A stretch of DNA of 64,000 nt from Alkalicella caledoniensis. GTDB lineage: Bacteria; Bacillota; Proteinivoracia; Proteinivoracales; Proteinivoracaceae. The notes under the pieces were generated by a model. That model saw only the letters and a list, made by a program, of their open reading frames with translations, was not told where the DNA came from and made no database searches. This document shows, one piece after another, positions 1-64,000 of the stretch (the first letter of the stretch is position 1; the number at the start of each line of letters is the position of its first letter). Location of the stretch: positions 1,984,001-2,048,000 of the forward strand of contig NZ_CP058559.1 in the NCBI RefSeq assembly GCF_014467015.1, written 5' to 3'. The position numbers were made by a program, and so were the translations under genes.

Positions 1-629
1 AGTGGTCTAATGATATTTAGGGAAACATAATAAGTAACGGAAAATAGAAGGGCTAAAACAAATATATTTACTAATGAAAAGCCTCTTAATAAAAATTGGC
101 TAGAATTAAATAACCCACTATAATCTTTGCTAAATCTAAGAATTCCATAGTAGTTATTATCCAAATAAAGGGGGTATGAGTAATTTACAATGTAAGTACC
201 TTCAAGGGAATTTATAGTAAAGCCAGATTGATTATTTAAGGCTAATAATAAGTCTTCTTTACTGCTATTCTTTAGTTGAATACTTTCATTATAGTGAAGA
301 ACATAAGAGTCGTTTTCTTCTGTAGTGGCTCCATAGACAAAACTACCTGAAGAATCATATAACGCTACATTGTATTGAAAGTAATTGCTTAACTCCTTTA
401 CCAGTAATTGACCTTCAGTTCTAAAGTTATCATCTGTTAAGTTATTACGTAAGAAAAACTGCCTTAAGTACTCAAGGGACGACTTTTGAAGGTTTTCCAT
501 ATCCCCCTTAATAACTTCATGGTTGTTCCTATAAAGCTGCTGATAAATGAAAAAGTGTGAAGAAAATGCTCCAAACAGAAATATAATAAAGAAACATATT
601 AAGAGTTTATAACGGATTGAAAGCTTCAA
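1..629 (-). CDS. Sensor histidine kinase, N-terminal part (cut by window edge)
   Basis: The reading frame opens with TTG at 629, six bases after an AAAGGAG ribosome binding site, and stays open for 209 codons to the window edge. It begins with a basic tail and a hydrophobic segment (about residues 9-28), then about 150 polar residues with no cysteine pairs, then a second hydrophobic segment (about residues 185-205), and ends with an IRP motif typical of the start of a HAMP linker. This is the layout of a membrane sensor kinase with an extracytoplasmic sensing loop. The gene lies 35 bp downstream of the response regulator on the same strand, so the two form a two-component pair. The signal sensed cannot be told. 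The HAMP, dimerisation and ATPase domains are outside the window. Confidence 0.8.
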   Translation of the reverse strand, partial: MKLSIRYKLLICFFIIFLFGAFSSHFFIYQQLYRNNHEVIKGDMENLQKSSLEYLRQFFLRNNLTDDNFRTEGQLLVKELSNYFQYNVALYDSSGSFVYGATTEENDSYVLHYNESIQLKNSSKEDLLLALNNQSGFTINSLEGTYIVNYSYPLYLDNNYYGILRFSKDYSGLFNSSQFLLRGFSLVNIFVLALLFSVTYYVSLNIIRP

Positions 630-664
630 TGTACTAAATTCTCCTTTCTGAGGGGTACATATAA

Positions 665-1372
665 TTAAACTGTTGTGCAACCTTCCTCTATAAGATTCAT
701 CTTGTATCCTAGTCCAAACACAGTCTCTATTATTGGAGGGGAAGAGGGGGAATCGAGCTTTTTTCTCAACCTTTGTACATGTACATCAACAGTTCTTAGA
801 TCGCCAGTGAAGTCCATACTCCATACTCTATCTAGAATTTCGTCTCTTGTGAAAACACGGTTCTTATTGTAGGAAAGCAAAAGTAAAAGATCAAATTCCT
901 TAGGTTTGAGTTTAACTTCTAATTCGTCCCTAAAAACAGTCCTAGCCTGGGTGTTTATTCTAACTGAACTATTAATATATAAATAGCTGTACTTTTTAGG
1001 CATATTCTCAATTCTTCTTAGGATAACTTTAATTCTTGCTACCAATTCTCGAATATCAAAGGGTTTTGGAATGTAATCATCTGCACCTAACTCTAATCCA
1101 AGGACCTTATCCACTATATCAGTCCTTGCGGTTAACATAATGATAGGCAATTGATACTTTTGAGAGATTTTTTTGCAAATGTCAAAACCACTCATATCTG
1201 GGAGCATTAGGTCTAATATTATTAGATCAGGACAAAATTCTTCAAGGGCTTTAAGTCCATCTTTACCATTGCTAGCACAGTTGACTAAAAACCCTTCTCT
1301 ACTAAGGGAGTATGTGAGAATATCCCTTATGGATGAATCATCTTCAATGAGTAAAAGTTTATATTGGCTCAT
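665..1372 (-). CDS. OmpR/PhoB-family response regulator
   Basis: A 235-residue DNA-binding response regulator. The receiver domain covers about residues 1-120, with the acidic pair E10-D11-D12, the phospho-acceptor D54 in the motif ILDLMLPD, the LTA motif near residue 81 and the conserved lysine in YIPKPF. A winged helix-turn-helix follows (about residues 135-230) with the ETVFGLGYK hairpin typical of the OmpR class. The partner kinase starts 35 bp downstream, so they are probably co-transcribed. Family membership is clear; the regulon is unknown. It resembles PhoP/WalR-type regulators, but nothing here distinguishes among them. Confidence 0.93.
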   Translation of the reverse strand: MSQYKLLLIEDDSSIRDILTYSLSREGFLVNCASNGKDGLKALEEFCPDLIILDLMLPDMSGFDICKKISQKYQLPIIMLTARTDIVDKVLGLELGADDYIPKPFDIRELVARIKVILRRIENMPKKYSYLYINSSVRINTQARTVFRDELEVKLKPKEFDLLLLLSYNKNRVFTRDEILDRVWSMDFTGDLRTVDVHVQRLRKKLDSPSSPPIIETVFGLGYKMNLIEEGCTTV

Positions 1373-1655
1373 TATTCTCTCTCCTAAATTTAAATTTAAT
1401 TATACTATTATTCTACAATACACTAAAGTTGTTGCCAAAATATGAATATAAATACCCAAAGCCCTAATAATTGACTTAATTATATAAATTAGGAAGCCTA
1501 GCCAGTTGAGCTATATCTTAAAGGAGTAGGACAACAGGGCATAGCTAAGACCGTTAGTAGAACTAAAAAAAGATCCCCCGCTACAGGAAGTGCGTAGAAC
1601 CGTACAATAAGTAACAGCGGTAATTAGCTATTGTCTTTATATTCTCAATCAGCAT
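1373..1655. other. Intergenic stretch with a long stem-loop
   Basis: No coding frame is convincing here. The first part should hold the leftward promoter of the response regulator. Between 1542 and 1630 an imperfect long-range helix can be drawn: AGCTA/TAGCT at the base, then ACCG/CGGT, then TTA/TAA, enclosing a segment with the core AGAACCGTAC (1596-1605) and AAGTAAC (1609-1615). A similar core is found at 8322-8348. I do not recognise this as a known RNA family. Confidence 0.4.
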
Positions 1656-1683
1656 GTGAAGTAATAAAGAAATAATTATGTTC
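1656..1683. repeat. Target-site duplication, left copy, IS copy 1
   Basis: These 28 bp, starting GTGAAGTAATAAAG and ending TTATGTTC, are repeated exactly at 3491-3518 on the other side of the insertion sequence. Such a long duplication is characteristic of the IS1202-type elements. Confidence 0.9.
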
Positions 1684-1984
1684 TGTCAACCATTTTTGAA
1701 AATGTCCTAAAAAAGTCTTAACATAAGCACCAGATTTCTGGTGCTAAATTCTAAAAACACTTTTCAGAATAGTTATGCTATTAACTTTTAATACTGCGAC
1801 AATCTGTTGTTGTTCATGGCTTTCACAAAAGACAGTTGTAGCCGATGCTTCAGCTTCGGCTGACATTCAAAATGAACAGTATGATGGTAGGACTTTGTAC
1901 TCGCCGTAAAACAAAAAGGCAGTGCCTAGAATGCACCTTGTTTTTGCGTAACTTTAATAAACCTAGTGATTTCTAAGATTCTTG
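1684..1984 (-). other. Non-coding 3' region of IS copy 1
   Basis: This stretch lies between the transposase stop and the left IS end. It contains a perfect hairpin, AGCACCAGA/TCTGGTGCT (about 1716-1735), a GCCGA...TCGGC hairpin (about 1841-1860), and a CAAAAA...TTTTTG stem with an inner GTGC/GCAC helix (about 1913-1947). Read leftward, the last ends in a T-rich run and probably terminates transposase transcription. I see no protein frame. The same 301 bp are present without change in copy 2. Confidence 0.6.
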
Positions 1985-3385
1985 CTAAGCTATGTTGTTC
2001 CTATGTAATTGCTTTTTTAAATATCTTTCAAATGATGCCTGTTTCCATGGGTGACTCATTGGAGGAATATATTTTTTCTTAGGTTTCTCAGGAAGAGTTG
2101 CTAGATCAAATGCTTTTGAAGAGGGTTTATGATGTGGTAGCAACTCAAGCAAATAAACCTGTTCACCAATACAGCAGTAAATGTCCCCATCAAAGGCTTT
2201 AATGACCATAGCTGTAGTACCCTTACGGTAATGCACTGCAACTCCATAAGCATTAACAGGCAGATAATACTCATTATGATATTTAATACAACTCCCATTA
2301 TCAATTTTTCTAGAAGAAATTACCGCCAGTGTTAGATTGATTTTATCATTATCTGGTTGCGTTTCGAACACAGATTTGATACTATCAATAGGTAAAGCGA
2401 ATCGCTTGTTGAATTTTTTTATGTAGGAGTAAAGGAATTTGTTTGCCTCCTCAATTGAGGAGACACCTCTCAAGCGTAGCTCTACGACTAGGCGGGATTG
2501 AAGAGTGCCAAATACTCTTTCAACCCGCCCTTTTGCTTGTGGAACGCTAGATGTCTGAATGTCGATTCCTAACTGCTTACATGCATATCCGAACTGAGTA
2601 AATGTATCTTTTTCAACTGAAGCTTCTTTTTTCTTTTCGTATTTTCTTTTATACTCAAATACAGTGCGATTATCTGTAAAAAACTGATAAGGGATTCCAT
2701 AGTTAGTTAGGACCTGATTAAGAACATTGTAGTAGCCTTTTAACGTTTCCTGCTCATCAAAGTAAGCGCCTAACATTTGCCCTGTGGCATCATCGATTGC
2801 TACATGAAGGTGTGTTTTTATGCCACCAAACCACTCATGCATGGAAGCGTCCATTTGGAGCATTTCTCCAAAGTAAGCACACCTAGGACGCCTAGGATGA
2901 GAGTCCTCTATATCTAAAATGGAGCTTTGAATGACAGCTGCCTTCTTCATAGATTTAGTTTTAGCTTGAAGATCCTTTAGTTCTTTCTTCAATGCTTTCC
3001 TAGAAGATCGTGTTGCCATTGGCGAAAGGATGAACTCTTTCCTAAGAATAGAAGTAATGGTACCGACAGATACTTTGATGTCTTCCATCTCATTAAGAAG
3101 CTCTGAAAAATGGGTTAGATTACAATCATAATACTTAGTGCGGTATAAGTCTAAGATTAACTTCTTGGTATCTTCAGATAAGGTTATTGAAGGTTGCCTA
3201 CCACGGTTTCCATGAATGAAAAAAGCTTTACCTTTTTCTTTATACCCTTTGATTAGCCTACTGATATGCCTAGGTGTACACCCGATTTTAAGGGCTGCAG
3301 TTTTCTTGTTGCCATTAGTTTCTACCAACTTTTTAATTATTTCATATTTCTGATTCTCATCCATAGTTAATATCACCTTTCTCAT
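1985..3385 (-). CDS. IS1202/ISNCY-like transposase (copy 1)
   Basis: A DDE transposase of about 466 residues. The N-terminal 60 residues form a helix-turn-helix (KKTAALKIGCTPRHISRLIK) for binding the IS ends. The catalytic core follows, with the first acidic residue in LQMDASMHEWFG, the second in QFFTDNRTVF and the glutamate in PQAKGRVERVFGTLQ. The C-terminal part is a small beta domain ending in a basic tail. I place the start at ATG 3385, after GAGGTG; a GTG nine bases upstream and an ATG 24 bases downstream are also possible. The protein is identical to the copy at 9415-10815, so both copies moved recently. The frame is intact, so the element may be active. Confidence 0.9.
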   Translation of the reverse strand: MRKVILTMDENQKYEIIKKLVETNGNKKTAALKIGCTPRHISRLIKGYKEKGKAFFIHGNRGRQPSITLSEDTKKLILDLYRTKYYDCNLTHFSELLNEMEDIKVSVGTITSILRKEFILSPMATRSSRKALKKELKDLQAKTKSMKKAAVIQSSILDIEDSHPRRPRCAYFGEMLQMDASMHEWFGGIKTHLHVAIDDATGQMLGAYFDEQETLKGYYNVLNQVLTNYGIPYQFFTDNRTVFEYKRKYEKKKEASVEKDTFTQFGYACKQLGIDIQTSSVPQAKGRVERVFGTLQSRLVVELRLRGVSSIEEANKFLYSYIKKFNKRFALPIDSIKSVFETQPDNDKINLTLAVISSRKIDNGSCIKYHNEYYLPVNAYGVAVHYRKGTTAMVIKAFDGDIYCCIGEQVYLLELLPHHKPSSKAFDLATLPEKPKKKYIPPMSHPWKQASFERYLKKQLHRNNIA

Positions 3386-3490
3386 CTTGTCCACCTCATT
3401 TTTATAGTCATGAGGGTATTATAATATATGAATCACTTTTAGGACATAATCTTTTGTGGTATAACTAGACATTATCATATATGAATCATA

Positions 3491-3518
3491 GTGAAGTAAT
3501 AAAGAAATAATTATGTTC
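3491..3518. repeat. Target-site duplication, right copy, IS copy 1
   Basis: Exact repeat of 1656-1683. Its last base directly abuts the TTGACA -35 box of the tetR promoter, so the duplication restores the DNA upstream of the promoter. Confidence 0.9.
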
Positions 3519-3547
3519 TTGACAAAAGGAGAAATGTTAGTTATTCT
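3519..3547 (+). promoter_or_regulatory. Promoter of tetR
   Basis: TTGACA at 3519-3524, a 17-bp spacer and TATTCT at 3542-3547. It starts right after the IS target duplication, so the promoter core is intact, but DNA upstream of position 3491 is now IS sequence. Confidence 0.7.
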
Positions 3548-3549
3548 AT

Positions 3550-3570
3550 ATACATACTGTTAGTATGTAT
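3550..3570. promoter_or_regulatory. TetR-type operator 1
   Basis: A perfect palindrome with 9-bp arms, ATACATACT and AGTATGTAT, separated by GTT. It overlaps the expected transcription start of tetR and lies just before its ribosome binding site, the usual place for autorepression. Confidence 0.75.
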
Positions 3571-3589
3571 GGAAGGAGATGTAGTAATC

Positions 3590-4252
3590 ATGGCAAGAAA
3601 TAAATATCCTGAGGAGACAGTAAAACGGATTCTAGACGTTTCATGGGAACTGTTTTTGGAACAAGGCTATGAAAACACCTCTATCCAGAACATTATTGAT
3701 AACCTTGGCGGATTGACTAAGGGGGCAATCTACCATCATTTTAAATCTAAGGAAGATATTCTGATGGCAGTGGCCCAGCGTATGTACAGCAATTACGATG
3801 CTAAAGTATTAAAGATCATTAGAGATGATAATAATATTTCTGGTCTTGATAAACTAGGCAAACTATTTCGTATTTCAATTAATAGTTCTACTGAAAATGA
3901 TGCCTTTAAAGCTGCACCTGACGTGTTAAGTAATCCGAAAATATTGGCACTACAAATGCAAGGAATTATAAAGGAAACCATTCCTAATTATGTGAAGCCC
4001 ATAATAGACCAGGGAGTCATAGATGGTTCTATACAGACTGATTATCCACAAGAACTGGCGGAGGTCATTTCAATGCTTCTCAATATATGGTTGAACCCAA
4101 TGATATTTTATGCTGAGTCAGAGTCCATACTAAATAGATTTAGATTTTTTCAGCAGATTTTGCATAGTTTAGGACTTAGTATAAATCTCCTTGATAATCA
4201 AATGGAAGAACGTATTGTGGAATTATGTCGGATGTATAGCGAAAAAAAGTAA
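3590..4252 (+). CDS. TetR/AcrR-family transcriptional repressor
   Basis: A 220-residue TetR-family regulator. The N-terminal helix-turn-helix (about residues 10-55) contains TSIQNIIDNLGGLTKGAIYHH, the classic TetR recognition helix, and the rest is the helical ligand-binding domain. I chose ATG 3590 because a GGAAGGAG site lies at 3571-3578; the ATG at 3569 falls inside the operator. The downstream MFS pump and Rph gene suggest that it senses a drug and controls their expression. Palindromes before its own gene and before the pump differ in sequence, so control of both by this one protein is an inference. A terminator directly follows the gene. Confidence 0.9.
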   Translation: MARNKYPEETVKRILDVSWELFLEQGYENTSIQNIIDNLGGLTKGAIYHHFKSKEDILMAVAQRMYSNYDAKVLKIIRDDNNISGLDKLGKLFRISINSSTENDAFKAAPDVLSNPKILALQMQGIIKETIPNYVKPIIDQGVIDGSIQTDYPQELAEVISMLLNIWLNPMIFYAESESILNRFRFFQQILHSLGLSINLLDNQMEERIVELCRMYSEKK

Positions 4253-4260
4253 CAAAACAC

Positions 4261-4288
4261 CTGCCCATACATAGGGCAGTTTATTTTG
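4261..4288 (+). terminator. Terminator after tetR
   Basis: Hairpin CTGCCC-atacata-GGGCAG followed by TTTATTTT. It separates tetR from the pump operon. Confidence 0.75.
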
Positions 4289-4297
4289 CTATTAAAC

Positions 4298-4314
4298 ATA
4301 CCAACGGTTGGTAT
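4298..4314. promoter_or_regulatory. TetR-type operator 2
   Basis: A perfect palindrome, ATACCAAC-g-GTTGGTAT, 24 bp before the pump start codon. The ACCAAC/GTTGGT core is typical of TetR/AcrR operators of efflux genes. It is related to, but not the same as, the palindrome before tetR. Confidence 0.65.
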
Positions 4315-4338
4315 CAATATTGGAGGGATGCTAGTTAT

Positions 4339-5613
4339 ATGGAAAATTTAAAAAATGAGTTTTTAGTAAAGGGTAAGTCTACTCACAGGGTTAAATTGTT
4401 CAAAAAAGATTTTATTTTATTAGTCATTGGCCAGATTATTTCACTCTTTGGCAATGCCATTTTACGTCTTGCCTTACCACTATACATCCTAGACAAAAGT
4501 GGTTCTGCTGCATTGTTTGGCATCATTTCTGCCAGCGCATTTCTCCCCATGGTCATCATATCGCCTATCGGTGGTATACTTGCAGATCGAATTAACAAAC
4601 AACGGATTATGGTTGCCTTAGACTTATTTACAGCAGCACTGACCTTGGGGGCTATCATTCTTAATAGCTTGTTTAACACTGTAATTCTCGTTGTGATTAT
4701 GTTAATGATGCTGTACAGCATACAGGCGGCATATAATCCATCTGTACAGGCCAGTCTGCCACTTTTATTTCAGAAGGAACAGCTTGTTTCTGCCAACGCT
4801 GTGGTTAATCTTATTACATCACTATCCAGTCTCCTTGGCCCAGTCATTGGGGGGATATTATATGGAACATACGGATTGTCATATGTTTTAGTTGTGAGCT
4901 GCGTTTGTTTTGCTTTCAGTGCAGTGTTGGAGTTGTTCATGCGTATTCCACATACACCTCGAAAGGATGGTGGAAGTATATGGTCTATTGTCAAAAATGA
5001 CATGAAGCATAGCTCATATTTTATTCTTAAGGAAAAGCCTATAATGACAAGAGTTATCATGCTTGTTTTTTTCTTCAATATGTTTTTGAGTTCTATGATT
5101 ATTATTGGCTTACCAGTAATAATAACACAGATTTTGGGTATGAGTAGCCAATTATACGGCGCATCCCAAGGAGTATTAGCCTCGGGTGGCTTAATTGGAG
5201 GAGTAGCCGCAGGTTTGTTTGGTAAAAGATTGAAGATTAAGTATGCTTATCTGCTGATGCTTGCTTGTTCATTAGCAACCATACCAATGGGGATCGCTCT
5301 AATGCTTCAAGTATCCCCACTTGCAAGTTACTTTGTAATTGTCATAATGGGAGCATTAATAATGATTAATTCAACACTGTTTAACATACAAATGTTGGTC
5401 TTTGTGCAAGGAAATACTCCTGTAGAAATTGTAGGCAAAGTAATTTCATTCTTGATGGCAATCGTAACAAGTGCCCAACCCATTGGACAAGCTATATATG
5501 GTATGTTATATCAACAGTTTTATACTGAACCCTGGCTAGTTGTATTGGGGACATCGCTGATAGCAACTGTGATATCATTTTTTTCAAAAAGAATTTTTAG
5601 CAGAATAAATTAA
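4339..5613 (+). CDS. MFS efflux transporter, DHA3/macrolide-efflux type
   Basis: A 424-residue membrane protein with about twelve hydrophobic segments. After TM2 it carries the major-facilitator motif A as GGILADRINKQRIM (about residues 76-90). The arrangement with a long N-terminal cytoplasmic tail and FGNAILRLALPLYI in TM1 fits the DHA3 drug:proton antiporters (MefA-like). It should export a hydrophobic drug using the proton gradient. The ATG at 4339 follows GGAGGG. The rph gene starts 20 bp after its stop, so the two form an operon behind a TetR-type operator. The substrate is not known; the company of rph makes a rifamycin or other antibiotic plausible. Confidence 0.88.
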   Translation: MENLKNEFLVKGKSTHRVKLFKKDFILLVIGQIISLFGNAILRLALPLYILDKSGSAALFGIISASAFLPMVIISPIGGILADRINKQRIMVALDLFTAALTLGAIILNSLFNTVILVVIMLMMLYSIQAAYNPSVQASLPLLFQKEQLVSANAVVNLITSLSSLLGPVIGGILYGTYGLSYVLVVSCVCFAFSAVLELFMRIPHTPRKDGGSIWSIVKNDMKHSSYFILKEKPIMTRVIMLVFFFNMFLSSMIIIGLPVIITQILGMSSQLYGASQGVLASGGLIGGVAAGLFGKRLKIKYAYLLMLACSLATIPMGIALMLQVSPLASYFVIVIMGALIMINSTLFNIQMLVFVQGNTPVEIVGKVISFLMAIVTSAQPIGQAIYGMLYQQFYTEPWLVVLGTSLIATVISFFSKRIFSRIN

Positions 5614-5633
5614 ATAGGAAGGTGATATTTATT

Positions 5634-8256
<2,623 letters not shown>

Positions 8257-8303
8257 GGAAAATTGCTATTAATATTTGCATTTGAAATTGAATAGTTTTA
8301 AAA

Positions 8304-8348
8304 AGCCGCAATTATACCTTTACGGAGAACCGTACCACAAGTAACGGC
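8304..8348 (+). other. Stem-loop with core shared with 1592-1619
   Basis: A GCCG/CGGC and TTA/TAA helix encloses the hairpin TACGG-agaa-CCGTA. The core AGAACCGTAC..A.AAGTAAC matches the stem-loop upstream of tetR. It lies between the rph stop and the terminator. Function unknown. Confidence 0.4.
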
Positions 8349-8367
8349 GCACTTCAATAAGGACTTA

Positions 8368-8404
8368 AAGGGTTAACAATCAGCTTGATTGTTAACCCTT
8401 TTTT
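8368..8404 (+). terminator. Terminator after the MFS-rph operon
   Basis: Perfect 15-bp stem, AAGGGTTAACAATCA-gct-TGATTGTTAACCCTT, followed by four more T. Confidence 0.92.
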
Positions 8405-8536
8405 AGTATCTAGAAAGGGTTCCTCCTATAAAATAAGTAATAGTAAAAAAGTCTATAGATAACGACTAGACGAATAGAAGGAAATTTTTCATCACAAACC
8501 GAATACTATTATATATAAAGTAATGGGGGTGTTTTT

Positions 8537-8599
8537 GTGGAAGAGAGTTTAATGATTTTATTTTTTCTAGTCTTAGGTGCATTGTTATCAGGGGTTTAA
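8537..8599 (+). CDS. Possible 20-residue hydrophobic peptide
   Basis: A GTG start preceded by TGGGGGTG is followed by 20 codons. The peptide has a short acidic start (MEES) and then an almost wholly hydrophobic stretch ([15 protein letters not shown]). It is shorter than the holin-like and type I toxin peptides of Firmicutes (about 30 residues or more) but has their general look. The spacing from the Shine-Dalgarno to the GTG is about 6 bases. It could equally be chance. Between the rph terminator and the DUF2200 gene there is no other coding frame. Confidence 0.3.
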
Positions 8600-8667
8600 A
8601 CTTTGCTTTTGAAACATATTACTTTTGTGATACAATTAAAATAAACATTTATAAGCGAGGGTCTACA

Positions 8668-9018
8668 ATGAGTAAACATAAAATCTATGAAATGAGTTTC
8701 GCAAAAGTCTATCCCCTTTATGTTGCCAAGGCGGAAAGAAAAGGGCGTACGAAATCAGAAGTGGATGAAATCATCCTTTGGTTGACTGGATATAGTCAGG
8801 AAGAATTAGAGGCTCAACTGAAAAAACAGACAGATTTTGAAACCTTCTTGGAGGAAGCACCCCAACTGAATCCTTCCAGGGCTTTGATCAAAGGTGTTGT
8901 CTGCGGTGTTAGAGTGGAAGATATCGAAGAACCGACTATGCGAGAAATCCGATATTTGGATAAGCTGATCGATGAATTAGCAAAGGGTAAAGCCATGGAT
9001 AAGATTTTAAGGAAATAA
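8668..9018 (+). CDS. DUF2200 family protein
   Basis: A 116-residue cytoplasmic protein with the DUF2200 signature: [26 protein letters not shown] at the N-terminus, IILWLTGYS in the middle and [25 protein letters not shown] at the C-terminus. The full family length is present. No catalytic residues are known, and the family has no firm function. A likely promoter lies upstream (TTGAAA, 16 bp, TACAAT, about 8607-8634), so it is probably transcribed alone. IS copy 2 is inserted 95 bp after its stop, between it and asnS. Confidence 0.85.
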
Positions 9019-9086
9019 CTTAAAAACAGTAAGCAGTGATTAGACTACTTTTTGATTTATGTATAGTATCATAAATTTTAGGTTAT

Positions 9087-9113
9087 AATATAGCAGAATA
9101 TATTGTAATGTCT
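9087..9113. repeat. Target-site duplication, left copy, IS copy 2
   Basis: 27 bp beginning AATATAGCAGAATATATTG, repeated exactly at 10921-10947. Confidence 0.9.
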
Positions 9114-10920
9114 TGTCAACCATTTTTGAAAATGTCCTAAAAAAGTCTTAACATAAGCACCAGATTTCTGGTGCTAAATTCTAAAAACACTTTTCAGAAT
9201 AGTTATGCTATTAACTTTTAATACTGCGACAATCTGTTGTTGTTCATGGCTTTCACAAAAGACAGTTGTAGCCGATGCTTCAGCTTCGGCTGACATTCAA
9301 AATGAACAGTATGATGGTAGGACTTTGTACTCGCCGTAAAACAAAAAGGCAGTGCCTAGAATGCACCTTGTTTTTGCGTAACTTTAATAAACCTAGTGAT
9401 TTCTAAGATTCTTGCTAAGCTATGTTGTTCCTATGTAATTGCTTTTTTAAATATCTTTCAAATGATGCCTGTTTCCATGGGTGACTCATTGGAGGAATAT
9501 ATTTTTTCTTAGGTTTCTCAGGAAGAGTTGCTAGATCAAATGCTTTTGAAGAGGGTTTATGATGTGGTAGCAACTCAAGCAAATAAACCTGTTCACCAAT
9601 ACAGCAGTAAATGTCCCCATCAAAGGCTTTAATGACCATAGCTGTAGTACCCTTACGGTAATGCACTGCAACTCCATAAGCATTAACAGGCAGATAATAC
9701 TCATTATGATATTTAATACAACTCCCATTATCAATTTTTCTAGAAGAAATTACCGCCAGTGTTAGATTGATTTTATCATTATCTGGTTGCGTTTCGAACA
9801 CAGATTTGATACTATCAATAGGTAAAGCGAATCGCTTGTTGAATTTTTTTATGTAGGAGTAAAGGAATTTGTTTGCCTCCTCAATTGAGGAGACACCTCT
9901 CAAGCGTAGCTCTACGACTAGGCGGGATTGAAGAGTGCCAAATACTCTTTCAACCCGCCCTTTTGCTTGTGGAACGCTAGATGTCTGAATGTCGATTCCT
10001 AACTGCTTACATGCATATCCGAACTGAGTAAATGTATCTTTTTCAACTGAAGCTTCTTTTTTCTTTTCGTATTTTCTTTTATACTCAAATACAGTGCGAT
10101 TATCTGTAAAAAACTGATAAGGGATTCCATAGTTAGTTAGGACCTGATTAAGAACATTGTAGTAGCCTTTTAACGTTTCCTGCTCATCAAAGTAAGCGCC
10201 TAACATTTGCCCTGTGGCATCATCGATTGCTACATGAAGGTGTGTTTTTATGCCACCAAACCACTCATGCATGGAAGCGTCCATTTGGAGCATTTCTCCA
10301 AAGTAAGCACACCTAGGACGCCTAGGATGAGAGTCCTCTATATCTAAAATGGAGCTTTGAATGACAGCTGCCTTCTTCATAGATTTAGTTTTAGCTTGAA
10401 GATCCTTTAGTTCTTTCTTCAATGCTTTCCTAGAAGATCGTGTTGCCATTGGCGAAAGGATGAACTCTTTCCTAAGAATAGAAGTAATGGTACCGACAGA
10501 TACTTTGATGTCTTCCATCTCATTAAGAAGCTCTGAAAAATGGGTTAGATTACAATCATAATACTTAGTGCGGTATAAGTCTAAGATTAACTTCTTGGTA
10601 TCTTCAGATAAGGTTATTGAAGGTTGCCTACCACGGTTTCCATGAATGAAAAAAGCTTTACCTTTTTCTTTATACCCTTTGATTAGCCTACTGATATGCC
10701 TAGGTGTACACCCGATTTTAAGGGCTGCAGTTTTCTTGTTGCCATTAGTTTCTACCAACTTTTTAATTATTTCATATTTCTGATTCTCATCCATAGTTAA
10801 TATCACCTTTCTCATCTTGTCCACCTCATTTTTATAGTCATGAGGGTATTATAATATATGAATCACTTTTAGGACATAATCTTTTGTGGTATAACTAGAC
10901 ATTATCATATATGAATCATA
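9114..10920 (-). mobile_element. Insertion sequence copy 2 (IS1202/ISNCY-like), 1807 bp
   Basis: Identical over its whole length to the element at 1684-3490, displaced by 7430 bp and in the same orientation. It has the same 24-bp imperfect inverted ends, but its own 27-bp target duplication, so it is an independent insertion and not part of a segmental duplication. It lies between the DUF2200 gene and the promoter of the asnS T-box leader. The two copies could act as direct repeats for recombination, deleting or amplifying the tetR-MFS-rph block between them. Confidence 0.92.
9415..10815 (-). CDS. IS1202/ISNCY-like transposase (copy 2)
   Basis: Same protein, residue for residue, as the transposase at 1985-3385: N-terminal helix-turn-helix, DDE catalytic core (LQMDASMHEWFG, QFFTDNRTVF, PQAKGRVERVFG) and basic tail. 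The start is again taken at the ATG after GAGGTG. The frame is intact. Its leftward transcription points away from asnS. Confidence 0.9.
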   Translation of the reverse strand: MRKVILTMDENQKYEIIKKLVETNGNKKTAALKIGCTPRHISRLIKGYKEKGKAFFIHGNRGRQPSITLSEDTKKLILDLYRTKYYDCNLTHFSELLNEMEDIKVSVGTITSILRKEFILSPMATRSSRKALKKELKDLQAKTKSMKKAAVIQSSILDIEDSHPRRPRCAYFGEMLQMDASMHEWFGGIKTHLHVAIDDATGQMLGAYFDEQETLKGYYNVLNQVLTNYGIPYQFFTDNRTVFEYKRKYEKKKEASVEKDTFTQFGYACKQLGIDIQTSSVPQAKGRVERVFGTLQSRLVVELRLRGVSSIEEANKFLYSYIKKFNKRFALPIDSIKSVFETQPDNDKINLTLAVISSRKIDNGSCIKYHNEYYLPVNAYGVAVHYRKGTTAMVIKAFDGDIYCCIGEQVYLLELLPHHKPSSKAFDLATLPEKPKKKYIPPMSHPWKQASFERYLKKQLHRNNIA

Positions 10921-10947
10921 AATATAGCAGAATATATTGTAATGTCT
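10921..10947. repeat. Target-site duplication, right copy, IS copy 2
   Basis: Exact repeat of 9087-9113. It ends where the TTGACA -35 box of the asnS leader promoter begins, the same relation as for copy 1. Confidence 0.9.
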
Positions 10948-10976
10948 TTGACATTTTATATGATTATGAATATAAT
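10948..10976 (+). promoter_or_regulatory. Consensus promoter of the asnS leader
   Basis: TTGACA at 10948-10953, a 17-bp spacer and TATAAT at 10971-10976: a perfect sigma-A consensus promoter. Left intact by IS copy 2. Confidence 0.88.
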
Positions 10977-10983
10977 ATTTGTA

Positions 10984-11265
10984 ATATAGAAATTTACCAT
11001 AAAAAAGACTATGAAGAGAAGAGTAGATATGGGAAGTAATTTTAGCGAGTCGGTGATGGTGAAAGACCGGTATGAAGCCTGTATTGAAGAACATCTCGGA
11101 GTTTCTAATCGAAAGCTTTTGCAAGTAGACTTAGACGGATCCACACCGTTATTAAGTGGACAGTATATGTTTTTACTGTTACGGAGCCGGTCATATATAT
11201 GACAATTAGGGTGGTACCGCGGAGATATAGCCTTCGTCCCTTTATTTAGGGATGAGGGCTTTTTT
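10984..11265 (+). ncRNA. T-box riboswitch of asnS (asparagine)
   Basis: The leader contains the T-box core AGGGTGGTACCGCG at 11208-11221, followed by an intrinsic terminator (AGCCTTCGTCCC paired with GGGATGAGGGCT, then a T run, 11229-11265). The GGTGAAAG loop of stem I is at 11057-11064. The probable specifier is AAC at 11090-11092, followed by ATCTCGGAG; the glnS T-box in this window has CAA in the matching place. Uncharged tRNA-Asn should pair with AAC and with the UGGN bulge, favouring the antiterminator and asnS expression. Confidence 0.93.
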
Positions 11266-11297
11266 ATTTATATATATAAGAAAAAGGAGGAATAGTT

Positions 11298-12689
11298 ATG
11301 AAGTCTGTATATATCAAAGATATCTATAGAAATGTAGAAAAGTACGCAGACCAAACGGTGGTAATAGAAGGATGGATAAGAACACTTAGGGCATCAAAAG
11401 CATTTGGATTCATTGAAGTAAATGATGGAACTTTTTTTAACAATCTTCAGGTTGTGTTTGAAGAAAGTCTCGCAAATTTTAGTGAAATTGCAAAGCTTTC
11501 TATCAGTACATCTGTTAGGGTAGAAGGGAAGCTAGTGATTACACCTGACGCAAAGCAACCCTTTGAAATTAAAGCAATAAATATTACTGTGGAAGGTAAA
11601 TCAAGTAATGAGTACCCTCTACAGAAAAAAAGACATTCATTTGAATACCTAAGGGAGATTGCTCACCTAAGACCTAGAAGTAACACTTTCTCAGCAGTAT
11701 TTAGAATTAGATCCCTAGCAGCATTTGCTGTGCATCAGTTCTTTCAGGAAAAAGGATTTGTATATACACATACACCTATTATCACAGGAAGTGATGCAGA
11801 GGGAGCAGGTGAGATGTTTAGGATTACAACATTAGATCCTAAGAAGCCACCAGTGGATGAAAAAGGCGAAGTGGATTTTACTAAAGACTTCTTTGGAAAG
11901 GAAACTAGCTTAACAGTTAGTGGCCAATTGCAAGGAGAAGCCTATGCATTGGCATTTAGAAATATATACACATTCGGACCAACATTTAGGGCAGAAAACT
12001 CCCACACCGCTAGGCATGCCTCTGAGTTTTGGATGATTGAGCCTGAGATGGCATTTGCTGACTTGAATGATAACATGGAATTAGCTGAAGAAATGTTAAA
12101 GTATATCATCAATTATGTATTAGAGAATGCGCCGGAAGAAATGGATTTCTTTAACAAATTTGTTGATAAAGGTTTATTAGATAGATTAAAGGGCGTAGTA
12201 AGTTCAGATTTTGGTAGAGTGACTTATACAAAAGCCATAGAACTTCTTAAAGAATGTAAAGAAAACTTCGAATACCCTGTGGAATGGGGTTGTGACCTTC
12301 AAACAGAGCATGAAAGATATCTAACAGAAAAGATATTTAAAAAGCCTGTGTTTGTAACAGACTATCCTAAGGATATCAAAGCTTTCTATATGAAACTTAA
12401 TGAAGATGGTAAAACTGTGGCAGCTATGGATCTTTTGGTTCCAGGAGTTGGTGAAATTATTGGAGGAAGCCAGAGGGAAGATAAGCTAGAATTACTAGAA
12501 GAGAGAATGGATGCCATGGATCTTGATAAAGAAGAATACTGGTGGTATTTAGAACTTAGAAAATATGGTAGTACAAGACACTCAGGATATGGTTTAGGTT
12601 TTGAAAGGGCTATTATGTACTTAACGGGAATGGCTAATATTAGGGATGTTGTTTCTTTCCCGAGAACACCTAAATCAGCTGACTTCTAA
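11298..12689 (+). CDS. asnS: Asparaginyl-tRNA synthetase
   Basis: A 463-residue class IIb synthetase that charges tRNA-Asn using ATP. An N-terminal OB-fold (about residues 15-105, [24 protein letters not shown]) binds the anticodon. The catalytic domain has motif 2 in [16 protein letters not shown] and motif 3 in [16 protein letters not shown]. The [10 protein letters not shown] stretch is characteristic of AsnRS and AspRS, and the upstream T-box with an AAC specifier supports asparagine. Length is normal. The ATG follows AAGGAGG. It is transcribed from its own T-box promoter, which now lies beside an IS. Confidence 0.95.
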
Positions 12690-12750
12690 AGCTCTTTTTG
12701 CTCCCTTAGATTATTACAAATACAAAGAAAAAATAAATATAGTATTTTAC

Positions 12751-12785
12751 AAAGGCAACCACTTCAATTTGAAATGGTTGCCTTT
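12751..12785. terminator. Hairpin after asnS
   Basis: AAAGGCAACCA paired with TGGTTGCCTTT around a 13-base loop. The rightward T run is short (CCTTT then A), so termination may be weak. Confidence 0.6.
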
Positions 12786-12959
12786 AAAAAAAGATTATAA
12801 AATCCCCTTAATATCCTTAAACGCTATATATAAACAGAAGATAAGCAGCCATAGAAAGATATGGTATAATTATATATTATAGAAATCATAACTAGTTAAA
12901 AAAGTAGATTCCACAAAGGTGACAAGAATATAAGCTTATGTAAAAAAGGATTGATAAAC

Positions 12960-15614
12960 ATGAAAAAAATAGTGATAGGTATATTGGCCCATGTTGATGC
13001 AGGTAAAACTACCTTATCAGAGGGGATGCTTTATCTCAGCGGTAAAATCGGAAAACTAGGGCGGGTTGACAACAAAAATGCGTATCTAGATACATATGAG
13101 CTGGAGAAGGAAAGGGGCATTACTATTTTCTCCAAGCAGGCCATACTGGAATTGGGTGAAACTCAGGTCACTCTGCTGGATACCCCAGGGCATGTGGATT
13201 TTTCTGCGGAAATGGAAAGGACCCTGCAGGTATTGGATTATGCTATTTTAGTAGTCAGTGCCGCTGATGGTGTACAGGGACATACAAAGACTCTGTGGAT
13301 GCTACTAGAGTTATATAATATTCCTGTTTTTATTTTTGTGAACAAAATGGACCAGCCTGGTGTAAGTAAGGATAATTTGATCAGGGAAATAAAAAATCAG
13401 CTCAGTGATGGATGTATTGACTTTGGGCAGGACCAAACAGAAAGTTTTTATGACCAACTGGCTATGTGTGATGAAGGTATGATGGGAACCTTCCTTGATA
13501 CGGGTACCATAGGAACTGTCCATATAAGAGAAAGCATTAAAGAGAGAAAAGTTTTTCCATGTACCTTCGGGTCAGCTTTAAAACTAGAAGGTATCGAGGA
13601 AATGATGAGATGTATAGTTGAGCATGTTATTACTCCTTCCTATCCCAGTGAGTTCGGAGCTAAGATATTTAAAGTTACACGGGACAATCAAGGGAACCGT
13701 CTTACACACTTAAAGGTTACCGGTGGCATCCTCAAAGTTAGGGATGTTTTAAAAAATGAGAATTGGGAAGAGAAAGTGAACCAGATCCGTCTTTATTCAG
13801 GAGAGAAGTACGAGGCAGTAACTGAAGTGGCAGGGGGAACGGTATGTGCAGTGACAGGACTGAGCCAGGCTGCACCGGGAGAGACCTTGGGGGTAGAGGA
13901 AGAATCCTATGCTCCAATACTTGAACCTGTACTCTCCTATCGAATGATACTGCCAGAGGGCTATGATCCAAGGGTTATGCTTCCAAGGCTGCGTCAGATT
14001 GAAGAAGAGGAACCTGAGCTAAACATCCTTTGGGATGAAAAATTACAGGAGATTCATATTCGAGTCATGGGGGAGGTGCAGCTTGAAATCCTGCAAAGTT
14101 TGATTCAAGAGCGTTTTGATGTTTATGTAGAATTCGATGAGGGAGGAATTATATACAAAGAGACCATTGCCAATACTGTAGAGGGTGTGGGGCATTTCGA
14201 ACCTTTGAGACACTATGCGGAGGTACACCTTTTTTTAGAACCTGGTGAACGGGGAAGTGGCTTAGTCTTTGGAAGTAACTGTAGCGAGGATATTCTCGGT
14301 AAAAGTTGGCAGAGACTTGTGTTACAGCATCTGAAGGAAAAAGCCCATATAGGTGTTCTAACGGGATCTGAAATAACAGATATGAAGATTACCCTAGTCA
14401 GCGGTAAGGCCCATAACAAACATACCGATGGCGGTGATTTTAGAGAGGCTACTTGGCGCGCTCTGCGACAAGGCTTAATGGAGGCACAATCGGTTTTATT
14501 GGAACCCTACTACTCTTTCAGGTTAGAACTGCCTGAAAATATGATAGGAAGGGCCATGACCGATATAGATAAGATGAAAGGAAGCAGTGAAATATTCCAA
14601 ACAGACGGTGAAATGGCGGTGCTTGTGGGAATTGCCCCCGTTAGTGGCATGAGAAACTATCAAAAGGAAGTAGTTGCTTACACTAAAGGTTATGGTAGAC
14701 TTTTTTGTAGCTTAAAGGGGTATGAAGCTTGTCTAAATAGCGAAGAAATCATAGAAAAAATAGGATATAATCCTGATAGAGATATAGAAAATCCCACTAG
14801 TTCTGTCTTCTGTGCTCAAGGAACAGGATTTATAGTCCAGTGGGATGAAGTTAAGAAATATATGCATTTAGAGGGCTATCTCCAAGAAGAAAGAAATCAT
14901 AGTGAAAAGTCGTTTCTTCATAAGGCTAGATATAAAGATGAGAACTTTATTAGCAATGATGAGATTGATCAAATTTTTGATAAAACTTTTTATGCTAATC
15001 AAGGGAGAAAATCAGTTTGGAAAAGAAAAAGGGAAGCAAGTGGAGGCTACCAAAGACCTGTCAGTCAAGTTATTGTTAGCAGGGAAGAGGAACCCAGGGA
15101 AAAATTTCTCCTCATTGACGGCTACAATATTATCTACGCATGGCCAGAACTAAAAGAGCTTGCTGATTACAATATGGATGCAGCAAGAACCAAGTTGATT
15201 GATACTTTAAGTAATTATCAGGGTATTGGAAAATGCCGAATCATCGTTGTTTTTGATGCATACCGCGTTCAGGGGCACCGTGAAGAGATAATGAAATACC
15301 ATAATATCCACTTAGTATATACAAAAGAGGCCCAGACGGCAGACCAGTATATTGAAAAGTTTACCCATGACAATAGTAAAAAGTATAAAATTACAGTGGC
15401 CACATCAGACGGTTTGCAGCAAATAATAGTCCGGGGACAAGGAGGACATTTACTATCAGCTAGGGAGCTAAAGGAAGAAATTCAGCGAGCAAATGAGAGA
15501 GTAACACAGGAAACACTAAAATTGCAGGAGTCTGATCCTAACTATCTAGGAGACACAATAACTGCGGATGCCAAAGAGAAAATGAAGGATATGGTTAAGG
15601 ATATGGAGCGTTAG
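12960..15614 (+). CDS. TetM/EF-G-like translational GTPase fused to a Rae1/YacP NYN nuclease domain
   Basis: An 884-residue protein in two parts. Residues 1 to about 660 are a ribosome-binding translational GTPase of the tetracycline ribosomal-protection type: G1 AHVDAGKTT (10-18), switch ERGITI, G3 DTPGHVDF, G4 NKMD, then EF-G-like domains II-V. At the domain IV loop it has HTDGGDFREATWRALRQGL, not the SPVSTPADFR loop of TetM. Residues about 714-875 match B. subtilis Rae1/YacP, a ribosome-associated endoribonuclease that cuts mRNA in the A site: LLIDGYNIIYAWPELKEL, IIVVFDAYRV, TKEAQTADQYIEK, VATSDGLQQ and SARELKEEI, including the expected acidic residues. A charged linker (about 660-712) joins the parts. 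Start is ATG 12960 after AAGGA. The AraC-type regulator starts 24 bp downstream. Whether it gives tetracycline resistance is uncertain. Confidence 0.88.
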   Translation: MKKIVIGILAHVDAGKTTLSEGMLYLSGKIGKLGRVDNKNAYLDTYELEKERGITIFSKQAILELGETQVTLLDTPGHVDFSAEMERTLQVLDYAILVVSAADGVQGHTKTLWMLLELYNIPVFIFVNKMDQPGVSKDNLIREIKNQLSDGCIDFGQDQTESFYDQLAMCDEGMMGTFLDTGTIGTVHIRESIKERKVFPCTFGSALKLEGIEEMMRCIVEHVITPSYPSEFGAKIFKVTRDNQGNRLTHLKVTGGILKVRDVLKNENWEEKVNQIRLYSGEKYEAVTEVAGGTVCAVTGLSQAAPGETLGVEEESYAPILEPVLSYRMILPEGYDPRVMLPRLRQIEEEEPELNILWDEKLQEIHIRVMGEVQLEILQSLIQERFDVYVEFDEGGIIYKETIANTVEGVGHFEPLRHYAEVHLFLEPGERGSGLVFGSNCSEDILGKSWQRLVLQHLKEKAHIGVLTGSEITDMKITLVSGKAHNKHTDGGDFREATWRALRQGLMEAQSVLLEPYYSFRLELPENMIGRAMTDIDKMKGSSEIFQTDGEMAVLVGIAPVSGMRNYQKEVVAYTKGYGRLFCSLKGYEACLNSEEIIEKIGYNPDRDIENPTSSVFCAQGTGFIVQWDEVKKYMHLEGYLQEERNHSEKSFLHKARYKDENFISNDEIDQIFDKTFYANQGRKSVWKRKREASGGYQRPVSQVIVSREEEPREKFLLIDGYNIIYAWPELKELADYNMDAARTKLIDTLSNYQGIGKCRIIVVFDAYRVQGHREEIMKYHNIHLVYTKEAQTADQYIEKFTHDNSKKYKITVATSDGLQQIIVRGQGGHLLSARELKEEIQRANERVTQETLKLQESDPNYLGDTITADAKEKMKDMVKDMER

Positions 15615-15638
15615 TATATTGTATAGGGGGGGAACCAA

Positions 15639-16544
15639 ATGGATTATACAAATTTAATTCAAAAAACCATAGACTATATTGATGATAATATTTTTGAAGA
15701 AATAACAGTAGAGAATCTAGCAAAAATAGCAGGATTCTCTACATATCATTACTATAAACTATTTAGAAATTATGTAGGGGTTCCCATAAAGGAATATGTA
15801 ACAAGACGAAGGCTCCAGTACGCACTTTATGAACTTAGCCAAGGTAAGAAGATAATAGATATAGCTATGACATATGGCTTTGAAACCCATGCAGGATTTA
15901 CCAAGGCCTTCAAAAAAACCTTTGGATATCCCCCAAATTTTTATAGAATACATGCTCCTATTGGTATCCCCCAGAGAGTTAATTTGAAGAGGCTTAAGGA
16001 CAGCAAGGCTGGTGGCATTGTAATGCAACCTAAAATAACGTGCCGAGATGGCTTTAAATTGGTTGGTTATGAGTTTAAAACAACTTTAAATAACAATGCT
16101 CATTGTAGGGATATTCCAGCTTTTTTACATAGATTTGAAACAGAAGATAAAGAAATCAAACTATATGAGACACAGAATCCCCCTAAGCATGGAGAATATG
16201 GAATATGCACAAGTACTAACTTAGAGAAAGATGAGTTTTCATATATTTTAGGTGTAGAAGTGACTAATTTTGATAGTGCCTTAGAGGAAATGTATACTTT
16301 AGATGTCTTGCCAGCAACCTACGCAGTATTTACATCACCAGATGTATCAAGTGCTGATTTTGAGAAATCTGTAATAGGTACATGGCAATATATACTTGAA
16401 GAGTGGTTCCCAAACTCACCCTATGAGATTGATGATAGCCAGCCAGACTTTGAGTTTTACAACGAAAGATGTCACCCATGGGTTTATGAAAAGGTGCACA
16501 TGTATATCTACATACCCGTGAAAATAAAAAGTCGTAACCGTTAG
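15639..16544 (+). CDS. AraC-family regulator with GyrI-like effector domain
   Basis: A 301-residue regulator. The first 110 residues hold two AraC helix-turn-helix units (VENLAKIAGFSTYHYYKLFRN and IIDIAMTYGFETHAGFTKAF), and residues about 130-298 form a GyrI/Rob-type ligand-binding domain (FKLVGYEFKT, LPATYAVFTSP, PYEIDDSQPDFEFY, VHMYIYIPV). Such proteins bind hydrophobic drugs and activate efflux genes. It sits 24 bp after the GTPase-nuclease gene with a GGGGGGG-rich ribosome binding site, so the two may be co-transcribed. It is followed by a terminator and then an ABC exporter, a plausible target. No operator was identified. Confidence 0.9.
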   Translation: MDYTNLIQKTIDYIDDNIFEEITVENLAKIAGFSTYHYYKLFRNYVGVPIKEYVTRRRLQYALYELSQGKKIIDIAMTYGFETHAGFTKAFKKTFGYPPNFYRIHAPIGIPQRVNLKRLKDSKAGGIVMQPKITCRDGFKLVGYEFKTTLNNNAHCRDIPAFLHRFETEDKEIKLYETQNPPKHGEYGICTSTNLEKDEFSYILGVEVTNFDSALEEMYTLDVLPATYAVFTSPDVSSADFEKSVIGTWQYILEEWFPNSPYEIDDSQPDFEFYNERCHPWVYEKVHMYIYIPVKIKSRNR

Positions 16545-16558
16545 GTTTCGACTTTTTT
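16527..16558 (+). terminator. Terminator at the end of the araC-type gene
   Basis: AAAAGTCG paired with CGACTTTT, with inner ACC/GGT, followed by further T. It overlaps the last codons of the gene. Confidence 0.82.
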
Positions 16559-16766
16559 AGTACTCAAAAAAGGATGATTTTCCTGAAAGTATGGGATTTT
16601 AGATCAGAAAAGTCATTTTTAAATGACAGTGACTTTGCCTGAAAGCAACCTGAAGGTGGAAAAACATAACAAATTAGGATAAGAAAATTAAATTCAGCAA
16701 TGATACTATGTATTTGATAACAAAAGGTAATAGATTCAAAGTCTATACCACGAGAGGGGACAGTGT

Positions 16767-18503
16767 ATGAATAAAAAGAAAAGCAGTATTTCTGCTACTG
16801 CTAGATGGTTTTGGAAATATGGCAAGGGTAGATATTTTCATGTGCTAGGAATTATTATGTGTATTGGGTTAATTACAGGTGGTAACATTCTTCGAGCAAG
16901 TGTTTTAGATAAGTTAATTACAGTATCCTTATTAAGGGACACAGAACAACTATTAGTTATAATAGTTACGCTAATTGCAATAGTTGTGGTGGGGTTATTG
17001 GCAAACTCTTTTCTAGCTCTATTTAAAACTCACTTCGGAGCAATAACTGCTGCTAATATTAGGAAGGATTTTTTTAGTAGTTTGCTTAAAATGCCAGTGT
17101 CTAAAATAGAATCACATTCATCAGGGGCTATAATCTCTGTATATAATAATGAACTAAATAAGATTATTAGTTTAATTTCAGGTAAATTTGTAGACGCTTT
17201 GCTTCAACCTATAATGTTTATTGGGGTTTCTGTTTATATGTTGATAATAAACTGGAAGCTTTATCTCATATGCTATGCATTACTGCCCTTGGTAGTAATG
17301 ATAATAAACAAGTTGTCAAAGAAAAGTGCTTCCTATGCCACTAAGTATTATGAGAAGATTGGATATGCAAATGAACTATCCAAAGAGTGTATTGATGGAA
17401 TAACAGAGATAAAGACTTTTAATCTAGAGAGCTCTGTTATTGAACGGTGCAAGAATGCATTTGATGATGTTCTGTTTTACATTCTTAAGTCTGAGAAGTA
17501 TGATGCAATATCCCTTCCATTTTGGCTATTGAATTTTCAATTGCCGAAGATCATGTGTATTTTGTTTGGTGGATTCCTTGCGCTAAATGGGGAAATGACT
17601 GTAGGAGAGCTGGTAGCATATGTCCAACTAACTCTATATGTTTCTCAACCAGCGTCAGCAGTAGTAGATTTTATAGATTCATTAAGACAAGGTAGTGTAG
17701 CATTAAAAGGAATTAGAGGGATAATGGATGTAGAAGAGTTTACAGAAATTCAAATTAAGCCTATAGGGAAAACAAAGCAGGAGGCAATATCCTTTAATAA
17801 TGTTACCTTTGCCTACGGAGATAACACAGTTTTAAAGAATTGTAACTTCACCATCAAAAGGAATGGGTTTAATGTATTGGCAGGGGCCAGTGGCCAAGGA
17901 AAAAGTACTATATTATCTTTAATTTGTGGGTTGTATTCTGTGACAAGTGGAGAGATAAAGATAGCAGAAGAATATATTGAGAAAGGCATTGCTTACGTAT
18001 CTCAGGATAATGTGTTATTTCCAGGCACCATAGCTGAAAACATAGCATTTGGCATAGAAAATCCTAGTTTTTCGGAAATTCAAGAGGCTGCTATAGCAGC
18101 CAAGGCCCATGACTTCATATGCCAACTCCCAAAATCTTACAATACTCCTGTTGGAGAGCGTGGGCAGATTCTATCGGGAGGTCAGCGTCAGCGGATTGCA
18201 ATTGCTAGAGCATTTTTTAGAAAAAGCCCATTAATTTTAATGGATGAGCCCACATCAGCAATAGATACTGAGACTGAGGAGCAAATTGTAAAAATGCTAC
18301 TGAGTCTCTCTAAGGAATCTACTTTATTAGTTTCCTCCCATCGATTATCAACTATTAAAAAAGCAGATTGTATATATGTTCTTCAGGGAGCTAGTATTGT
18401 AGAGTGCGGAACCCATGAAGACTTGTGGAGTAATAATAAAGGTGTTTATCATAGTTTATATAGAAAACAAATAGAAGTAGACAGTGGTGGGGTGGCAGTA
18501 TGA
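16767..18503 (+). CDS. ABC exporter subunit (TM + ATPase), first of a pair
   Basis: A 578-residue half-transporter. Residues about 20-310 hold six membrane helices; the ATPase follows with Walker A GASGQGKST, signature LSGGQRQR, Walker B LILMDEPTSAID and H-loop SSHRLST. These are all consensus, so this ATPase site should be catalytic. Its stop overlaps the next ABC gene by 4 bp (ATGA), the mark of a translationally coupled heterodimer like LmrCD or BmrCD. The substrate is probably a drug, lipid or peptide. The AraC/GyrI-like regulator upstream may control it. The 220 bp before the gene hold no other coding frame. Confidence 0.9.
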   Translation: MNKKKSSISATARWFWKYGKGRYFHVLGIIMCIGLITGGNILRASVLDKLITVSLLRDTEQLLVIIVTLIAIVVVGLLANSFLALFKTHFGAITAANIRKDFFSSLLKMPVSKIESHSSGAIISVYNNELNKIISLISGKFVDALLQPIMFIGVSVYMLIINWKLYLICYALLPLVVMIINKLSKKSASYATKYYEKIGYANELSKECIDGITEIKTFNLESSVIERCKNAFDDVLFYILKSEKYDAISLPFWLLNFQLPKIMCILFGGFLALNGEMTVGELVAYVQLTLYVSQPASAVVDFIDSLRQGSVALKGIRGIMDVEEFTEIQIKPIGKTKQEAISFNNVTFAYGDNTVLKNCNFTIKRNGFNVLAGASGQGKSTILSLICGLYSVTSGEIKIAEEYIEKGIAYVSQDNVLFPGTIAENIAFGIENPSFSEIQEAAIAAKAHDFICQLPKSYNTPVGERGQILSGGQRQRIAIARAFFRKSPLILMDEPTSAIDTETEEQIVKMLLSLSKESTLLVSSHRLSTIKKADCIYVLQGASIVECGTHEDLWSNNKGVYHSLYRKQIEVDSGGVAV

Positions 18504-20137
18504 AAAATGAATTCGTAAATGATGGAAAAAAGATCTTTAACTTGCTAGGAAATGAAAAGTGGAAATATTTATTATCAGTTATTATTTGTGCAATTGTAGT
18601 TCCAGCCTTTGACCTAGCACTACCTTGGGTAACGAAATGGATGATCAATGCTGTGGAAATGGGAAGTAAAGAGCTTTTAATACAAGGTTTTTTAACTATG
18701 ATAATAATATTTATTTTATACAGTATTCTGGTGCCAATCACTGGCTATCATTACGAAGGAAGAAGCCATAAGCCTTTGCTAGGTGTAAGGCTAAGGCTCT
18801 TAAAACATATTATAGGGATGCCCTTTAATTTCTTTTCTAAACAACATAGTGGGGAATTAATGTCTAGGTTAACAGGGGATATAGACGAGCTGTTTGATTT
18901 TTATAAAGAGCAAACCTATGATATTATTTCGATTTTATTTAAGGGTATAGGGGCTCTAGCTATGTTATTTATACTAGATATACGGATAGCAGCACCTGTT
19001 ATAATATTAGGAATCATATCTGCTGTAAGCAGAAGCTATGGGGTAAAGGCCTTAAAAGAAAATAGTGATGATGTACGTAAGCTCTCAGGAGAAGCGAATA
19101 GTCTAGTTAGTGATTCCTTAGGAGGTATTAAGGTAGTAAAGGCATTTAAATTTGAGGAATTCTTAAATAGAGACTTCACTTCTATTATGGATAGAGTAAC
19201 CCGCAAGGCCTATGATAGAAATATTATAGAAATAAAAAGAAATGCACTAAGCTATATAATTGGTAGTTTGAATTTTCTTGGAGTTCTGTGTATTGGAGCA
19301 TATATGATATCCAAGGGGACCTTAGACGTTGGGTCTGTATTCGCAGCCATAATGCTACAAGAAGGTATTATAGAGATGTTTGTGGCCTTTGGAACCTATG
19401 GTTTTGGAATAAAGATACAAATAGCAAAATCTGCCCGCATATTTGAACTATTCCAGGAGAAACAAGAGAGACAAGGGAAGTATGAGGGTTCAGGCTCTCA
19501 TATATGTGGAGATGAGTTAATTGCCATTGAGGAGGGCAGCTTTTCATATAATGATAGAGAGGCAGTGTTTACCAGACTCAATATAAGGATTATGAGAAAT
19601 GAGCTGGTCATATTGGAAGGGCAAAGTGGCACTGGTAAATCAACTCTATCTAAAATATTAACAGGACTAATGCCGCTAGAATCTGGAAATATCCTTTGGT
19701 GTGGAAAAAATGCTAACATGTCAATTCTACGGAATAATGTAGCATATGTTCCACAGGAACCCTACCTTTTCAAGGGATCAATATTGGATAATTTAAGGAT
19801 TGGTAATCCAAAAGCTACAATGGACGAAATTTATAAAGCTACTAAAAAGGCATGTGCCCATGATTTTATAGTAAGCCAACCCCAAGGGTACAACACTGTA
19901 ATAGGAGAACGTGGTCTTACCCTATCAGGAGGGCAAAGACAAAGAATTGCCATAGCCAGAGCCTTACTAAAGGAGGCATCTATCCTACTTATAGATGAAG
20001 GCACATCTGCTATCGACTCAGAAATAGAAAACATTTTGTTAGACAATTTAATAAGTGAAGTAGATAAGAGGACGGTAATTTTTGTTGCCCATGGTCCAAC
20101 AATCGCTAAACGAGCTAATAGAGTTATAGAAATATAA
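18500..20137 (+). CDS. ABC exporter subunit, second of the pair, C-terminally clipped
   Basis: A 545-residue partner of the preceding subunit, with six membrane helices (about 20-300) and an ATPase with Walker A GQSGTGKST, signature LSGGQRQR and Walker B ILLIDEGTSAID. The usual proline after the catalytic Glu is replaced by Gly, and the H-loop reads VAHGPTIA. The protein ends at RVIEI, where family members normally go on for about 30-40 residues (D-G-x-I-x-E-x-G-x-H). An acetyltransferase fragment starts in the overlapping TAATG, suggesting that a deletion removed the 3' end of this gene together with the front of the next one. It may still function, as the nucleotide-binding motifs are present. 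Confidence 0.87.
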   Translation: MKNEFVNDGKKIFNLLGNEKWKYLLSVIICAIVVPAFDLALPWVTKWMINAVEMGSKELLIQGFLTMIIIFILYSILVPITGYHYEGRSHKPLLGVRLRLLKHIIGMPFNFFSKQHSGELMSRLTGDIDELFDFYKEQTYDIISILFKGIGALAMLFILDIRIAAPVIILGIISAVSRSYGVKALKENSDDVRKLSGEANSLVSDSLGGIKVVKAFKFEEFLNRDFTSIMDRVTRKAYDRNIIEIKRNALSYIIGSLNFLGVLCIGAYMISKGTLDVGSVFAAIMLQEGIIEMFVAFGTYGFGIKIQIAKSARIFELFQEKQERQGKYEGSGSHICGDELIAIEEGSFSYNDREAVFTRLNIRIMRNELVILEGQSGTGKSTLSKILTGLMPLESGNILWCGKNANMSILRNNVAYVPQEPYLFKGSILDNLRIGNPKATMDEIYKATKKACAHDFIVSQPQGYNTVIGERGLTLSGGQRQRIAIARALLKEASILLIDEGTSAIDSEIENILLDNLISEVDKRTVIFVAHGPTIAKRANRVIEI

Positions 20138-20322
20138 TGATAGAGACCTTTTCCTTTAATGAACCAGCCATAAAAACACTAAAGAAGGTAGGATTTAAAG
20201 AAATAGGTAGACGGAGAAATAGTATCATATACGGAAGAAATGAATATGATGAAATTTTTATGGATATGCTCAGCGATGAATTTCAGCAATCAAAAATTGA
20301 AAAGTTATTAGGAAAGAAGTAA
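20137..20322 (+). pseudogene. C-terminal remnant of a GNAT acetyltransferase
   Basis: Sixty-one codons starting in the TAATG overlap with the ABC gene. The sequence TFSFNEPAIKTLKKVGFKEIGRRR is the acetyl-CoA-binding and helix-4 region of RimJ/SpeG-type GNAT proteins, and IIYGRNEYDEIFMDMLSDEF is their usual C-terminal end. The N-terminal two thirds (about 110 residues) is missing, so it cannot be an active acetyltransferase. It is best read as a scar of a deletion between the ABC gene and a formerly downstream GNAT gene. Confidence 0.78.
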
Positions 20323-20339
20323 AAATATTATAAAACCAC

Positions 20340-20370
20340 TTGACTCGGCCCCTAGGGCAGGGTTTATTCT
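20340..20370 (+). promoter_or_regulatory. MerR-type promoter with 19-bp spacer
   Basis: TTGACT (20340-20345), a 19-bp GC-rich spacer with a CCCCTAGGG centre, then TATTCT (20365-20370). The overlong spacer with a dyad is the hallmark of promoters that MerR-family activators untwist. The MerR-methyltransferase gene follows, so it is probably autoregulated. Confidence 0.82.
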
Positions 20371-20389
20371 TTAAGTGGAGGTGGTTTTA

Positions 20390-21433
20390 ATGAATACAAA
20401 GGAAGCGTGTAATAAGCTAGGTCTAACTCAAAAGGGTTTAAGGGTCTACGAGGAAAAGGGTTTAGTTATTCCTAAGCGTAAAGAAAATGGATATAGGGAC
20501 TACAGTGATAAAGACTTACTAAAGCTTAGGGAGATAATGCTCTTTAAAGACCTAGGTTTTTCCCTAGAAGAGATCAAAACTTTATTGGACAAAAACATTG
20601 ATGACGAAGATAACTTTGCTAGGAGTCTTTACTTTCAAAAACAGGCAATAAGCAAAAAGATATTAGCACTAAGAAATATTGAAAAAACTCTAAAAGATAG
20701 TTTAGAAGATATTTTAAATGACAACAGCAATAACGAGGTTCACTTCGATACCATGGAAAGAGTATTAGAAAAGAATAAAAGGTTAATGGTTAATTGGGTT
20801 GATCAATGGAATTTTGACGCATGGGCCAGGAAATATGATGAATCCATTCATAGCAATAACGATGAACTAAAACTCTTCGAGGACTACCATGTGGTAATGG
20901 GGGAAGTACGCAAGGAAATTGATACAACCAATCCAGAGAGTATATTAGACTTGGGCTGCGGCACGGGAAATCTTACGGGACTATATGCAGATAAGTGTGA
21001 TGTATTTGGCATCGATCAAAGTCTGGAGATGCTTTTGCAGTGCAAAAAAAAGTACCCACATATGAGTTTAAAATTAGGGAACTTTTTAGACGCAACATAT
21101 ATTAATGGGGTTAGATTTGACTGTATAGCAACTACCTTTGCATATCATCATCTAACACAAGGCGAAAAGGAGAAGGCCATAGATAATATGCTGGAATCCC
21201 TAAAACCCCACGGGAAGATAGTTATAGGTGACTTGATGTTCCTTAATGAAAGTAAAAGGGAAGCAAAGAGAAAGGAGTATATTTCAATGGGTAGAGAAGA
21301 CCTATGGGAAATAGTAGAGGAAGAATTCTATGGGGATGTGGAAAAACTAAAAAAATATGTGGAGAAAAAAGGTGTAAAATTTCAATATAAACACTTGGTT
21401 AACTTCACCTGGCTTATTGTTATAGGTGGATAG
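20390..21433 (+). CDS. MerR-family regulator fused to a SAM-dependent methyltransferase
   Basis: A 347-residue fusion. Residues 1-70 are a MerR winged helix-turn-helix (NTKEACNKLGLTQKGLRVYE, NGYRDYSDKDLLKLREI), and residues 75-115 a dimerising coiled coil. From about residue 125 comes a class I methyltransferase: SAM motif I ILDLGCGTGNLTG, motif II DVFGIDQSLEML, then FDCIATTFAYHHL and KPHGKIVIGDLMF. In a normal MerR protein the C-terminal part binds the inducer; here an enzyme takes that place. I chose ATG 20390, after GGAGGTGG; the GTG at 20375 lies in that site. The GC-rich operator-promoter just upstream fits autoregulation. The methyl acceptor is unknown and could be an antibiotic, another small molecule or the regulator's own ligand. 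Confidence 0.9.
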   Translation: MNTKEACNKLGLTQKGLRVYEEKGLVIPKRKENGYRDYSDKDLLKLREIMLFKDLGFSLEEIKTLLDKNIDDEDNFARSLYFQKQAISKKILALRNIEKTLKDSLEDILNDNSNNEVHFDTMERVLEKNKRLMVNWVDQWNFDAWARKYDESIHSNNDELKLFEDYHVVMGEVRKEIDTTNPESILDLGCGTGNLTGLYADKCDVFGIDQSLEMLLQCKKKYPHMSLKLGNFLDATYINGVRFDCIATTFAYHHLTQGEKEKAIDNMLESLKPHGKIVIGDLMFLNESKREAKRKEYISMGREDLWEIVEEEFYGDVEKLKKYVEKKGVKFQYKHLVNFTWLIVIGG

Positions 21434-21465
21434 TTATTAAATTTAAAAAATAGTATATAAAGAAG

Positions 21466-21500
21466 AACCTTTGCAGGATTAAAACTTGCAAAGGTTTTTA
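21466..21500 (+). terminator. Terminator after the merR-methyltransferase gene
   Basis: AACCTTTGCA paired with TGCAAAGGTT, followed by TTT. Confidence 0.85.
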
Positions 21501-21682
21501 TGTAAATTATATTAAATACAGGACTTTTATAAAAGAAAATCTACAAGAAAAATTTAAGTGCATGAAGGACTAAAAATTTATCGTAGTTAGTCAAGCTCAG
21601 ATAAAAAATGTAAATATTTTGAAGGAATATATGGAAGTTTGTCGAATTTATTGTTGAGGTTATTTGGAGAGGAGTGCTAACT

Positions 21683-22366
21683 TTGATTGAAATAAAAAAT
21701 GTAAGCAAGCTATATAATGGTAGTAATGCCCTAGCTTTAGAGGAAATGTCTTTACATCTGGATCCAGGTGAATTTGTATTTTTAGTGGGTCCCAGTGGTG
21801 CTGGAAAAAGTACATTGATTAAACTTATGTTTAGAGAGCAGCTGCCAACTAACGGAAAAATCTTCTTTAATGAGAGGGATGTTGCTGCCTATAATCAAAA
21901 GGAACTATTGGAACATCGACGTAAGATAGGGATGGTATTCCAGGATTACAAGCTACTAAAGCAGAAAACTGTTTTTGAGAATGTGGCTTTTGCTCTGGAA
22001 GTGCTAGGATATTCCCCAAAAGAGATTCAGAAAAAAGTGCCTGAGGCTTTGGAGAAGGTGGGACTTACGGAAAAAGCGAATTCATTTCCAAGAGAGCTCT
22101 CTGGAGGACAGCAGCAGAGGGTAGGGATCGCCCGAGCCATTGTAAAGGACCCTGTTTTAATTTTGGCTGACGAACCTACGGGTAACCTAGATCGTGATAA
22201 TGCTTTGCAGTTAATGCAGCTATTTGAGAAGATTAATCGAGAAGGAACAACTGTTGTGATTGCAACCCACGCGTGGGACCTTGTGGATCGTATGCAAAAG
22301 CGAGTAGTGGCATTATCTAGCGGTAAGTTAACCAGGGATGAGCAAGGAGGATATGATCATGAATAG
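21683..22366 (+). CDS. ftsE: Cell-division ABC ATPase FtsE
   Basis: A 227-residue ATPase of the FtsEX complex, which transmits ATP hydrolysis across the membrane to cell-wall hydrolases. It has Walker A GPSGAGKSTL, the Q-loop with VFQDYKLL typical of FtsE, signature LSGGQQQRVGIARA, Walker B ILADEPTGNLD and H-loop ATH. I prefer the TTG at 21683, giving the usual MIEIKNVSKLY start with a GGAGAGGAG site 8 bases ahead; the GTG at 21674 lies in that site. ftsX overlaps its end by 8 bp. Confidence 0.95.
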   Translation: MIEIKNVSKLYNGSNALALEEMSLHLDPGEFVFLVGPSGAGKSTLIKLMFREQLPTNGKIFFNERDVAAYNQKELLEHRRKIGMVFQDYKLLKQKTVFENVAFALEVLGYSPKEIQKKVPEALEKVGLTEKANSFPRELSGGQQQRVGIARAIVKDPVLILADEPTGNLDRDNALQLMQLFEKINREGTTVVIATHAWDLVDRMQKRVVALSSGKLTRDEQGGYDHE

Positions 22367-23243
22367 GTATTCTTTACGTTATTGCATGCGTCAAAGTGTT
22401 CAGTCTCTTTCAAGGAATTCATGGCTTGCTGTGATTACTTCAGGCCTGATCGCCGTTTCATTAGCTATTTTAGGTGGATTTTTGTTGGTTACAATAAATG
22501 TGAATCAATTCATACACAATGTTGAGTCGAATGTGGAGATTAGTGTATTTCTAAATGAGGGAGTCAGCTCATCAATTGTTGAGGAAAGGCTTGATAAATT
22601 AGATGGTGTTGTAAGTCACACATTCATTTCTAAGGAAGAGGGTTTATCGGACTTCGCCAAGACAATGGGGGACCCAACCCTATTAAGAGATCTAGAGGGT
22701 GAAAACAACCCGCTGCCTGATTTAATTCGTGTACGTGTTACTGAGCCTGAACAGGTAGCTACCGTAGCAGGGGCCATACAGGTTTACCCTGAAGTAGAAA
22801 TGGTTGACTTTGGGGAAGAGTTAGTTACCCGCATTATGCAAATTACCAGTCGTCTAAATTCGATATTCTTGATGCTGGGTATTTCCATCGCCCTTGGTGC
22901 AGTGTTCTTGATTGTGACTATCATCCGTATTTCTGTAGTAGCCCGCCAAGATGAAGTAAGTGTAATGAAATATATGGGTGCTAGCGATGGATATATCCGT
23001 TTCCCATTCTTAATGGAGGGAATGGTGATGGGCTGGGCTGGGACAATAATCGCTATTATTGCCCTAGGCCTAGTATACGGTCAATTGTCGTCTTCACTTA
23101 ATCAAGACGCACTGACACTGCTCTTTCAACCAGTCACAGACATGGCGAGAATCTTGCCTATTTTCCTAGGTCTTATGGTTGTGGGAACACTTATGAGTGG
23201 CTTTGGAAGCTTTATATCGATTCGGAAATATCTGCGCGTTTAG
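22359..23243 (+). CDS. ftsX: Cell-division membrane protein FtsX
   Basis: A 294-residue protein with the FtsX layout: one N-terminal membrane helix (about 25-48), a 120-residue extracellular loop with NVEISVFLNEGV, and three C-terminal membrane helices. The outer loop normally grips the coiled coil of a peptidoglycan hydrolase. The start at 22359 is the ATG spaced 8 bases from AAGGAGG (22344-22350), and it overlaps the ftsE stop. The next gene, 24 bp on, encodes a secreted coiled-coil protein, the usual position of the FtsEX partner. Confidence 0.95.
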   Translation: MNRYSLRYCMRQSVQSLSRNSWLAVITSGLIAVSLAILGGFLLVTINVNQFIHNVESNVEISVFLNEGVSSSIVEERLDKLDGVVSHTFISKEEGLSDFAKTMGDPTLLRDLEGENNPLPDLIRVRVTEPEQVATVAGAIQVYPEVEMVDFGEELVTRIMQITSRLNSIFLMLGISIALGAVFLIVTIIRISVVARQDEVSVMKYMGASDGYIRFPFLMEGMVMGWAGTIIAIIALGLVYGQLSSSLNQDALTLLFQPVTDMARILPIFLGLMVVGTLMSGFGSFISIRKYLRV

Positions 23244-23267
23244 TCGTGCCGGAAAGGAAGGATAAAA

Positions 23268-24683
23268 ATGCGTCGTTTAATTAGTGTATTGATACTGACT
23301 GCTGTACTCTTCCTCTCTTTTGAAGGGGTGGTCAGCAACACTGTTTACGGTAATACTGGTTCCCCTCAGGGAAGTATTGATGATATTAAAAAGGAAATTG
23401 CTGAACTTGAAGAAACTATAAAGTTACTAAATGAAGACATCGATAGTCGATTAAAAAGGATAGATGACCTGGATAAAGAGCTTATAGCAACAGAGAAGGA
23501 ACTTGAAAAAAATGGGGTGCTATTGGCTCAAGCTCAGGAAAGACTAGATGAAAACACGAAAAAATTCGGAGGCCGTGTACGAAGTGCCTACATGAAGGGT
23601 GGATCATCCTATATAGAAATCCTTTTGGAAGCAGATAATTTTGGGGATTTAATCGTTCGGTTAGCATATTTGACACGAGTCCTAAATAGGGATGCTGAGT
23701 TAGTCAGCGGTATTAGAGAAGAACGGGAGATTATTGAGGGTAGACAAATAGCTATGGAGGATCAGCGCAAAAAGATTGAAGACCGCCGCTTCCAGATGGA
23801 AGCAGAGCGTCGCAACCTAGAAGATCAACGCAAGGCAGTAAATGCTCTTTTAGCCATATCTAAAGGAAATCTAGCAGATGAGTTGGCAGTGGTTCCCCAA
23901 GCGGAACGCACCCCTGTATACGGTGTAGTTTTTGACAATCATCCCAGTGCTAGGCCACAACATGGGTTGTCCCAAGCAAGTATTGTATACGAGTATGAGG
24001 TGGAAGGTCGTAGTACCCGCTACCTAGTTCTTTTCTCTACACTTCCTAGCAAAGTTGGGCCTATCCGTAGTGCACGGGAGCACAGTACTGCCCTAGCTTT
24101 GGAGAACAAAGTTAACTTTATTCATGCCGGTGGCAGTAAAGCTGGTATGGAAAAAATAAGTGAGTGGAGTGTGAACAGTACCAATGCGTTGGCTCATCCA
24201 GCTTTTTACCGTGACTCATCCCGGAGGGCACCCCATAATCTATATGTTAATTTATCAACATTAAACAGGGGTTCATCATCGTCAACAGTAATACGTCCAG
24301 GGAATCTAAGTAGGCAAGGAATATCTGCCAATTCTACATCAATAGAATATAGCCCTTCATATCGTGTTTCATACCAATACAACTCTGAAAAGGGAGCCTA
24401 TAAAAGGTTGATTAACGGTAATGATCACCGGGATGCTACAGGTGCACAAATATGGGCCAGAAACATTATAATTCAGTATACAGCCCACCCTACAGTTAAT
24501 GGGCTCCCGACTCCCGAGGTTGTAGGACAGGGGGCAATTGATTATTACGCAAAGGGTCAACACTTTAGAGGCACATGGAGGAAAGACAGTCCCAGTTCTC
24601 GAACCCGCTTCTATTATGAGGATGGTCAAGAAATCGAGCGGATTTACGGGCAGACATGGATTCAAATCTCTAGACCTAAATAA
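23268..24683 (+). CDS. Secreted FtsEX-linked coiled-coil protein with C-terminal DUF3048
   Basis: A 471-residue exported protein. Residues 1-28 form a signal peptide. Residues about 36-205 are a long heptad-rich coiled coil (EIAELEETIKLLNEDIDSR, GGRVRSAYMKGGSSYIEILL) closely like the N-terminal part of PcsB/EnvC/CwlO, the segment that FtsX activates. Instead of the usual M23, CHAP or NlpC/P60 hydrolase domain, residues about 215-471 are DUF3048 (YerB-like): VYGVVFDNHPSARPQHGLSQ, VGPIRSAREH, IHAGGSKAGMEKI and IWARNIIIQY. The gene ends in a strong terminator, so ftsE-ftsX-this gene is a closed operon. I infer that DUF3048 acts on the cell wall under FtsEX control. Confidence 0.9.
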   Translation: MRRLISVLILTAVLFLSFEGVVSNTVYGNTGSPQGSIDDIKKEIAELEETIKLLNEDIDSRLKRIDDLDKELIATEKELEKNGVLLAQAQERLDENTKKFGGRVRSAYMKGGSSYIEILLEADNFGDLIVRLAYLTRVLNRDAELVSGIREEREIIEGRQIAMEDQRKKIEDRRFQMEAERRNLEDQRKAVNALLAISKGNLADELAVVPQAERTPVYGVVFDNHPSARPQHGLSQASIVYEYEVEGRSTRYLVLFSTLPSKVGPIRSAREHSTALALENKVNFIHAGGSKAGMEKISEWSVNSTNALAHPAFYRDSSRRAPHNLYVNLSTLNRGSSSSTVIRPGNLSRQGISANSTSIEYSPSYRVSYQYNSEKGAYKRLINGNDHRDATGAQIWARNIIIQYTAHPTVNGLPTPEVVGQGAIDYYAKGQHFRGTWRKDSPSSRTRFYYEDGQEIERIYGQTWIQISRPK

Positions 24684-24687
24684 ATCC

Positions 24688-24717
24688 AAAAAACCCAGGT
24701 GTCGAGCCTGGGTTTTT
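24688..24717 (+). terminator. Terminator of the ftsEX operon
   Basis: AAAAACCCAGG paired with CCTGGGTTTTT around TGTCGAG. Confidence 0.92.
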
Positions 24718-24829
24718 GAGATTCATAATGTTTTTATGTTTTGAGACAGGGGAAGTAAAGAAAGTGTTTATAATATGATGAGTAAAGCAGGATAAATTTT
24801 GCTATAAAACTTATGGAAGGAGGTTATTT

Positions 24830-25297
24830 ATGGCTATTATCTTTGTTACTGGTTTATCAGGAGTTGGGAAATCAAGTACATTAGAGAATTTAAAAAAACA
24901 GGGTTATAATGTAGTGGATACAGACTACGGCTATGTAAAAGAAATAACAAACAACGTTGGCCATAAAGAAAGGGTTTGGGATGAAGATAAAATTTCAAAC
25001 CTAATAACTGAGTACAAGCAATCACATCTAGTTATCTCAGGTTGCTGTTCTAACCAAGGGAAGTTCTATAAAAAGTTTGAACATGTGGTACTATTGAAAT
25101 CTGATTTTCCTGTTATGCTTGATAGGATAGATAAGAGAACATCACATAGTTATGGGAAGAACCCTCAAGAGAGAGCTGAGGTAATAGATAGTTATGAAAA
25201 TGTACTACCTTTACTAGAAAAAAGATCGGATATAATAATTGATACTACCAACAATAGTGTTGAGGTAGTTTGCAAACTACTGAAAGGACTAATTTAA
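24830..25297 (+). CDS. P-loop nucleoside/small-molecule kinase-like protein
   Basis: A 155-residue cytoplasmic protein with a Walker A motif at the N-terminus (FVTGLSGVGKSST) and an acidic motif in VVDTDYGYVKE, the layout of small P-loop kinases such as shikimate or adenylate kinase relatives. Near the C-terminus IIDTTNNSVEVVCKLL fits the last strand and helix of that fold. The acceptor substrate cannot be told. The ATG follows AAGGAGG. Proteins of this type are often annotated simply as AAA-family ATPase. It stands alone between the ftsEX terminator and an oxidoreductase gene on the same strand. Confidence 0.7.
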   Translation: MAIIFVTGLSGVGKSSTLENLKKQGYNVVDTDYGYVKEITNNVGHKERVWDEDKISNLITEYKQSHLVISGCCSNQGKFYKKFEHVVLLKSDFPVMLDRIDKRTSHSYGKNPQERAEVIDSYENVLPLLEKRSDIIIDTTNNSVEVVCKLLKGLI

Positions 25298-25377
25298 TTA
25301 GGTAAGCTCTAAAAAATATAGAAAAAGTATAAAAGGAAGCTCTAAGTATACTATTATAAATTAAGGAGAGGGTCTCT

Positions 25378-26394
25378 ATACTAACAATTGGTTATATTGG
25401 AAATGGTAAAAGTACAAACAGATATCATTTGCCATTTGTACTACAAAGAGAAAACATAAAGGTTAAAAGCATTTATCAAAGAAATCCCAAAAATGAAAGC
25501 TGGAGTAGAATTGCCCATGTAAACTATACATCTGACATAGATGAATTGCTTAATGATAAAGAAATTCAACTAATTGTAGTTTGTACTAGGCATGATAGTC
25601 ATTATGAATATGCCAAAATGGTTTTAGAGCATAACAAACATTGCTTAGTTGAAAAACCATTTATGGAGACATCAAAACAGGCCAGGGAGATATTTAAGTT
25701 AGCAAAGGAAAAAGGTCTAACTGTCCAGGCTTATCAAAACAGGCGTTTTGACAGTGATTTTTTGACTGTTCAAAAGGTCATTGAAGAAGGAAAATTAGGT
25801 GAGTTATTAGAATTAGAAATGCATTATGATTACTTTAGACCAGAGATTCCTCAATCCATCACTAAATTTGACCCTGCCATGTCCTATCTTTATGGTCATG
25901 GATGTCATACACTAGATCAGGTAATTAGCTATTTTGGTAAGCCTGACCATATCCATTACGATGTGAGACAATTATTAGGGACAGGGAGAATGAATGATTA
26001 TTTTGATTTGGATTTATTCTATGGAAAACTAAAGATATCTGTTAAATCCAGCTACTTTAGAATTAAGGAAAGACCAAGCTTTGTTGTCTATGGTAAGAAA
26101 GGTTGTTTTGTGAAAGAAACCAAAGACCGACAAGAAGAGCATCTTAAGCTGTTCTATATGCCAGATAATGAAGATTTCGGAATAGATACTATAAGTCACT
26201 ACGGGACCCTGACGTATATTGATGAAGAAGGCACCATTCATGAAGAGAAAGTAAAATCAGTCAATGGTGACTATGGTAGGGTATATGATGACTTATATGA
26301 AGCGGTTGTAAATGGAAAAGCCAAAACAATCACAGACGAACAAACACTTTTGCAAATGGAGATTTTAGAAACTGGAGTAAAGGACTTAATATAA
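25378..26394 (+). CDS. Gfo/Idh/MocA-family NAD(P)-dependent oxidoreductase (ATA start?)
   Basis: A sugar- or inositol-dehydrogenase-type oxidoreductase. The Rossmann domain begins with LTIGYIGNGKSTNRYHLP, contains the EKPFMETSKQAREIF motif (Glu-Lys-Pro binds the cofactor and substrate), and the C-terminal half is the alpha/beta substrate domain. The first ordinary start in frame is TTG 25429, but that would cut off the glycine-rich nucleotide-binding loop. The natural start is the ATA at 25378, seven bases after AAGGAGAG; an ATT at 25387 is the alternative. This looks like an ATG-to-ATA change or use of a rare start, giving 338 residues. The substrate is unknown. A terminator follows. Confidence 0.85.
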   Translation: MLTIGYIGNGKSTNRYHLPFVLQRENIKVKSIYQRNPKNESWSRIAHVNYTSDIDELLNDKEIQLIVVCTRHDSHYEYAKMVLEHNKHCLVEKPFMETSKQAREIFKLAKEKGLTVQAYQNRRFDSDFLTVQKVIEEGKLGELLELEMHYDYFRPEIPQSITKFDPAMSYLYGHGCHTLDQVISYFGKPDHIHYDVRQLLGTGRMNDYFDLDLFYGKLKISVKSSYFRIKERPSFVVYGKKGCFVKETKDRQEEHLKLFYMPDNEDFGIDTISHYGTLTYIDEEGTIHEEKVKSVNGDYGRVYDDLYEAVVNGKAKTITDEQTLLQMEILETGVKDLI

Positions 26395-26403
26395 AAGCTT
26401 GTA

Positions 26404-26447
26404 AAAAGAGATGCAAACCCCTAATTATAGAAGGTTGCATCTCTTTT
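26404..26447. terminator. Bidirectional terminator between convergent genes
   Basis: AAAGAGATGCAA paired with TTGCATCTCTTT around an 18-base loop, with T-rich DNA on both outer sides. Confidence 0.82.
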
Positions 26448-26484
26448 ATATTTGCAATGAAATATACTTTATCAATTAACTAAA

Positions 26485-26889
26485 TTATTTTTTATAATTT
26501 CTGTAAGCAACGTTCCTGGTAATCCTTAAAGTATGTTCTTCACCAGGGAAATGTACTGGGTTCGTTTTGTTTTTATTATACATATCTATGATATCTGTAA
26601 CATCTAACGCTAAATCTTTAAAATATATCACTCCATACATTCTAGGGGGAAGGATGTATATGGGTATATCAGGATTTGACTCTTTTACAAGCTTTTGTAC
26701 TTCCAATCTAAGATGAGGGCAGCACACAATTATATCAAATTCCGATATTTTACTAAGTGATAATAAAAACGGAGAGAATTCAATATAAAACTCATTTTGA
26801 AGATTGCTTTCTTTTATCTCCTTTTCTAATTTAGTGGATAAAGAACTTGAGGAAAAGCCTCCTGCACAACATAAAAGAATTTTTATCAT
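26485..26889 (-). CDS. Orphan PTS IIB component, lactose/cellobiose type
   Basis: A 134-residue protein with the signature of the IIB(Lac/Chb) phosphocarrier: the N-terminal strand KILLCCAGGFSSSSL contains the phospho-accepting cysteine, and the following IIVCCPHLRLEVQ and IPIYILPPRMYG fit the fold. It passes phosphate from IIA to the sugar taken up by IIC. No IIA, IIC or glycosidase gene is next to it, and it is slightly longer than the roughly 105-residue norm, with a basic tail. It may be a regulatory relic or serve a PTS encoded elsewhere. The ATG follows a GGAGGC site. Confidence 0.8.
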   Translation of the reverse strand: MIKILLCCAGGFSSSSLSTKLEKEIKESNLQNEFYIEFSPFLLSLSKISEFDIIVCCPHLRLEVQKLVKESNPDIPIYILPPRMYGVIYFKDLALDVTDIIDMYNKNKTNPVHFPGEEHTLRITRNVAYRNYKK

Positions 26890-27213
26890 TTTTTAGCCTC
26901 CATTTAGTTAAAAATCAGCAAAAATATATAGGTTTTTAGATCAAATGGGTAGATAACTAGATAGCAATTTAAGGAAATTATATTTCAAACTTGCTAATTA
27001 ATCAATAGATAATAAAATATAAATATATCTAGGTGAAAATGAACACGATAAAATTTTAATGGAGGGGTAATTATTTATCTGGTATCCAAAAACACTTAAT
27101 AAATATTTTTAATCTTTTAGTTAGGGGTATAAAATGCTAGAATTATGATAGTCATTCATCAAACAGTTTCGTGTTGACCGTTGGGACAAAGGAATTAAAG
27201 GGGAGTGAGTAGA
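26890..27213. other. AT-rich intergenic region
   Basis: I see no coding frame, RNA motif or strong hairpin. The region must hold the divergent promoters of the PTS IIB gene and of the acetyltransferase gene. Confidence 0.5.
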
Positions 27214-27801
27214 ATGTTTAGCAAAGCTTTTTTTGAATTTCCTACTTTGGAAACAGGTAGGTTAATACTTAGAGAAATAAAGGTGGAGGATATTGAACAG
27301 GTATATGAGATATTTAAAAGTGAAGAGGTGGCAGAGTTTAGCAGTCACTATCCAGTCAAATCAAAGGGACATATATTAAAAGCTATAAATAGATGGAGAT
27401 TTGAGTATGCAGATAAAATTCAAGTTAGGTGGGGTATAGCCCGTAAAGAAGATAACCTAATCATAGGAACATGTTGTCTAGGAGATTTTGATGAAGAATC
27501 TAAAAGATGTGAGATAGGGTATCACCTCTCCCACCATCAATGGAACAAGGGATATATGACTGAGGCACTAAAGGAAATTGTCAGGTTTGGTTTTGAAGAT
27601 AATGATGTCAATCGTATAGAGGCATTTGTAACACCTCAAAATCAAAGTTCAGTAACTGTTCTTAAGAAAATAGGGTTTGTGGAAGAGGGATTACTCCGGG
27701 AGAGAGATTTTTTCAAGGGACAATTTCAAGATGGAATTGTCCTTGGTATGCTCAAAAAAGACTATATCTTGCTCTTAAATGAAATGCACAAACAATCTTA
27801 G
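27214..27801 (+). CDS. GNAT N-acetyltransferase, RimJ/RimL-like
   Basis: A 195-residue acetyltransferase using acetyl-CoA. The N-terminal LETGRLILREIKVEDI and the later CEIGYHLSHHQWNKGYMTEAL (motif A, Q/RxxGxG/A equivalent) and NRIEAFVTPQNQSSVTVLKKIGF (motif B) are typical of the RimJ/RimL branch that acetylates protein N-termini or small molecules. I chose ATG 27214, nine bases after GGGGAG, rather than the GTG at 27205 in the ribosome binding site. Its stop codon overlaps the start of a uvrA relic. Confidence 0.9.
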   Translation: MFSKAFFEFPTLETGRLILREIKVEDIEQVYEIFKSEEVAEFSSHYPVKSKGHILKAINRWRFEYADKIQVRWGIARKEDNLIIGTCCLGDFDEESKRCEIGYHLSHHQWNKGYMTEALKEIVRFGFEDNDVNRIEAFVTPQNQSSVTVLKKIGFVEEGLLRERDFFKGQFQDGIVLGMLKKDYILLLNEMHKQS

Positions 27802-27881
27802 TGGTAGCCAAGGGGACCCTAGAACAGGTTAAAGAAGTAAAGGAATCTGTGACAGGTGAATTCTTAAGGAAGATTCTGTAG
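27801..27881 (+). pseudogene. 3' relic of uvrA
   Basis: A 26-codon open stretch ending in TAG at 27879-27881 reads VVAKGTLEQVKEVKES then VTGEFLRKIL. This is the conserved C-terminal end of the excinuclease UvrA (V-A-x-G-T-P-E-x-V ... S-x-T-G-x-x-L-K-x-x-L). There is no start codon or ribosome binding site, and the rest of uvrA is missing. The match is short but specific. Confidence 0.72.
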
Positions 27882-27905
27882 ATCAAGCTCGCCACTTCAA
27901 GGGAA

Positions 27906-27950
27906 GTAAAGAGCAAAACAATTGGCCACGTCAATTGTTTTGCTCTTTAC
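27906..27950. terminator. Perfect 19-bp inverted repeat
   Basis: GTAAAGAGCAAAACAATTG, a 7-base loop GCCACGT, and the exact complement. It follows the uvrA relic, so it is probably the old uvrA terminator. No clear T run follows beyond those within the stem. The remaining DNA to 28123 shows no gene. Confidence 0.7.
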
Positions 27951-28123
27951 TATAGTTGCCAAAGACAGTAGTGTCATCAACCAAGGTAATATGTATTTGT
28001 GGAGATAGTTAATATATGTTATATATTTGGATGATTAAAATTAGAGGAGATAACATATTAACGGAGAAATATATAAAGTAGACAACATATGTTCGGATCG
28101 TAAAATATGTGGAGGTAAAAAAG

Positions 28124-30304
28124 ATGGATATTTTTAAAGCACTGAAGGTTTATTTTGGATATGATACCTTTAAAAGGGGGCAAGAAGAGTTAATCAATGG
28201 TATAGTCAATGGGAGAGATGCATTGGGTATTATGCCTACTGGTGGAGGTAAATCCCTGTGTTATCAACTTCCGGCCATGGTACTTAGTGGTGTGACAGTA
28301 GTTATTTCTCCACTTATTGCCCTTATGAAAGATCAGGTGGATGCACTGACAGAAATGGGCATAGAGGCTACATTTCTAAATAGTACTTTAGATAGGGCAG
28401 AGGCAAATGAAAGGGAGCAGGGCATAAGGGATAACAAATATAAGTTAATTTATGTGGCCCCTGAACGTCTCAGCTCCTTTGACTTTAAGGAATTAATTAG
28501 TAATATAGATGTATCTTTAGTAGCAGTTGATGAGGCTCACTGTATAAGCCAGTGGGGACATGATTTTAGACCTAGTTATATGGAGATTCCTAGGTTTATT
28601 AATTCCTTAAACCGTAGACCTGTCGTGGCAGCGTTTACGGCCACTGCTACCATAGAGGTAATTGAAGAAATAGAAAGATTGATACAGCTAAGGAACCCCC
28701 TTAGCCTAAGTACAGGTTTCGATAGACCCAATTTACTCTATAAAGTTGTAAAACCTAGCGATAAATTCTCTTATTTGATGAATTTTCTACAGGGCTATGG
28801 TCAAACTGAAGCTGGGGTTATATATTGCTCAACAAGGAACACTGTGGAATCCCTGGTGAAGAAGCTTCAAGATAAGGGGATTTCTGCAGTGGGGTACCAT
28901 GGAGGAATGAATGCTGAGGAAAGACAAGATAATCAAGAAGCCTTTATATTTAATAGAAGTAGGATTATTGTAGCAACAAATGCCTTTGGTATGGGAATCG
29001 ATAAGCCAGATGTACGTTTTGTGGTACACTACAACATGCCTAAGAACATGGAGGCATATTATCAGGAAGCTGGTAGAGCCGGTAGAGATGGAGAAGAAAG
29101 CCAATGTATTCTCATGTACTCACCGTCAGATATTGTAAAGCAAAAACTTATAATCCAAAATGAGTATCTATCACCTGACAGAGAACAATTACTTTACAAA
29201 AACCTGCAGATTCTTATAGATTACTGTCATACCAATGACTGCTTGAGGATGCAGATTCTAAATTATTTTGAAGAAGACGTACCTAACAAAGACTGTGGCA
29301 AATGCAGTAACTGCCTCGATGAAAGTGAAATGATAGACATAACAGTGGAAGCACAAAAAATTCTTTCCTGTATTTATAGGGCAAAGGAAAGATTTGGGGC
29401 AGAGGCAATAACGCAAATATTAAAGGGCTCAAGGAATAAGAGGATTATTGAACTTGGCCTTGATAAAATATCAACCTATAATATTATGAGTGAATATAAT
29501 GCCAATGTGATAAAAGAAATTATAATGACACTATCTGCAAAAGGATATATTCATATAACTACCGACAAGTTTCCTGTTCTAAAATTAACTACAAATAGTC
29601 GCAAAGTATTGCAAGGTGAAGAGAAGGTTTATCATAAAAAGGATTCAGTTGACAATGCAGCAACAAAAGATGATAAGAAGGAGAAAGCCAAGAAGGTAAT
29701 AGAACAGTTTGACCAAGAGCTGTTTAATAGCCTCAAAGAGCTAAGAGCTACTCTATCTGAAGAAAAACAGCTACCACCTTTTATGATTTTTCATGATTCA
29801 ACATTAAAGGAAATGGCTGCAGCATATCCGCAAAATGAAGAAGGATTTCTAGACATCAGTGGTGTGGGTGTTAAAAAATATGAAAGCTATGGTGAGGAAT
29901 TTATTAGAGTAATTCAAGCACACTGCCGTGAAAATCATATAGCTGGTGACATAGCCAAGGGTAAAAATATCAAAGAGGTAAAGATAGCAGTAGAGTCAAA
30001 TGTAGATCGCTATGAAGAAACATATAAATGTTATGAAAAGGGACTATCTTTAGTTGAGATAGCGCAGGAGAGGAATTTTGGTGTTAGCACTATCTTGAAA
30101 CACTTAAAAAGATGTGAGGAAATTGGAAAAACTGTGGACTGGGATCGGTTTTTAAAAGACCCCCATAAAGAAATGCAAATATTGAAGGTTATTAACCATG
30201 TGGGATTTGAGAAGCTTAAACCAATTAAGGATAGCCTGCCTGAAGATGTAACATACGATGACATACACTTAGTGATATATAAAAACAATTTCAAAGAAAG
30301 TTAG
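28124..30304 (+). CDS. recQ: ATP-dependent DNA helicase RecQ
   Basis: A 726-residue 3'-5' helicase acting in recombination and fork repair. Helicase domains (about 1-340): motif I PTGGGKSLCYQ, motif II AVDEAHCISQWGHDFRP, motif III FTATAT, motif VI YYQEAGRAGRDG. A zinc-binding segment follows (CLRMQILNYF ... CGKCSNC), then a winged helix and an HRDC domain (about 535-610: FNSLKELRATLSEEKQLPPF, ISGVGVKKYESYG). The C-terminal 100 residues carry an extra helix-turn-helix (EIAQERNFGVSTILKHLKRC) seen in many Firmicute RecQ proteins. Start at ATG 28124, eight bases after GGAGG, rather than GTG 28109. It is transcribed alone and ends in a terminator. Confidence 0.95.
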   Translation: MDIFKALKVYFGYDTFKRGQEELINGIVNGRDALGIMPTGGGKSLCYQLPAMVLSGVTVVISPLIALMKDQVDALTEMGIEATFLNSTLDRAEANEREQGIRDNKYKLIYVAPERLSSFDFKELISNIDVSLVAVDEAHCISQWGHDFRPSYMEIPRFINSLNRRPVVAAFTATATIEVIEEIERLIQLRNPLSLSTGFDRPNLLYKVVKPSDKFSYLMNFLQGYGQTEAGVIYCSTRNTVESLVKKLQDKGISAVGYHGGMNAEERQDNQEAFIFNRSRIIVATNAFGMGIDKPDVRFVVHYNMPKNMEAYYQEAGRAGRDGEESQCILMYSPSDIVKQKLIIQNEYLSPDREQLLYKNLQILIDYCHTNDCLRMQILNYFEEDVPNKDCGKCSNCLDESEMIDITVEAQKILSCIYRAKERFGAEAITQILKGSRNKRIIELGLDKISTYNIMSEYNANVIKEIIMTLSAKGYIHITTDKFPVLKLTTNSRKVLQGEEKVYHKKDSVDNAATKDDKKEKAKKVIEQFDQELFNSLKELRATLSEEKQLPPFMIFHDSTLKEMAAAYPQNEEGFLDISGVGVKKYESYGEEFIRVIQAHCRENHIAGDIAKGKNIKEVKIAVESNVDRYEETYKCYEKGLSLVEIAQERNFGVSTILKHLKRCEEIGKTVDWDRFLKDPHKEMQILKVINHVGFEKLKPIKDSLPEDVTYDDIHLVIYKNNFKES

Positions 30305-30305
30305 A

Positions 30306-30338
30306 AAAGAGAAAGGCCATAAATTGGCCTTTCTCTTT
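30306..30338 (+). terminator. Terminator after recQ
   Basis: AAAGAGAAAGGCCA paired with TGGCCTTTCTCTTT around TAAAT. Confidence 0.88.
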
Positions 30339-30404
30339 GTTAGGTCAAAGGAAAAATATGAGAGGAAATTTCAAAGTAAAAGTTAGCTTATCGAAAGATA
30401 ATAG

Positions 30405-30454
30405 TTGCGCATACAACGAAAATGGTTTATAATATTAAAGGTTGCATAAGCAAC
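30405..30454 (+). promoter_or_regulatory. marR promoter and operator
   Basis: TTGCGC (30405-30410), a 17-bp spacer and TATAAT (30428-30433), followed by the palindrome GTTGC-ataa-GCAAC at 30441-30454, at the expected transcription start. A related GTTGCgcatacAAC half lies at the -35 box. This fits MarR autorepression. Confidence 0.75.
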
Positions 30455-30476
30455 TTTTTTCTTTGGAGGTGAAAAT

Positions 30477-30914
30477 ATGACTTTAAAACAAAAATCAATT
30501 GGTAGATATATATCAATACTTTATCGACAAGGGCAAAGCTTTATTACAAGTGAAATGAAGGCCCATGGTATTGGAAGTGGGCAATATCCGTTTTTATTGG
30601 TGCTGTATGATAATGATGGTATTACTCAAGAATCTCTCTCTAGTAAGTTGATTATTGATAAAGGTACCACAGCTAGAGCTATTGATAAACTAGAAAGAGC
30701 TGGGTTTGTTTTACGTAAAACAAACCCAACCGACAGAAGGGTAAACAATGTTTTTTTAACAGATAAAGCTAGAGAATTAGAGCCCATACTTTATGATACA
30801 CTAGCTTCTTGGACTAAATTGTTGCTGGGTGACTTAAGTGAAGAAGAAAAGGAGATGCTATTTGGTATCTTAGAAAAAATGGTTGATAGCACTACGAAAC
30901 TCAATGGCCTTTAA
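30477..30914 (+). CDS. MarR-family transcriptional regulator
   Basis: A 145-residue winged-helix repressor: dimerising helices at both ends and a central DNA-binding part, TQESLSSKLIIDKGTTARAIDKLERAGFVLRKTNPTDRR in sense, with the wing residues NPTDRRVNNVFLT typical of MarR. Proteins of this class release DNA on binding phenolic or other drugs. A MATE pump gene starts 31 bp downstream on the same strand, so the pair is a drug-responsive operon. Its own promoter carries a palindrome, probably its operator. The ATG follows GGAGGTG. Confidence 0.92.
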   Translation: MTLKQKSIGRYISILYRQGQSFITSEMKAHGIGSGQYPFLLVLYDNDGITQESLSSKLIIDKGTTARAIDKLERAGFVLRKTNPTDRRVNNVFLTDKARELEPILYDTLASWTKLLLGDLSEEEKEMLFGILEKMVDSTTKLNGL

Positions 30915-30945
30915 ATAAACATTTTAATAGAAATGGGTGTGTAAT

Positions 30946-32316
30946 ATGGAGAGAAAAGATATACTAGGAAATCAGAAGATGTCAAAGCTACTTTGGAATT
31001 TATCCTTGCCTGCTACAATAGCGATGTTTGTCAACGCCCTTTACAATATTGTAGATACCATATTTATAGGAAGAGGAATAGGGTATCTTGGTATAGGGGG
31101 ATTAACCATAGCTTTCCCTGTACAGATGGTTATAATGGCCATAGCTCAAATGATTGGTATAGGAGCGGCATCTGTAATATCGAGGAACTTAGGGGCAAAA
31201 AATGAAGAAAGGGCTTTTCATGTAACAGGAAATGCTTATCTTACCGTTGCGGTACTAGGCTTTCTAATTTGTGCATTTGGATTAATTTTTATTGACCCGC
31301 TACTAAGGGTTTTCGGTGCATCAGCAGTACTTTTCCCTTACGCAAAGGAATATCTTCAAGTTATTCTCGTAGGAAGCATTTACTTCCCATTTGTAGTAAC
31401 ATGTAATAATTTAATTAGAGCAGAGGGTAATGCAAAAGTTGCCATGTTCTCTATGATGATAGGCGCTATTTTAAATATAATCTTAGATTATATTTTTATC
31501 TTCCCACTTGATTTAGGGATAAGAGGAGCGGCACTGGCAACCATTATGTCTCAGTTTGTTTCAATGGTATATGTACTTTCGTACATTTATGGAGGACAAA
31601 GCAAGCTAAGGGTTAAATTACACCACTTGAAACCAGACTTCAAGATAATCTATGAGATTTTAACTGTTGGGTTCCCTTCATTTGCTAGGCAAGTAGCAGG
31701 GAGCATCATTGCCATAATAATAAACAACTCATTAGGTTTTTATGGTGGAGATTTAGCAATATCTGTTTATGGTGTTGTAAATAGAATTATTATGTTCTTG
31801 TTCATGCCACTTTTTGGTATTGTTCAAGGGATGCAACCCATAGTGGGATATAACTATGGTGCGAAAAAATTCCAACGAGTAAAAGAGGTTTTAAAGCTAG
31901 CAGTAATTGCCACAACAGTGTTAGCTACTGTAAGTACACTGTTCGGAGAGCTGTTTCCCCATATAATCATAGGATTATTTGAAGATGATCCACTGTTAAT
32001 CAACAATGGAGTTACCGCCCTGAGAATTGTTATTTCCATGGTACCTATTATAGGTTTACAGATAATAGGGGCAGCATTTTTTCAATCCCTAGGAAAAGCT
32101 ATGCCTTCCCTATTATTGACTTTGTCTAGGCAGGTGCTATTCTTTATTCCTTTAGTTTTAATACTACCAAGGATTAATGGTATGGGTGTAATAGGGGTCT
32201 GGTTATCATTCCCAATAGCTGACGTGCTTTCTACAGTAACTACAGTTGCATTATTGAAAAAAGAGATGAATATAATAAACAAGCAGGAAGAAGCAGAGTT
32301 GAAGCTTGCAAGCTAA
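30946..32316 (+). CDS. MATE-family multidrug efflux transporter
   Basis: A 456-residue, twelve-helix antiporter of the MATE (MepA-like) class, exporting cationic drugs in exchange for Na+ or H+. Visible features: LLWNLSLPATIAMFVNALYNIVDTIFIG in helix 1, the IGIGAASVISRNLGAK loop, NLIRAEGNAK, and FGIVQGMQPIVGYNYGAK after helix 7. I chose ATG 30946; a GTG at 30937 lies in the GGGTGTG ribosome binding site. It forms an operon with marR. A hairpin follows. Confidence 0.92.
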   Translation: MERKDILGNQKMSKLLWNLSLPATIAMFVNALYNIVDTIFIGRGIGYLGIGGLTIAFPVQMVIMAIAQMIGIGAASVISRNLGAKNEERAFHVTGNAYLTVAVLGFLICAFGLIFIDPLLRVFGASAVLFPYAKEYLQVILVGSIYFPFVVTCNNLIRAEGNAKVAMFSMMIGAILNIILDYIFIFPLDLGIRGAALATIMSQFVSMVYVLSYIYGGQSKLRVKLHHLKPDFKIIYEILTVGFPSFARQVAGSIIAIIINNSLGFYGGDLAISVYGVVNRIIMFLFMPLFGIVQGMQPIVGYNYGAKKFQRVKEVLKLAVIATTVLATVSTLFGELFPHIIIGLFEDDPLLINNGVTALRIVISMVPIIGLQIIGAAFFQSLGKAMPSLLLTLSRQVLFFIPLVLILPRINGMGVIGVWLSFPIADVLSTVTTVALLKKEMNIINKQEEAELKLAS

Positions 32317-32320
32317 AATA

Positions 32321-32344
32321 AAAGCCGCACATTTGTGCGGCTTT
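32321..32344 (+). terminator. Hairpin after the MATE gene
   Basis: Perfect 11-bp stem AAAGCCGCACA-tt-TGTGCGGCTTT. Only the stem supplies the T run. Confidence 0.8.
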
Positions 32345-32353
32345 CAAACTGAT

Positions 32354-32737
32354 GACAAAGTCATTTTTTAGGAATGTCGCATATTAAAGCGTCGCTAAAG
32401 CTCCTCTATATGGAACCCTAGGTTCCCTTCGAATATCACCCACCTTAAACCGGCAGGGGTGAACCCCTACAACCCCAAAAACCATAGAGAAAGTCACTCT
32501 ATGGTTTTTTGTACAAAATTCTCCGTCGAGACTTAAGGCTTCTATCTAAACTCCAGAAGGGTACCGCTCCAATTCACCGTCCATGGTTGTAGGGGGTGGT
32601 CTTGTACCACCCTGACTTTCAAAAAGGTCTAGAAGATGGTTTTGCTTGTCAGGGCCCCACAAGGGGACCCCCTACCAGTCTCCTCGAATTAAATGTACTG
32701 CTTTTTAATATACACATCTAGGGTCAATGACTTTGTC
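32354..32737. repeat. Structured non-coding element bounded by inverted repeats
   Basis: The two ends are inverted repeats: GACAAAGTCAT at 32354-32364 and ATGACTTTGTC at 32727-32737, with further matches inward (left ATATTAAAGCG, right, read inward, ATATTAAAAAGC). The roughly 384 bp between are more GC-rich than the surroundings and contain at least five hairpins: GGAACC/GGTTCC (32412-32426), AGGGGT/ACCCCT (32455-32468), AAAAACCATAGAG/CTCTATGGTTTTT (32477-32509), GGGTGGT/ACCACCC (32594-32612), and GGCCCC/GGGGACC (about 32653-32669). No coding frame is present. The right-hand 46 bp recur exactly at 57499-57544. It looks like a MITE-like element or the RNA part of a transposon without its protein gene. 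Confidence 0.6.
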
Positions 32738-32741
32738 TTAG
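32696..32741. repeat. 46-bp repeat, copy 1
   Basis: Right end of the structured element. It begins TACTGCTTTTTAATATACAC, ends CTTTGTCTTAG, and is identical to 57499-57544. It lies 5 bp from the pepT stop codon. Confidence 0.88.
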
Positions 32742-32745
32742 CTTT

Positions 32746-33975
32746 TTACTGGGCATTTAATTCAGCTATTTTTACAATGACCTCAACAGCTTTTTTCATG
32801 GAGTTTACGGGGATATATTCGTATTTGCCGTGGAAATTGTGCCCCCCTGTAAAAATATTGGGGCAAGGTAAGCCCATATACGAAAGGCGGGCTCCATCGG
32901 TTCCACCTCTTACGGGAGTTATCATAGGTGTAACCCCCATCTCAAACATAGCTTTTTTCGCTAGTTCTACTATTTCTATTACAGGTTCTATCTTTTCCTT
33001 CATGTTATAGTAGGAGTCTTTCATGTTAAGCTCTACGGTGTTTTTACCGTACTTTGTATTTAAGAAAGCCACAGATTGTTCTAATACTTCTTTTTTCTTC
33101 TCAAATAGTTCTTTGGAATGATCTCTGATAATATATTGTAGCTTAGTCTCTTCAACATGGCCACTGATATTAGTTAGGTGGATAAATCCCTCATAATGGT
33201 CTGTGTATTCAGGTTTTTCAGCGGTAGGCAGCATACTATTTAATTCCATAGCTATTAACATGGAGTTTATCATTTTGTTTTTAGAAGAGCCAGGATGCAC
33301 GTTTCTACCTTGAATTTTAATTTTAGCTCCGGCGGCATTGAAGTTTTCGTATTCCAGTTCTCCAATTGGACCACCATCAACAGTGTAGGCAAAGTCAGCA
33401 TTGAACTTCTTTACATCAAAAAGATCAGCACCACGGCCTATTTCTTCATCGGGTGTGAAACCAATCTTTAAGGTTCCATGTTTTATATCAGGATTGTTTA
33501 TTAAGTATTCCATGGCAGTTATTATCTCTGCGATGCCAGCTTTATTGTCGGCACCAAGGAGGGTTGTTCCATCTGTGGTAATTAATGTTTCACCTACGTA
33601 ATCTTTGAGGTCAGGAAACTCTGATGGAGATAATACAACCCCTCTTTCCGTGTTGAGGATTAACTCTTTTCCGTCATATTTTTCCACAAGCTGTGGTTTA
33701 ACATTGTTACCAGACATATCAGGACTAGTATCCATATGTGCTATAAAGCCAATTGTTTTAATGTCCTTATTCTCATCAAGATTTGAAGGAAGTGTAGCCA
33801 TAACATATCCGTTTTCATCCATGGACACATCTTCTAATCCTATTTCCTTTAGCTCTTTCACAAGCTCATTACCTAAGGCAAATTGTTTCTGTGTACTAGG
33901 GCAAGTTTCAGATTCTGGATCTGACTCTGTATCAAATTTTACGTATCTTAAAAAACGCTCAACTACTTTTTCCAT
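32746..33975 (-). CDS. pepT: Peptidase T (tripeptide aminopeptidase)
   Basis: A 409-residue M20-family zinc dipeptidase/tripeptidase that removes N-terminal residues from tripeptides in the cytoplasm. Metal ligands are seen in [26 protein letters not shown] (bridging Asp), [10 protein letters not shown] (catalytic Glu and ligand Glu), [14 protein letters not shown] and [15 protein letters not shown] (C-terminal His). Length and motifs match PepT throughout. I chose ATG 33975, preceded by AAAGGAGTG, over a start 12 codons upstream that would overlap the lactonase gene. It lies 16 bp after the lactonase gene, so they are probably co-transcribed. Its 3' side abuts the structured element. Confidence 0.95.
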
Positions 33976-33991
33976 GTAAATCACTCCTTTT

Positions 33992-35038
33992 CTATTTTGT
34001 AAATTTAACACAAACGGGGTTTGGGATAATTTTTTTTGAGTTATTTCTTAAAAGCATACCAGTATTTTGATCAATTCTTAGTGAAATAATACTATTTGAA
34101 TCCTGGTTTGCTGCTATTATAAAATTACCTGTGGGGTCTATGGCAAAATCCCTTGGGTTTTTTCCCTCAGTTGATGTGTGGGATATGAAACTTAGTTTCC
34201 CTGACTGTTTGTCTATGTTAAACCCTACGATACTATCATGACCTCTATTGGCAGCATATACATATTTTCCATTTGGAGTGATATGGATTGCACTACCAAG
34301 GTTTTCTAAACTAAATCCATCTGGCAGTGTGGAGATATACTGAATTTCTTTAAACTCTCCACTATCACAAAAGTACTCAAAGACTATTATTTCTCCACTG
34401 AGTTCGGTATTTACATAGGCAAACTTACCATTTGGATGAAAGGTAAGATGCCTAGGGCCTGACCCCGGCTTTAAAGGGTTCTCCCACTGAAGTCTTAAGT
34501 TGCCCTTATAATGGCTAAATACGGTTAGCCTGTCACTACCTAATTCAACAGTGCAAAGATACTTGCCATCAGGGGTGATTCCAGCGTAATGGGCATGGGG
34601 TTTAAGCTGTCTTACCTTATGAGGTCCACTACCCTTATGTATTATCACATCGGATTCATGAGCTAAGGAGCCATCTTCTTTTACAGGGAAAACCTTGGTT
34701 TCACCCATGTGATAGTTCGCAGAAAATAAATACTTAGTATGTGGATCTAAACTAACGTGGCAAGGGGGATTACCCTCTGAAATTACATGGTTTAGTTTAT
34801 GTAACTTGCCAGTATCACTATCTATACTGAACGAAGCGACACCACCTTTACCATCAACCTTTGCCACAGAGTAAAGGAGAGAGTTGTTGCAGCTTAAGTC
34901 TAAATATGTGGGGTTTTCAATTTCCCCAGCTAGGAATACGTCAAAAATATCACCAGAGAGTGGATCCAATGATACTCTATATATGCCTTTACTCTCACCA
35001 TTTGTGTATGTTCCGATATAGGCAAATTGTCTTTCCAT
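33992..35038 (-). CDS. Lactonase-family beta-propeller (6-phosphogluconolactonase-like)
   Basis: A 348-residue protein of the seven-bladed beta-propeller lactonase family (YbhE/Pgl type). It shows repeated blades such as [57 protein letters not shown]-type and [16 protein letters not shown] motifs. The E. coli relative hydrolyses 6-phosphogluconolactone, and others act on muconolactone; which applies here is not shown. ATG 35038 follows AGGAGGTG. Why it is paired with pepT is unclear. Confidence 0.87.
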
Positions 35039-35143
35039 CAATTACACCTCCTAAAATATTGTATGCCGTAGACGTAGTAAATCAGTCCTTTAAGAAATTT
35101 TTCCATATGATATATTATACAACTATTTGTACAAGTATAAAAG

Positions 35144-35191
35144 GAGGGTCAGTCCTGATTATCCACTAGTGTAGAAATAAGACCGACCCTC
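35144..35191 (-). terminator. Terminator of the M29 aminopeptidase gene
   Basis: GAGGGTC...GACCCTC with an inner AGTC/GACC helix and a long loop. Leftward it is followed by CTTTTAT. Confidence 0.6.
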
Positions 35192-35194
35192 ATA

Positions 35195-36211
35195 CTAAAT
35201 AATTTTTTTCCCATCCACAAAAAGATTACTTGGAGTAAATACAAAGTCGAAGTGAACTGGACAACTGTTTTTTCCTCCAAACATTGTATTCATTCCTAAG
35301 GCTATGTGTGCTGTGCCAAGACATTTTTCGTCTAAAGTAGCATATCCAATAAGTTCTGTAACTTTATCATTTAAACCTATGCCAAGCTCTGCTAAAACCA
35401 TGGAATCAGGATGGATTGATCTAAGCATCTCAAGGAGTTGATGACTTGAGCATTCCACTAACCTTCCTTTTTCAAATGACATATCCAAATCTTTATATTC
35501 TACACCATTAACAAATGCAAAAGGTATATGTATTTGTCCATAGGCACTATCTTCTATAGGTGCTATGTAAACCTCCCCTGCTGGTAAATCACCATTACCA
35601 TCATCTTTAAACCAGCTTCTGTTATCAACAGACATAAATAATACTTTATCTTTGGTCTGTATTTCCACTGTCTTTGAACCTTCTAGAGTTTTATGTAGCT
35701 CTCTTGTCCTTGTTTTTAGCTCGTTATAATTCACTGACATAGCCTTTATAACTGCAACTTCGTAAGAATTAAAATCCATAATTCCACTTGCTTCTGCATT
35801 GCATTTTGTTGGTAGTTTGACCTGGATAAATATTTCTTTATCCCTCACAGAATTCATCAGATTAATCATGTAATCCCTATAAAAAGGTATTTTGTCCTTT
35901 GGGAAATCGGGGTGTGGTTTAGGAGGTGTATACATGCAAATATCAATGACAGCATCGCAGAGTTTAAACATACTAAAATACTTATCGGGGAAAGAGAGGT
36001 ATTTTTCGGGGGTTTCTTCAAAATATGCTTTTAAAAACTCTCGAGAATACTGCCACTTAATAGGAATGGAACCCTTCTTTGCAATTTCAAGGGCAAAGTT
36101 GTCCAGTACATCTAAGTCCTCATTTTCTCCCCAGAACTGAAGAAGCACTACCGACCCTACTTCAAATTCAAACCCACTTGCAATATTGGGGATTAGCTCT
36201 TTAATAATCAT
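35195..36211 (-). CDS. M29-family metallo-aminopeptidase
   Basis: A 338-residue protein of the thermophilic aminopeptidase (M29, AmpS/AmpT) family. The C-terminal metal site is visible: LPAGEVYIAP (Glu), LAELGIGLN (Glu), LGTAHIALG (His) and CPVHFDFVF (His, Asp). These enzymes remove N-terminal residues from peptides. It is shorter than the usual 370-410 residues, the N-terminal domain being reduced. The ATG follows a GGAGTTG site. It is divergent from the ArsR operon and stands alone. Confidence 0.85.
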   Translation of the reverse strand: MIIKELIPNIASGFEFEVGSVVLLQFWGENEDLDVLDNFALEIAKKGSIPIKWQYSREFLKAYFEETPEKYLSFPDKYFSMFKLCDAVIDICMYTPPKPHPDFPKDKIPFYRDYMINLMNSVRDKEIFIQVKLPTKCNAEASGIMDFNSYEVAVIKAMSVNYNELKTRTRELHKTLEGSKTVEIQTKDKVLFMSVDNRSWFKDDGNGDLPAGEVYIAPIEDSAYGQIHIPFAFVNGVEYKDLDMSFEKGRLVECSSHQLLEMLRSIHPDSMVLAELGIGLNDKVTELIGYATLDEKCLGTAHIALGMNTMFGGKNSCPVHFDFVFTPSNLFVDGKKII

Positions 36212-36262
36212 AAAATCAACTCCTTATGGTTTATCTAGATAATTATCTAAATGAATTATATA

Positions 36263-36301
36263 GATAAATATAAAATGTGTCAATACATTTTTATATTTAT
36301 C
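36263..36301. promoter_or_regulatory. Long dyad upstream of the ArsR operon
   Basis: GATAAATATAAAATG and its near-perfect complement CATTTTTATATTTATC around TGTCAATA. It lies between the divergent M29 and ArsR operon promoters and is a good candidate operator for the ArsR-type protein. Confidence 0.6.
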
Positions 36302-36309
36302 GAAATAGA

Positions 36310-36338
36310 TTGACTCTGCTGTATATAAAGTATATAAT
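36310..36338 (+). promoter_or_regulatory. Promoter of the hypothetical-ArsR operon
   Basis: TTGACT, a 17-bp spacer, TATAAT. Confidence 0.8.
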
Positions 36339-36367
36339 TTAGTTAATCTTGTGAGGGAGTGATTAAA

Positions 36368-36775
36368 ATGAATAGGGAAGAAAGACTAAAGAAATCTTTT
36401 TTGGAGGAAATACAAGGAAAGACCATGGTATCCAAAGCCAGAGCAAAAGACCTTTTGGACGAAGAACGACAAGATGAGGCTAACTTTGAAAAGATAAAAA
36501 CTAATGTATATGATATCTTTGAAAAAATGTTTAATATAAGTTATAAAAATATTTACAGTGCAAAAAATCAAGCTAACACAGACCGCGAAAAATATCAGCT
36601 ATTAGAAGTTGAGTTTTTAAAATTTCTTGAAAAGATTCCTGCCCCATGGAAACAAAAGGCCATTAAAGATAAAGAACATGGATTGATAGAGGACTTAATA
36701 ATTGAAGAATTAAAAATATCAACAGCTGAAGAGATTAGAGATCTATTCCAGCATAAGTATGAGAAATTCCAATAA
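36368..36775 (+). CDS. Hypothetical protein upstream of the ArsR-type regulator
   Basis: A 135-residue, highly charged, probably all-helical cytoplasmic protein. I do not recognise a family. It has no cysteine, signal peptide or membrane segment, and is rich in Lys and Glu (KKSFLEEIQGKTMVSKARAKDLLDEERQ in sense). The ATG at 36368 follows GAGGGAGTG, and a consensus-like promoter is 30 bp upstream. The ArsR/DUF2087 gene follows after 14 bp with its own GAGGGTG site, so the two are co-transcribed and may work together. Confidence 0.75.
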   Translation: MNREERLKKSFLEEIQGKTMVSKARAKDLLDEERQDEANFEKIKTNVYDIFEKMFNISYKNIYSAKNQANTDREKYQLLEVEFLKFLEKIPAPWKQKAIKDKEHGLIEDLIIEELKISTAEEIRDLFQHKYEKFQ

Positions 36776-36789
36776 TTGAGGGTGAAATT

Positions 36790-37335
36790 ATGAGTAAGAA
36801 CACAATAGCCATATTTAAGTGCCTAGCAGATAAGTCTAGGCTTAGGATTCTAAACTACCTTATAGAAAGACCAATGTATGTTGAACTCATTTCGGAACTT
36901 TTAGACCTTAACCCATCTACAATTTCCTTTCATCTTAAAAAGTTAGAGGACGCAGGTTTGGTATACTCCACTAAGGAACAGTACTATGTAACCTACCATA
37001 TAAATCCAGATATCCTGCAGCATAAGCTATCTGAATTAGTAAGCTTAGAATACACTGACTCCAATGAACAGAAGGAAAGAGAAGATAATTACAGAAGAAA
37101 GGTATTAGAGGCTTTCTTTGAATATGGAAAACTAAAATCTCTACCAGTCCAGCAAAAAAAGAGAAGGATAGTCCTCGAGGAAATAGCCAGAAGCTTTGAA
37201 AAAGACAAAACATATCCTGAACGTGAGGTTAACATTATTATAGCGGACTTCAATGACAATTTTTGCACTATCAGAAGAGATATGGTAGATGAGAAAATAC
37301 TAGAGCGGGAAAACGGGATATATAGATTAACATAA
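36790..37335 (+). CDS. ArsR-family regulator with C-terminal DUF2087
   Basis: A 181-residue regulator. The first 85 residues are an ArsR winged helix-turn-helix (IFKCLADKSRLRILNYLIE, SELLDLNPSTISFHLKKLEDAGLV). The metal-binding ELCVCDL motif of true arsenic sensors is absent. Residues about 110-181 are DUF2087 (KRRIVLEEIARSFEKDKTYPEREVN, CTIRRDMVDEKILERENGIYR), a small domain often found with ArsR or GNAT proteins and possibly nucleic-acid-binding. It is in an operon with a small hypothetical protein and probably represses it through the upstream dyad. Confidence 0.9.
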   Translation: MSKNTIAIFKCLADKSRLRILNYLIERPMYVELISELLDLNPSTISFHLKKLEDAGLVYSTKEQYYVTYHINPDILQHKLSELVSLEYTDSNEQKEREDNYRRKVLEAFFEYGKLKSLPVQQKKRRIVLEEIARSFEKDKTYPEREVNIIIADFNDNFCTIRRDMVDEKILERENGIYRLT

Positions 37336-37338
37336 GAC

Positions 37339-37380
37339 AAAAAACACTGGGCCTTTTTAGGGGCCTAGTGTTTTTGTTTT
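37339..37380. terminator. Bidirectional terminator between arsR-type gene and glnS
   Basis: AAAAACACTGGGCC paired with GGGCCTAGTGTTTTT, with A-rich and T-rich flanks. Confidence 0.85.
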
Positions 37381-37428
37381 AAATATTTAACTTCAAACTA
37401 ATATTAATGCCATATGGCTACACTTACC

Positions 37429-39117
37429 TTACTTTTGCTTTTTATTCCAAGAGTCCTTAAGGGGGACTATTCTGTTGAATACCAATTTATCAGGGGTGGT
37501 GTGTTTGTAGTCTACACAGAAAAAGCCGTTTCGGATGAATTGGTATTTACTCTCTTTTTCTGCATGTTTTAACGCAGGCTCTATAACACAATCCTTTAAT
37601 ACCACAAATGATTCTGGGTTTATTTTCTCTCCCCAAGTTTTTGTTTCATCCTTTAGTAAATCCTCATCTGATAAAAGCCTATCATACAAGTGCACATCGG
37701 CTTTAATTCCATGCTCTGCTGATACCCAATGGATAGTTCCTTTTACCTTACGACCTGTAAAACCAGAACCACTTTTAGTTTCTGGATCATATGTGCAACG
37801 AAGCTCCACTATTTCTCCTTTGTCATCTTTGATCACTTCATTGCACTTAATGAAATATGCACCTTTAAGCCTAACTTCCACATCTGGGGCTAAACGGTTA
37901 AAACCTTTAACAGGCTGTTCCATAAAGTCATCTTTTTCTATATAGATTTCCTTAGCAAAAGGAACTTCTCTAGTGCCTGCATCGGGATTTTGAGGGTTGT
38001 TTTCAATTTCTAGTAGCTCAGTTTCACCCTCTGCATAGTTTGTTATAACAACCTTCAATGGGTTGAGCACTGCCATTGCGGTGTTAACTTTAGCTTTTAT
38101 ATCATCCCTTAGGCAATGTTCTAACATAGATATATCAACTGTAGACTGGTCTTTTGAAAGTCCCAGTTCACCTAGGAACTTGTGGATACTATCAGGAGTG
38201 AATCCCCTTCTTCTTAAACCCTTTAGGGTAGGAAGCCTTGGGTCATCCCAGCCATCTACAAATTCACCATAAACTAATTCCTTTAAGTATCGCTTACTTG
38301 TTACAACACCAGTTAGGTTGAAACGACCGAACTCCCGTTGCTTAGGTGGTTCATTAAGGCCTAATTCTTTTAGGGGCCATTCGTAAAGGGGTCTATGGTC
38401 TTTAAACTCTATTGAACATAATGAATGTGTAATGCCTTCTATTGCATCTTGAAGGGGATGAGCGAAGTCATACATGGGGTAGATACACCATTTCCCACCT
38501 GTTCTATAGTGGTCTGCATGGAGAATTCTATAAAGAATGGGATCGCGCAAATTGATATTAGGTGAAGACATATCAATTTTTGCCCTAAGTACTAATGAAC
38601 CATTTGGAAATTCACCGTTTTTCATTTTTTCAAATAGCTCAACGTTTTCTTCTATACTACGTTCCCTGTAAGGGCTGTTTTTACCAGGCTCTGTGAGAGT
38701 ACCTCTATACTGTCTTATTTCTTCTGGAGAAAGCTCATCTACATAGGCTTTACCTGCTTTAACTAATTCCATGGCGTAGTTATAAATAATATCAAAATAG
38801 TCTGATCCGTATAGTATCCTATCTGGATTGAAGCCTACCCAATTCATATCTTCAATTATTGCTTGAGCGTACTCCTCTTTTTCTTTAAGGGGGTTAGTAT
38901 CATCAAAACGAAGATTAAATGTACCACCATATGTCTTGGCCACAGTATAACTAATATTTATGGCATAAGCACTGCCAAGATGTAGGTAGCCATTTGGTTC
39001 CGGTGGAAACCTTGTACATATGTCCCTGCTATATGTTTTTTCTTCAAGATCCCTTTGAACTTCACGATGTATGAAATTATAGCTAGCATTCTCTTGATTT
39101 AAGTTTTCATTACTCAT
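37429..39117 (-). CDS. glnS: Glutaminyl-tRNA synthetase
   Basis: A 562-residue class Ib synthetase charging tRNA-Gln. The HIGH motif appears as [14 protein letters not shown] and the KMSKS equivalent as [11 protein letters not shown]; the DDTNPLKE and [21 protein letters not shown] motifs are typical of GlnRS rather than GluRS. The C-terminal 220 residues form the anticodon-binding beta barrels. Many Firmicutes lack GlnRS and use the GatCAB route, so its presence is worth noting. It is preceded by a T-box with a CAA specifier, which supports glutamine. Confidence 0.95.
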
Positions 39118-39162
39118 TTTATACCCTCCTAATTTATAGACTTATAACCACATAACTAATAA

Positions 39163-39491
39163 AAATATAAAAACTCTCACCTCCAAGACTTTTACAAGCC
39201 TTGGGGACGAGAGCTAAGTTCGCGGTACCACCCCAATTTATCAGCATGTCACCATACTGACCTCTTCGGGTACGTAACTATATACCCTAGCCCTATAACA
39301 GGAGCACCTGTCACATCATCACCTAAAAAGGATCCCTGTGAAGCTCAGAGGCTTGTTTCGAATAGCCATTCCTACTCCTTTTCAGCATAAGGGAGCTCTC
39401 TGTGAAAGAATTTGCTAATCTACTCTTCTCATCATAGCAGTTAGATATTACATAAAAAGCTTTGTATTTCTTTAGTATTAGTTGTTTAATG
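39163..39491 (-). ncRNA. T-box riboswitch of glnS (glutamine)
   Basis: On the minus strand the T-box core GGGGTGGTACCGCG lies at 39221-39234 and is followed by a terminator stem (CTCTCGTCCCCAAG with CTTGGAGGTGAGAG, then T run, about 39165-39212). The likely specifier is CAA at 39353-39355, followed by GCCTCTGAGC, matching the context of AAC in the asnS leader. It should raise glnS expression when tRNA-Gln is uncharged. Confidence 0.92.
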
Positions 39492-39497
39492 TAATAT

Positions 39498-39526
39498 ATA
39501 CTATCAAAGGTAATTTTAAATGTCAA
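39498..39526 (-). promoter_or_regulatory. Promoter of the glnS leader
   Basis: On the minus strand TTGACA (39526-39521), 17 bp, TAGTAT (39503-39498). Confidence 0.8.
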
Positions 39527-39635
39527 TATATAACACTATTTACTCTTAGCCCAACACCCTTATAGATTTAGCTGATAAACTTATTAAACACAACATTAAA
39601 GGTTAAAATAATAATTATAAAAGATCATAAAAGAG

Positions 39636-40601
39636 GTGGTACTTATTAATAACCATAAAAGCAAAAGAACACTTGGTACCCATGACGGGCGATTTCATGC
39701 AGATGAAGTAATGGCCACTGCTATCTTAAAGGAACTATACCAAGTAGAGGTTATACGAACTAGGGACGAAGAAATACTTAGTAAGCAAGACTTAGTCTAT
39801 GATGTAGGTGGAGGTGAATTCGACCATCATGGTATTGAAAAGGTTTACAGGGATGATGGAACTCCTTACGCCGCATCGGGTCTAGTTTGGGCTAAATTTG
39901 GGAAAGAAGTTATAAGTTACATTGAGCCAAAGCTAGATAGTGAAGAGGTAGAAGAGGTATTTCAGTTTATTGATAGGGTACTAATAAAAGGTATAGATGC
40001 CCTAGATAATGGCCTGAGACCAGAAAAAAGTGATATAAGACTATTAAGTATTGTTTCGATAATAAGCAACTTTAATCCCCAGTGGGACTCTGAAAAATCT
40101 GAGTATGAAGCCTTTAATGAGGCAGTAGAGTTAGCGTCAATAGTACTAAAGAATACAATAGAGCAAAGACTTTCTGTGCTACGGGCAAAAGAGATCGTTA
40201 TCAAAGCATATGAAAACAGGGAAAGTCCTGAAATTTTAGTGTTAGATGTACTGTGCCCTTATGATGAAACCTTAAGGGATATTGATGAAAACCATGAGGT
40301 TTTATTTGTTGTATATCCACGAAAAGATAGTTATGCATTACAAACCATCAGAGGACGCGGAGGAAAAGATAAGAAACCTCTACCTGAAGAATGGGCTGGA
40401 AAAGAGAATGAAGAACTAGCTAGTATTACAGGGGTGGATGATGCGATTTTTTGCCATACAGGAAGATTTATTGTGGTGGCCCAATCCTTTGAAGGGATAA
40501 TGGAATTAGCTAAAATAGCACTAAAAGAAAAAGATAAACAAATTAAAAAGGAACAAAATAAAAGTAGGTTTAGGTTAAGCGTTAGGTTTAGTAATAGATA
40601 G
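39636..40601 (+). CDS. MYG1-family (UPF0160) putative exonuclease
   Basis: A protein of about 320 residues of the MYG1 family, related to DHH phosphoesterases. Key motifs are GTHDGRFHADEVMATAIL and DVGGGEFDHHG, which supply metal ligands, and the later WAGKENEELASITGVDDAIFCHTGRF. The yeast and human relatives are 3'-5' RNA exonucleases; the role of bacterial members is not settled. The start is unclear: GTG 39636 overlaps the AGAGGTGG site, and a rare ATT at 39645 would be better spaced. The ending is basic (RFRLSVRFSNR). Confidence 0.85.
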   Translation: MVLINNHKSKRTLGTHDGRFHADEVMATAILKELYQVEVIRTRDEEILSKQDLVYDVGGGEFDHHGIEKVYRDDGTPYAASGLVWAKFGKEVISYIEPKLDSEEVEEVFQFIDRVLIKGIDALDNGLRPEKSDIRLLSIVSIISNFNPQWDSEKSEYEAFNEAVELASIVLKNTIEQRLSVLRAKEIVIKAYENRESPEILVLDVLCPYDETLRDIDENHEVLFVVYPRKDSYALQTIRGRGGKDKKPLPEEWAGKENEELASITGVDDAIFCHTGRFIVVAQSFEGIMELAKIALKEKDKQIKKEQNKSRFRLSVRFSNR

Positions 40602-40614
40602 TTTTAGAAGAAAA

Positions 40615-40666
40615 CACCCCAGCACTGTAAGAAAAAACTTACGGATGTTGGGGTATTTGATTTTTC
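40615..40666 (+). terminator. Terminator after the MYG1-family gene
   Basis: ACCCCAGCACTGTAAG paired with CTTACGGATGTTGGGGT, then TATTTGATTTTT. Confidence 0.8.
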
Positions 40667-40804
40667 AACTCAGAAGATCCTTTGGTTAAATAAAAAGGTT
40701 ACAAAGAACATTACAAAAATGCTATAATTAAATAAGCATTTCTGTAATTGAAATTTCCTCAATGCGAAGGATTTCCAGACAATTGTAAGATAGAAGGTGA
40801 TTAA

Positions 40805-42529
40805 ATGGGGTTTATGAATAAATATGTAAAGAAATATTGGAAGCTTTTTTTATTGTCAGTGAGCTTTTTGGTTGTAGAGGCAGTAGGTGATCTCTTGCAA
40901 CCAACAATCATGGCAAACATGGTAGATGTGGGTGTTGCAAACAGTGATATGGACTATGTTCTAAGGATGGGAGGTATAATGCTATTAGTTACAGCTTTTG
41001 GGGCAATTGGAGCTGTAGGTAGAAATATTGTATCTAGCCATACTTCCCAAAGGTTTGGAGCTGATTTAAGGTCAGACCTTTTTAAGAAGGTTCAATCATT
41101 GTCCTCCCATAGCTTAAATAATTTTGACACTGCTTCACTTATAACTAGGCTTACCTATGATATTACTCAGGTGAAGGATTTTGTCCACCGAATGATGAGA
41201 ATATTTGTTAAGGCTCCTATACTTTGCATTGGTAGTATTATAATGGCAGTATACTTAAGTCCACCTATGTCTTTGGTCTTAGCCATTGTGGTGCCCGTTA
41301 TCGGTGTTTTGATAATCTTTAACCTCAAAATTGGTTACCCCTTTTTTCGCAAAGTGCAAAAGGCCATGGACAAACTAAATGGTGTAATGCGTGAACATCT
41401 AGGAGGCATAAGGGTAGTCAAGGCTTTTAATCGTTCTGAATACGAAAATAAAAGGTTTAAAGGGGCAAACAATCATTTGGCATCTGTGACAAAAAAGGCC
41501 ATGGGAGTAATGGCCGTATTCTCCCCTTCAATAACATTGACAGTAAATTTGGGAATTGTGGCTGTACTTTGGTTCGGGGGTTATTCAGTTAGAGCAGGTA
41601 ATATGGAAGTAGGTAAGGTTATCGCATTTATAAATTATATGACACAGATACTACACTCACTTATGGTAATATCCCGTGTATTTAATAACTCAGTAAGGGC
41701 TAAGGCTTCAGCCCACAGGATAGAAGAGGTATTTACCCATGAAAATACTATTGAAAATAAACCAGGTGCTTTATACACAAGTAGGGGTACTGGGCTAGTG
41801 GAATTCTGTGATGTAAGTTTTTCCTATGGGGATACCAGCGAACCTGTACTTGAAAATATAACTTTTAGTTGTTTGCCAGGGGAAACTGTGGGAATTATAG
41901 GCTCCACGGGTTCTGGAAAAAGTACCCTAGTAAACTTGATACCAAGGTTTTACGATGTAGGTTCAGGAAATATAAAGATAAATGGAGTAGACATTAAAGA
42001 TATACAAACAGATAATCTTAGGGAGAAAATAGCCATAGTTCCACAAAAGACACTTCTCTTTACTGGTACTATTTTGGATAATATTAAATGGGGTAAGGAA
42101 AATGCCACAGATTTGGAAGTTGAGCAAGCAGCTCAAATAGCTGAGGCCCACAGTTTTATTACTTCATTTCCCAAGGGGTACCAAACCCTTTTAGGACAAG
42201 GAGGTATAAACCTCTCAGGTGGACAAAAGCAGAGGGTTTCTATAGCTAGAGCCCTAATAAAGAAACCTGAAATTCTTATAATGGATGATAGTACTAGCGC
42301 AGTAGATGTGACAACCGAGGGTAAAATCAGGGAAGGACTTAAAAAATATGCTTCTACTTTAACATGCATAATTATTGCCCAAAGGATATCATCTGTTGTA
42401 ACCGCAGACAAAATAGTGGTACTAGATGAAGGGAAAGTCGTTGGTATAGGCAAACATGGGGATCTAATAAAGCAATGTAGTGTATACCAGGATATATTTA
42501 GATCCCAGATTGGAAAGGAGGCGGTTTAG
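40805..42529 (+). CDS. Heterodimeric ABC exporter subunit A
   Basis: A 574-residue half-transporter: six membrane helices (about 15-300) and an ATPase with Walker A GSTGSGKSTL, signature LSGGQKQRVSIARA and Walker B EILIMDDSTSAVD. The catalytic glutamate after the Walker B aspartate is replaced by Asp (MDDSTS), the sign of the degenerate site in heterodimeric exporters such as BmrC/LmrC. The partner starts at the very next base after its stop. It should export drugs or lipids. Confidence 0.92.
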   Translation: MGFMNKYVKKYWKLFLLSVSFLVVEAVGDLLQPTIMANMVDVGVANSDMDYVLRMGGIMLLVTAFGAIGAVGRNIVSSHTSQRFGADLRSDLFKKVQSLSSHSLNNFDTASLITRLTYDITQVKDFVHRMMRIFVKAPILCIGSIIMAVYLSPPMSLVLAIVVPVIGVLIIFNLKIGYPFFRKVQKAMDKLNGVMREHLGGIRVVKAFNRSEYENKRFKGANNHLASVTKKAMGVMAVFSPSITLTVNLGIVAVLWFGGYSVRAGNMEVGKVIAFINYMTQILHSLMVISRVFNNSVRAKASAHRIEEVFTHENTIENKPGALYTSRGTGLVEFCDVSFSYGDTSEPVLENITFSCLPGETVGIIGSTGSGKSTLVNLIPRFYDVGSGNIKINGVDIKDIQTDNLREKIAIVPQKTLLFTGTILDNIKWGKENATDLEVEQAAQIAEAHSFITSFPKGYQTLLGQGGINLSGGQKQRVSIARALIKKPEILIMDDSTSAVDVTTEGKIREGLKKYASTLTCIIIAQRISSVVTADKIVVLDEGKVVGIGKHGDLIKQCSVYQDIFRSQIGKEAV

Positions 42530-44404
42530 GTGACAGAACAAGGACAGAAGGTAAAAACCAAGTCACAAACCCCTTCAAACCAACAATCACCTAATCTTAT
42601 GGTTTTAGGTGGAGGGACCCAGAGGGGGCATAGGGGAGCTCCAGTGGTTAAAGCAAGAAATACCAAAAAGACCCTCACAACCCTTTGGACTTACTTTGAA
42701 GAACAAAGAAAACTTCTTCTACTATTATTGGGAGTGATTTTAATCAGTACTGGTATAGGACTGTGGGTACCATATCTAATAGGCCAGGCTATATCTATTT
42801 TAGATGGAATGGATGAAGGTCAAGGACTGACATTACTGTGGCTTATTTTGTTACCTCTAATTGCTGCATATGTGGTGGATGCATTTATTCATGTAATTCA
42901 AGAATGGGTAATGGCTGGAGTATCCCAGAAAGTGGTGTTAAAACTTAGAAAATCGTTGTTTGAAAAGCTACAGAAGCTACCTATCTCCTTTTTTGATGTC
43001 AGGACCCATGGGGAGATTATGAGTCGCCTTTCAAATGACATTGAAAACGTTAGTGGTACAATAGCTCAGTCTACAACTCAGCTTATGTCTAGCATGCTGA
43101 CTATAACAGGATCCTTCGTTATGATGCTTATTTTAAGTCCATTACTTACTTTGGCCAGTGTTATAACAATCCCACTGGTATATCTAGTTACAAAAAGTAT
43201 TGCTAAAAAAACTAGGCTCTACTTTAGACATCAACAGGAACATTTAGGAAGACTTAACGGCCATATAGAAGAGATGGTTTCGGGAATATCTGTAGTAAAA
43301 GCCTTTAATCAAGAAGAAAAAGTTATAAAACAATTTAATGAAATAAACAATGAGCTTTGTGAAGTGGGCATAAAAGCCCAGGTTTGGTCAGGCTTTATGA
43401 TGCCTTTAATGAATGTAATAAAAAACATAGGATTTACTGCAGTTGCAGCGGTGGGTGGTATTCTAGCTGTAAGGGGAATGATTGAAATATGGATTATTGC
43501 CAGTTTTATAATTTACTCTAGGCAATTTGTAAGACCGTTAAATGAAGTGGCCACAATATTCAATACCCTGCAATCTGCCATGGCCGGTGCAGAGAGGGTA
43601 TTTGAAGTTATGGAAGAAGATGAAGAACCTGCCAATAAGCCCAAGGCAGAAACAATAAAGAATCCCAAGGGACATATTACATTTGATAATGTTTCATTTA
43701 GTTACAATACAGGTGAAGAAGTGCTTAAAGACATTAGTTTTGAAGTAAAGCCAGGAAGTAGTATTGCCCTAGTGGGGCCAACAGGTGCGGGAAAGACTAC
43801 CATAGTAAACCTTCTTACAAGGTTTTATGATGTAAACAAAGGTAGCATTTTAATAGATGGGAAAGACATAAGGGACTATACGAGGGATAGCCTAAGGGAG
43901 TCCTTTGGTGTTGTGCTTCAAGACACTTACTTATTTTCAGGTACTATAAAGGAAAACATAAGATATGGCAGGCTAGAAGCCACTGATGAAGAAGTGAAAA
44001 GAGCAGCAGTGCTGGCAAGGGCAGATGTCTTTATTAGGCGTTTGCCTAAGGGGTATGACACTATGCTCTCTGAAAGTGGTGCAAACCTTAGCCAAGGACA
44101 ACGTCAACTCCTGGCAATCGCTAGGGCAATACTTGTAGATCCATCTATTTTGATACTCGATGAAGCTACCAGTAATGTTGATACACGTACTGAACTGCAT
44201 ATCCAAGCTGCTATGCTTGAACTGATGAAGAACCGTACTAGCTTTATAATAGCCCACAGACTAAGTACCATAAGGGATGCAGATATAATAATGGTGATTG
44301 ATAATGGAAGGATTGTTGAAAGTGGTAACCATGATTATTTAATTGACAAAAAAGGGATATATCATAAGCTATATATGAGCCAATTTAAAAATATAGCCAC
44401 GTGA
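42530..44404 (+). CDS. Heterodimeric ABC exporter subunit B
   Basis: A 624-residue partner starting at GTG 42530 directly after the stop of subunit A, with GGAGGCGG just upstream. It has a 50-residue hydrophilic N-terminal extension, six membrane helices (about 60-345), Walker A GPTGAGKTT, signature LSQGQRQLLAIARA (Gln in place of the second Gly) and Walker B ILILDEATSNVD with the catalytic glutamate. It is the BmrD/LmrD-type subunit. A terminator follows. Confidence 0.92.
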   Translation: MTEQGQKVKTKSQTPSNQQSPNLMVLGGGTQRGHRGAPVVKARNTKKTLTTLWTYFEEQRKLLLLLLGVILISTGIGLWVPYLIGQAISILDGMDEGQGLTLLWLILLPLIAAYVVDAFIHVIQEWVMAGVSQKVVLKLRKSLFEKLQKLPISFFDVRTHGEIMSRLSNDIENVSGTIAQSTTQLMSSMLTITGSFVMMLILSPLLTLASVITIPLVYLVTKSIAKKTRLYFRHQQEHLGRLNGHIEEMVSGISVVKAFNQEEKVIKQFNEINNELCEVGIKAQVWSGFMMPLMNVIKNIGFTAVAAVGGILAVRGMIEIWIIASFIIYSRQFVRPLNEVATIFNTLQSAMAGAERVFEVMEEDEEPANKPKAETIKNPKGHITFDNVSFSYNTGEEVLKDISFEVKPGSSIALVGPTGAGKTTIVNLLTRFYDVNKGSILIDGKDIRDYTRDSLRESFGVVLQDTYLFSGTIKENIRYGRLEATDEEVKRAAVLARADVFIRRLPKGYDTMLSESGANLSQGQRQLLAIARAILVDPSILILDEATSNVDTRTELHIQAAMLELMKNRTSFIIAHRLSTIRDADIIMVIDNGRIVESGNHDYLIDKKGIYHKLYMSQFKNIAT

Positions 44405-44405
44405 A

Positions 44406-44450
44406 AAAGTTATAAAGGCTTCCCAAACCGTGGGAGGCCTTTATAACTTT
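44406..44450 (+). terminator. Terminator after the second ABC exporter
   Basis: AAAGTTATAAAGGCTTCCCA paired with its near complement, ending TTTATAACTTT. Confidence 0.88.
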
Positions 44451-44519
44451 CCTAAAAAACCCATTTAGGGTATAATATATCGATGAAGGTTATTAACAAT
44501 TGGATAAAGGATTGATAAA

Positions 44520-45434
44520 ATGAATTTCAATAAAATCGTATCTGTTGACAATACAGGTTTAGCGGAACCACATAGGTCTAGGCTATACAACTTTTCGGAA
44601 AAGGTCATATTCCATGAAGATTACCCCAAGACAAATGCTGAAATTATAAACAGAATTGGAGATGCCCAGTGTGTGTTGGTTTCCTGGAATACTCCCATAG
44701 ATAAAGAGGTTATAAATAGCTGTCCAAATTTAAAGTACATAGGTATGTGTTGCAGCCTCATAGACGAAAAGAGTGCAAATGTGGATATAGTGGCTGCTAA
44801 AGAACGTGGCATAACAGTACTGGGTGTTAGAGACTATGGTGACGAGGGGGTTGTGGAGTTTGTCTTAAGTGAGTTAGTAAGACTACTTCATGGCTTCGGA
44901 CCACACCAATGGAAGCGGGAAAGCTTAGAGCTAACTAATCAAAAGATAGGAATTATTGGGATGGGCACACTGGGTAAGATGCTAGCTAAAGGGGCTCTTT
45001 TATTTGGGATGGAAGTGTTTTATTATAATCGCAGCAGGAAAGTGGATATTGAAAATCTAGGGGTAAAATATCTAAACCTAAAGGATCTACTTAAAGAAGT
45101 AGATATATTGACAACCCACTTGCCCAAAAATACTGTTATACTTGGGGAAGAGGAGTTTAAAGTATTTGGTAATAACAAGATACTAATAAACACTACCTTA
45201 GAACCTACCTTCAATGTGGATATATTTAAAAAATGGATAGAGCATGGGGGTAATTATGGTATCTTTGATAAGGTTGCTATGGGTAAGTACTACACTGAAC
45301 TTAAAGGGCTAGATAGAGTTATATATACAGACAAGGTTTCAGGCTTTACCAGCCAGGCAAAGGTAAGGCTTTCAATGAAGGTTGTAGAAAACATAGAAAA
45401 GTTTTTCACTGATAATGGATATTTTGGAGGGTAA
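44520..45434 (+). CDS. 2-Hydroxyacid dehydrogenase-like protein, catalytic residues diverged
   Basis: A 304-residue protein of the D-isomer-specific 2-hydroxyacid dehydrogenase family. The NAD-binding core is clear (KIGIIGMGTLGKMLAKGALLFGMEVFYYNRS, with the GxGxxG motif). The catalytic Arg and His of the family are not where expected: INTTLEPTFN replaces the usual N-T-S/A-R-G, and IFDKVAMGKY replaces the D-V-x-x-x-E-P/H region. It may act on an unusual substrate or serve a non-catalytic role. It starts at ATG 44520 and stands alone, 60 bp before the helicase gene. Confidence 0.75.
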   Translation: MNFNKIVSVDNTGLAEPHRSRLYNFSEKVIFHEDYPKTNAEIINRIGDAQCVLVSWNTPIDKEVINSCPNLKYIGMCCSLIDEKSANVDIVAAKERGITVLGVRDYGDEGVVEFVLSELVRLLHGFGPHQWKRESLELTNQKIGIIGMGTLGKMLAKGALLFGMEVFYYNRSRKVDIENLGVKYLNLKDLLKEVDILTTHLPKNTVILGEEEFKVFGNNKILINTTLEPTFNVDIFKKWIEHGGNYGIFDKVAMGKYYTELKGLDRVIYTDKVSGFTSQAKVRLSMKVVENIEKFFTDNGYFGG

Positions 45435-45494
45435 AATAATAGTGCCATGCCATTTTAAAATATAAATTATCTAGACAAGAAAGGATTTGTTCAT

Positions 45495-46649
45495 ATGAGT
45501 GATAATAATAACTGGATCTCGGACTTAGGTCTAAAGGAATTTTTACATACAGTTTGGGAGAAGTCAGGCTTCAAAGAGCCTACAGATGTTCAAAAACAAG
45601 CTGTGCCCCTTATTTTAAACGGCAAGGATGTAGTAGCAGAGTCGCCCACAGGTACAGGAAAAACTTTGGCCTACCTGTTACCTATATTAGAAAAATTAGA
45701 TCCAAAACAAAAGAACATACAAGCCTTAGTATTAGCACCATCCCACGAACTTGCTATGCAGATATATCAAGTAATAGGAGAATGGACACAGGGAAGTGAT
45801 ATAAAAAGTGCTTCCTTTATTGGGGGAGCCAATGTAAAGAAACAGCTTGAAAGTCTAAAGGATAAACCGCAAATAGCTGTAGGTACAGTTGGACGCATTA
45901 TAGAATTAATCAACATGAAGAAAATGAAGATGCATGAGGTAAAAACAATTGTTGTGGATGAATTTGATGTGCTTATCGCCCAAGAGCATGTAAATAAATT
46001 AAAGCTTATTATTAAGAGTACCCTAAAAGATAGGCAGATCCTTTGCTTTTCTGCAACCTTATCAGAAAAAACAGAGGAAATTGCCAGGGAAATAATGAAA
46101 GAACCGAAAATAGTCCAAGTGAAGAGGATAAAAGAAAACTCTGCCACAGAACATGTCTATGTCATTTGTGAAGAAAGAGAAAAGATTGACACATTGCTAA
46201 AGGTAGTTCGAACTGAGGAAATGAAAGCTTTGATATTTATAAATGATATACATAAGATATCTGAGATTGAGGCTAAATTACTTTTTAAAGGCATGAGTTT
46301 AGGTGTTATAACAGGAAATTCCTCTAAAAAAGAGAGGATGGAGTCCATAAGGGATTTTCGCTCAGGGAAGTTATCCCTACTGGTTGCAACAGATGTTTCT
46401 GCCAGGGGGCTAGATATTCAGGGGTTGACACACGTGGTTAACTTTGACCTGCCCCATGATTCTAAACAGTATATTCACCGCAGTGGAAGAACTGGAAGAA
46501 TGGGAGCAAAGGGAACAGTAGTATCACTATTAACAAATAAGGAAGAAAACATACTAAAAAGAATTTGTAGCAAGTTGGATATAAGCCTAGGTGAAAAGAA
46601 GCTTTTCTCTGGCAAACTAGTTGATGATAGAAATTTTAATAGAAAGTAG
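45495..46649 (+). CDS. DEAD-box-type RNA helicase with DEFD motif II
   Basis: A 384-residue helicase made only of the two RecA-like domains. Visible: Q motif FKEPTDVQKQAVP, motif I SPTGTGKTLAYLLP, motif Ia ALVLAPSHELAMQ, motif II VVDEFDVLIA (about residue 155), motif III FSATLSE, motif V ATDVSARGLDI and motif VI HRSGRTGRMG. Motif II reads DEFD instead of DEAD. The short length without a C-terminal extension resembles YfmL of Bacillus, linked to ribosome assembly. It probably remodels structured RNA. Confidence 0.92.
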   Translation: MSDNNNWISDLGLKEFLHTVWEKSGFKEPTDVQKQAVPLILNGKDVVAESPTGTGKTLAYLLPILEKLDPKQKNIQALVLAPSHELAMQIYQVIGEWTQGSDIKSASFIGGANVKKQLESLKDKPQIAVGTVGRIIELINMKKMKMHEVKTIVVDEFDVLIAQEHVNKLKLIIKSTLKDRQILCFSATLSEKTEEIAREIMKEPKIVQVKRIKENSATEHVYVICEEREKIDTLLKVVRTEEMKALIFINDIHKISEIEAKLLFKGMSLGVITGNSSKKERMESIRDFRSGKLSLLVATDVSARGLDIQGLTHVVNFDLPHDSKQYIHRSGRTGRMGAKGTVVSLLTNKEENILKRICSKLDISLGEKKLFSGKLVDDRNFNRK

Positions 46650-46650
46650 A

Positions 46651-46684
46651 TAAAGTAAAAGCGCCAAAGGGCGCTTTTACTTTA
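46651..46684. terminator. Bidirectional terminator
   Basis: Perfect 15-bp stem TAAAGTAAAAGCGCC/GGCGCTTTTACTTTA between convergent genes. Confidence 0.92.
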
Positions 46685-46685
46685 T

Positions 46686-47555
46686 TTACTTAACAGTAAT
46701 TTTATATTCACAACTGAACTCTTTCCCTGGGTTAAGTCTTAGGATCCCCTCTTTTTCTTTAATATTTCCTGTGGAGCTTTCGGTGTCAGCTATGCCAAAC
46801 CATGGCTCTATGCAAACAAAAGGGGCTCCTTCTGGCTTGCTCCATATTCCTAAGTAAGGGAAACCGTTAAAATCAACTGTAACGGATTTCCTTGAGGAAT
46901 TGGTCTTAATAGATACCTTATTGGAATTAAGACCCTGTAGTATTAAAGCATCATCTTTAAAGAGAGATGTATCTAATTGGATAATATTTTGGTTATTTAA
47001 TACAGGTGCTACATTATTGGATATTACTCCTTCGTTCAAAACCCTACTGCCTATGGTTTCTGCTTGTTCAAACTCTAAATAATAGCCATCTTGAATGCCA
47101 TCAGGGCCAAAGGGCCAATTAAAGGCGGGGTGTGCCCCTATGCTAAAGTACATGTCTTCACTACCTGTATTTTTAACTATGTAGGTAATAACAATGTCAT
47201 TGTTAATAACTTTATAAATAACCCTAAGATCAAAAAAATAGGGATATTTTCTAAGGGTTTCTTCACTACTATTGAGAACAAAAACCACTTCTGTATCTGA
47301 CTGGCTAATTACTTCAAATTCCATATCCCTAGCAAAACCATGTTGAGACATATTATATGTTTTGTTATCAATACAGCAAGTGTTATCCACAAGTTTACCC
47401 ACAATGGGGAAAAGTATGGGTGCATGTCTAGCCCAAAACTTCGGATTTCCTTGCCACAGATACTCAGTATTATCTTCCTTTAAAAGGATGCTTGTTAACT
47501 CAGCGCCTTGAGATTTTGCCCTTACAACGACCTTCTCATTTTCTAATGTAATCAA
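46686..47555 (-). CDS. Aldose 1-epimerase family protein
   Basis: A 289-residue galactose-mutarotase-fold protein (LacX branch) interconverting sugar anomers. Key regions: YLWQGNPKFWARHAPILFPIVG, SIGAHPAFNWP (catalytic His) and FVCIEPWFGIAD (catalytic Glu). Length is normal. It is transcribed alone on the minus strand, divergently from a small hypothetical gene and the debranching enzyme. The substrate sugar is unknown. Confidence 0.88.
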   Translation of the reverse strand: MITLENEKVVVRAKSQGAELTSILLKEDNTEYLWQGNPKFWARHAPILFPIVGKLVDNTCCIDNKTYNMSQHGFARDMEFEVISQSDTEVVFVLNSSEETLRKYPYFFDLRVIYKVINNDIVITYIVKNTGSEDMYFSIGAHPAFNWPFGPDGIQDGYYLEFEQAETIGSRVLNEGVISNNVAPVLNNQNIIQLDTSLFKDDALILQGLNSNKVSIKTNSSRKSVTVDFNGFPYLGIWSKPEGAPFVCIEPWFGIADTESSTGNIKEKEGILRLNPGKEFSCEYKITVK

Positions 47556-47694
47556 GATATAACCTCCTTAAATAAACTACCTAGTTAATAATATATCAGT
47601 TTAATAATATTCAGTAAAGAAACCATAGCGCATTTAAAAATGAGCATGGGAGATAATATAAGTATAAATAATATTTTACTTAAGGAGTGTATTT

Positions 47695-47991
47695 ATGAAA
47701 AATAATAATGACACAATGACAAAGGCTGCCATACAGAGAATAAAAGAGTTAGAGTGCCCCACAGGAGAATTAGAAGGAAGAATAGCTAGAATTCTTGAAA
47801 GATATGATGTGGCTAGTAGCCGTGAGGTAGAGATAGAGATTAGTTCCAGTTCGGACATGGATGATGGACAATTATACAAGATACAACTGCCTGGAGAGGC
47901 TCAATCAATTATGGTAGAAGCAAAGACTGGAATGGATGACTATGTGACAATTGTTACTGATGTATATATGGATGGAGTAATAACAGAGTAA
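47695..47991 (+). CDS. Hypothetical 98-residue protein
   Basis: A small acidic cytoplasmic protein with no family I recognise. The first 40 residues look helical (TKAAIQRIKELECPTGELEGRIARILERY) and the rest beta-rich (EVEIEISSSSDMDDGQLYKI, VTIVTDVYMDGVI). The ATG follows AAGGAGTG. It lies 81 bp before the debranching enzyme gene on the same strand, so they may be co-expressed. There is no signal peptide. Confidence 0.65.
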   Translation: MKNNNDTMTKAAIQRIKELECPTGELEGRIARILERYDVASSREVEIEISSSSDMDDGQLYKIQLPGEAQSIMVEAKTGMDDYVTIVTDVYMDGVITE

Positions 47992-48072
47992 ATATATGAT
48001 TAAACTCATAGTGGATTAGGTCTTTGAACTATGATAAAATCTTGCTATCAGTACTAATTAAGGGGTGGAACA

Positions 48073-50076
48073 ATGTATAATTTCGGAAGAGGATATTGGA
48101 AAGATATAAAACAAGGAAATGAACGTGAATGGGTACTTGGAAATGGACTAGGAGGTTATGCCTGTCATTCAATAATTGGTGGGGGTTTTAGGCTACAACA
48201 TGGATATCTAACTGCAGCAGTTAAGGCACCTACCGTTAGATATCATGTATTTACAAGGACCCAGGAACAAATTATTCTAAATGGCAAAAAACATGATTTG
48301 ACTTCCCAAGAATATGTAAACTGGAATAAAAATGGGCAGGAATACCTATCTCGATTTACCTTCCATCATGTACCTACATACAAGTATCAAGTTGAAGATA
48401 TATCAGTTACTAAAACAATTGCCATGGAATACGGTCACAACACAACAACTGTGTGTTATGAAGTTGAAAATGGCATGGAGGCAGCCCAGCTAAATATAGT
48501 CCCACTATTTAATTATAGGGCTTCTGGAGCGGCATCAGAAAAGGGAGATTTGAATTTCCAAGTGGTACAAAGGGATGATAAACTATTTTTAATTCCCGAA
48601 AAAAACCCAGCTGTTGTAATTAAGTTTATGACCTCTGAAGGTATTTATTTTGACAGAAAAGAGATTCCGACTACCATGGCTGAACCATGCTTCACCATGG
48701 AGGGGGACCATTTTTATAGGTTTGAAAGTGTGACAGGATATACAGGTCTTGATAATCATTTTACTCCTTATGAAATCCAGATTAAGTTAGAGCCCTTTGA
48801 AAAAAAGAAGTTTTATATTATCTGCACAACGGAGGAGTTCCCCAAGAAAGATGGATTTAAAATAGTGCAAGAATACAAAGACCGAATGAAAGATCTTATA
48901 AATAAAGCTGGATATAAAAAAAATCTTGCAAACAGTTTGGTTGAGGCAGCAGATCATTTTATAGTACATAGGCAATCAACAGGGCTTAAAACTATACTTG
49001 CAGGTTTACCTTGGTTTACTGATTGGGGTAGAGATACCATGATTGCTTTACAAGGATTGACACTGGCAACAAAAAGGTTTCATGATGCTAGGGAGATACT
49101 AGAGTCTTTTTCCCGCTATGTAAAAAACGGGCTTATTCCTAATTTGTTTCCAGATGGCGATGCAGAGCCCATGTACAATACAGTAGATGCATCTATGTGG
49201 TATTTCCATTCTGTAGACCAGTATTTAAAATACACAGGTTCAACTGATGACTATGAATTTATCAAAGAGAAGATATATCCTAAATTGAAGGAAATCATAG
49301 AGGCTTATAAAAGAGGAACTGATTTTTCCATTGGTATGGACCAAGACAGTTTAATTTTTGCAGGAAATGGTTTTGATCAGGTTACGTGGATGGACGTAAG
49401 GGTAGGAGACTGGGTAGTGACACCTAGGCATGGAAAGCCTGTGGAGATAAATGCCCTTTGGTACAATGCCCTACGGGTTATGGCTGATTTGGCTCATAAA
49501 TTTGATGATAATTCACAGGAATATCTAGAGCTTTCTGAAAAAGTTAAGAAATCATTCAATGAAAAGTTTTGGAATGAAGAGACCCAATGCTTGTACGATG
49601 TTGTTGATGGGAATGACGGGAGTATTAGGCCGAACCAAATTTGGGCAGTATCCTTGCCTTATACTATGCTTTCAGGTAGTAAAGCCAAGCAGGTTGTGGA
49701 TGTGGTACATAAACATCTTTACTCAACCTATGGGCTTAAGTCCTTATCAAACAACGATCCACAGTATAAAGGTAAATACATAGGCAAACTTATAAATCGC
49801 GATGGAGCTTATCATATGGGAACAACTTGGACCTTCCCCCTAGGTGGATTTATATCAGCCTACTGTAAAGTTAACAATTATTCAAAGGAAGCCATATTGA
49901 AAGCCAAAGATATGTGTGAGGTTTTTGAAGACCATCTTCGTGATGGCTGTATAAATGGCATAGCAGAGATTTTCGACGGTGACTTCAGTTCTGTAAGTAG
50001 AGGTTGCTTTTCCCAAGCTTGGAGTGTGTCAGAAATTCTAAGAGCATATACAGAAGATGTTTTACCAAACCTATAA
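48073..50076 (+). CDS. Glycogen debranching enzyme (amylo-alpha-1,6-glucosidase)
   Basis: A 667-residue enzyme of the bacterial/archaeal glycogen-debranching family. The N-terminal beta domain (about 1-260) starts with EWVLGNGLGGYACHSIIGG, and the C-terminal (alpha/alpha)6 glucosidase (about 285-665, GH133 type) has LPWFTDWGRDTMIALQGL, NTVDASMWYFHSVDQYLKYTG and QIWAVSLPYTML. It should hydrolyse alpha-1,6 branches of glycogen-like glucans. The ATG follows GGGGTGG. No glycogen synthesis genes are in the window; an aldose epimerase gene lies nearby on the other strand. Confidence 0.92.
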   Translation: MYNFGRGYWKDIKQGNEREWVLGNGLGGYACHSIIGGGFRLQHGYLTAAVKAPTVRYHVFTRTQEQIILNGKKHDLTSQEYVNWNKNGQEYLSRFTFHHVPTYKYQVEDISVTKTIAMEYGHNTTTVCYEVENGMEAAQLNIVPLFNYRASGAASEKGDLNFQVVQRDDKLFLIPEKNPAVVIKFMTSEGIYFDRKEIPTTMAEPCFTMEGDHFYRFESVTGYTGLDNHFTPYEIQIKLEPFEKKKFYIICTTEEFPKKDGFKIVQEYKDRMKDLINKAGYKKNLANSLVEAADHFIVHRQSTGLKTILAGLPWFTDWGRDTMIALQGLTLATKRFHDAREILESFSRYVKNGLIPNLFPDGDAEPMYNTVDASMWYFHSVDQYLKYTGSTDDYEFIKEKIYPKLKEIIEAYKRGTDFSIGMDQDSLIFAGNGFDQVTWMDVRVGDWVVTPRHGKPVEINALWYNALRVMADLAHKFDDNSQEYLELSEKVKKSFNEKFWNEETQCLYDVVDGNDGSIRPNQIWAVSLPYTMLSGSKAKQVVDVVHKHLYSTYGLKSLSNNDPQYKGKYIGKLINRDGAYHMGTTWTFPLGGFISAYCKVNNYSKEAILKAKDMCEVFEDHLRDGCINGIAEIFDGDFSSVSRGCFSQAWSVSEILRAYTEDVLPNL

Positions 50077-50181
50077 GTTTTAGACAAAGGGAAGGAAGTC
50101 TAAAAATCAATACTGGACTGATACATAAAAAAATATTTAGACAAAATACTAAAGATAGCACACTAAAAGGAGTGATATCTT

Positions 50182-50700
50182 TTGAACAATAACTTAAACA
50201 ATGTACAGCTTAGGGAAAATATTATGGACTTTCTGCAAGAACATATGGATGGATCACTGGCAACTGTAAAAAATGGCATGCCCCGTTGCAGCCCAGTTCG
50301 TTATTTCATAGGAGATGATATGGAAGTTTATATACTATCTGCAGGGGGAGAAAAGTTTAATGCTATTAAGGAAAACCCAAATGTTTGCTTGCTAGTAAAT
50401 AGTGAGTACCTAGACCATAGAAGAATAAAAGGGGTTCAAGTATTTGGAAAAGCTACAACTAGCTTATCAGAACCTGACCTTTACCATGAGGCTATTGGGT
50501 ACGCACCAGATCCATTTCTTATGGAAAGGGAAAAGAGTCAGCTTAGGGTTATAAAGGTCGTTCCAGAAGAGGTTGTGTATTTAGATGCCCTAAAAGATGG
50601 TGATAGGACAAAACAGACTCTAAAAACAGAAGATATTTTCCATGAGCAAGGTCAGATGGTAATGGACGATATACAAACCTATATACCCTCCCTTGACTAA
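50182..50700 (+). CDS. Pyridoxamine 5'-phosphate oxidase-fold protein
   Basis: A 172-residue flavin-binding-type protein of the PNPOx-like split-barrel family (MDFLQEHMDGSLATVKNGMPRCSPVRYF, LSAGGEKFNAIKENPNVCLLV, GVQVFGKA). Such proteins bind FMN or F420 and act as oxidases, reductases or FMN stores; true PNPOx is unlikely because the family is broad. The start is TTG 50182, with GGAGTG upstream. It is 105 bp after the debranching enzyme and may be cotranscribed. Confidence 0.82.
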   Translation: MNNNLNNVQLRENIMDFLQEHMDGSLATVKNGMPRCSPVRYFIGDDMEVYILSAGGEKFNAIKENPNVCLLVNSEYLDHRRIKGVQVFGKATTSLSEPDLYHEAIGYAPDPFLMEREKSQLRVIKVVPEEVVYLDALKDGDRTKQTLKTEDIFHEQGQMVMDDIQTYIPSLD

Positions 50701-50749
50701 TAGAAATATTAACAAATTATTAAATATACCCTAGCTTAGGTTATATATA

Positions 50750-50778
50750 TTGACAGTAGCATAGGATTTAGATAAGAT
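50750..50778 (+). promoter_or_regulatory. Promoter of the MFS leader
   Basis: TTGACA, 17 bp, TAAGAT. Confidence 0.8.
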
Positions 50779-50784
50779 AACAAT

Positions 50785-50903
50785 AATTATTTTTTGAAAT
50801 AGTGAGTGTACCTAATTCATGAGCGGTACAGGGATAAAATCCTACACGTAGAGAAAACCCCTACGGAGTCACTTTAGTGACTTCGTAGGGGTTTTATATT
50901 TTA
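50785..50903 (+). promoter_or_regulatory. Riboswitch-like leader with terminator, upstream of MFS pump
   Basis: After the promoter the RNA can form TGTACC/GGTACA (50807-50812 with 50825-50830) and a GGAT-aaa-ATCC hairpin directly after it. CGTAG (50847-50851) can pair with CTACG (50861-50865), which is also the left arm of a strong terminator, AAAACCCCTACG...CGTAGGGGTTTT (50854-50895, inner AGTCAC/GTGACT). These pairings exclude each other, as in a transcription-control riboswitch. The two-hairpin layout before an exporter recalls the guanidine-IV (mepA) class, but I could not check this. Confidence 0.62.
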
Positions 50904-50930
50904 ACATATTAAAGGGATGGTGGGATTCTT

Positions 50931-52121
50931 ATGAACTACAGAAAAAACATTAATATTTACTCCTATTATCGTATGTTTGGTGAGTTGATAATCCTTGGAC
51001 CAATCATTATGGTATTCCTAAGGGAAAAAGGCTTATCTTTTTCAGAGATAATGCTAATTAGCTCTATAGGTTCAATTAGTGTATTTATCTTTGAAGTACC
51101 AACAGGAATTTTAGCAGACAAAATAAGTAGAAAGTATAGCTTAGTATTAGGGAGCCTTTTGTGGACATTACAACTAATCATAATGATATTTGCCAACAGT
51201 TTTCTGGCCTTTGCCGTGGCTGAAATATTCTTAGCACTAGGTATAACATTAAAATCAGGTGCAAAAACAGCCCTTCTTTACGACAGTTTAAAAACAATCA
51301 ATAGAGAAAACGAGATCCAAAAATATGAAGGGAAAGCTAACCCCCTCATATTTTATAGCCAGGCCATAGGTTCTATAGCTGCAGGCTTTTTGTATACCAT
51401 AAACATATACTTGCCTTTTGTGATTTCTGCAGTAAATACTGTAATAGCTGCCATTATAGCCCTTAGGTTTTCTGAACCACCCATAGAAGACAAAAAAGAT
51501 AAGGATTCCTACTTCAAATTTGTTAAAGAAAGTGGAAAATATGTGATGAATCATAGCAAAGTAAAGGCAGTAATCCTATACGGAACTATTTTTTACATGT
51601 TTTATAGGGCAGGTTTCTTTTTTTTCCAACCGTACTTTGAAGGAGTAAACATAAATATCAAATACTTTGGACTATTATTTGCATTATTTAACATAGTGGC
51701 AGGGATAGTGGCACAAAATGCCCATACCATAATGTCTAAGGCTAAAAGAAGAACACTCACCCTTTTATCAGGATTAATGATACTCTCTTTCTTCACGATG
51801 ACAATCACTAAAGTTTGGATAGGGGCCTTTGCTATATTGCTACAACAAGCAGCCAGAGGCTTGTACCCATCAATCATAAGTAAGTACATGAACAAGCATA
51901 TACCTTCAAACAGAAGAGCCACTATAATGTCACTGTACAGTCTTGTGGTAAATGTATCCGCAGCTTTACTATACCCAGTTCTAGGGATAATCATGGATAG
52001 ATCAGGGGTATTTGCAATCCATGGAATAATGACTGTGGCTATGTTAGTGCTAACAGCTATAACACTAACTTACTATGGAAGAGTTAACAACTCATTACTA
52101 AACAGTGAGAAAGTAGCATAA
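50931..52121 (+). CDS. MFS transporter behind a riboswitch-like leader
   Basis: A 396-residue protein with about twelve membrane segments. The motif after TM2 (FEVPTGILADKISRKYSLVLGS) is the MFS motif A, and the first helix is unusually short (NIYSYYRMFGELIILGPIIMVFL). It belongs to the large uncharacterised drug-export-type MFS group. The ATG follows GGTGGG. The upstream terminator leader suggests that its expression depends on a small molecule that it may export. A bidirectional terminator follows. Confidence 0.88.
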   Translation: MNYRKNINIYSYYRMFGELIILGPIIMVFLREKGLSFSEIMLISSIGSISVFIFEVPTGILADKISRKYSLVLGSLLWTLQLIIMIFANSFLAFAVAEIFLALGITLKSGAKTALLYDSLKTINRENEIQKYEGKANPLIFYSQAIGSIAAGFLYTINIYLPFVISAVNTVIAAIIALRFSEPPIEDKKDKDSYFKFVKESGKYVMNHSKVKAVILYGTIFYMFYRAGFFFFQPYFEGVNINIKYFGLLFALFNIVAGIVAQNAHTIMSKAKRRTLTLLSGLMILSFFTMTITKVWIGAFAILLQQAARGLYPSIISKYMNKHIPSNRRATIMSLYSLVVNVSAALLYPVLGIIMDRSGVFAIHGIMTVAMLVLTAITLTYYGRVNNSLLNSEKVA

Positions 52122-52122
52122 G

Positions 52123-52148
52123 AAAAGCAGGGGTAGCACCCCTGCTTT
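52123..52148. terminator. Bidirectional terminator
   Basis: AAAGCAGGGGT-agc-ACCCCTGCTTT, overlapping the stop of the minus-strand gene. Confidence 0.9.
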
Positions 52149-52704
52149 AGTTATTTACAGTCCTTTGGTATAAAAAATCTTTATAATCGTGGATATAGCC
52201 CTCATAAACTAACTCTTTGTCTTCCATATCGTATAGGTCGCTGGTGCTGATCAGGGCTGGTATTTTAGTTGTATCATATACCTTACTATTGATCATAACC
52301 TCAGATACAAACTGTGAACAGAAATAATGATGCTTTCTTATGATTGGACGGTGTAAAATAACACCAAAAAGGCCTAGGAAATTATATCTAAATTTGTTTT
52401 GCTCTTTCTTAAAACGCTCTACTTCCTTTAGCAAATTATTGTATTGTTCTTCAGTTATCTTTATCCTATAGACCGCACATCTACTATTGGAGCATTTTTT
52501 AAACATCCCATCATAGAAACTCTCAACTACAAACCCCCCAGACAAAGGATTATTGGGATTAGTCCTGCCAAATGAATACAGTTGGTTAAAGCTATCATCA
52601 AAGCTTATAGATGTATGAGGATACTGTAAATTGCCCAAAAAATATATAGCCCTTGAAAGCCAAGTGTCAGTTTTAGAGAACACCAAGTACATATACTTAT
52701 CCAT
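52147..52704 (-). CDS. Permuted NlpC/P60-like (YiiX/YebB-type) cysteine hydrolase
   Basis: A 185-residue cytoplasmic protein with a permuted papain-like fold: the histidine comes first (GNLQYPHTSISFDD, about residue 30) and the nucleophilic cysteine later (HHYFCSQFVSEVM, about residue 128). Members act on amide or thioester bonds in peptidoglycan, lipids or peptides. No signal peptide is present, so an intracellular or lipid substrate is more likely. The short spacing between the motifs is normal for the group. The gene stands alone, convergent with the MFS gene. Confidence 0.78.
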   Translation of the reverse strand: MDKYMYLVFSKTDTWLSRAIYFLGNLQYPHTSISFDDSFNQLYSFGRTNPNNPLSGGFVVESFYDGMFKKCSNSRCAVYRIKITEEQYNNLLKEVERFKKEQNKFRYNFLGLFGVILHRPIIRKHHYFCSQFVSEVMINSKVYDTTKIPALISTSDLYDMEDKELVYEGYIHDYKDFLYQRTVNN

Positions 52705-52868
52705 AGCTACTGGTACAACTCCCTCGTTAAATTCTTAAAATTAAAGTAATAATATTATACACTATTTTGTCCTAAGAAGAACAGATTTTAGAAAAAGTTA
52801 ATATTTCCATTAAAGGAAAAGCCTAATTAGGGTAGAATTTATAAGTAAAGAAATGGGGGCAAATAAAC

Positions 52869-52961
52869 ATGGGTGTACATATCACTGAATTAGACAAGAG
52901 AAATCTAAAAAAATGTGCCCACGAAGTAATGTTATTATGGTATTTAGATTTAAGTAAATAA
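52869..52961 (+). pseudogene. Short ORF, possible N-terminal relic of a GNAT-like gene
   Basis: A 30-codon frame, MGVHITELDKRNLKKCAHEV followed by MLLWYLDLSK, preceded by GGGGGC. The first 20 residues resemble the start of GNAT proteins, where a first beta strand is followed by a helix, but the frame then stops. It may be a relic or chance. It ends where the ABC-F promoter begins. Confidence 0.25.
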
Positions 52962-52990
52962 TTGCCAGAAAGTTAGGAGTATGGTATAAT
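52962..52990 (+). promoter_or_regulatory. Promoter of the ABC-F leader
   Basis: TTGCCA (52962-52967), 17 bp, TATAAT (52985-52990). The leader RNA starts near 52997, about 296 bases before the ABC-F start codon. Confidence 0.78.
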
Positions 52991-53025
52991 ATTTTATAAT
53001 TATAAGAAATGGAGGTGTAGATACT

Positions 53026-53133
53026 TTGGAATCTTTAGTTAATTCTACATTGAACAGATTACCTAACCGTAGTATGAAAGATAACATGTTTTCAAAAAAG
53101 GGAGGAGTATGTCCAATTTCAGATATTAGCTAA
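53026..53133 (+). CDS. Leader peptide of the ABC-F gene
   Basis: A 35-codon frame starting at TTG 53026, eight bases after a full GGAGGTG site and 36 bases after the -10 box. The product starts MESLVNSTLNRLPNRSMKDN and ends GGVCPISDIS. It is not hydrophobic and has no family I know. Its position between promoter and terminator, upstream of a ribosome-protection-type ABC-F gene, is that of leader peptides whose translation, when stalled by an antibiotic, prevents termination. A role as an independent peptide cannot be excluded. Confidence 0.65.
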   Translation: MESLVNSTLNRLPNRSMKDNMFSKKGGVCPISDIS

Positions 53134-53177
53134 GGAAAAGTAAATCTATGCCGTTGTTTAAGTTAATTGATTAAATT

Positions 53178-53211
53178 AACCTAGGTAGGATTGGCTTGCC
53201 TAGGTTTTTTT
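53178..53211 (+). terminator. Attenuator terminator before the ABC-F gene
   Basis: AACCTAGG (53178-53185) paired with CCTAGGTT (53199-53206), followed by T to 53211. An overlapping GTTAATT/AATTAAC hairpin (about 53162-53180) competes for the left arm, giving an antitermination switch. Confidence 0.82.
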
Positions 53212-53292
53212 GTGCATATATTTAGCAATGAATCCTTGGCTTGGCTTAGCTTGGTAAGGCAATAAGCTTAGGTTATTGAGGAGGATAAAAAA

Positions 53293-55173
53293 ATGATAGA
53301 AATAGCTTTGAAAAATATAAAAAAATATTATGGCGGTAATGAAATAATAAAGGATATAAGTTTAGAAGTTATACGTGGTGAAAAAGTGGGTATTGTGGGA
53401 GTTAATGGTTCAGGTAAAACTACACTTTTTAAAATTATTACTGGAAATGAAAATCACGACCAAGGTACATTAGCTATAAGTAAAGGCGCAGTGCTAGGAT
53501 ATCTTGATCAAATTCCTGTTTTTTCTGATGGGGTGCTGGTTTCAGAAGTTCTAGAAATGGCTTTCCAAGAAGAGTTTAAATTATTAAAAGAAATCAGAGC
53601 TTTGGAGCAAGGCATGGCCATAACTACAGGAAAAGAACTAGATAGAATAATGAAACAATACGCAGACTTACATGACTTGTACACCTTCAAGGGTGGGTAT
53701 GAAATAGAAGAAAGAATAAGTAAAGTCTGCACAGGGCTGAAAATTACAGAAGAGTTCAAAGGCCGCCAATTTAATAGTTTGAGTGGCGGAGAAAAAACCA
53801 CAGTAATGCTTGGGAAAATACTTCTTCAAACATGTAATGTTTTACTTTTAGATGAGCCATCTAACCACTTGGATATGGAATCAATAGAATGGCTTGAAGG
53901 ATATCTAAGGGACTATAGGGGAACAGTTGTGATTATATCCCATGACAGATACTTTTTGGACAGAGTTGTAAACAAAATTATTGAGGTGGAAGCAGGGGAA
54001 GCAGAAATATACCATGGTAACTATTCTTACTTTGTGGAAGAGAAGAACCGCAGATTATTAGAAGCTATGAATGCATATAAAAATCAAGAGAAAAAATTAA
54101 AATCCATGGAGGAATCCATCAAGAGATTAAGGCAGTGGGGGATCCAAGGCGACAATGAGAAGTTTTTCAAGAAGGCTGCCAGTATCCAAAAAAGGCTTGA
54201 TAAAATAGAAAGATTGAAAAAACCCATAATGGAACGGAAAAAGGCTCAACTGCAGTTTAATGCTAAAGACAGATCAGGCAAGGATGTAATTAGCATGAAA
54301 GGAGTAAATAAATCCTTTGATGGTGAAGGGATATTGAGCTCTTTGGATATGGAATTATCTTACGGAGAAAAGGTTGCTATTTTAGGTAAAAATGGATGTG
54401 GTAAAACAACCTTAATCAAAGTGATAACTGGGCAATATAGCTGTGAAGCAGGAGAGGTAAAGATAGGCTCCAATGTGAAAATAGGATACCTTGAACAAAA
54501 CATTGTATTTCCTAATGAAGGCGAAACCATACTTGGGTATTTCAGAGATAAATATCCTTGCAACGAAGGAGTTGCAAGGAGCATACTATCTAAATACTTG
54601 TTTTATGGAGAGGATGTATTTAAGAAGCTAGGGTCTTTGTCAGGTGGAGAAAAAAGCAGATTAAGACTTTGCCAGCTGATTTATGACAATGTCAATACAT
54701 TGATACTAGATGAACCTACAAATCACTTGGATATTGAATCTAGGGAGATGCTAGAGGAGTCGTTAGATGATTTTAAAGGAACAGTGTTATTTATTTCCCA
54801 TGATAGGTACTTTGTTAACGGTCTGGCAGAAAAAGTAATGCTTCTTAATGATGGTAAAATAACTGAGTATCAAGGAAACTATGACTACTATAAAGAAAAG
54901 TGCAAAGATGAAGCTAGTATAGGGGAAAAGAAGAATCAAATATGCACTAAGAAAAAAGAATCACTTTCCAAGCCTAAAGTTATTCAAACAAATAAAGTTA
55001 AGCCACAAGAGAAAATAGAGATTGAGATAGAAGAACTAGAGCAAATAATAAGCTCAATAGAAGTTAAAATGCAAAGTGAACTGAGCCTAGAACAACTTCA
55101 GACACTACAAAATGAAAAAGAAGAATTACAAAATAAATTGGATTTGTTATTAGAAGCCTGGGTAGGGGCTTAG
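53293..55173 (+). CDS. ABC-F family ATPase, probable antibiotic ribosome-protection protein
   Basis: A 626-residue soluble protein with two ATPase domains and no membrane helices. Domain 1: Walker A GVNGSGKTTL, signature LSGGEKTTVMLG, Walker B VLLLDEPSNHLD. The interdomain linker (about 240-320) carries the helical hairpin EAMNAYKNQEKKLKSMEESI that reaches the ribosomal peptidyl-transferase centre. Domain 2: GKNGCGKTTL, LSGGEKSRLRL, LILDEPTNHLD. A C-terminal coiled coil follows (about 570-626). The upstream leader peptide plus attenuator suggests induction by a ribosome-targeting drug (lincosamide, streptogramin, pleuromutilin or macrolide). Which drug is not evident. Confidence 0.93.
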   Translation: MIEIALKNIKKYYGGNEIIKDISLEVIRGEKVGIVGVNGSGKTTLFKIITGNENHDQGTLAISKGAVLGYLDQIPVFSDGVLVSEVLEMAFQEEFKLLKEIRALEQGMAITTGKELDRIMKQYADLHDLYTFKGGYEIEERISKVCTGLKITEEFKGRQFNSLSGGEKTTVMLGKILLQTCNVLLLDEPSNHLDMESIEWLEGYLRDYRGTVVIISHDRYFLDRVVNKIIEVEAGEAEIYHGNYSYFVEEKNRRLLEAMNAYKNQEKKLKSMEESIKRLRQWGIQGDNEKFFKKAASIQKRLDKIERLKKPIMERKKAQLQFNAKDRSGKDVISMKGVNKSFDGEGILSSLDMELSYGEKVAILGKNGCGKTTLIKVITGQYSCEAGEVKIGSNVKIGYLEQNIVFPNEGETILGYFRDKYPCNEGVARSILSKYLFYGEDVFKKLGSLSGGEKSRLRLCQLIYDNVNTLILDEPTNHLDIESREMLEESLDDFKGTVLFISHDRYFVNGLAEKVMLLNDGKITEYQGNYDYYKEKCKDEASIGEKKNQICTKKKESLSKPKVIQTNKVKPQEKIEIEIEELEQIISSIEVKMQSELSLEQLQTLQNEKEELQNKLDLLLEAWVGA

Positions 55174-55297
55174 AAGGTAAGCCATGGGTCAATTGATATT
55201 AGCTAGAGGGAAGATAGTATTGTAATAGGGTTTTTATGACAAATGGGCAAAGTAAGGTATAATGTTCAGTAGATGAATTATTGAAAGGAATGCTGTT

Positions 55298-57493
55298 ATG
55301 GATAAAAAATTAGTTTTAGCGGAAAAACCCTCTGTGGGAAGGGATCTAGCAAAAGCCCTAAATTGTAACAAAAAAGGTAATGGATTCATGGAAGGTGAAA
55401 AACATATAGTCACATGGGCACTGGGACATTTGGTAACACTTGCCGACCCTGAAGCCTATGGAAAGCAATACGCTAATTGGAGCCTTGAACATCTTCCAAT
55501 GCTACCTAAACAGTTGGAACTGGTAGTAATTAAACAAACTGGCAAGCAGTATAATACTGTTAAATCGCTAATGCACAGAAAAGATGTTAGGGAGATAATC
55601 ATTGCCACAGATGCTGGTAGGGAAGGTGAGCTTGTGGCTAGGTGGATTATAGAAAAGGCCAATGTAAAAAAGCCTATCAAAAGGCTCTGGATATCTTCCG
55701 TCACTGACAAGGCCATCAAAGAAGGGTTTAACAAGCTAAGGGACGGAAGAAAGTACGAGAACCTATACCTATCTGCTGTGGCTAGGGCAGAAGCTGACTG
55801 GCTAGTGGGTATAAATGCAACTAGGGCACTGACTACTAAGTTCAATGCTCAACTTTCCTGTGGAAGGGTACAGTCACCAACCCTAGCTATAATTGCAGCT
55901 AGGGAAGAAGAAATAAGTAGTTTTAAGCCAAAGGAATTTTATGGTTTAAAGGCAGTATGTAATGATATAACCTTTACTTGGCAGGATTCAAAGACAAAGG
56001 ATATGAAAACCTTTGATAAGGAAAAGATTGAAAGAATAGCAAAGGCCTCAACTAATCAAAAAGTTGAAGTCATAGATATAGACAAAAACTTGAAAAAAAC
56101 ATATTCTCCTGGGCTGTATGACCTTACTGAACTGCAGAGGGACGCAAACAGAATATGGGGCTATAGTGCCAAGGATACATTGTCCATTATGCAAAAACTA
56201 TATGAGAATCATAAGGTTTTAACATACCCAAGGACAGACTCAAGGTTTATATCTTCGGATATCGTAGAGACCATAAAGGATAGGCTAAAGGCATGTAGTG
56301 TAGGGCCTTATGGTAAGTTAACAAGTAAGATTCTTAAAAATCCCATTAAAGTAAATAAAAACTTTGTGGACGATAGCAAGGTTTCAGACCATCATGCTAT
56401 CATTCCAACAGAGGAATATGTAAACTTAACTGCTTTAAATGATAAAGAACGTAAGATATTTGATTTAGTTGTAAAGAGATTCTTTGCTGTGTTATATCCT
56501 CCCTTTGAATACGAACAAACAACAATTTCAGCTAAAGTTAACAGTGAGATTTTTACCGCCAAGGGGAAAATGGTTATATCCCAAGGTTGGAAAGAAGTAT
56601 ATGATAATAGCTTTGATGATGAATCTAAAGGTACAGAGCAAGATCAAAGCTTGCCCAAGGTAAAGATAGCCAAGGGAGACATATTAGATATATCAAGGAT
56701 TGAAAAGACCAGTGGGTACACTAAACCACCTGCTTTCTTTAGTGAGGGAACCCTTCTTTCTGCAATGGAAAACCCCAGTAAGTATATGGAACGGGATAAT
56801 AAAGAACTTGTAAAAATCATAGGTGAGACAGGTGGCATAGGAACTGTGGCCACTAGGGCTGATATCATTGAAAAACTTTTCAATAGCTTCCTTATAGAAA
56901 AAAAGGGAAAAGATATAGCAATAACATCTAAAGGGAAGCAACTTTTAGAACTTGTACCAAGGGATCTGAAATCGCCCACACTAACTGCCCAGTGGGAACA
57001 AAAACTTGACTCCATAGCTAAAGGTAAGCTAAATAAAGATAAATTTATTGAGGAAATCCGCCATTACACAAAGGAAACCGTTCAAGAAATCAAAAACAGC
57101 AACGATAAATTTATACACGACAACATAACCAGAAGCAAGTGTCCTGAGTGTGGTAAGTACATGCTTGAGGTTAATGGCAAAAGAGGTAAGATGCTGGTTT
57201 GCCAAGATAGGGACTGTGGTAAAAGGGAAATGGTTGCTAAGGTAACCAATGCCCGCTGTCCTAACTGCCGTAAGAAGCTAGAACTGAGGGGGGAAGGGGA
57301 AGGCCAAATATTTGTTTGCCCCTGCGGCCATAAGGAAAAGCTCTCTGCTTTCAATGAAAGGAAAAAACAGAGCAATACAAAGGTATCCAAAAAGGATGTA
57401 AACAAATATCTTAAGGATCAGAACAAACAAAAAGAAGAACCCATGAATTCAGCTCTAGCAGATGCCTTAGCAAAGCTAAAGTTTGACAAGTAG
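55298..57493 (+). CDS. topB: DNA topoisomerase III
   Basis: A 731-residue type IA topoisomerase that decatenates DNA. The N-terminal Toprim domain reads KLVLAEKPSVGRDLAKAL and IIATDAGREGELVARWI (catalytic acidic residues). The active-site tyrosine is in VLTYPRTDSRFI, and the ISSVTDKAIKEGF region is typical. The C-terminus holds two zinc-ribbon motifs (CPECGKYMLE...CQDRDC and CPNCRKK...CPC). It often works with RecQ, which is also in this window but 25 kb away. The ATG is 125 bp after the ABC-F stop. Confidence 0.95.
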   Translation: MDKKLVLAEKPSVGRDLAKALNCNKKGNGFMEGEKHIVTWALGHLVTLADPEAYGKQYANWSLEHLPMLPKQLELVVIKQTGKQYNTVKSLMHRKDVREIIIATDAGREGELVARWIIEKANVKKPIKRLWISSVTDKAIKEGFNKLRDGRKYENLYLSAVARAEADWLVGINATRALTTKFNAQLSCGRVQSPTLAIIAAREEEISSFKPKEFYGLKAVCNDITFTWQDSKTKDMKTFDKEKIERIAKASTNQKVEVIDIDKNLKKTYSPGLYDLTELQRDANRIWGYSAKDTLSIMQKLYENHKVLTYPRTDSRFISSDIVETIKDRLKACSVGPYGKLTSKILKNPIKVNKNFVDDSKVSDHHAIIPTEEYVNLTALNDKERKIFDLVVKRFFAVLYPPFEYEQTTISAKVNSEIFTAKGKMVISQGWKEVYDNSFDDESKGTEQDQSLPKVKIAKGDILDISRIEKTSGYTKPPAFFSEGTLLSAMENPSKYMERDNKELVKIIGETGGIGTVATRADIIEKLFNSFLIEKKGKDIAITSKGKQLLELVPRDLKSPTLTAQWEQKLDSIAKGKLNKDKFIEEIRHYTKETVQEIKNSNDKFIHDNITRSKCPECGKYMLEVNGKRGKMLVCQDRDCGKREMVAKVTNARCPNCRKKLELRGEGEGQIFVCPCGHKEKLSAFNERKKQSNTKVSKKDVNKYLKDQNKQKEEPMNSALADALAKLKFDK

Positions 57494-57498
57494 AACAA

Positions 57499-57544
57499 TA
57501 CTGCTTTTTAATATACACATCTAGGGTCAATGACTTTGTCTTAG
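57499..57544. repeat. 46-bp repeat, copy 2 (solo element end)
   Basis: Identical to 32696-32741, the right end of the structured element at 32.35 kb. Here only this end is present, 5 bp after the topB stop. Confidence 0.88.
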
Positions 57545-57554
57545 TTTGTCTACA

Positions 57555-57599
57555 AGCAGAAAGGATAGCCCTCAAAAAAGGGGCTATCCTTTCTGCTTC
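57555..57599. terminator. Bidirectional terminator
   Basis: AGCAGAAAGGATAGCCC paired with GGGCTATCCTTTCTGCT between convergent topB and the oxidoreductase gene. Confidence 0.92.
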
Positions 57600-57603
57600 T
57601 ACT

Positions 57604-59121
57604 CTACTCTACTTTATTACCCTTATAACTTAGATTTTTATATGCAGGTCCTTCAATAACAACGCCCTTATGATTAAACCTAGACCCGTGGCAAGGGCAG
57701 TCCCAGGATTTTTCAGCGTTATTCCAATTTAACTCACAACCCATATGTGTACAGGTAGTATCAACCACATGTAAGATTCCTTCCTCGTCTTTATAACAAC
57801 CTAATTTTTGACCTCCCCCTTCTAGTACCACAGCATGACCTTTTTCTATCTCTGAATGTTTTGAGAGGGTAGCTATTTTGCCCGTAAAAAGGTTGGCAGC
57901 CACATTTAAATTTTCTGAGATAAATGTCTTAGCAGAGGCTGTAGGTGTAAAACGAGATGGATTATATACATCTAACCATGGGTTTTCACCCTTTGTAATT
58001 AAGTCACTTATAATCATTGATGCAGCAGTACTGTTAGTCATTCCCCATTTTCCAAAACCTGTAGCCACAAAAATGTTTTCATGTTTAGCTGTTAGGTTAC
58101 CAACATAAGGTATGTCATCTAAAGTAAGAAGGTCTTGGGTAGACCAATGAAAAGGCACGTCTTCAACAGTGTAAATCTCCCTAGCAAAATCCAACAAGTT
58201 GCTATAATGCATTGAAGTATCTTTGCTTTGACCAGTCTTATGATTTTCCCCACCCACTAGAACTAACTTCTGCCCATCAAAGTCTGTATAGCGAAGTGAA
58301 CGGGTAGGCTCTTCAGCGTTTATATACATTCCTCCTGCAAAGTCTTCCTTTGTTTTAACTCCAACCACATAAGAACGCTCTGGATGTAGCCTTGTGAAAT
58401 ACATTCCAAAACCTTCATAGAAGGGGAAATGTGAAGCTATCACTATATATTTAGCAGTGACCTTTTTGCCAGTGTCAGTAATTACACTGTTTTCCTTTAT
58501 ATCTACACATCTAGTGTTTTCGTAGATGGTATCACCCTTTTCATTAACTTGATTTGCAAGGGCTAAGAGATATTTTCTTGGATGAAATTGAGCCTGGTTA
58601 TTAAACTGTATAGCAGCCTTTACTTGTATGGGTATTTGAAGTTCATTTGTATATGTAGCATCAATGCCCAAGTCAACTGCCCTTAGGGTTTCTGCTTCTA
58701 TCTGACTGATGTACTCATCTGATTGTGTAAAAACATATGCATTTTGCCTCGTAAAGTCACAATCTATTTTATGTTCTGTTACTATATCTGAAATGGTTTT
58801 GATTGCAGTTTCATTGGCAGTGGCATACTGCCAGGCCTTCTCTTGGCCTAAGGATTTGGTGAGTTTGTCATAAATTAGGTTATGCTGAGAAGTAATCTTA
58901 GCAGTGGTATAACCAGTGGTTCCCTTTAAAATACTACCTGATTCAAGGATAGCTACTGAATAGCCAGCCTTCTTTAGAAGAAATGCTGTTGTGATCCCTA
59001 CCATGCCCCCTCCCACTATTGCTACATCTACATTTAAATCTTCTTGTAAAGAAGGTAGTGTGGGCTGTGGTATAGAATCAATCCAAAAGGATTTGGGGGA
59101 TATATCAAAATTCAATTTCAT
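57604..59121 (-). CDS. FAD-dependent oxidoreductase with C-terminal Rieske domain
   Basis: A 505-residue protein. The DAO-type flavoprotein (about 1-400) begins with a Rossmann motif, VDVAIVGGGMVGITTAFLLKKAG. The last 80 residues are a Rieske [2Fe-2S] domain with the ligand pairs CTHMGC and CPCHGSRF. Such fusions (PuuB-like) are common in Firmicutes, but their substrate is not established. Oxidation of an amine or amino acid with electron transfer through the Rieske centre is an inference. No membrane anchor is seen. Confidence 0.92.
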   Translation of the reverse strand: MKLNFDISPKSFWIDSIPQPTLPSLQEDLNVDVAIVGGGMVGITTAFLLKKAGYSVAILESGSILKGTTGYTTAKITSQHNLIYDKLTKSLGQEKAWQYATANETAIKTISDIVTEHKIDCDFTRQNAYVFTQSDEYISQIEAETLRAVDLGIDATYTNELQIPIQVKAAIQFNNQAQFHPRKYLLALANQVNEKGDTIYENTRCVDIKENSVITDTGKKVTAKYIVIASHFPFYEGFGMYFTRLHPERSYVVGVKTKEDFAGGMYINAEEPTRSLRYTDFDGQKLVLVGGENHKTGQSKDTSMHYSNLLDFAREIYTVEDVPFHWSTQDLLTLDDIPYVGNLTAKHENIFVATGFGKWGMTNSTAASMIISDLITKGENPWLDVYNPSRFTPTASAKTFISENLNVAANLFTGKIATLSKHSEIEKGHAVVLEGGGQKLGCYKDEEGILHVVDTTCTHMGCELNWNNAEKSWDCPCHGSRFNHKGVVIEGPAYKNLSYKGNKVE

Positions 59122-59211
59122 TTTTTAATCTCTCCTTGAAAAACATTTTATTAATAAAATGCCCTAAATTAGGAGATTTAATGAGTGGTAATGCAAAGTA
59201 GTACAAAAATT

Positions 59212-59248
59212 AAACCCAAGCAGCCTTTAAAAAGGCTGCTTGGGTTTT
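59212..59248. terminator. Bidirectional terminator
   Basis: AAACCCAAGCAGCCTTT paired with AAAGGCTGCTTGGGTTT. Confidence 0.9.
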
Positions 59249-59573
59249 AATAGTGTTGGCCGTTTTCGTAGTACTTTCTTGTTTCGTATACCATAAAGGC
59301 TACTTCCACCTCATGATATCCAACTGATTTGATATGTTTCGTAACAATTTGTGCCGCACTATCTTGAACTTCTAGGCCTCTGTCAAACCATGCAAATTCA
59401 ATAAAAGGGTAACCCTCAATTTCTTCTCCATCAAATATGTAGTTAGAGCCAATAGCCTCTAAAACAAAGTGGTCCCTTGGACACCCGATTAGAGTAGCTA
59501 GCTCATCAACTAAATCCTTGCTAAATTTCTTTATCTGTTCCTTCTTAACTCCGTGAAAACGCAGTTGAGGCAT
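59247..59573 (-). CDS. DUF1904 (tautomerase-like) protein
   Basis: A 108-residue protein of the DUF1904 family, related to the MIF/4-oxalocrotonate tautomerase fold. It starts with MPQLRFHGVKKEQI, so Pro1 is exposed after removal of Met, as in tautomerases. Other conserved parts are CPRDHFVLEAIGS, EIEGYPFIEFAWFDRG and EVEVAFMVYETRKYYENG. The ATG at 59573 follows AAAGGAGAG; the longer GTG start would block the Pro1. Function is unknown. Confidence 0.82.
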   Translation of the reverse strand: MPQLRFHGVKKEQIKKFSKDLVDELATLIGCPRDHFVLEAIGSNYIFDGEEIEGYPFIEFAWFDRGLEVQDSAAQIVTKHIKSVGYHEVEVAFMVYETRKYYENGQHY

Positions 59574-59617
59574 GAAAGTCACTCTCCTTTAAATAAGATA
59601 ATATGTGGCTTGATTAT

Positions 59618-60346
59618 TTAGCTTTTTAGTAGCTCCAATTCTTCTTCTGTCAGTTCTCTGTACTCACCTAATTCTAGTTCAGGATCTAGGGGTAGTGCTC
59701 CCATTGATATCCTCTTAAGGTAAGTAACTCTTTTGCCAACGGCTTCAAACATTCTCTTAACTTGATGGTATTTACCTTCGTATATTGTAAGTTCAATTTC
59801 AGACTCAGTATCACTTTTTAATATCTTTAGCTCCCCGGGTAGGGTTTTATAGCCGTCATCTAAAGTAACTCCTTTACTAAAGGCATCAGCGTCTGCATCA
59901 GTAACAATACCTTCAATAACAGCATAGTAGGTCTTTGGTACATGTTTTTTTGGTGAAGTTATTTGGTGTGCAAGTTTTCCGTCGTTGGTAAGTAGCAAAA
60001 AGCCTTCGGTATCTTTATCTAGTCTACCTACAGGGAACGGATTAAAGACCCAATCCTCTTCTTCTAAAAGGTCCACAACCACTTCGTCATCTCTATCCTC
60101 AGTTGCAGAAAGTACTCCTTGGGGTTTATTCATCATTAAGTAGATGAATTCTCTGTATTTTATGGGTTTTTTGTTTACTGCTATTACATCCACGTATGGG
60201 GAAACATAGACTCCAGGGTCAGTTGCTAGTTCACCATTTATAGTTATTCGCTGCTCCTTAACCATTTTCTTTAAATCTTTCCTAGACCCAACTCCTATAT
60301 GGGACAAAACCTTATCAAGTCTAAGTTTTAAATTTTTATTGTTCAT
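59618..60346 (-). CDS. rRNA pseudouridine synthase, RsuA/RluB family
   Basis: A 242-residue enzyme converting uridine to pseudouridine in rRNA. An N-terminal S4 RNA-binding domain (LRLDKVLSHIGVGSRKDLKKMV) precedes the catalytic domain with the motif GRLDKDTEGFLLLTNDG (catalytic Asp) and QVKRMFEAVGKRVTYLKRISMG. It resembles RsuA (16S U516) more than RluB by its short length. The gene follows the RsmF-type gene by 14 bp in the same direction, so rRNA-modifying enzymes form an operon. Confidence 0.92.
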   Translation of the reverse strand: MNNKNLKLRLDKVLSHIGVGSRKDLKKMVKEQRITINGELATDPGVYVSPYVDVIAVNKKPIKYREFIYLMMNKPQGVLSATEDRDDEVVVDLLEEEDWVFNPFPVGRLDKDTEGFLLLTNDGKLAHQITSPKKHVPKTYYAVIEGIVTDADADAFSKGVTLDDGYKTLPGELKILKSDTESEIELTIYEGKYHQVKRMFEAVGKRVTYLKRISMGALPLDPELELGEYRELTEEELELLKS

Positions 60347-60360
60347 AATTTAACCTCCTT

Positions 60361-61737
60361 TTAATCACCATCAATCCACCGCCATCCAGGTGGATATTCG
60401 TTTTTGAGCCATAGACCTGCACTTTTTGCCCATCCCAGTGGGAAATTATCAATGGAGATTAAGTGCCAACCCTTAGCCCATTTAATGTCTTCTTTTTGAA
60501 TGGTTTCTCCCTTTAGAAATCTTATAGCTAGATCCATATCTTCAGATTGGGAGGAATCGAAGTTTAAAATCTGGGTAGCCTTTATAACATAGTCCTTAGA
60601 TAGGCCCATGGAAAAAGCTTGACTGGGTTTAAAGCGACCTTTAGCTATTGTCCCTAGTAACCAACCAGAACGGAGTACCCTCAAACCCTTAAGATTAGGA
60701 AGCAAATTGCTTTCCCATAGAATATGACCACTTCTTTCAAGTAATATACCATTAGATGGCATCAAGGAATTCAGGAAATCTAAGTTAGGATCATCCCATA
60801 TATCTTTAGTAAAGGCCTGTACAGCTTCCATACTTTCTTTGGGTAGGTTAATCAAGCTCTTAGTGTTTTTCACATCTCTTATGTCATCTAGGGTATCTTG
60901 TTCATTATGTAATAGGGAAACAAAATGCCCTTCTCCACGAACTTCATGGGGCCACAATCTAGTCTCCTTGAGTATTTTAAATTGATTATTCTCACTGGCT
61001 AAATTTCTAACCTGAGCTTCGTTTTCTTCCGGTGAAAATGTACAAGTAGAATAAACAACGTTTCCTCCAGGCCTTAGCAAAGCGGGGATATGGCCTAAAA
61101 TTTCCCTTTGCCAGGAGGAGTATTTTAAGACTTCCTCTTCACTCCAGCCCTTTATCATATCAGGCTCTTTTCTGAACATACCTTCCCCTGAACATGGTGC
61201 ATCCACAAGGATTTTATCAAAAAAGCCTTTAAAGTGAGCTGCAATTTTTTCCGGAGAATCATTGAGTACAACTAAATTTCTAACTCCGTATCGTTCCATA
61301 TTTTTAAGGAGTACCTTAGCTCGGTTACTACTAATATCATTTACTACTAATAGGCCACTATCACCTATTTTAGCAGCTAGCTGTAGTGACTTTCCCCCTG
61401 GAGCCGCGCAAAGGTCTAAGACCCTGTCACCTTCCTTTACATCTAAAAGCTCTGCTGGCATCATAGCACTGGGCTCTTGAATATAATATAGTCCAGCGTA
61501 ATACAAAGGACTCTTAGCAGGTCTGACTGTTTCTTCATTGTAGTAAAAGCCATCACTACTCCAAGGGATTTTATCATCTAAATAAGGGAGCATGGCAGTA
61601 AGCTCTTCAGGAGTTAATTTGAGGCCGTTTGCCCTAAGGCCAGAGTATTTTGGGAAATTATAGCTTAACACAAACTTTTCGTAATCTGCTCCTAAGAGAC
61701 ATTTCATTTTATCTATAAAGGGTTGGGGTAAATTCAT
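60361..61737 (-). CDS. RsmF/RsmB-type rRNA cytosine-C5 methyltransferase
   Basis: A 458-residue NOL1/NOP2/sun-family methyltransferase. SAM motif I is in RVLDLCAAPGGKSLQLAA, and the two catalytic cysteines are in DAPCSGEGMFRKEPD and VYSTCTFSPEENE. The C-terminal 150 residues match the extra RNA-binding domain of RsmF-like proteins (LPNLKGLRVLRSGWLLG). It probably makes m5C in 16S rRNA. I chose ATG 61737 over the GTG at 61758 because the GAGGTAAT site precedes it and NLPQPFIDKMKCLLG is the usual start. Confidence 0.92.
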   Translation of the reverse strand: MNLPQPFIDKMKCLLGADYEKFVLSYNFPKYSGLRANGLKLTPEELTAMLPYLDDKIPWSSDGFYYNEETVRPAKSPLYYAGLYYIQEPSAMMPAELLDVKEGDRVLDLCAAPGGKSLQLAAKIGDSGLLVVNDISSNRAKVLLKNMERYGVRNLVVLNDSPEKIAAHFKGFFDKILVDAPCSGEGMFRKEPDMIKGWSEEEVLKYSSWQREILGHIPALLRPGGNVVYSTCTFSPEENEAQVRNLASENNQFKILKETRLWPHEVRGEGHFVSLLHNEQDTLDDIRDVKNTKSLINLPKESMEAVQAFTKDIWDDPNLDFLNSLMPSNGILLERSGHILWESNLLPNLKGLRVLRSGWLLGTIAKGRFKPSQAFSMGLSKDYVIKATQILNFDSSQSEDMDLAIRFLKGETIQKEDIKWAKGWHLISIDNFPLGWAKSAGLWLKNEYPPGWRWIDGD

Positions 61738-61827
61738 AGTAATAATTACCTCGCTCACATATTTAATCTTCTTTTCTAATATAGGAAATATAAGGGTTAA
61801 TTATACAGTACTCTTTATTGTAATATA

Positions 61828-61875
61828 AAGTTGGAAAGTTGGAAAGGGGGAAAGGGGAAAAGGAGAAAGGGGAAA
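61828..61875. repeat. Polypurine tract
   Basis: An almost unbroken run of G and A on the plus strand with repeated GTTGGAAAG and GGGGAAA units. It may form triplex or slipped structures. A short piece, AGTTGGAAAGGGGAAAG, also lies at 63174-63190 on the other side of the surface-protein gene. Confidence 0.7.
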
Positions 61876-61882
61876 TATAAAG

Positions 61883-61908
61883 AGGAGTAGCCATATTTCG
61901 CTACTCCT
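61883..61908 (-). terminator. Terminator of the surface-protein gene
   Basis: AGGAGTAG paired with CTACTCCT, overlapping the stop codon. Read leftward it is followed by CTTTATATTTCC. Confidence 0.75.
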
Positions 61909-62995
61909 TTGATTTGTTTTTATATATGGCAAGTGAAGTTAAGCCTATTATGGCAAATCCTAGAGCCCCAATGCCAACCTCTGGAAAGGATAATTTAAAG
62001 CGTTCGTGTAACTTCTCTGGTATTTCTACTTCATCTGGAAGTTCCTCTTCCTGTCCGTATAGTTCTTCGTAGTGTTCTGCGAAGTTAAATGGTCCGATTA
62101 CTTCTCTTGCGACTTCCTCCCCTACTGTTGAAAAAAGGTGAATATAAACATCTTCTGATTGTCCTGGGTTACCATATATTTTTACTATTCCGTCAGTACT
62201 TAAATATTCCCAAGTGTCTCCTGGTGTATCTTTCGACTTCGATATGCTGTAGTTTACTGTACCTGCTTCTTTTATTGTTTCTACTGTTAATTTTACATTC
62301 ATTGTCCTATGGTTTAGTATAATTTCTGTTGGTAGTTTGTAATCTACTTTGGTGAATACTTTTGATAGGTCTACTGGAGGTTGTGTAGGCTGTGATGGTG
62401 TAGTTGGTTGGGTAGGGTTAGTTGGCTGCTTTGGAGTTGTAGGGGTAGTTGGTTGTTTTGGTGTGGACGGGGTAGTAGGCTGTGTTGGTTGCTTTGGAGT
62501 TGATGGTTGCGAAGGCTGGGATGGTGTAGTATTCTTATTTTCTTTATCTAGTTTATCTTGATAATCATTAGTATATTTCACCCAATTTTGGCCTGCTATC
62601 TTCTTTGTAAAATTCGGATGAGTATATGTTGGGGTAGTCGACCCGTCTTCGTTTACTTTTTCTTTTCGTGCTATTAGGTTATGATTATTAGTAGGTGCTC
62701 CTGTATCCTTATGTACAAAGAACCAGTTTAGGTTTTGTTCATATCTAGAATATCTAAATATTTCCCCTCCTGGCTGCTCCATTTCGTAGAAAAGTACTCT
62801 ATGTGGCTGTGCGTAATCATGTATTTCTACTAAGTACGTATGCCCTGAGTGGGTTACTCCATTCAAAGTATGTACCCGTACTCCTACATATTCGCGGGCT
62901 GATGCTGTGTAGCTGTTTCCTGTTATAAGGATTACTGCTAGTGTTAATGTACATACAATCTTTTTTAATATATTTGATTTACCTTTTCTTGCCAT
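61901..62995 (-). CDS. Proline-rich cell-surface protein with a sorting-signal-like C-terminus
   Basis: A 364-residue exported protein. Residues 1-34 form a signal peptide (basic MARKGKSNILKK, hydrophobic core, ASA cleavage site). The first folded part (about 35-160) has no family I recognise. Residues about 165-230 are a spacer of short TPKQPTTPT-type repeats, often a wall-spanning stalk. A second folded part (about 230-335) looks beta-rich. The C-terminus, SFPEVGIGALGFAIIGLTSL followed by AIYKNKSKE, has the order of a sortase signal (motif, hydrophobic segment, charged tail), but FPEVG replaces LPxTG. ATG 62995 follows GGGGGAGGAG. The longer upstream frame lacks a site. Confidence 0.85.
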   Translation of the reverse strand: MARKGKSNILKKIVCTLTLAVILITGNSYTASAREYVGVRVHTLNGVTHSGHTYLVEIHDYAQPHRVLFYEMEQPGGEIFRYSRYEQNLNWFFVHKDTGAPTNNHNLIARKEKVNEDGSTTPTYTHPNFTKKIAGQNWVKYTNDYQDKLDKENKNTTPSQPSQPSTPKQPTQPTTPSTPKQPTTPTTPKQPTNPTQPTTPSQPTQPPVDLSKVFTKVDYKLPTEIILNHRTMNVKLTVETIKEAGTVNYSISKSKDTPGDTWEYLSTDGIVKIYGNPGQSEDVYIHLFSTVGEEVAREVIGPFNFAEHYEELYGQEEELPDEVEIPEKLHERFKLSFPEVGIGALGFAIIGLTSLAIYKNKSKE

Positions 62996-63311
62996 GGTAA
63001 ACTCCTCCCCCTTTTGTACCCAATTTAATTGATTTAAATTACCCGTTAACATGTAAATAATTCCAAATATATTATATATTATATACAAGTAAAATAATAG
63101 AGGAATTTGACATCCTTGCCCGTAGGGCTGCGTGGGAGCGTAGCGAGCACGCAAAAATTATCTGATAATTAGAAGTTGGAAAGGGGAAAGTTTGTTTACT
63201 ACCTGCTACTAATACTTACTAAAAATATTTATTTATAATCTAACACTTTTGGCAAATAATATAAGTCAAATAGGTAGATAGTAAAAAGTCAAAGCGAGGA
63301 GTGTCTAAATA
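62996..63311. other. Intergenic region between surface-protein gene and FabK-like gene
   Basis: It must hold divergent promoters. It has a short GC-rich hairpin, TGCGTG...CACGCA (about 63129-63152), and the AGTTGGAAAGGGGAAAG repeat at 63174-63190. Nothing else is evident. Confidence 0.5.
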
Positions 63312-64000
63312 ATGAATATGCCAGAACTTAAAATAGGGGATTTAGTAGCATCTAAACCCATAGTTCAAGGAGCCATGGGTGTAGGGGTATCTTTATCGAA
63401 GCTTGCAGCAGCTGTTGCCAATGAAGGTGGAGTTGGGACTATATCAGCTGTGCAAATAGGTTTTAACGAGCCTGATTTTGAAAAAAATACTGTAGAAGCC
63501 AACATAAGGGCTTTAAGAAATCATATAAAAGAAGCTAGAAAACTAAGCCCTAAAGGAATTATAGGGGTTAATATATTAGTTGCCATTAACGAATACAGAG
63601 AAATGGTAAAGGCAGCAGTAGATGAAGGAGTAGACATAATTGTATCTGGAGCTGGGCTACCAACGGAACTTCCCGGCTTGGTAAAAGGCTCTAAAACCAA
63701 AATTGCACCAATTGTCTCATCGGGTAAAGCTGCAGCTCTAATATGTAAGATGTGGGATCGCAAGCATCAGGTGCTACCTGACTTAATAGTTGTGGAGGGG
63801 CCAGAAGCTGGTGGTCACCTAGGTTTTTCTAAAGAACAATTAGAAAGCCCTAGCTGCCCAACCTTAGAAGAAGCCACCAAGGAAGTAATAGAAGCCATTA
63901 AACCCTTTGAGGAGAAGTCTGGAAAGAAAATACCAGTCATCGCCGCAGGAGGAGTCTATGACGGTAAAGATATAGCTAAGTTTATCAAACTAGGTGCATC
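63312..64000 (+). CDS. Nitronate monooxygenase / FabK-like flavoprotein (partial)
   Basis: The gene is open for 229 codons to the window edge. The TIM-barrel FMN-binding family is shown by IVQGAMGVGVSLSKLAAAVAN at the N-terminus, LVAINEYREMV, IIVSGAGLPTELPGLV, VVEGPEAGGHLGF (catalytic-type His) and IPVIAAGGVYDGKDIAKFI. This matches nitronate monooxygenases and enoyl-ACP reductase II (FabK); the PEAGGHLG motif is shared by both. The absence of fatty-acid genes nearby leans to nitronate monooxygenase. The ATG follows GAGGAGTG. Confidence 0.9.
   Translation, partial: MNMPELKIGDLVASKPIVQGAMGVGVSLSKLAAAVANEGGVGTISAVQIGFNEPDFEKNTVEANIRALRNHIKEARKLSPKGIIGVNILVAINEYREMVKAAVDEGVDIIVSGAGLPTELPGLVKGSKTKIAPIVSSGKAAALICKMWDRKHQVLPDLIVVEGPEAGGHLGFSKEQLESPSCPTLEEATKEVIEAIKPFEEKSGKKIPVIAAGGVYDGKDIAKFIKLGA

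Follow-up and report, generated by a model that had tools for sequence, protein, structure and literature searches.

The question raised by this locus is whether one bacterial gene joins a TetM-like translational GTPase to a nuclease of the Rae1/YacP type, and if so, whether its product serves ribosome rescue or a response to antibiotics. Both possibilities had been put forward in the original prediction, which was made from the letters of a 64,000-nt window (the whole stretch of DNA that was analyzed) and envisaged a factor that binds stalled ribosomes, opens the A site with GTP and then cleaves the mRNA. The reading frame turned out to be uninterrupted from TTG 12951 or ATG 12960 to the stop codon at 15612–15614, with zero internal stops. 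The TTG codon had been called mechanically, and ATG 12960 is the better and likely start because the start region AAGGATTTGAAATAGATnATGAAAAA is conserved among relatives. All six Pfam domains were found above their gathering scores in this one frame, namely GTP_EFTU (5e-51), EF-G_D2, EFG_III, EFG_IV (8e-19), EFG_C (1e-16) and NYN_YacP (7e-55; 185.9 bits versus a cut-off of 24.6). A domain search had been proposed as a first check, and its outcome confirms that both types of domain are encoded in a single chain. A recent artefact or a frameshifted gene was rejected, as the length is similar in most loci. The features are listed in Table 1.

Table 1. Features of the fusion gene and its upstream region (window positions)
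Feature	Position	Strand	Evidence
Extended -10 (TGG-TATAAT) of the gene's own promoter, probable	12865..12870	+	Sequence and upstream alignment (inference)
Translational GTPase-linker-NYN_YacP (Rae1) fusion gene, complete, 884 aa	12960..15614	+	ORF, Pfam, start-region alignment
G domain; AHVDAGKT, DTPGHVDF and NKMD all present	12969..13628	+	Pfam GTP_EFTU, alignment
EF-G-like domains II and III	13656..14135	+	Pfam EF-G_D2, EFG_III
Domain IV (A-site domain)	14148..14489	+	Pfam EFG_IV
Domain IV tip loop AHNKHTDGGDFR, where Tet has YYSPVSTPADFR	14409..14444	+	Alignment
Domain V	14493..14732	+	Pfam EFG_C
Family-specific extension past domain V, YN..D..NPTSSVFC..G.GF.V.W..V..MH; also in GTPase-only relatives	14733..14885	+	Alignment, conservation
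Disordered leash, pLDDT mostly <50	14886..15095	+	AlphaFold model, conservation
NYN_YacP nuclease domain (Rae1 fold)	15108..15596	+	Pfam, PDB 5mq8/5mq9, structure match
Active-site Asp720 (= Rae1 D7)	15117..15119	+	Alignment
Other active-site acids: Asp766, Asp795, Asp817	15255; 15342; 15408	+	Alignment

The closest solved chain to the C-terminus was Rae1 of Bacillus subtilis (E 1.5e-26), which is described in the literature as a ribosomal A-site mRNA endonuclease and has S1025 as a known substrate. At the positions of Rae1 D7, N10, D53, D81, E85 and D104, 92 of 92 fused homologues carried the identical residue, so that the nuclease motifs are indeed intact. When the domain was folded alone, AlphaFold yielded a pLDDT of 86, and the model matched Rae1 (5mq9) with a Z score of 20.2 and 1.9 A over 134 residues, while the next match other than Rae1 reached a Z score of 9.3. 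The acidic site, whose absence from a predicted structure had been named in advance as counter-evidence, is present. The fold is the same as in B. subtilis Rae1/YacP (PDB 5mq8, 5mq9) and all catalytic acids are shared. In contrast, Rae1 is a stand-alone protein of about 170 aa that is encoded after rlmB and carries a basic C-terminal tail, whereas the nuclease analyzed here is fused, is located elsewhere in the genome and has lost the tail.

Over the last 20 residues, the mean net charge was -1.1 for fused nucleases versus +2.2 for stand-alone Rae1, which often ends in a basic LEKWRR-type tail; this tail is weak or absent in some members, some of the window's own class among them, and is therefore common rather than universal or strictly defining. 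The fused tails are neutral to acidic. In B. subtilis, loss of rae1 relieves the swarming defect that an efp deletion causes, and the rae1 suppressor mutations regarded as loss of function include R166P (PMC6613710); judged by residue number, this position should lie within the basic tail. Because fused nucleases dispense with the tail and R166P is treated as loss of function, the tail may help free Rae1 to dock on ribosomes, and in the fused forms this task may have passed to the GTPase. This reading is a lead, as a single fusion event underlies the comparison.

In the full-length AlphaFold model both parts were predicted well (mean pLDDT 78), and they are separated by a leash of about 70 residues (roughly residues 643–712) between the family extension and the nuclease. 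As the pLDDT of the leash is mostly below 50, the model leaves the position of the nuclease relative to the GTPase unfixed. Within the leash, residues 667–688 (about 14958–15023) form a short conserved motif, DEIDQI...TFYANQG.KS.WK, which is a possible binding motif. The conservation of domain IV was 0.84, the highest in the fusion family, versus 0.70–0.73 for the other GTPase domains, and therefore, A-site contact by this domain is probably the core function of the family. For the relatives of the EF-G/TetM type, the placement of domain IV in the A site is established in the literature.

Next to be considered is the nature of the GTPase part. The closest solved chains were TetO and TetM (E about 1e-77 to 1e-74, about 31% identity), and the five-domain order and intact G motifs are shared with TetM, TetO, TetS, TetQ and OtrA at about 27–32% identity. 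However, the fusion protein differs from all of these in its domain IV tip, the extension after domain V, its separate clade and the presence of a nuclease. The tip is YYSPVSTPADFR in TetM, FVGPISTAADFR in OtrA and AHNKHTDGGDFR in the fusion protein, and the latter is strongly conserved in the family, from which the Tet loop SPVSTPADFR (P(V/I)ST.ADFR) is absent. In Tet proteins, this loop forms the contact to the drug site. With the NCBIfam model tet_protect, 424–427 bits were obtained at a curated cut-off of 775, versus 880 for a Tet(M) control; this shortfall is supporting evidence that is not decisive alone, because the divergent OtrA also misses the cut-off with 668 bits. A quick tree united TetM/O/S/Q with OtrA in one clade (support 99), from which a branch with a support of 95 separated the fusion family. 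Within this family, the fused forms were set apart from the adjacent GTPase-only forms at a support of only 70; the rooting is unsure, since the single EF-G outgroup is a long branch. The sequence comparisons indicate that the GTPase part is not a TETRACYCLINE protein, and that the family belongs to a clade that is sister to the known Tet proteins and is not derived from TetM. The predicted distinction from classic tetracycline resistance is therefore upheld by the tree placement, the tet_protect score and the different tip. The original prediction had also described the drug loop of TetM as replaced; it is true that AHNKHTDGGDFR stands in place of YYSPVSTPADFR, but the wording is misleading because this lineage and the Tet proteins are sisters.

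The fusion protein shares its fold with EF-G, and the His in the family's tip aligns with the His of YHDVDS in EF-G. In the structure comparison, EF-G was the best match of the GTPase part (Z about 37, with a large rmsd from domain angles). Unlike true EF-G, the fusion protein remained far below the model cut-off (290 bits versus 659 for the NCBIfam EF-G model), and the window genome encodes two other full-length proteins of the EF-G type.

A scan with one genome per species revealed at least 573 related loci. Among the best 80 of these, the nuclease lay within the same gene in 80 of 80; a few of these genes were truncated at the end of a contig or had a disrupted frame. The hosts of these 80 include Clostridium, Desulfosporosinus, Anaerocolumna, Blautia, Eisenbergiella, Limnochordia and others. 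Among the best 80 loci, the gene is chromosomal and spread widely over both environmental and gut species. The NCBI name for such a protein is "translation factor GTPase family protein". Atkinson et al. (2015, BMC Genomics 16:78, PMC4342817) report a Tet-NYN fusion in ten clostridial species, count the fusions inside the Tet subfamily and tentatively link them to antibiotic resistance. Architecture and host group are the same, and the proteins described there almost certainly belong to the same family, so the fusion itself is prior art and not a new discovery. In contrast to the placement given there, the GTPase was found outside the known Tet clade, and the family replaces stand-alone yacP. 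New are this replacement, the separation from the Tet proteins, the lost tail and the existence of nuclease-free relatives in Bacilli.

The replacement of yacP was evident from the distribution of NYN_YacP domains. The window genome contains one such domain, the fused copy, which was also the sole copy in 40 of 42 fused genomes. Among 249 genomes sampled across the phylum, another YacP was found in 0 of 16 fused genomes versus 122 of 233 without the fusion (Fisher p 2e-5; 7e-4 by genus), but these p-values overstate independence because the fused clade goes back to essentially a single event that was followed by transfers. The other 26 of the 42 are named fused genomes, of which 24 had only the fused copy. 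Stand-alone yacP usually lies between rlmB and the sigma-factor gene sigH. In the window genome this slot comprises only about 208 bp and yacP is absent, and the slot lacks yacP in nine fused genomes including this one, while three genomes of the same family (G001, G002 and G004) retain it there. An empty slot alone does not prove replacement, because many clostridia lack any Rae1. Clostridium carboxidivorans and Acetivibrio alkalicellulosi contain both forms, and they look like intermediate states of the replacement, as native yacP remains in its slot.

For the window genome, the route of this exchange can be proposed. Its fusion gene was nearest to that of Clostridium punense, is absent from four relatives of the same family and has a G+C content of 0.43–0.44 versus about 0.35 in the flanks. 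The gene was therefore probably acquired, and native yacP was probably lost thereafter. In the NYN tree, 26 of 27 fused nucleases fell into one clade, indicating that the join probably happened once.

The GTPase also exists without the nuclease. In 19 of 200 Bacilli genomes (fused forms: 0) a protein of about 650 aa was found that stops just past the extra C-terminal element of the family, and stand-alone YacP was present in 195 of the 200. These GTPase-only homologues (within L144–L164) share the tip motif and the extension after domain V and are tree neighbors of the fused clade, but they lack the nuclease, and YacP is encoded elsewhere in the genome. The unfused form and the near-universal free YacP of Bacilli suggest that the nuclease was probably added to a pre-existing GTPase.

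Taken together, we propose, with a probability of roughly 0.6, that the fusion protein is the cell's Rae1, which is docked on ribosomes by its GTPase and cuts mRNA on stalled ribosomes. The GTPase, being of the EF-G/TetM type, would dock at the factor site of ribosomes with a free or paused A site, and its domain IV would reach the decoding center, while the nuclease would hang off its C-terminus by the flexible leash. After GTP hydrolysis the GTPase would leave or change its shape, and the tethered nuclease could move into the A site and cleave the mRNA there. The complex, now truncated, would be accessible to rescue by tmRNA and to decay of the mRNA. The GTPase would thus supply recruitment to the ribosome and perhaps timing, which stand-alone Rae1 manages by itself. 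We infer the binding to ribosomes, the cleavage in the A site, the sequence of these steps and their coupling to GTP. As domain IV and the nuclease cannot share one A site, any coupling would have to be sequential or occur on another ribosome. A more specific form of the proposal, which we regard as conceivable but doubtful, is that GTP hydrolysis on the stalled ribosome makes domain IV give up the A site to the tethered nuclease, making the protein a GTP-steered rescue factor in one chain that replaces free Rae1 across many clostridia.

The long and disordered leash would also fit a looser arrangement, in which the GTPase is an independent translation factor with a job of its own and the Rae1 domain is attached for co-expression only. 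In most genomes YacP acts without this GTPase, and in the Bacilli, where 19 of 200 genomes have the GTPase-only form, stand-alone YacP is nearly universal, so that the co-occurrence of the two is uninformative. We consider such a purely formal union rather unlikely, as the join has been retained since one old event, the Rae1 tail was lost in the fused forms and a conserved motif lies within the leash.

Alternatively, the GTPase might dislodge tetracycline or another A-site antibiotic as TetM does, and the nuclease would clear the mRNA from drug-stalled ribosomes. The nearest solved homologues and the sister relationship to the ribosomal protection proteins are in agreement with this view, as are a drug-sensing type of regulator and two ABC exporters downstream in this window, and it is close to what Atkinson et al. 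(2015, PMC4342817) suggest. Nevertheless, the family lacks the conserved Tet tip, the tet_protect score is far too low, the gene is chromosomal in a wide range of environmental and gut species, and its pattern follows the loss of yacP instead. The promoter appears ordinary, several relatives having a -35 TTGTCA and an extended -10 in common, no leader peptide of the Tet-like type was seen upstream, and no conserved resistance-gene neighbors were seen across 84 loci. Since stand-alone yacP is replaced and these hallmarks of drug response were not seen, the evidence points to a housekeeping role as Rae1, and the drug-response system was the weaker half of the original interpretation, which otherwise leads in the right direction; we deem it improbable that the protein is such a system. 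That rRNA or tRNA is the substrate of the nuclease, in maturation or in the turnover of faulty ribosomes, is most improbable, because although YacP-like NYN domains were first proposed for rRNA and tRNA maturation (Anantharaman and Aravind 2006, as cited in PMC4342817), an A-site mRNA endonuclease, Rae1, is closest by sequence and fold.

If the proposed role as a GTPase-docked Rae1 is correct, hundreds of species, clostridial ones and gut inhabitants, would use this form of the enzyme, and a family that has been placed among the tetracycline-resistance proteins would really belong to mRNA quality control. To our knowledge, no translational GTPase has been demonstrated to bring a nuclease of its own. 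The fusion would also offer a handle on how Rae1 finds paused ribosomes, because it suggests which partner could do so; the GTPase-only homologue of Bacilli, apparently unstudied, is a possible partner of free Rae1. A literature search for this 650-aa family found no paper.

Several further observations concern the surroundings and the relatives of the gene. A resistance island was rejected, as conserved neighbors were absent in the 84 loci and a Tet-like leader peptide was absent upstream, and a phage or defense gene was likewise rejected, as PADLOC gave no match and no relatives were found in viral contigs. Directly after the fusion gene, 15639–20137 (+) encodes an AraC-type regulator with a GyrI-like/Cass2 small-molecule-binding domain and then two ABC exporter genes, likely a multidrug export operon; these genes are not a conserved neighbor of the fusion family. 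No regulatory RNA was found ahead of the fusion gene, the only T-box leader (RF00230; 11002–11244, +) lying directly upstream of a gene for an asparaginyl-type class II tRNA synthetase (11298–12689). The region is adjoined by a transposase-like ORF of 469 aa with a winged helix-turn-helix start (9415–10824, -). The loci L144–L146 and L148–L164 represent the nuclease-free 650-aa GTPase family, with the tip motif and the C-terminal extension, in Bacilli and Paenibacilli. In genome G254, a very divergent fused protein (L132/L147) was found whose nuclease is not clearly within the fused clade, possibly reflecting a second fusion or a long-branch placement.

Follow-up and report, generated by a model that had tools for sequence, protein, structure and literature searches.

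What is the hairpin-rich stretch of 384 bp at 32354-32737 of the window (the whole analysed stretch of 64,000 nucleotides from Alkalicella caledoniensis), and how did it come to lie there? The first-pass annotation had offered a non-autonomous mobile element, a guide-RNA-like remnant of a TnpB-type transposon or an undescribed RNA. Much of its description held. The terminal inverted repeats are real, 12 bp long and 100% complementary (32354-32365 and 32726-32737), though the true element ends lie further out. The interior is GC-richer as described (45% versus 36.6% for the whole window), and its longest stop-free run is 53 codons, hence no protein frame. At least five stems had been counted; the stretch does fold stably (z = -4.7 on the + strand and -6.5 on the - strand), but many of the extra stems derive from nested inserts.

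We searched for both ends and the interior throughout the genome, a single 3.70-Mb contig (G000). The stretch matched 29 pieces, the best nine with E values from 1e-209 to 1e-81, and its right end was found 28 times with up to three mismatches, against none for the reversed control. Judging by these matches, a gene-less MITE of ~250 bp occurs in about 30 copies scattered over the genome, and the window stretch is one of them. Alignment of the copies placed the true ends beyond the annotated repeats, at (T)CAGACTGATGACAAAGTCAT on the left and ATGACTTTGTCTTAGGTTTGTCTACAAGCTG(A) on the right (in short form, CAGACTGATGACAAAG and ...TTTGTCTACAAGCTG(A)). The suggestion of a non-autonomous mobile element was thereby borne out: the copies are many and dispersed, the folded interior is conserved, and the MITE has no transposase of its own. 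Nor is the interior single-copy or devoid of covariation, given ~30 copies and compensatory change in both of its hairpins.

The element in the window spans 32345-32741, with its true start at ~32345. Its parts, and those of a second locus, are as follows.

32321-32344 (no strand): left copy of the terminator hairpin, AAAGCCGCACATTTGTGCGGCTTT, directly behind the gene ending at 32316; hairpins in the same position are duplicated around other copies.
32345-32388 (+): left end and adjoining subterminal part of the MITE; the end reads CAAACTGATGACAAAGTCATT here and usually CAGACTGATGACAAAG.
32389-32509 (no strand): block of ~121 bp, missing from the 250-bp copies, that includes a Clostridiales-2-like segment and the hairpin AAAAACCATAGAG..CTCTATGGTTTTT.
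32422-32484 (-): the Clostridiales-2-like segment, 36 bits, under the gathering threshold of 58.6.
32510-32588 (-): surviving half of the TwoAYGGAY core, hairpin CC-AUGGAC-GG, from alignment to an intact copy (L081).
32589-32616 (+): REP hairpin 1, GTAGGGGGTGGTCTTGTACCACCCTGAC, the first member of a BIME-like inverted pair nested here.
32648-32675 (-): REP hairpin 2, GTAGGGGGTCCCCTTGTGGGGCCCTGAC, its inverted partner.
32679-32741 (+): MITE right end; its terminal ~17 bp (GTTTGTCTACAAGCTGA) are missing, as is the hairpin copy on the right.
57499-57598 (+): solo right end (57499-57558), then the terminator hairpin AAGCAGAAAGGATAGCCC..GGGCTATCCTTTCTGCTT; this copy has lost its left part by deletion.

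By this layout the window copy is a wreck: REP hairpins and a segment resembling Clostridiales-2 are nested in it, and it is missing the right end along with the terminator copy on that side. The REP pair (32589-32675) takes the place of half of the TwoAYGGAY core, so that one of two hairpins is kept, and only the left terminator hairpin is left of the target duplication. The 3' end of a convergent gene follows directly after the lost right terminus; the CTTTTT at 32742 may be a leftover of the terminator tail. Having lost its right end and taken up the REP and Clostridiales-2-like insertions, this copy is probably immobile now. The perfect recurrence of the right 46 bp at 57.5 kb was confirmed (32696-32741 and 57499-57544). 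That match is, from its arrangement, a deletion remnant and the reverse of the window copy: right end and terminator were kept, and the rest was lost.

Nearly every MITE copy is bordered, directly outside its ends, by one and the same intrinsic terminator hairpin (about 20-35 bp), present whole on both sides as a direct repeat. Whole-hairpin pairs passed a score test in 23 of 32 testable copies of the own genome, and five diverged pairs were recognised by eye. In a sister genus (G003), 23 of 28 copies passed, with target-site duplications (TSDs) of 16-31 bp; none of 400 mispaired flanks did, their maximum score being 13 against real scores mostly of 17-28. Re-examination of the G003 targets (n = 22) found A/T-rich hairpin flanks in all 22, versus 41% in the background, and 21 of the 22 lay at most 150 bp from an ORF end, nearly all at most 20 bp. 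By these features the MITE targets look like intrinsic terminators. A related unit ending in ATGACTTTGTCA (L074 and L075, at 890831 and 1071797 of the own genome) has unrelated-looking flanks and no hairpin duplication, and is possibly a different subfamily.

Full-length relatives with a transposase or TnpB gene had been proposed as a check; no TnpB-type relative was found, but the MITE ends did turn up on autonomous ISs of the IS1182 family. The CAGACTG..GACAAA ends are common to the MITE, to ISs in G001, G003, G048, G341 and G239, and to plasmid ISs. The sister genus has fragments of a different IS1182-type element whose ends are those seen on TwoAYGGAY MITEs (CAGACTGTAGACAAA / CAGACTGAAGACAAA), and in G001 the same 32-bp hairpin lies on one pair of contig ends around an IS with MITE-type ends. 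A wider search returned 11 autonomous IS copies with such ends and 20-35-bp hairpin duplications from at least seven further genera. On named public plasmids, the whole hairpin was duplicated at seven of eight autonomous ISs with CAGACTGTAGACAAA ends (plasmid duplications of 30 bp in NZ_CP082921.1, 22 bp in NZ_LR134109.1 and 21 bp in NZ_KY303941.1). Seven of the transposases scored 386-482 bits against NF033551 (cut-off 270). Both the target and the TSD, a whole hairpin, are the same for the MITE and the autonomous ISs. None of the four IS1182 types examined in the own genome carried MITE ends, suggesting that the present mobiliser there is lost or was unseen. A search for IS1182 genes with MITE ends in G042, G119, G128 and G257 also found none; the IS1182 homologs of G128 and G257 were without MITE ends, and no homolog scored above threshold in G042, G119, G359 or G306.

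Shared ends, dispersal and whole-hairpin duplication around both the MITE and the autonomous ISs link the two. We consider it very probable that the window stretch is a decayed MITE copy that owed its mobility to a trans-acting DDE transposase of the IS1182 family, from the subgroup whose ends are CAGACTGTAGACAAA / CAGCTTGTTGACAAA; this reading would include cruciform attack, hairpin duplication and insulation. We envisage that an IS1182-type transposase, acting in trans, would recognise a terminator cruciform and attack its 5' feet; gap repair would next copy the whole hairpin onto both sides, and the element would come to lie shortly after a gene, with a working terminator on either side. 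There it would be insulated and nearly harmless, which would allow a high copy number. With a terminator left on both sides of each insertion, it could spread behind genes without breaking them or reading into them, and the long target duplications would make reversal by recombination possible. Loss of the right end of the window copy, and the insertion of REP and Clostridiales-2-like sequences into it, would have come afterwards.

IS1272 and TnSha1, of the IS1182 family, resemble this system in their transposase family and in their hairpin or terminator targets, which have no sequence consensus (PMC4923244, PMC5678879). IS1272, however, removes the target stem-loop and leaves no duplication (PMC5678879, PMC4923244), whereas the MITE and its IS subgroup duplicate the whole stem-loop, an outcome that the IS1272 authors drew as a hypothetical pathway b (PMC5678879). 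In several genera, the elements described here offer natural evidence that DDE transposases duplicate whole stem-loops, an outcome that had been no more than a hypothetical pathway in the papers found. Across the literature searched, with subscription papers and ISfinder records lying outside it, neither whole-hairpin duplication by IS1182 elements nor a mobile-element context for TwoAYGGAY was reported. What is new, as far as sequence comparison goes, is an IS1182-type MITE that duplicates terminators, together with a mobile-element context for an orphan Rfam family. Since the IS1182 subgroup with these ends occurs on Enterococcus, Bacillaceae and other plasmids, the mechanism is testable with existing elements.

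Two other origins for the MITE were weighed. About 13 of its copies in the own genome hold a transposase gene inside, as they would if the MITE were a plain internal-deletion derivative of a 1.9-kb "IS"; this origin is improbable, as the gene is part of another IS, 1.66 kb long, which has ends distinct from those of the MITE (CAGACTGTGTG) and also occurs at seven sites outside it. The 1.9-kb unit (499-aa transposase) was likewise rejected as the autonomous partner, its inverted orientations and shared 15-bp boundaries marking a separate nested IS. This 1.66-kb IS1182-family element (499 aa) has 20 near-identical copies in the own genome (e.g., L083-L102), 13 of them in the MITE centre, where it sits at an ACGT palindrome in either orientation with a 4-bp ACGT duplication; it is a hairpin-seeking IS parasitising another IS's MITE. 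A remnant of a TnpB- or IscB-type (IS605-like) element with an omega-like guide RNA is less likely still. It draws on the linkage of structured noncoding DNA to element ends, but those ends belong to IS1182-family DDE elements, no IS605-type, HEARO or omega-RNA-type Rfam match was found, and the TSD is a whole hairpin. Insertion of the IS605 type leaves no TSD.

The interior matched a described family. Three MITE copies of the sister genus scored 45.7, 44.3 and 43.4 bits against the TwoAYGGAY RNA (RF01731; gathering threshold 43), intact copies of the own genome reached up to 42.0 bits, and the window copy gave no match. By these scores the MITE interior is a relative of the orphan TwoAYGGAY rather than an undescribed RNA. 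The two share a pair of A(N)GGAY-loop hairpins; they differ in that RF01731 was described as an orphan RNA, that the window copy keeps half of it, and that most of the RF01731 loci read here lack IS1182 ends. Of 398 genomes from the phylum, 51 have RF01731. Outside the own and sister genomes 89 of its loci were read, and 14 of these (in G042, G119, G128, G168 and G257) have IS1182 ends on both sides; shuffled windows, as a control, gave 9 single matches in 178. Clear whole-hairpin duplications occur at TwoAYGGAY loci in G042, G128 and G257, from unrelated Firmicute families. This places the orphan family in a concrete setting within genomes and makes its origin testable. The idea that all TwoAYGGAY loci are this MITE was rejected, as 69 of the 89 are without IS1182 ends. 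In other genomes, too, most TwoAYGGAY copies are repeats (roughly 150-390 bp) that lie dispersed and whose flanks are unrelated, suggesting that mobility may be general and the mobiliser may differ. Dispersed TwoAYGGAY repeats without IS1182 ends were seen at L233, at L228/L258/L263/L271, at L231/L277 and at L230/L261; some such repeats have other palindromic ends, e.g., GAGTCACGGGGACGG. Different mobilisers may carry one TwoAYGGAY core.

Across 84 loci, pairing in the two A(N)GGAY-loop hairpins is kept via many Watson-Crick switches, and positions next to the loop are 98% paired versus 44% when shuffled; covariation upholds both hairpins in the family and in intact MITE copies. Two roles are candidates for the interior: it may be an RNA that binds CsrA, or a structure in the DNA that transposition makes use of. 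CsrA binding of TwoAYGGAY was proposed earlier by Gardner and Eldai (PMC4333381), and it is possible. Taken further, the element would chiefly serve to carry a regulatory RNA that acts in trans, with the transcribed double hairpin binding CsrA like CsrB-type sponges and the element's mobility being secondary; the CA(N)GGAYG loops fit the CsrA motif, compensatory changes recur across genera, and Rfam 15 reports extra covarying pairs (PMC11701678). We hold this rather unlikely. No promoter-like site above chance was found in the window copy, and read-in is blocked by terminators on both sides. G-U pairs numbered 18 against 14 A-C mismatches, which is no G-U excess, while two T-box leaders of the window, a small control, gave 14 against 3; the two sets differ clearly in G-U share (p 3e-6), whereas G-U:A-C compared directly falls short of significance (p 0.11). 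The folding-energy strand bias, confounded as strand evidence, is accounted for by composition. Those T-box leaders are ordinary ones, at 11002-11244 (+) and 39200-39444 (-), with 130 and 106 bits; a tRNA control for the pair counts was dropped, as there were too few tRNAs and 21 of 60 extracted stem pairs were "other". We tentatively propose, at a little short of an even chance, that TwoAYGGAY is a conserved double hairpin of mobile-element families rather than a host RNA. In one lineage it would ride an IS1182-type system that doubles one terminator, giving a self-insulating insertion, and the hairpin pair may have a part in mobility as DNA, or may serve the element by titrating CsrA.

The REP pair is a passenger. 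The own genome has 27 REP hairpins like those of the window, and a RAYT-like Y1 transposase gene, scoring 74.4 against NF047646 (slightly under the cut-off of 80), lies among three of them. The unit at 32589-32675, with GTAG-headed inverted hairpins and a RAYT gene beside the same hairpins elsewhere in the genome, is classed as REP/BIME; it resembles known REP/BIME systems with RAYT in its inverted hairpin pair and differs in being a passenger in the MITE, not the element itself. The Clostridiales-2-like segments scored 36.0-40.6 bits (E 1e-5 to 1e-7) and did not reach the RF02937 cut-off of 58.6 bits. They were seen in the long MITE subtype, at 32422-32484 (-) in the window and at 829-891 of L021, and this orphan family may also travel on repeats.

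Two more IS1182-family elements were observed. An IS of three copies (501 aa; L135, L136 and L137) has REP hairpins as its sites, where it interrupts the CTTGTG loops and is flanked by a 6-bp duplication; one of its copies lies within a MITE copy. Another (five copies, 1698 bp; L185-L189) has 8-9-bp duplications, and three of its copies sit within the loop of a hairpin that resembles a terminator, as in pathway c, whose outcome is loop-only (PMC5678879).
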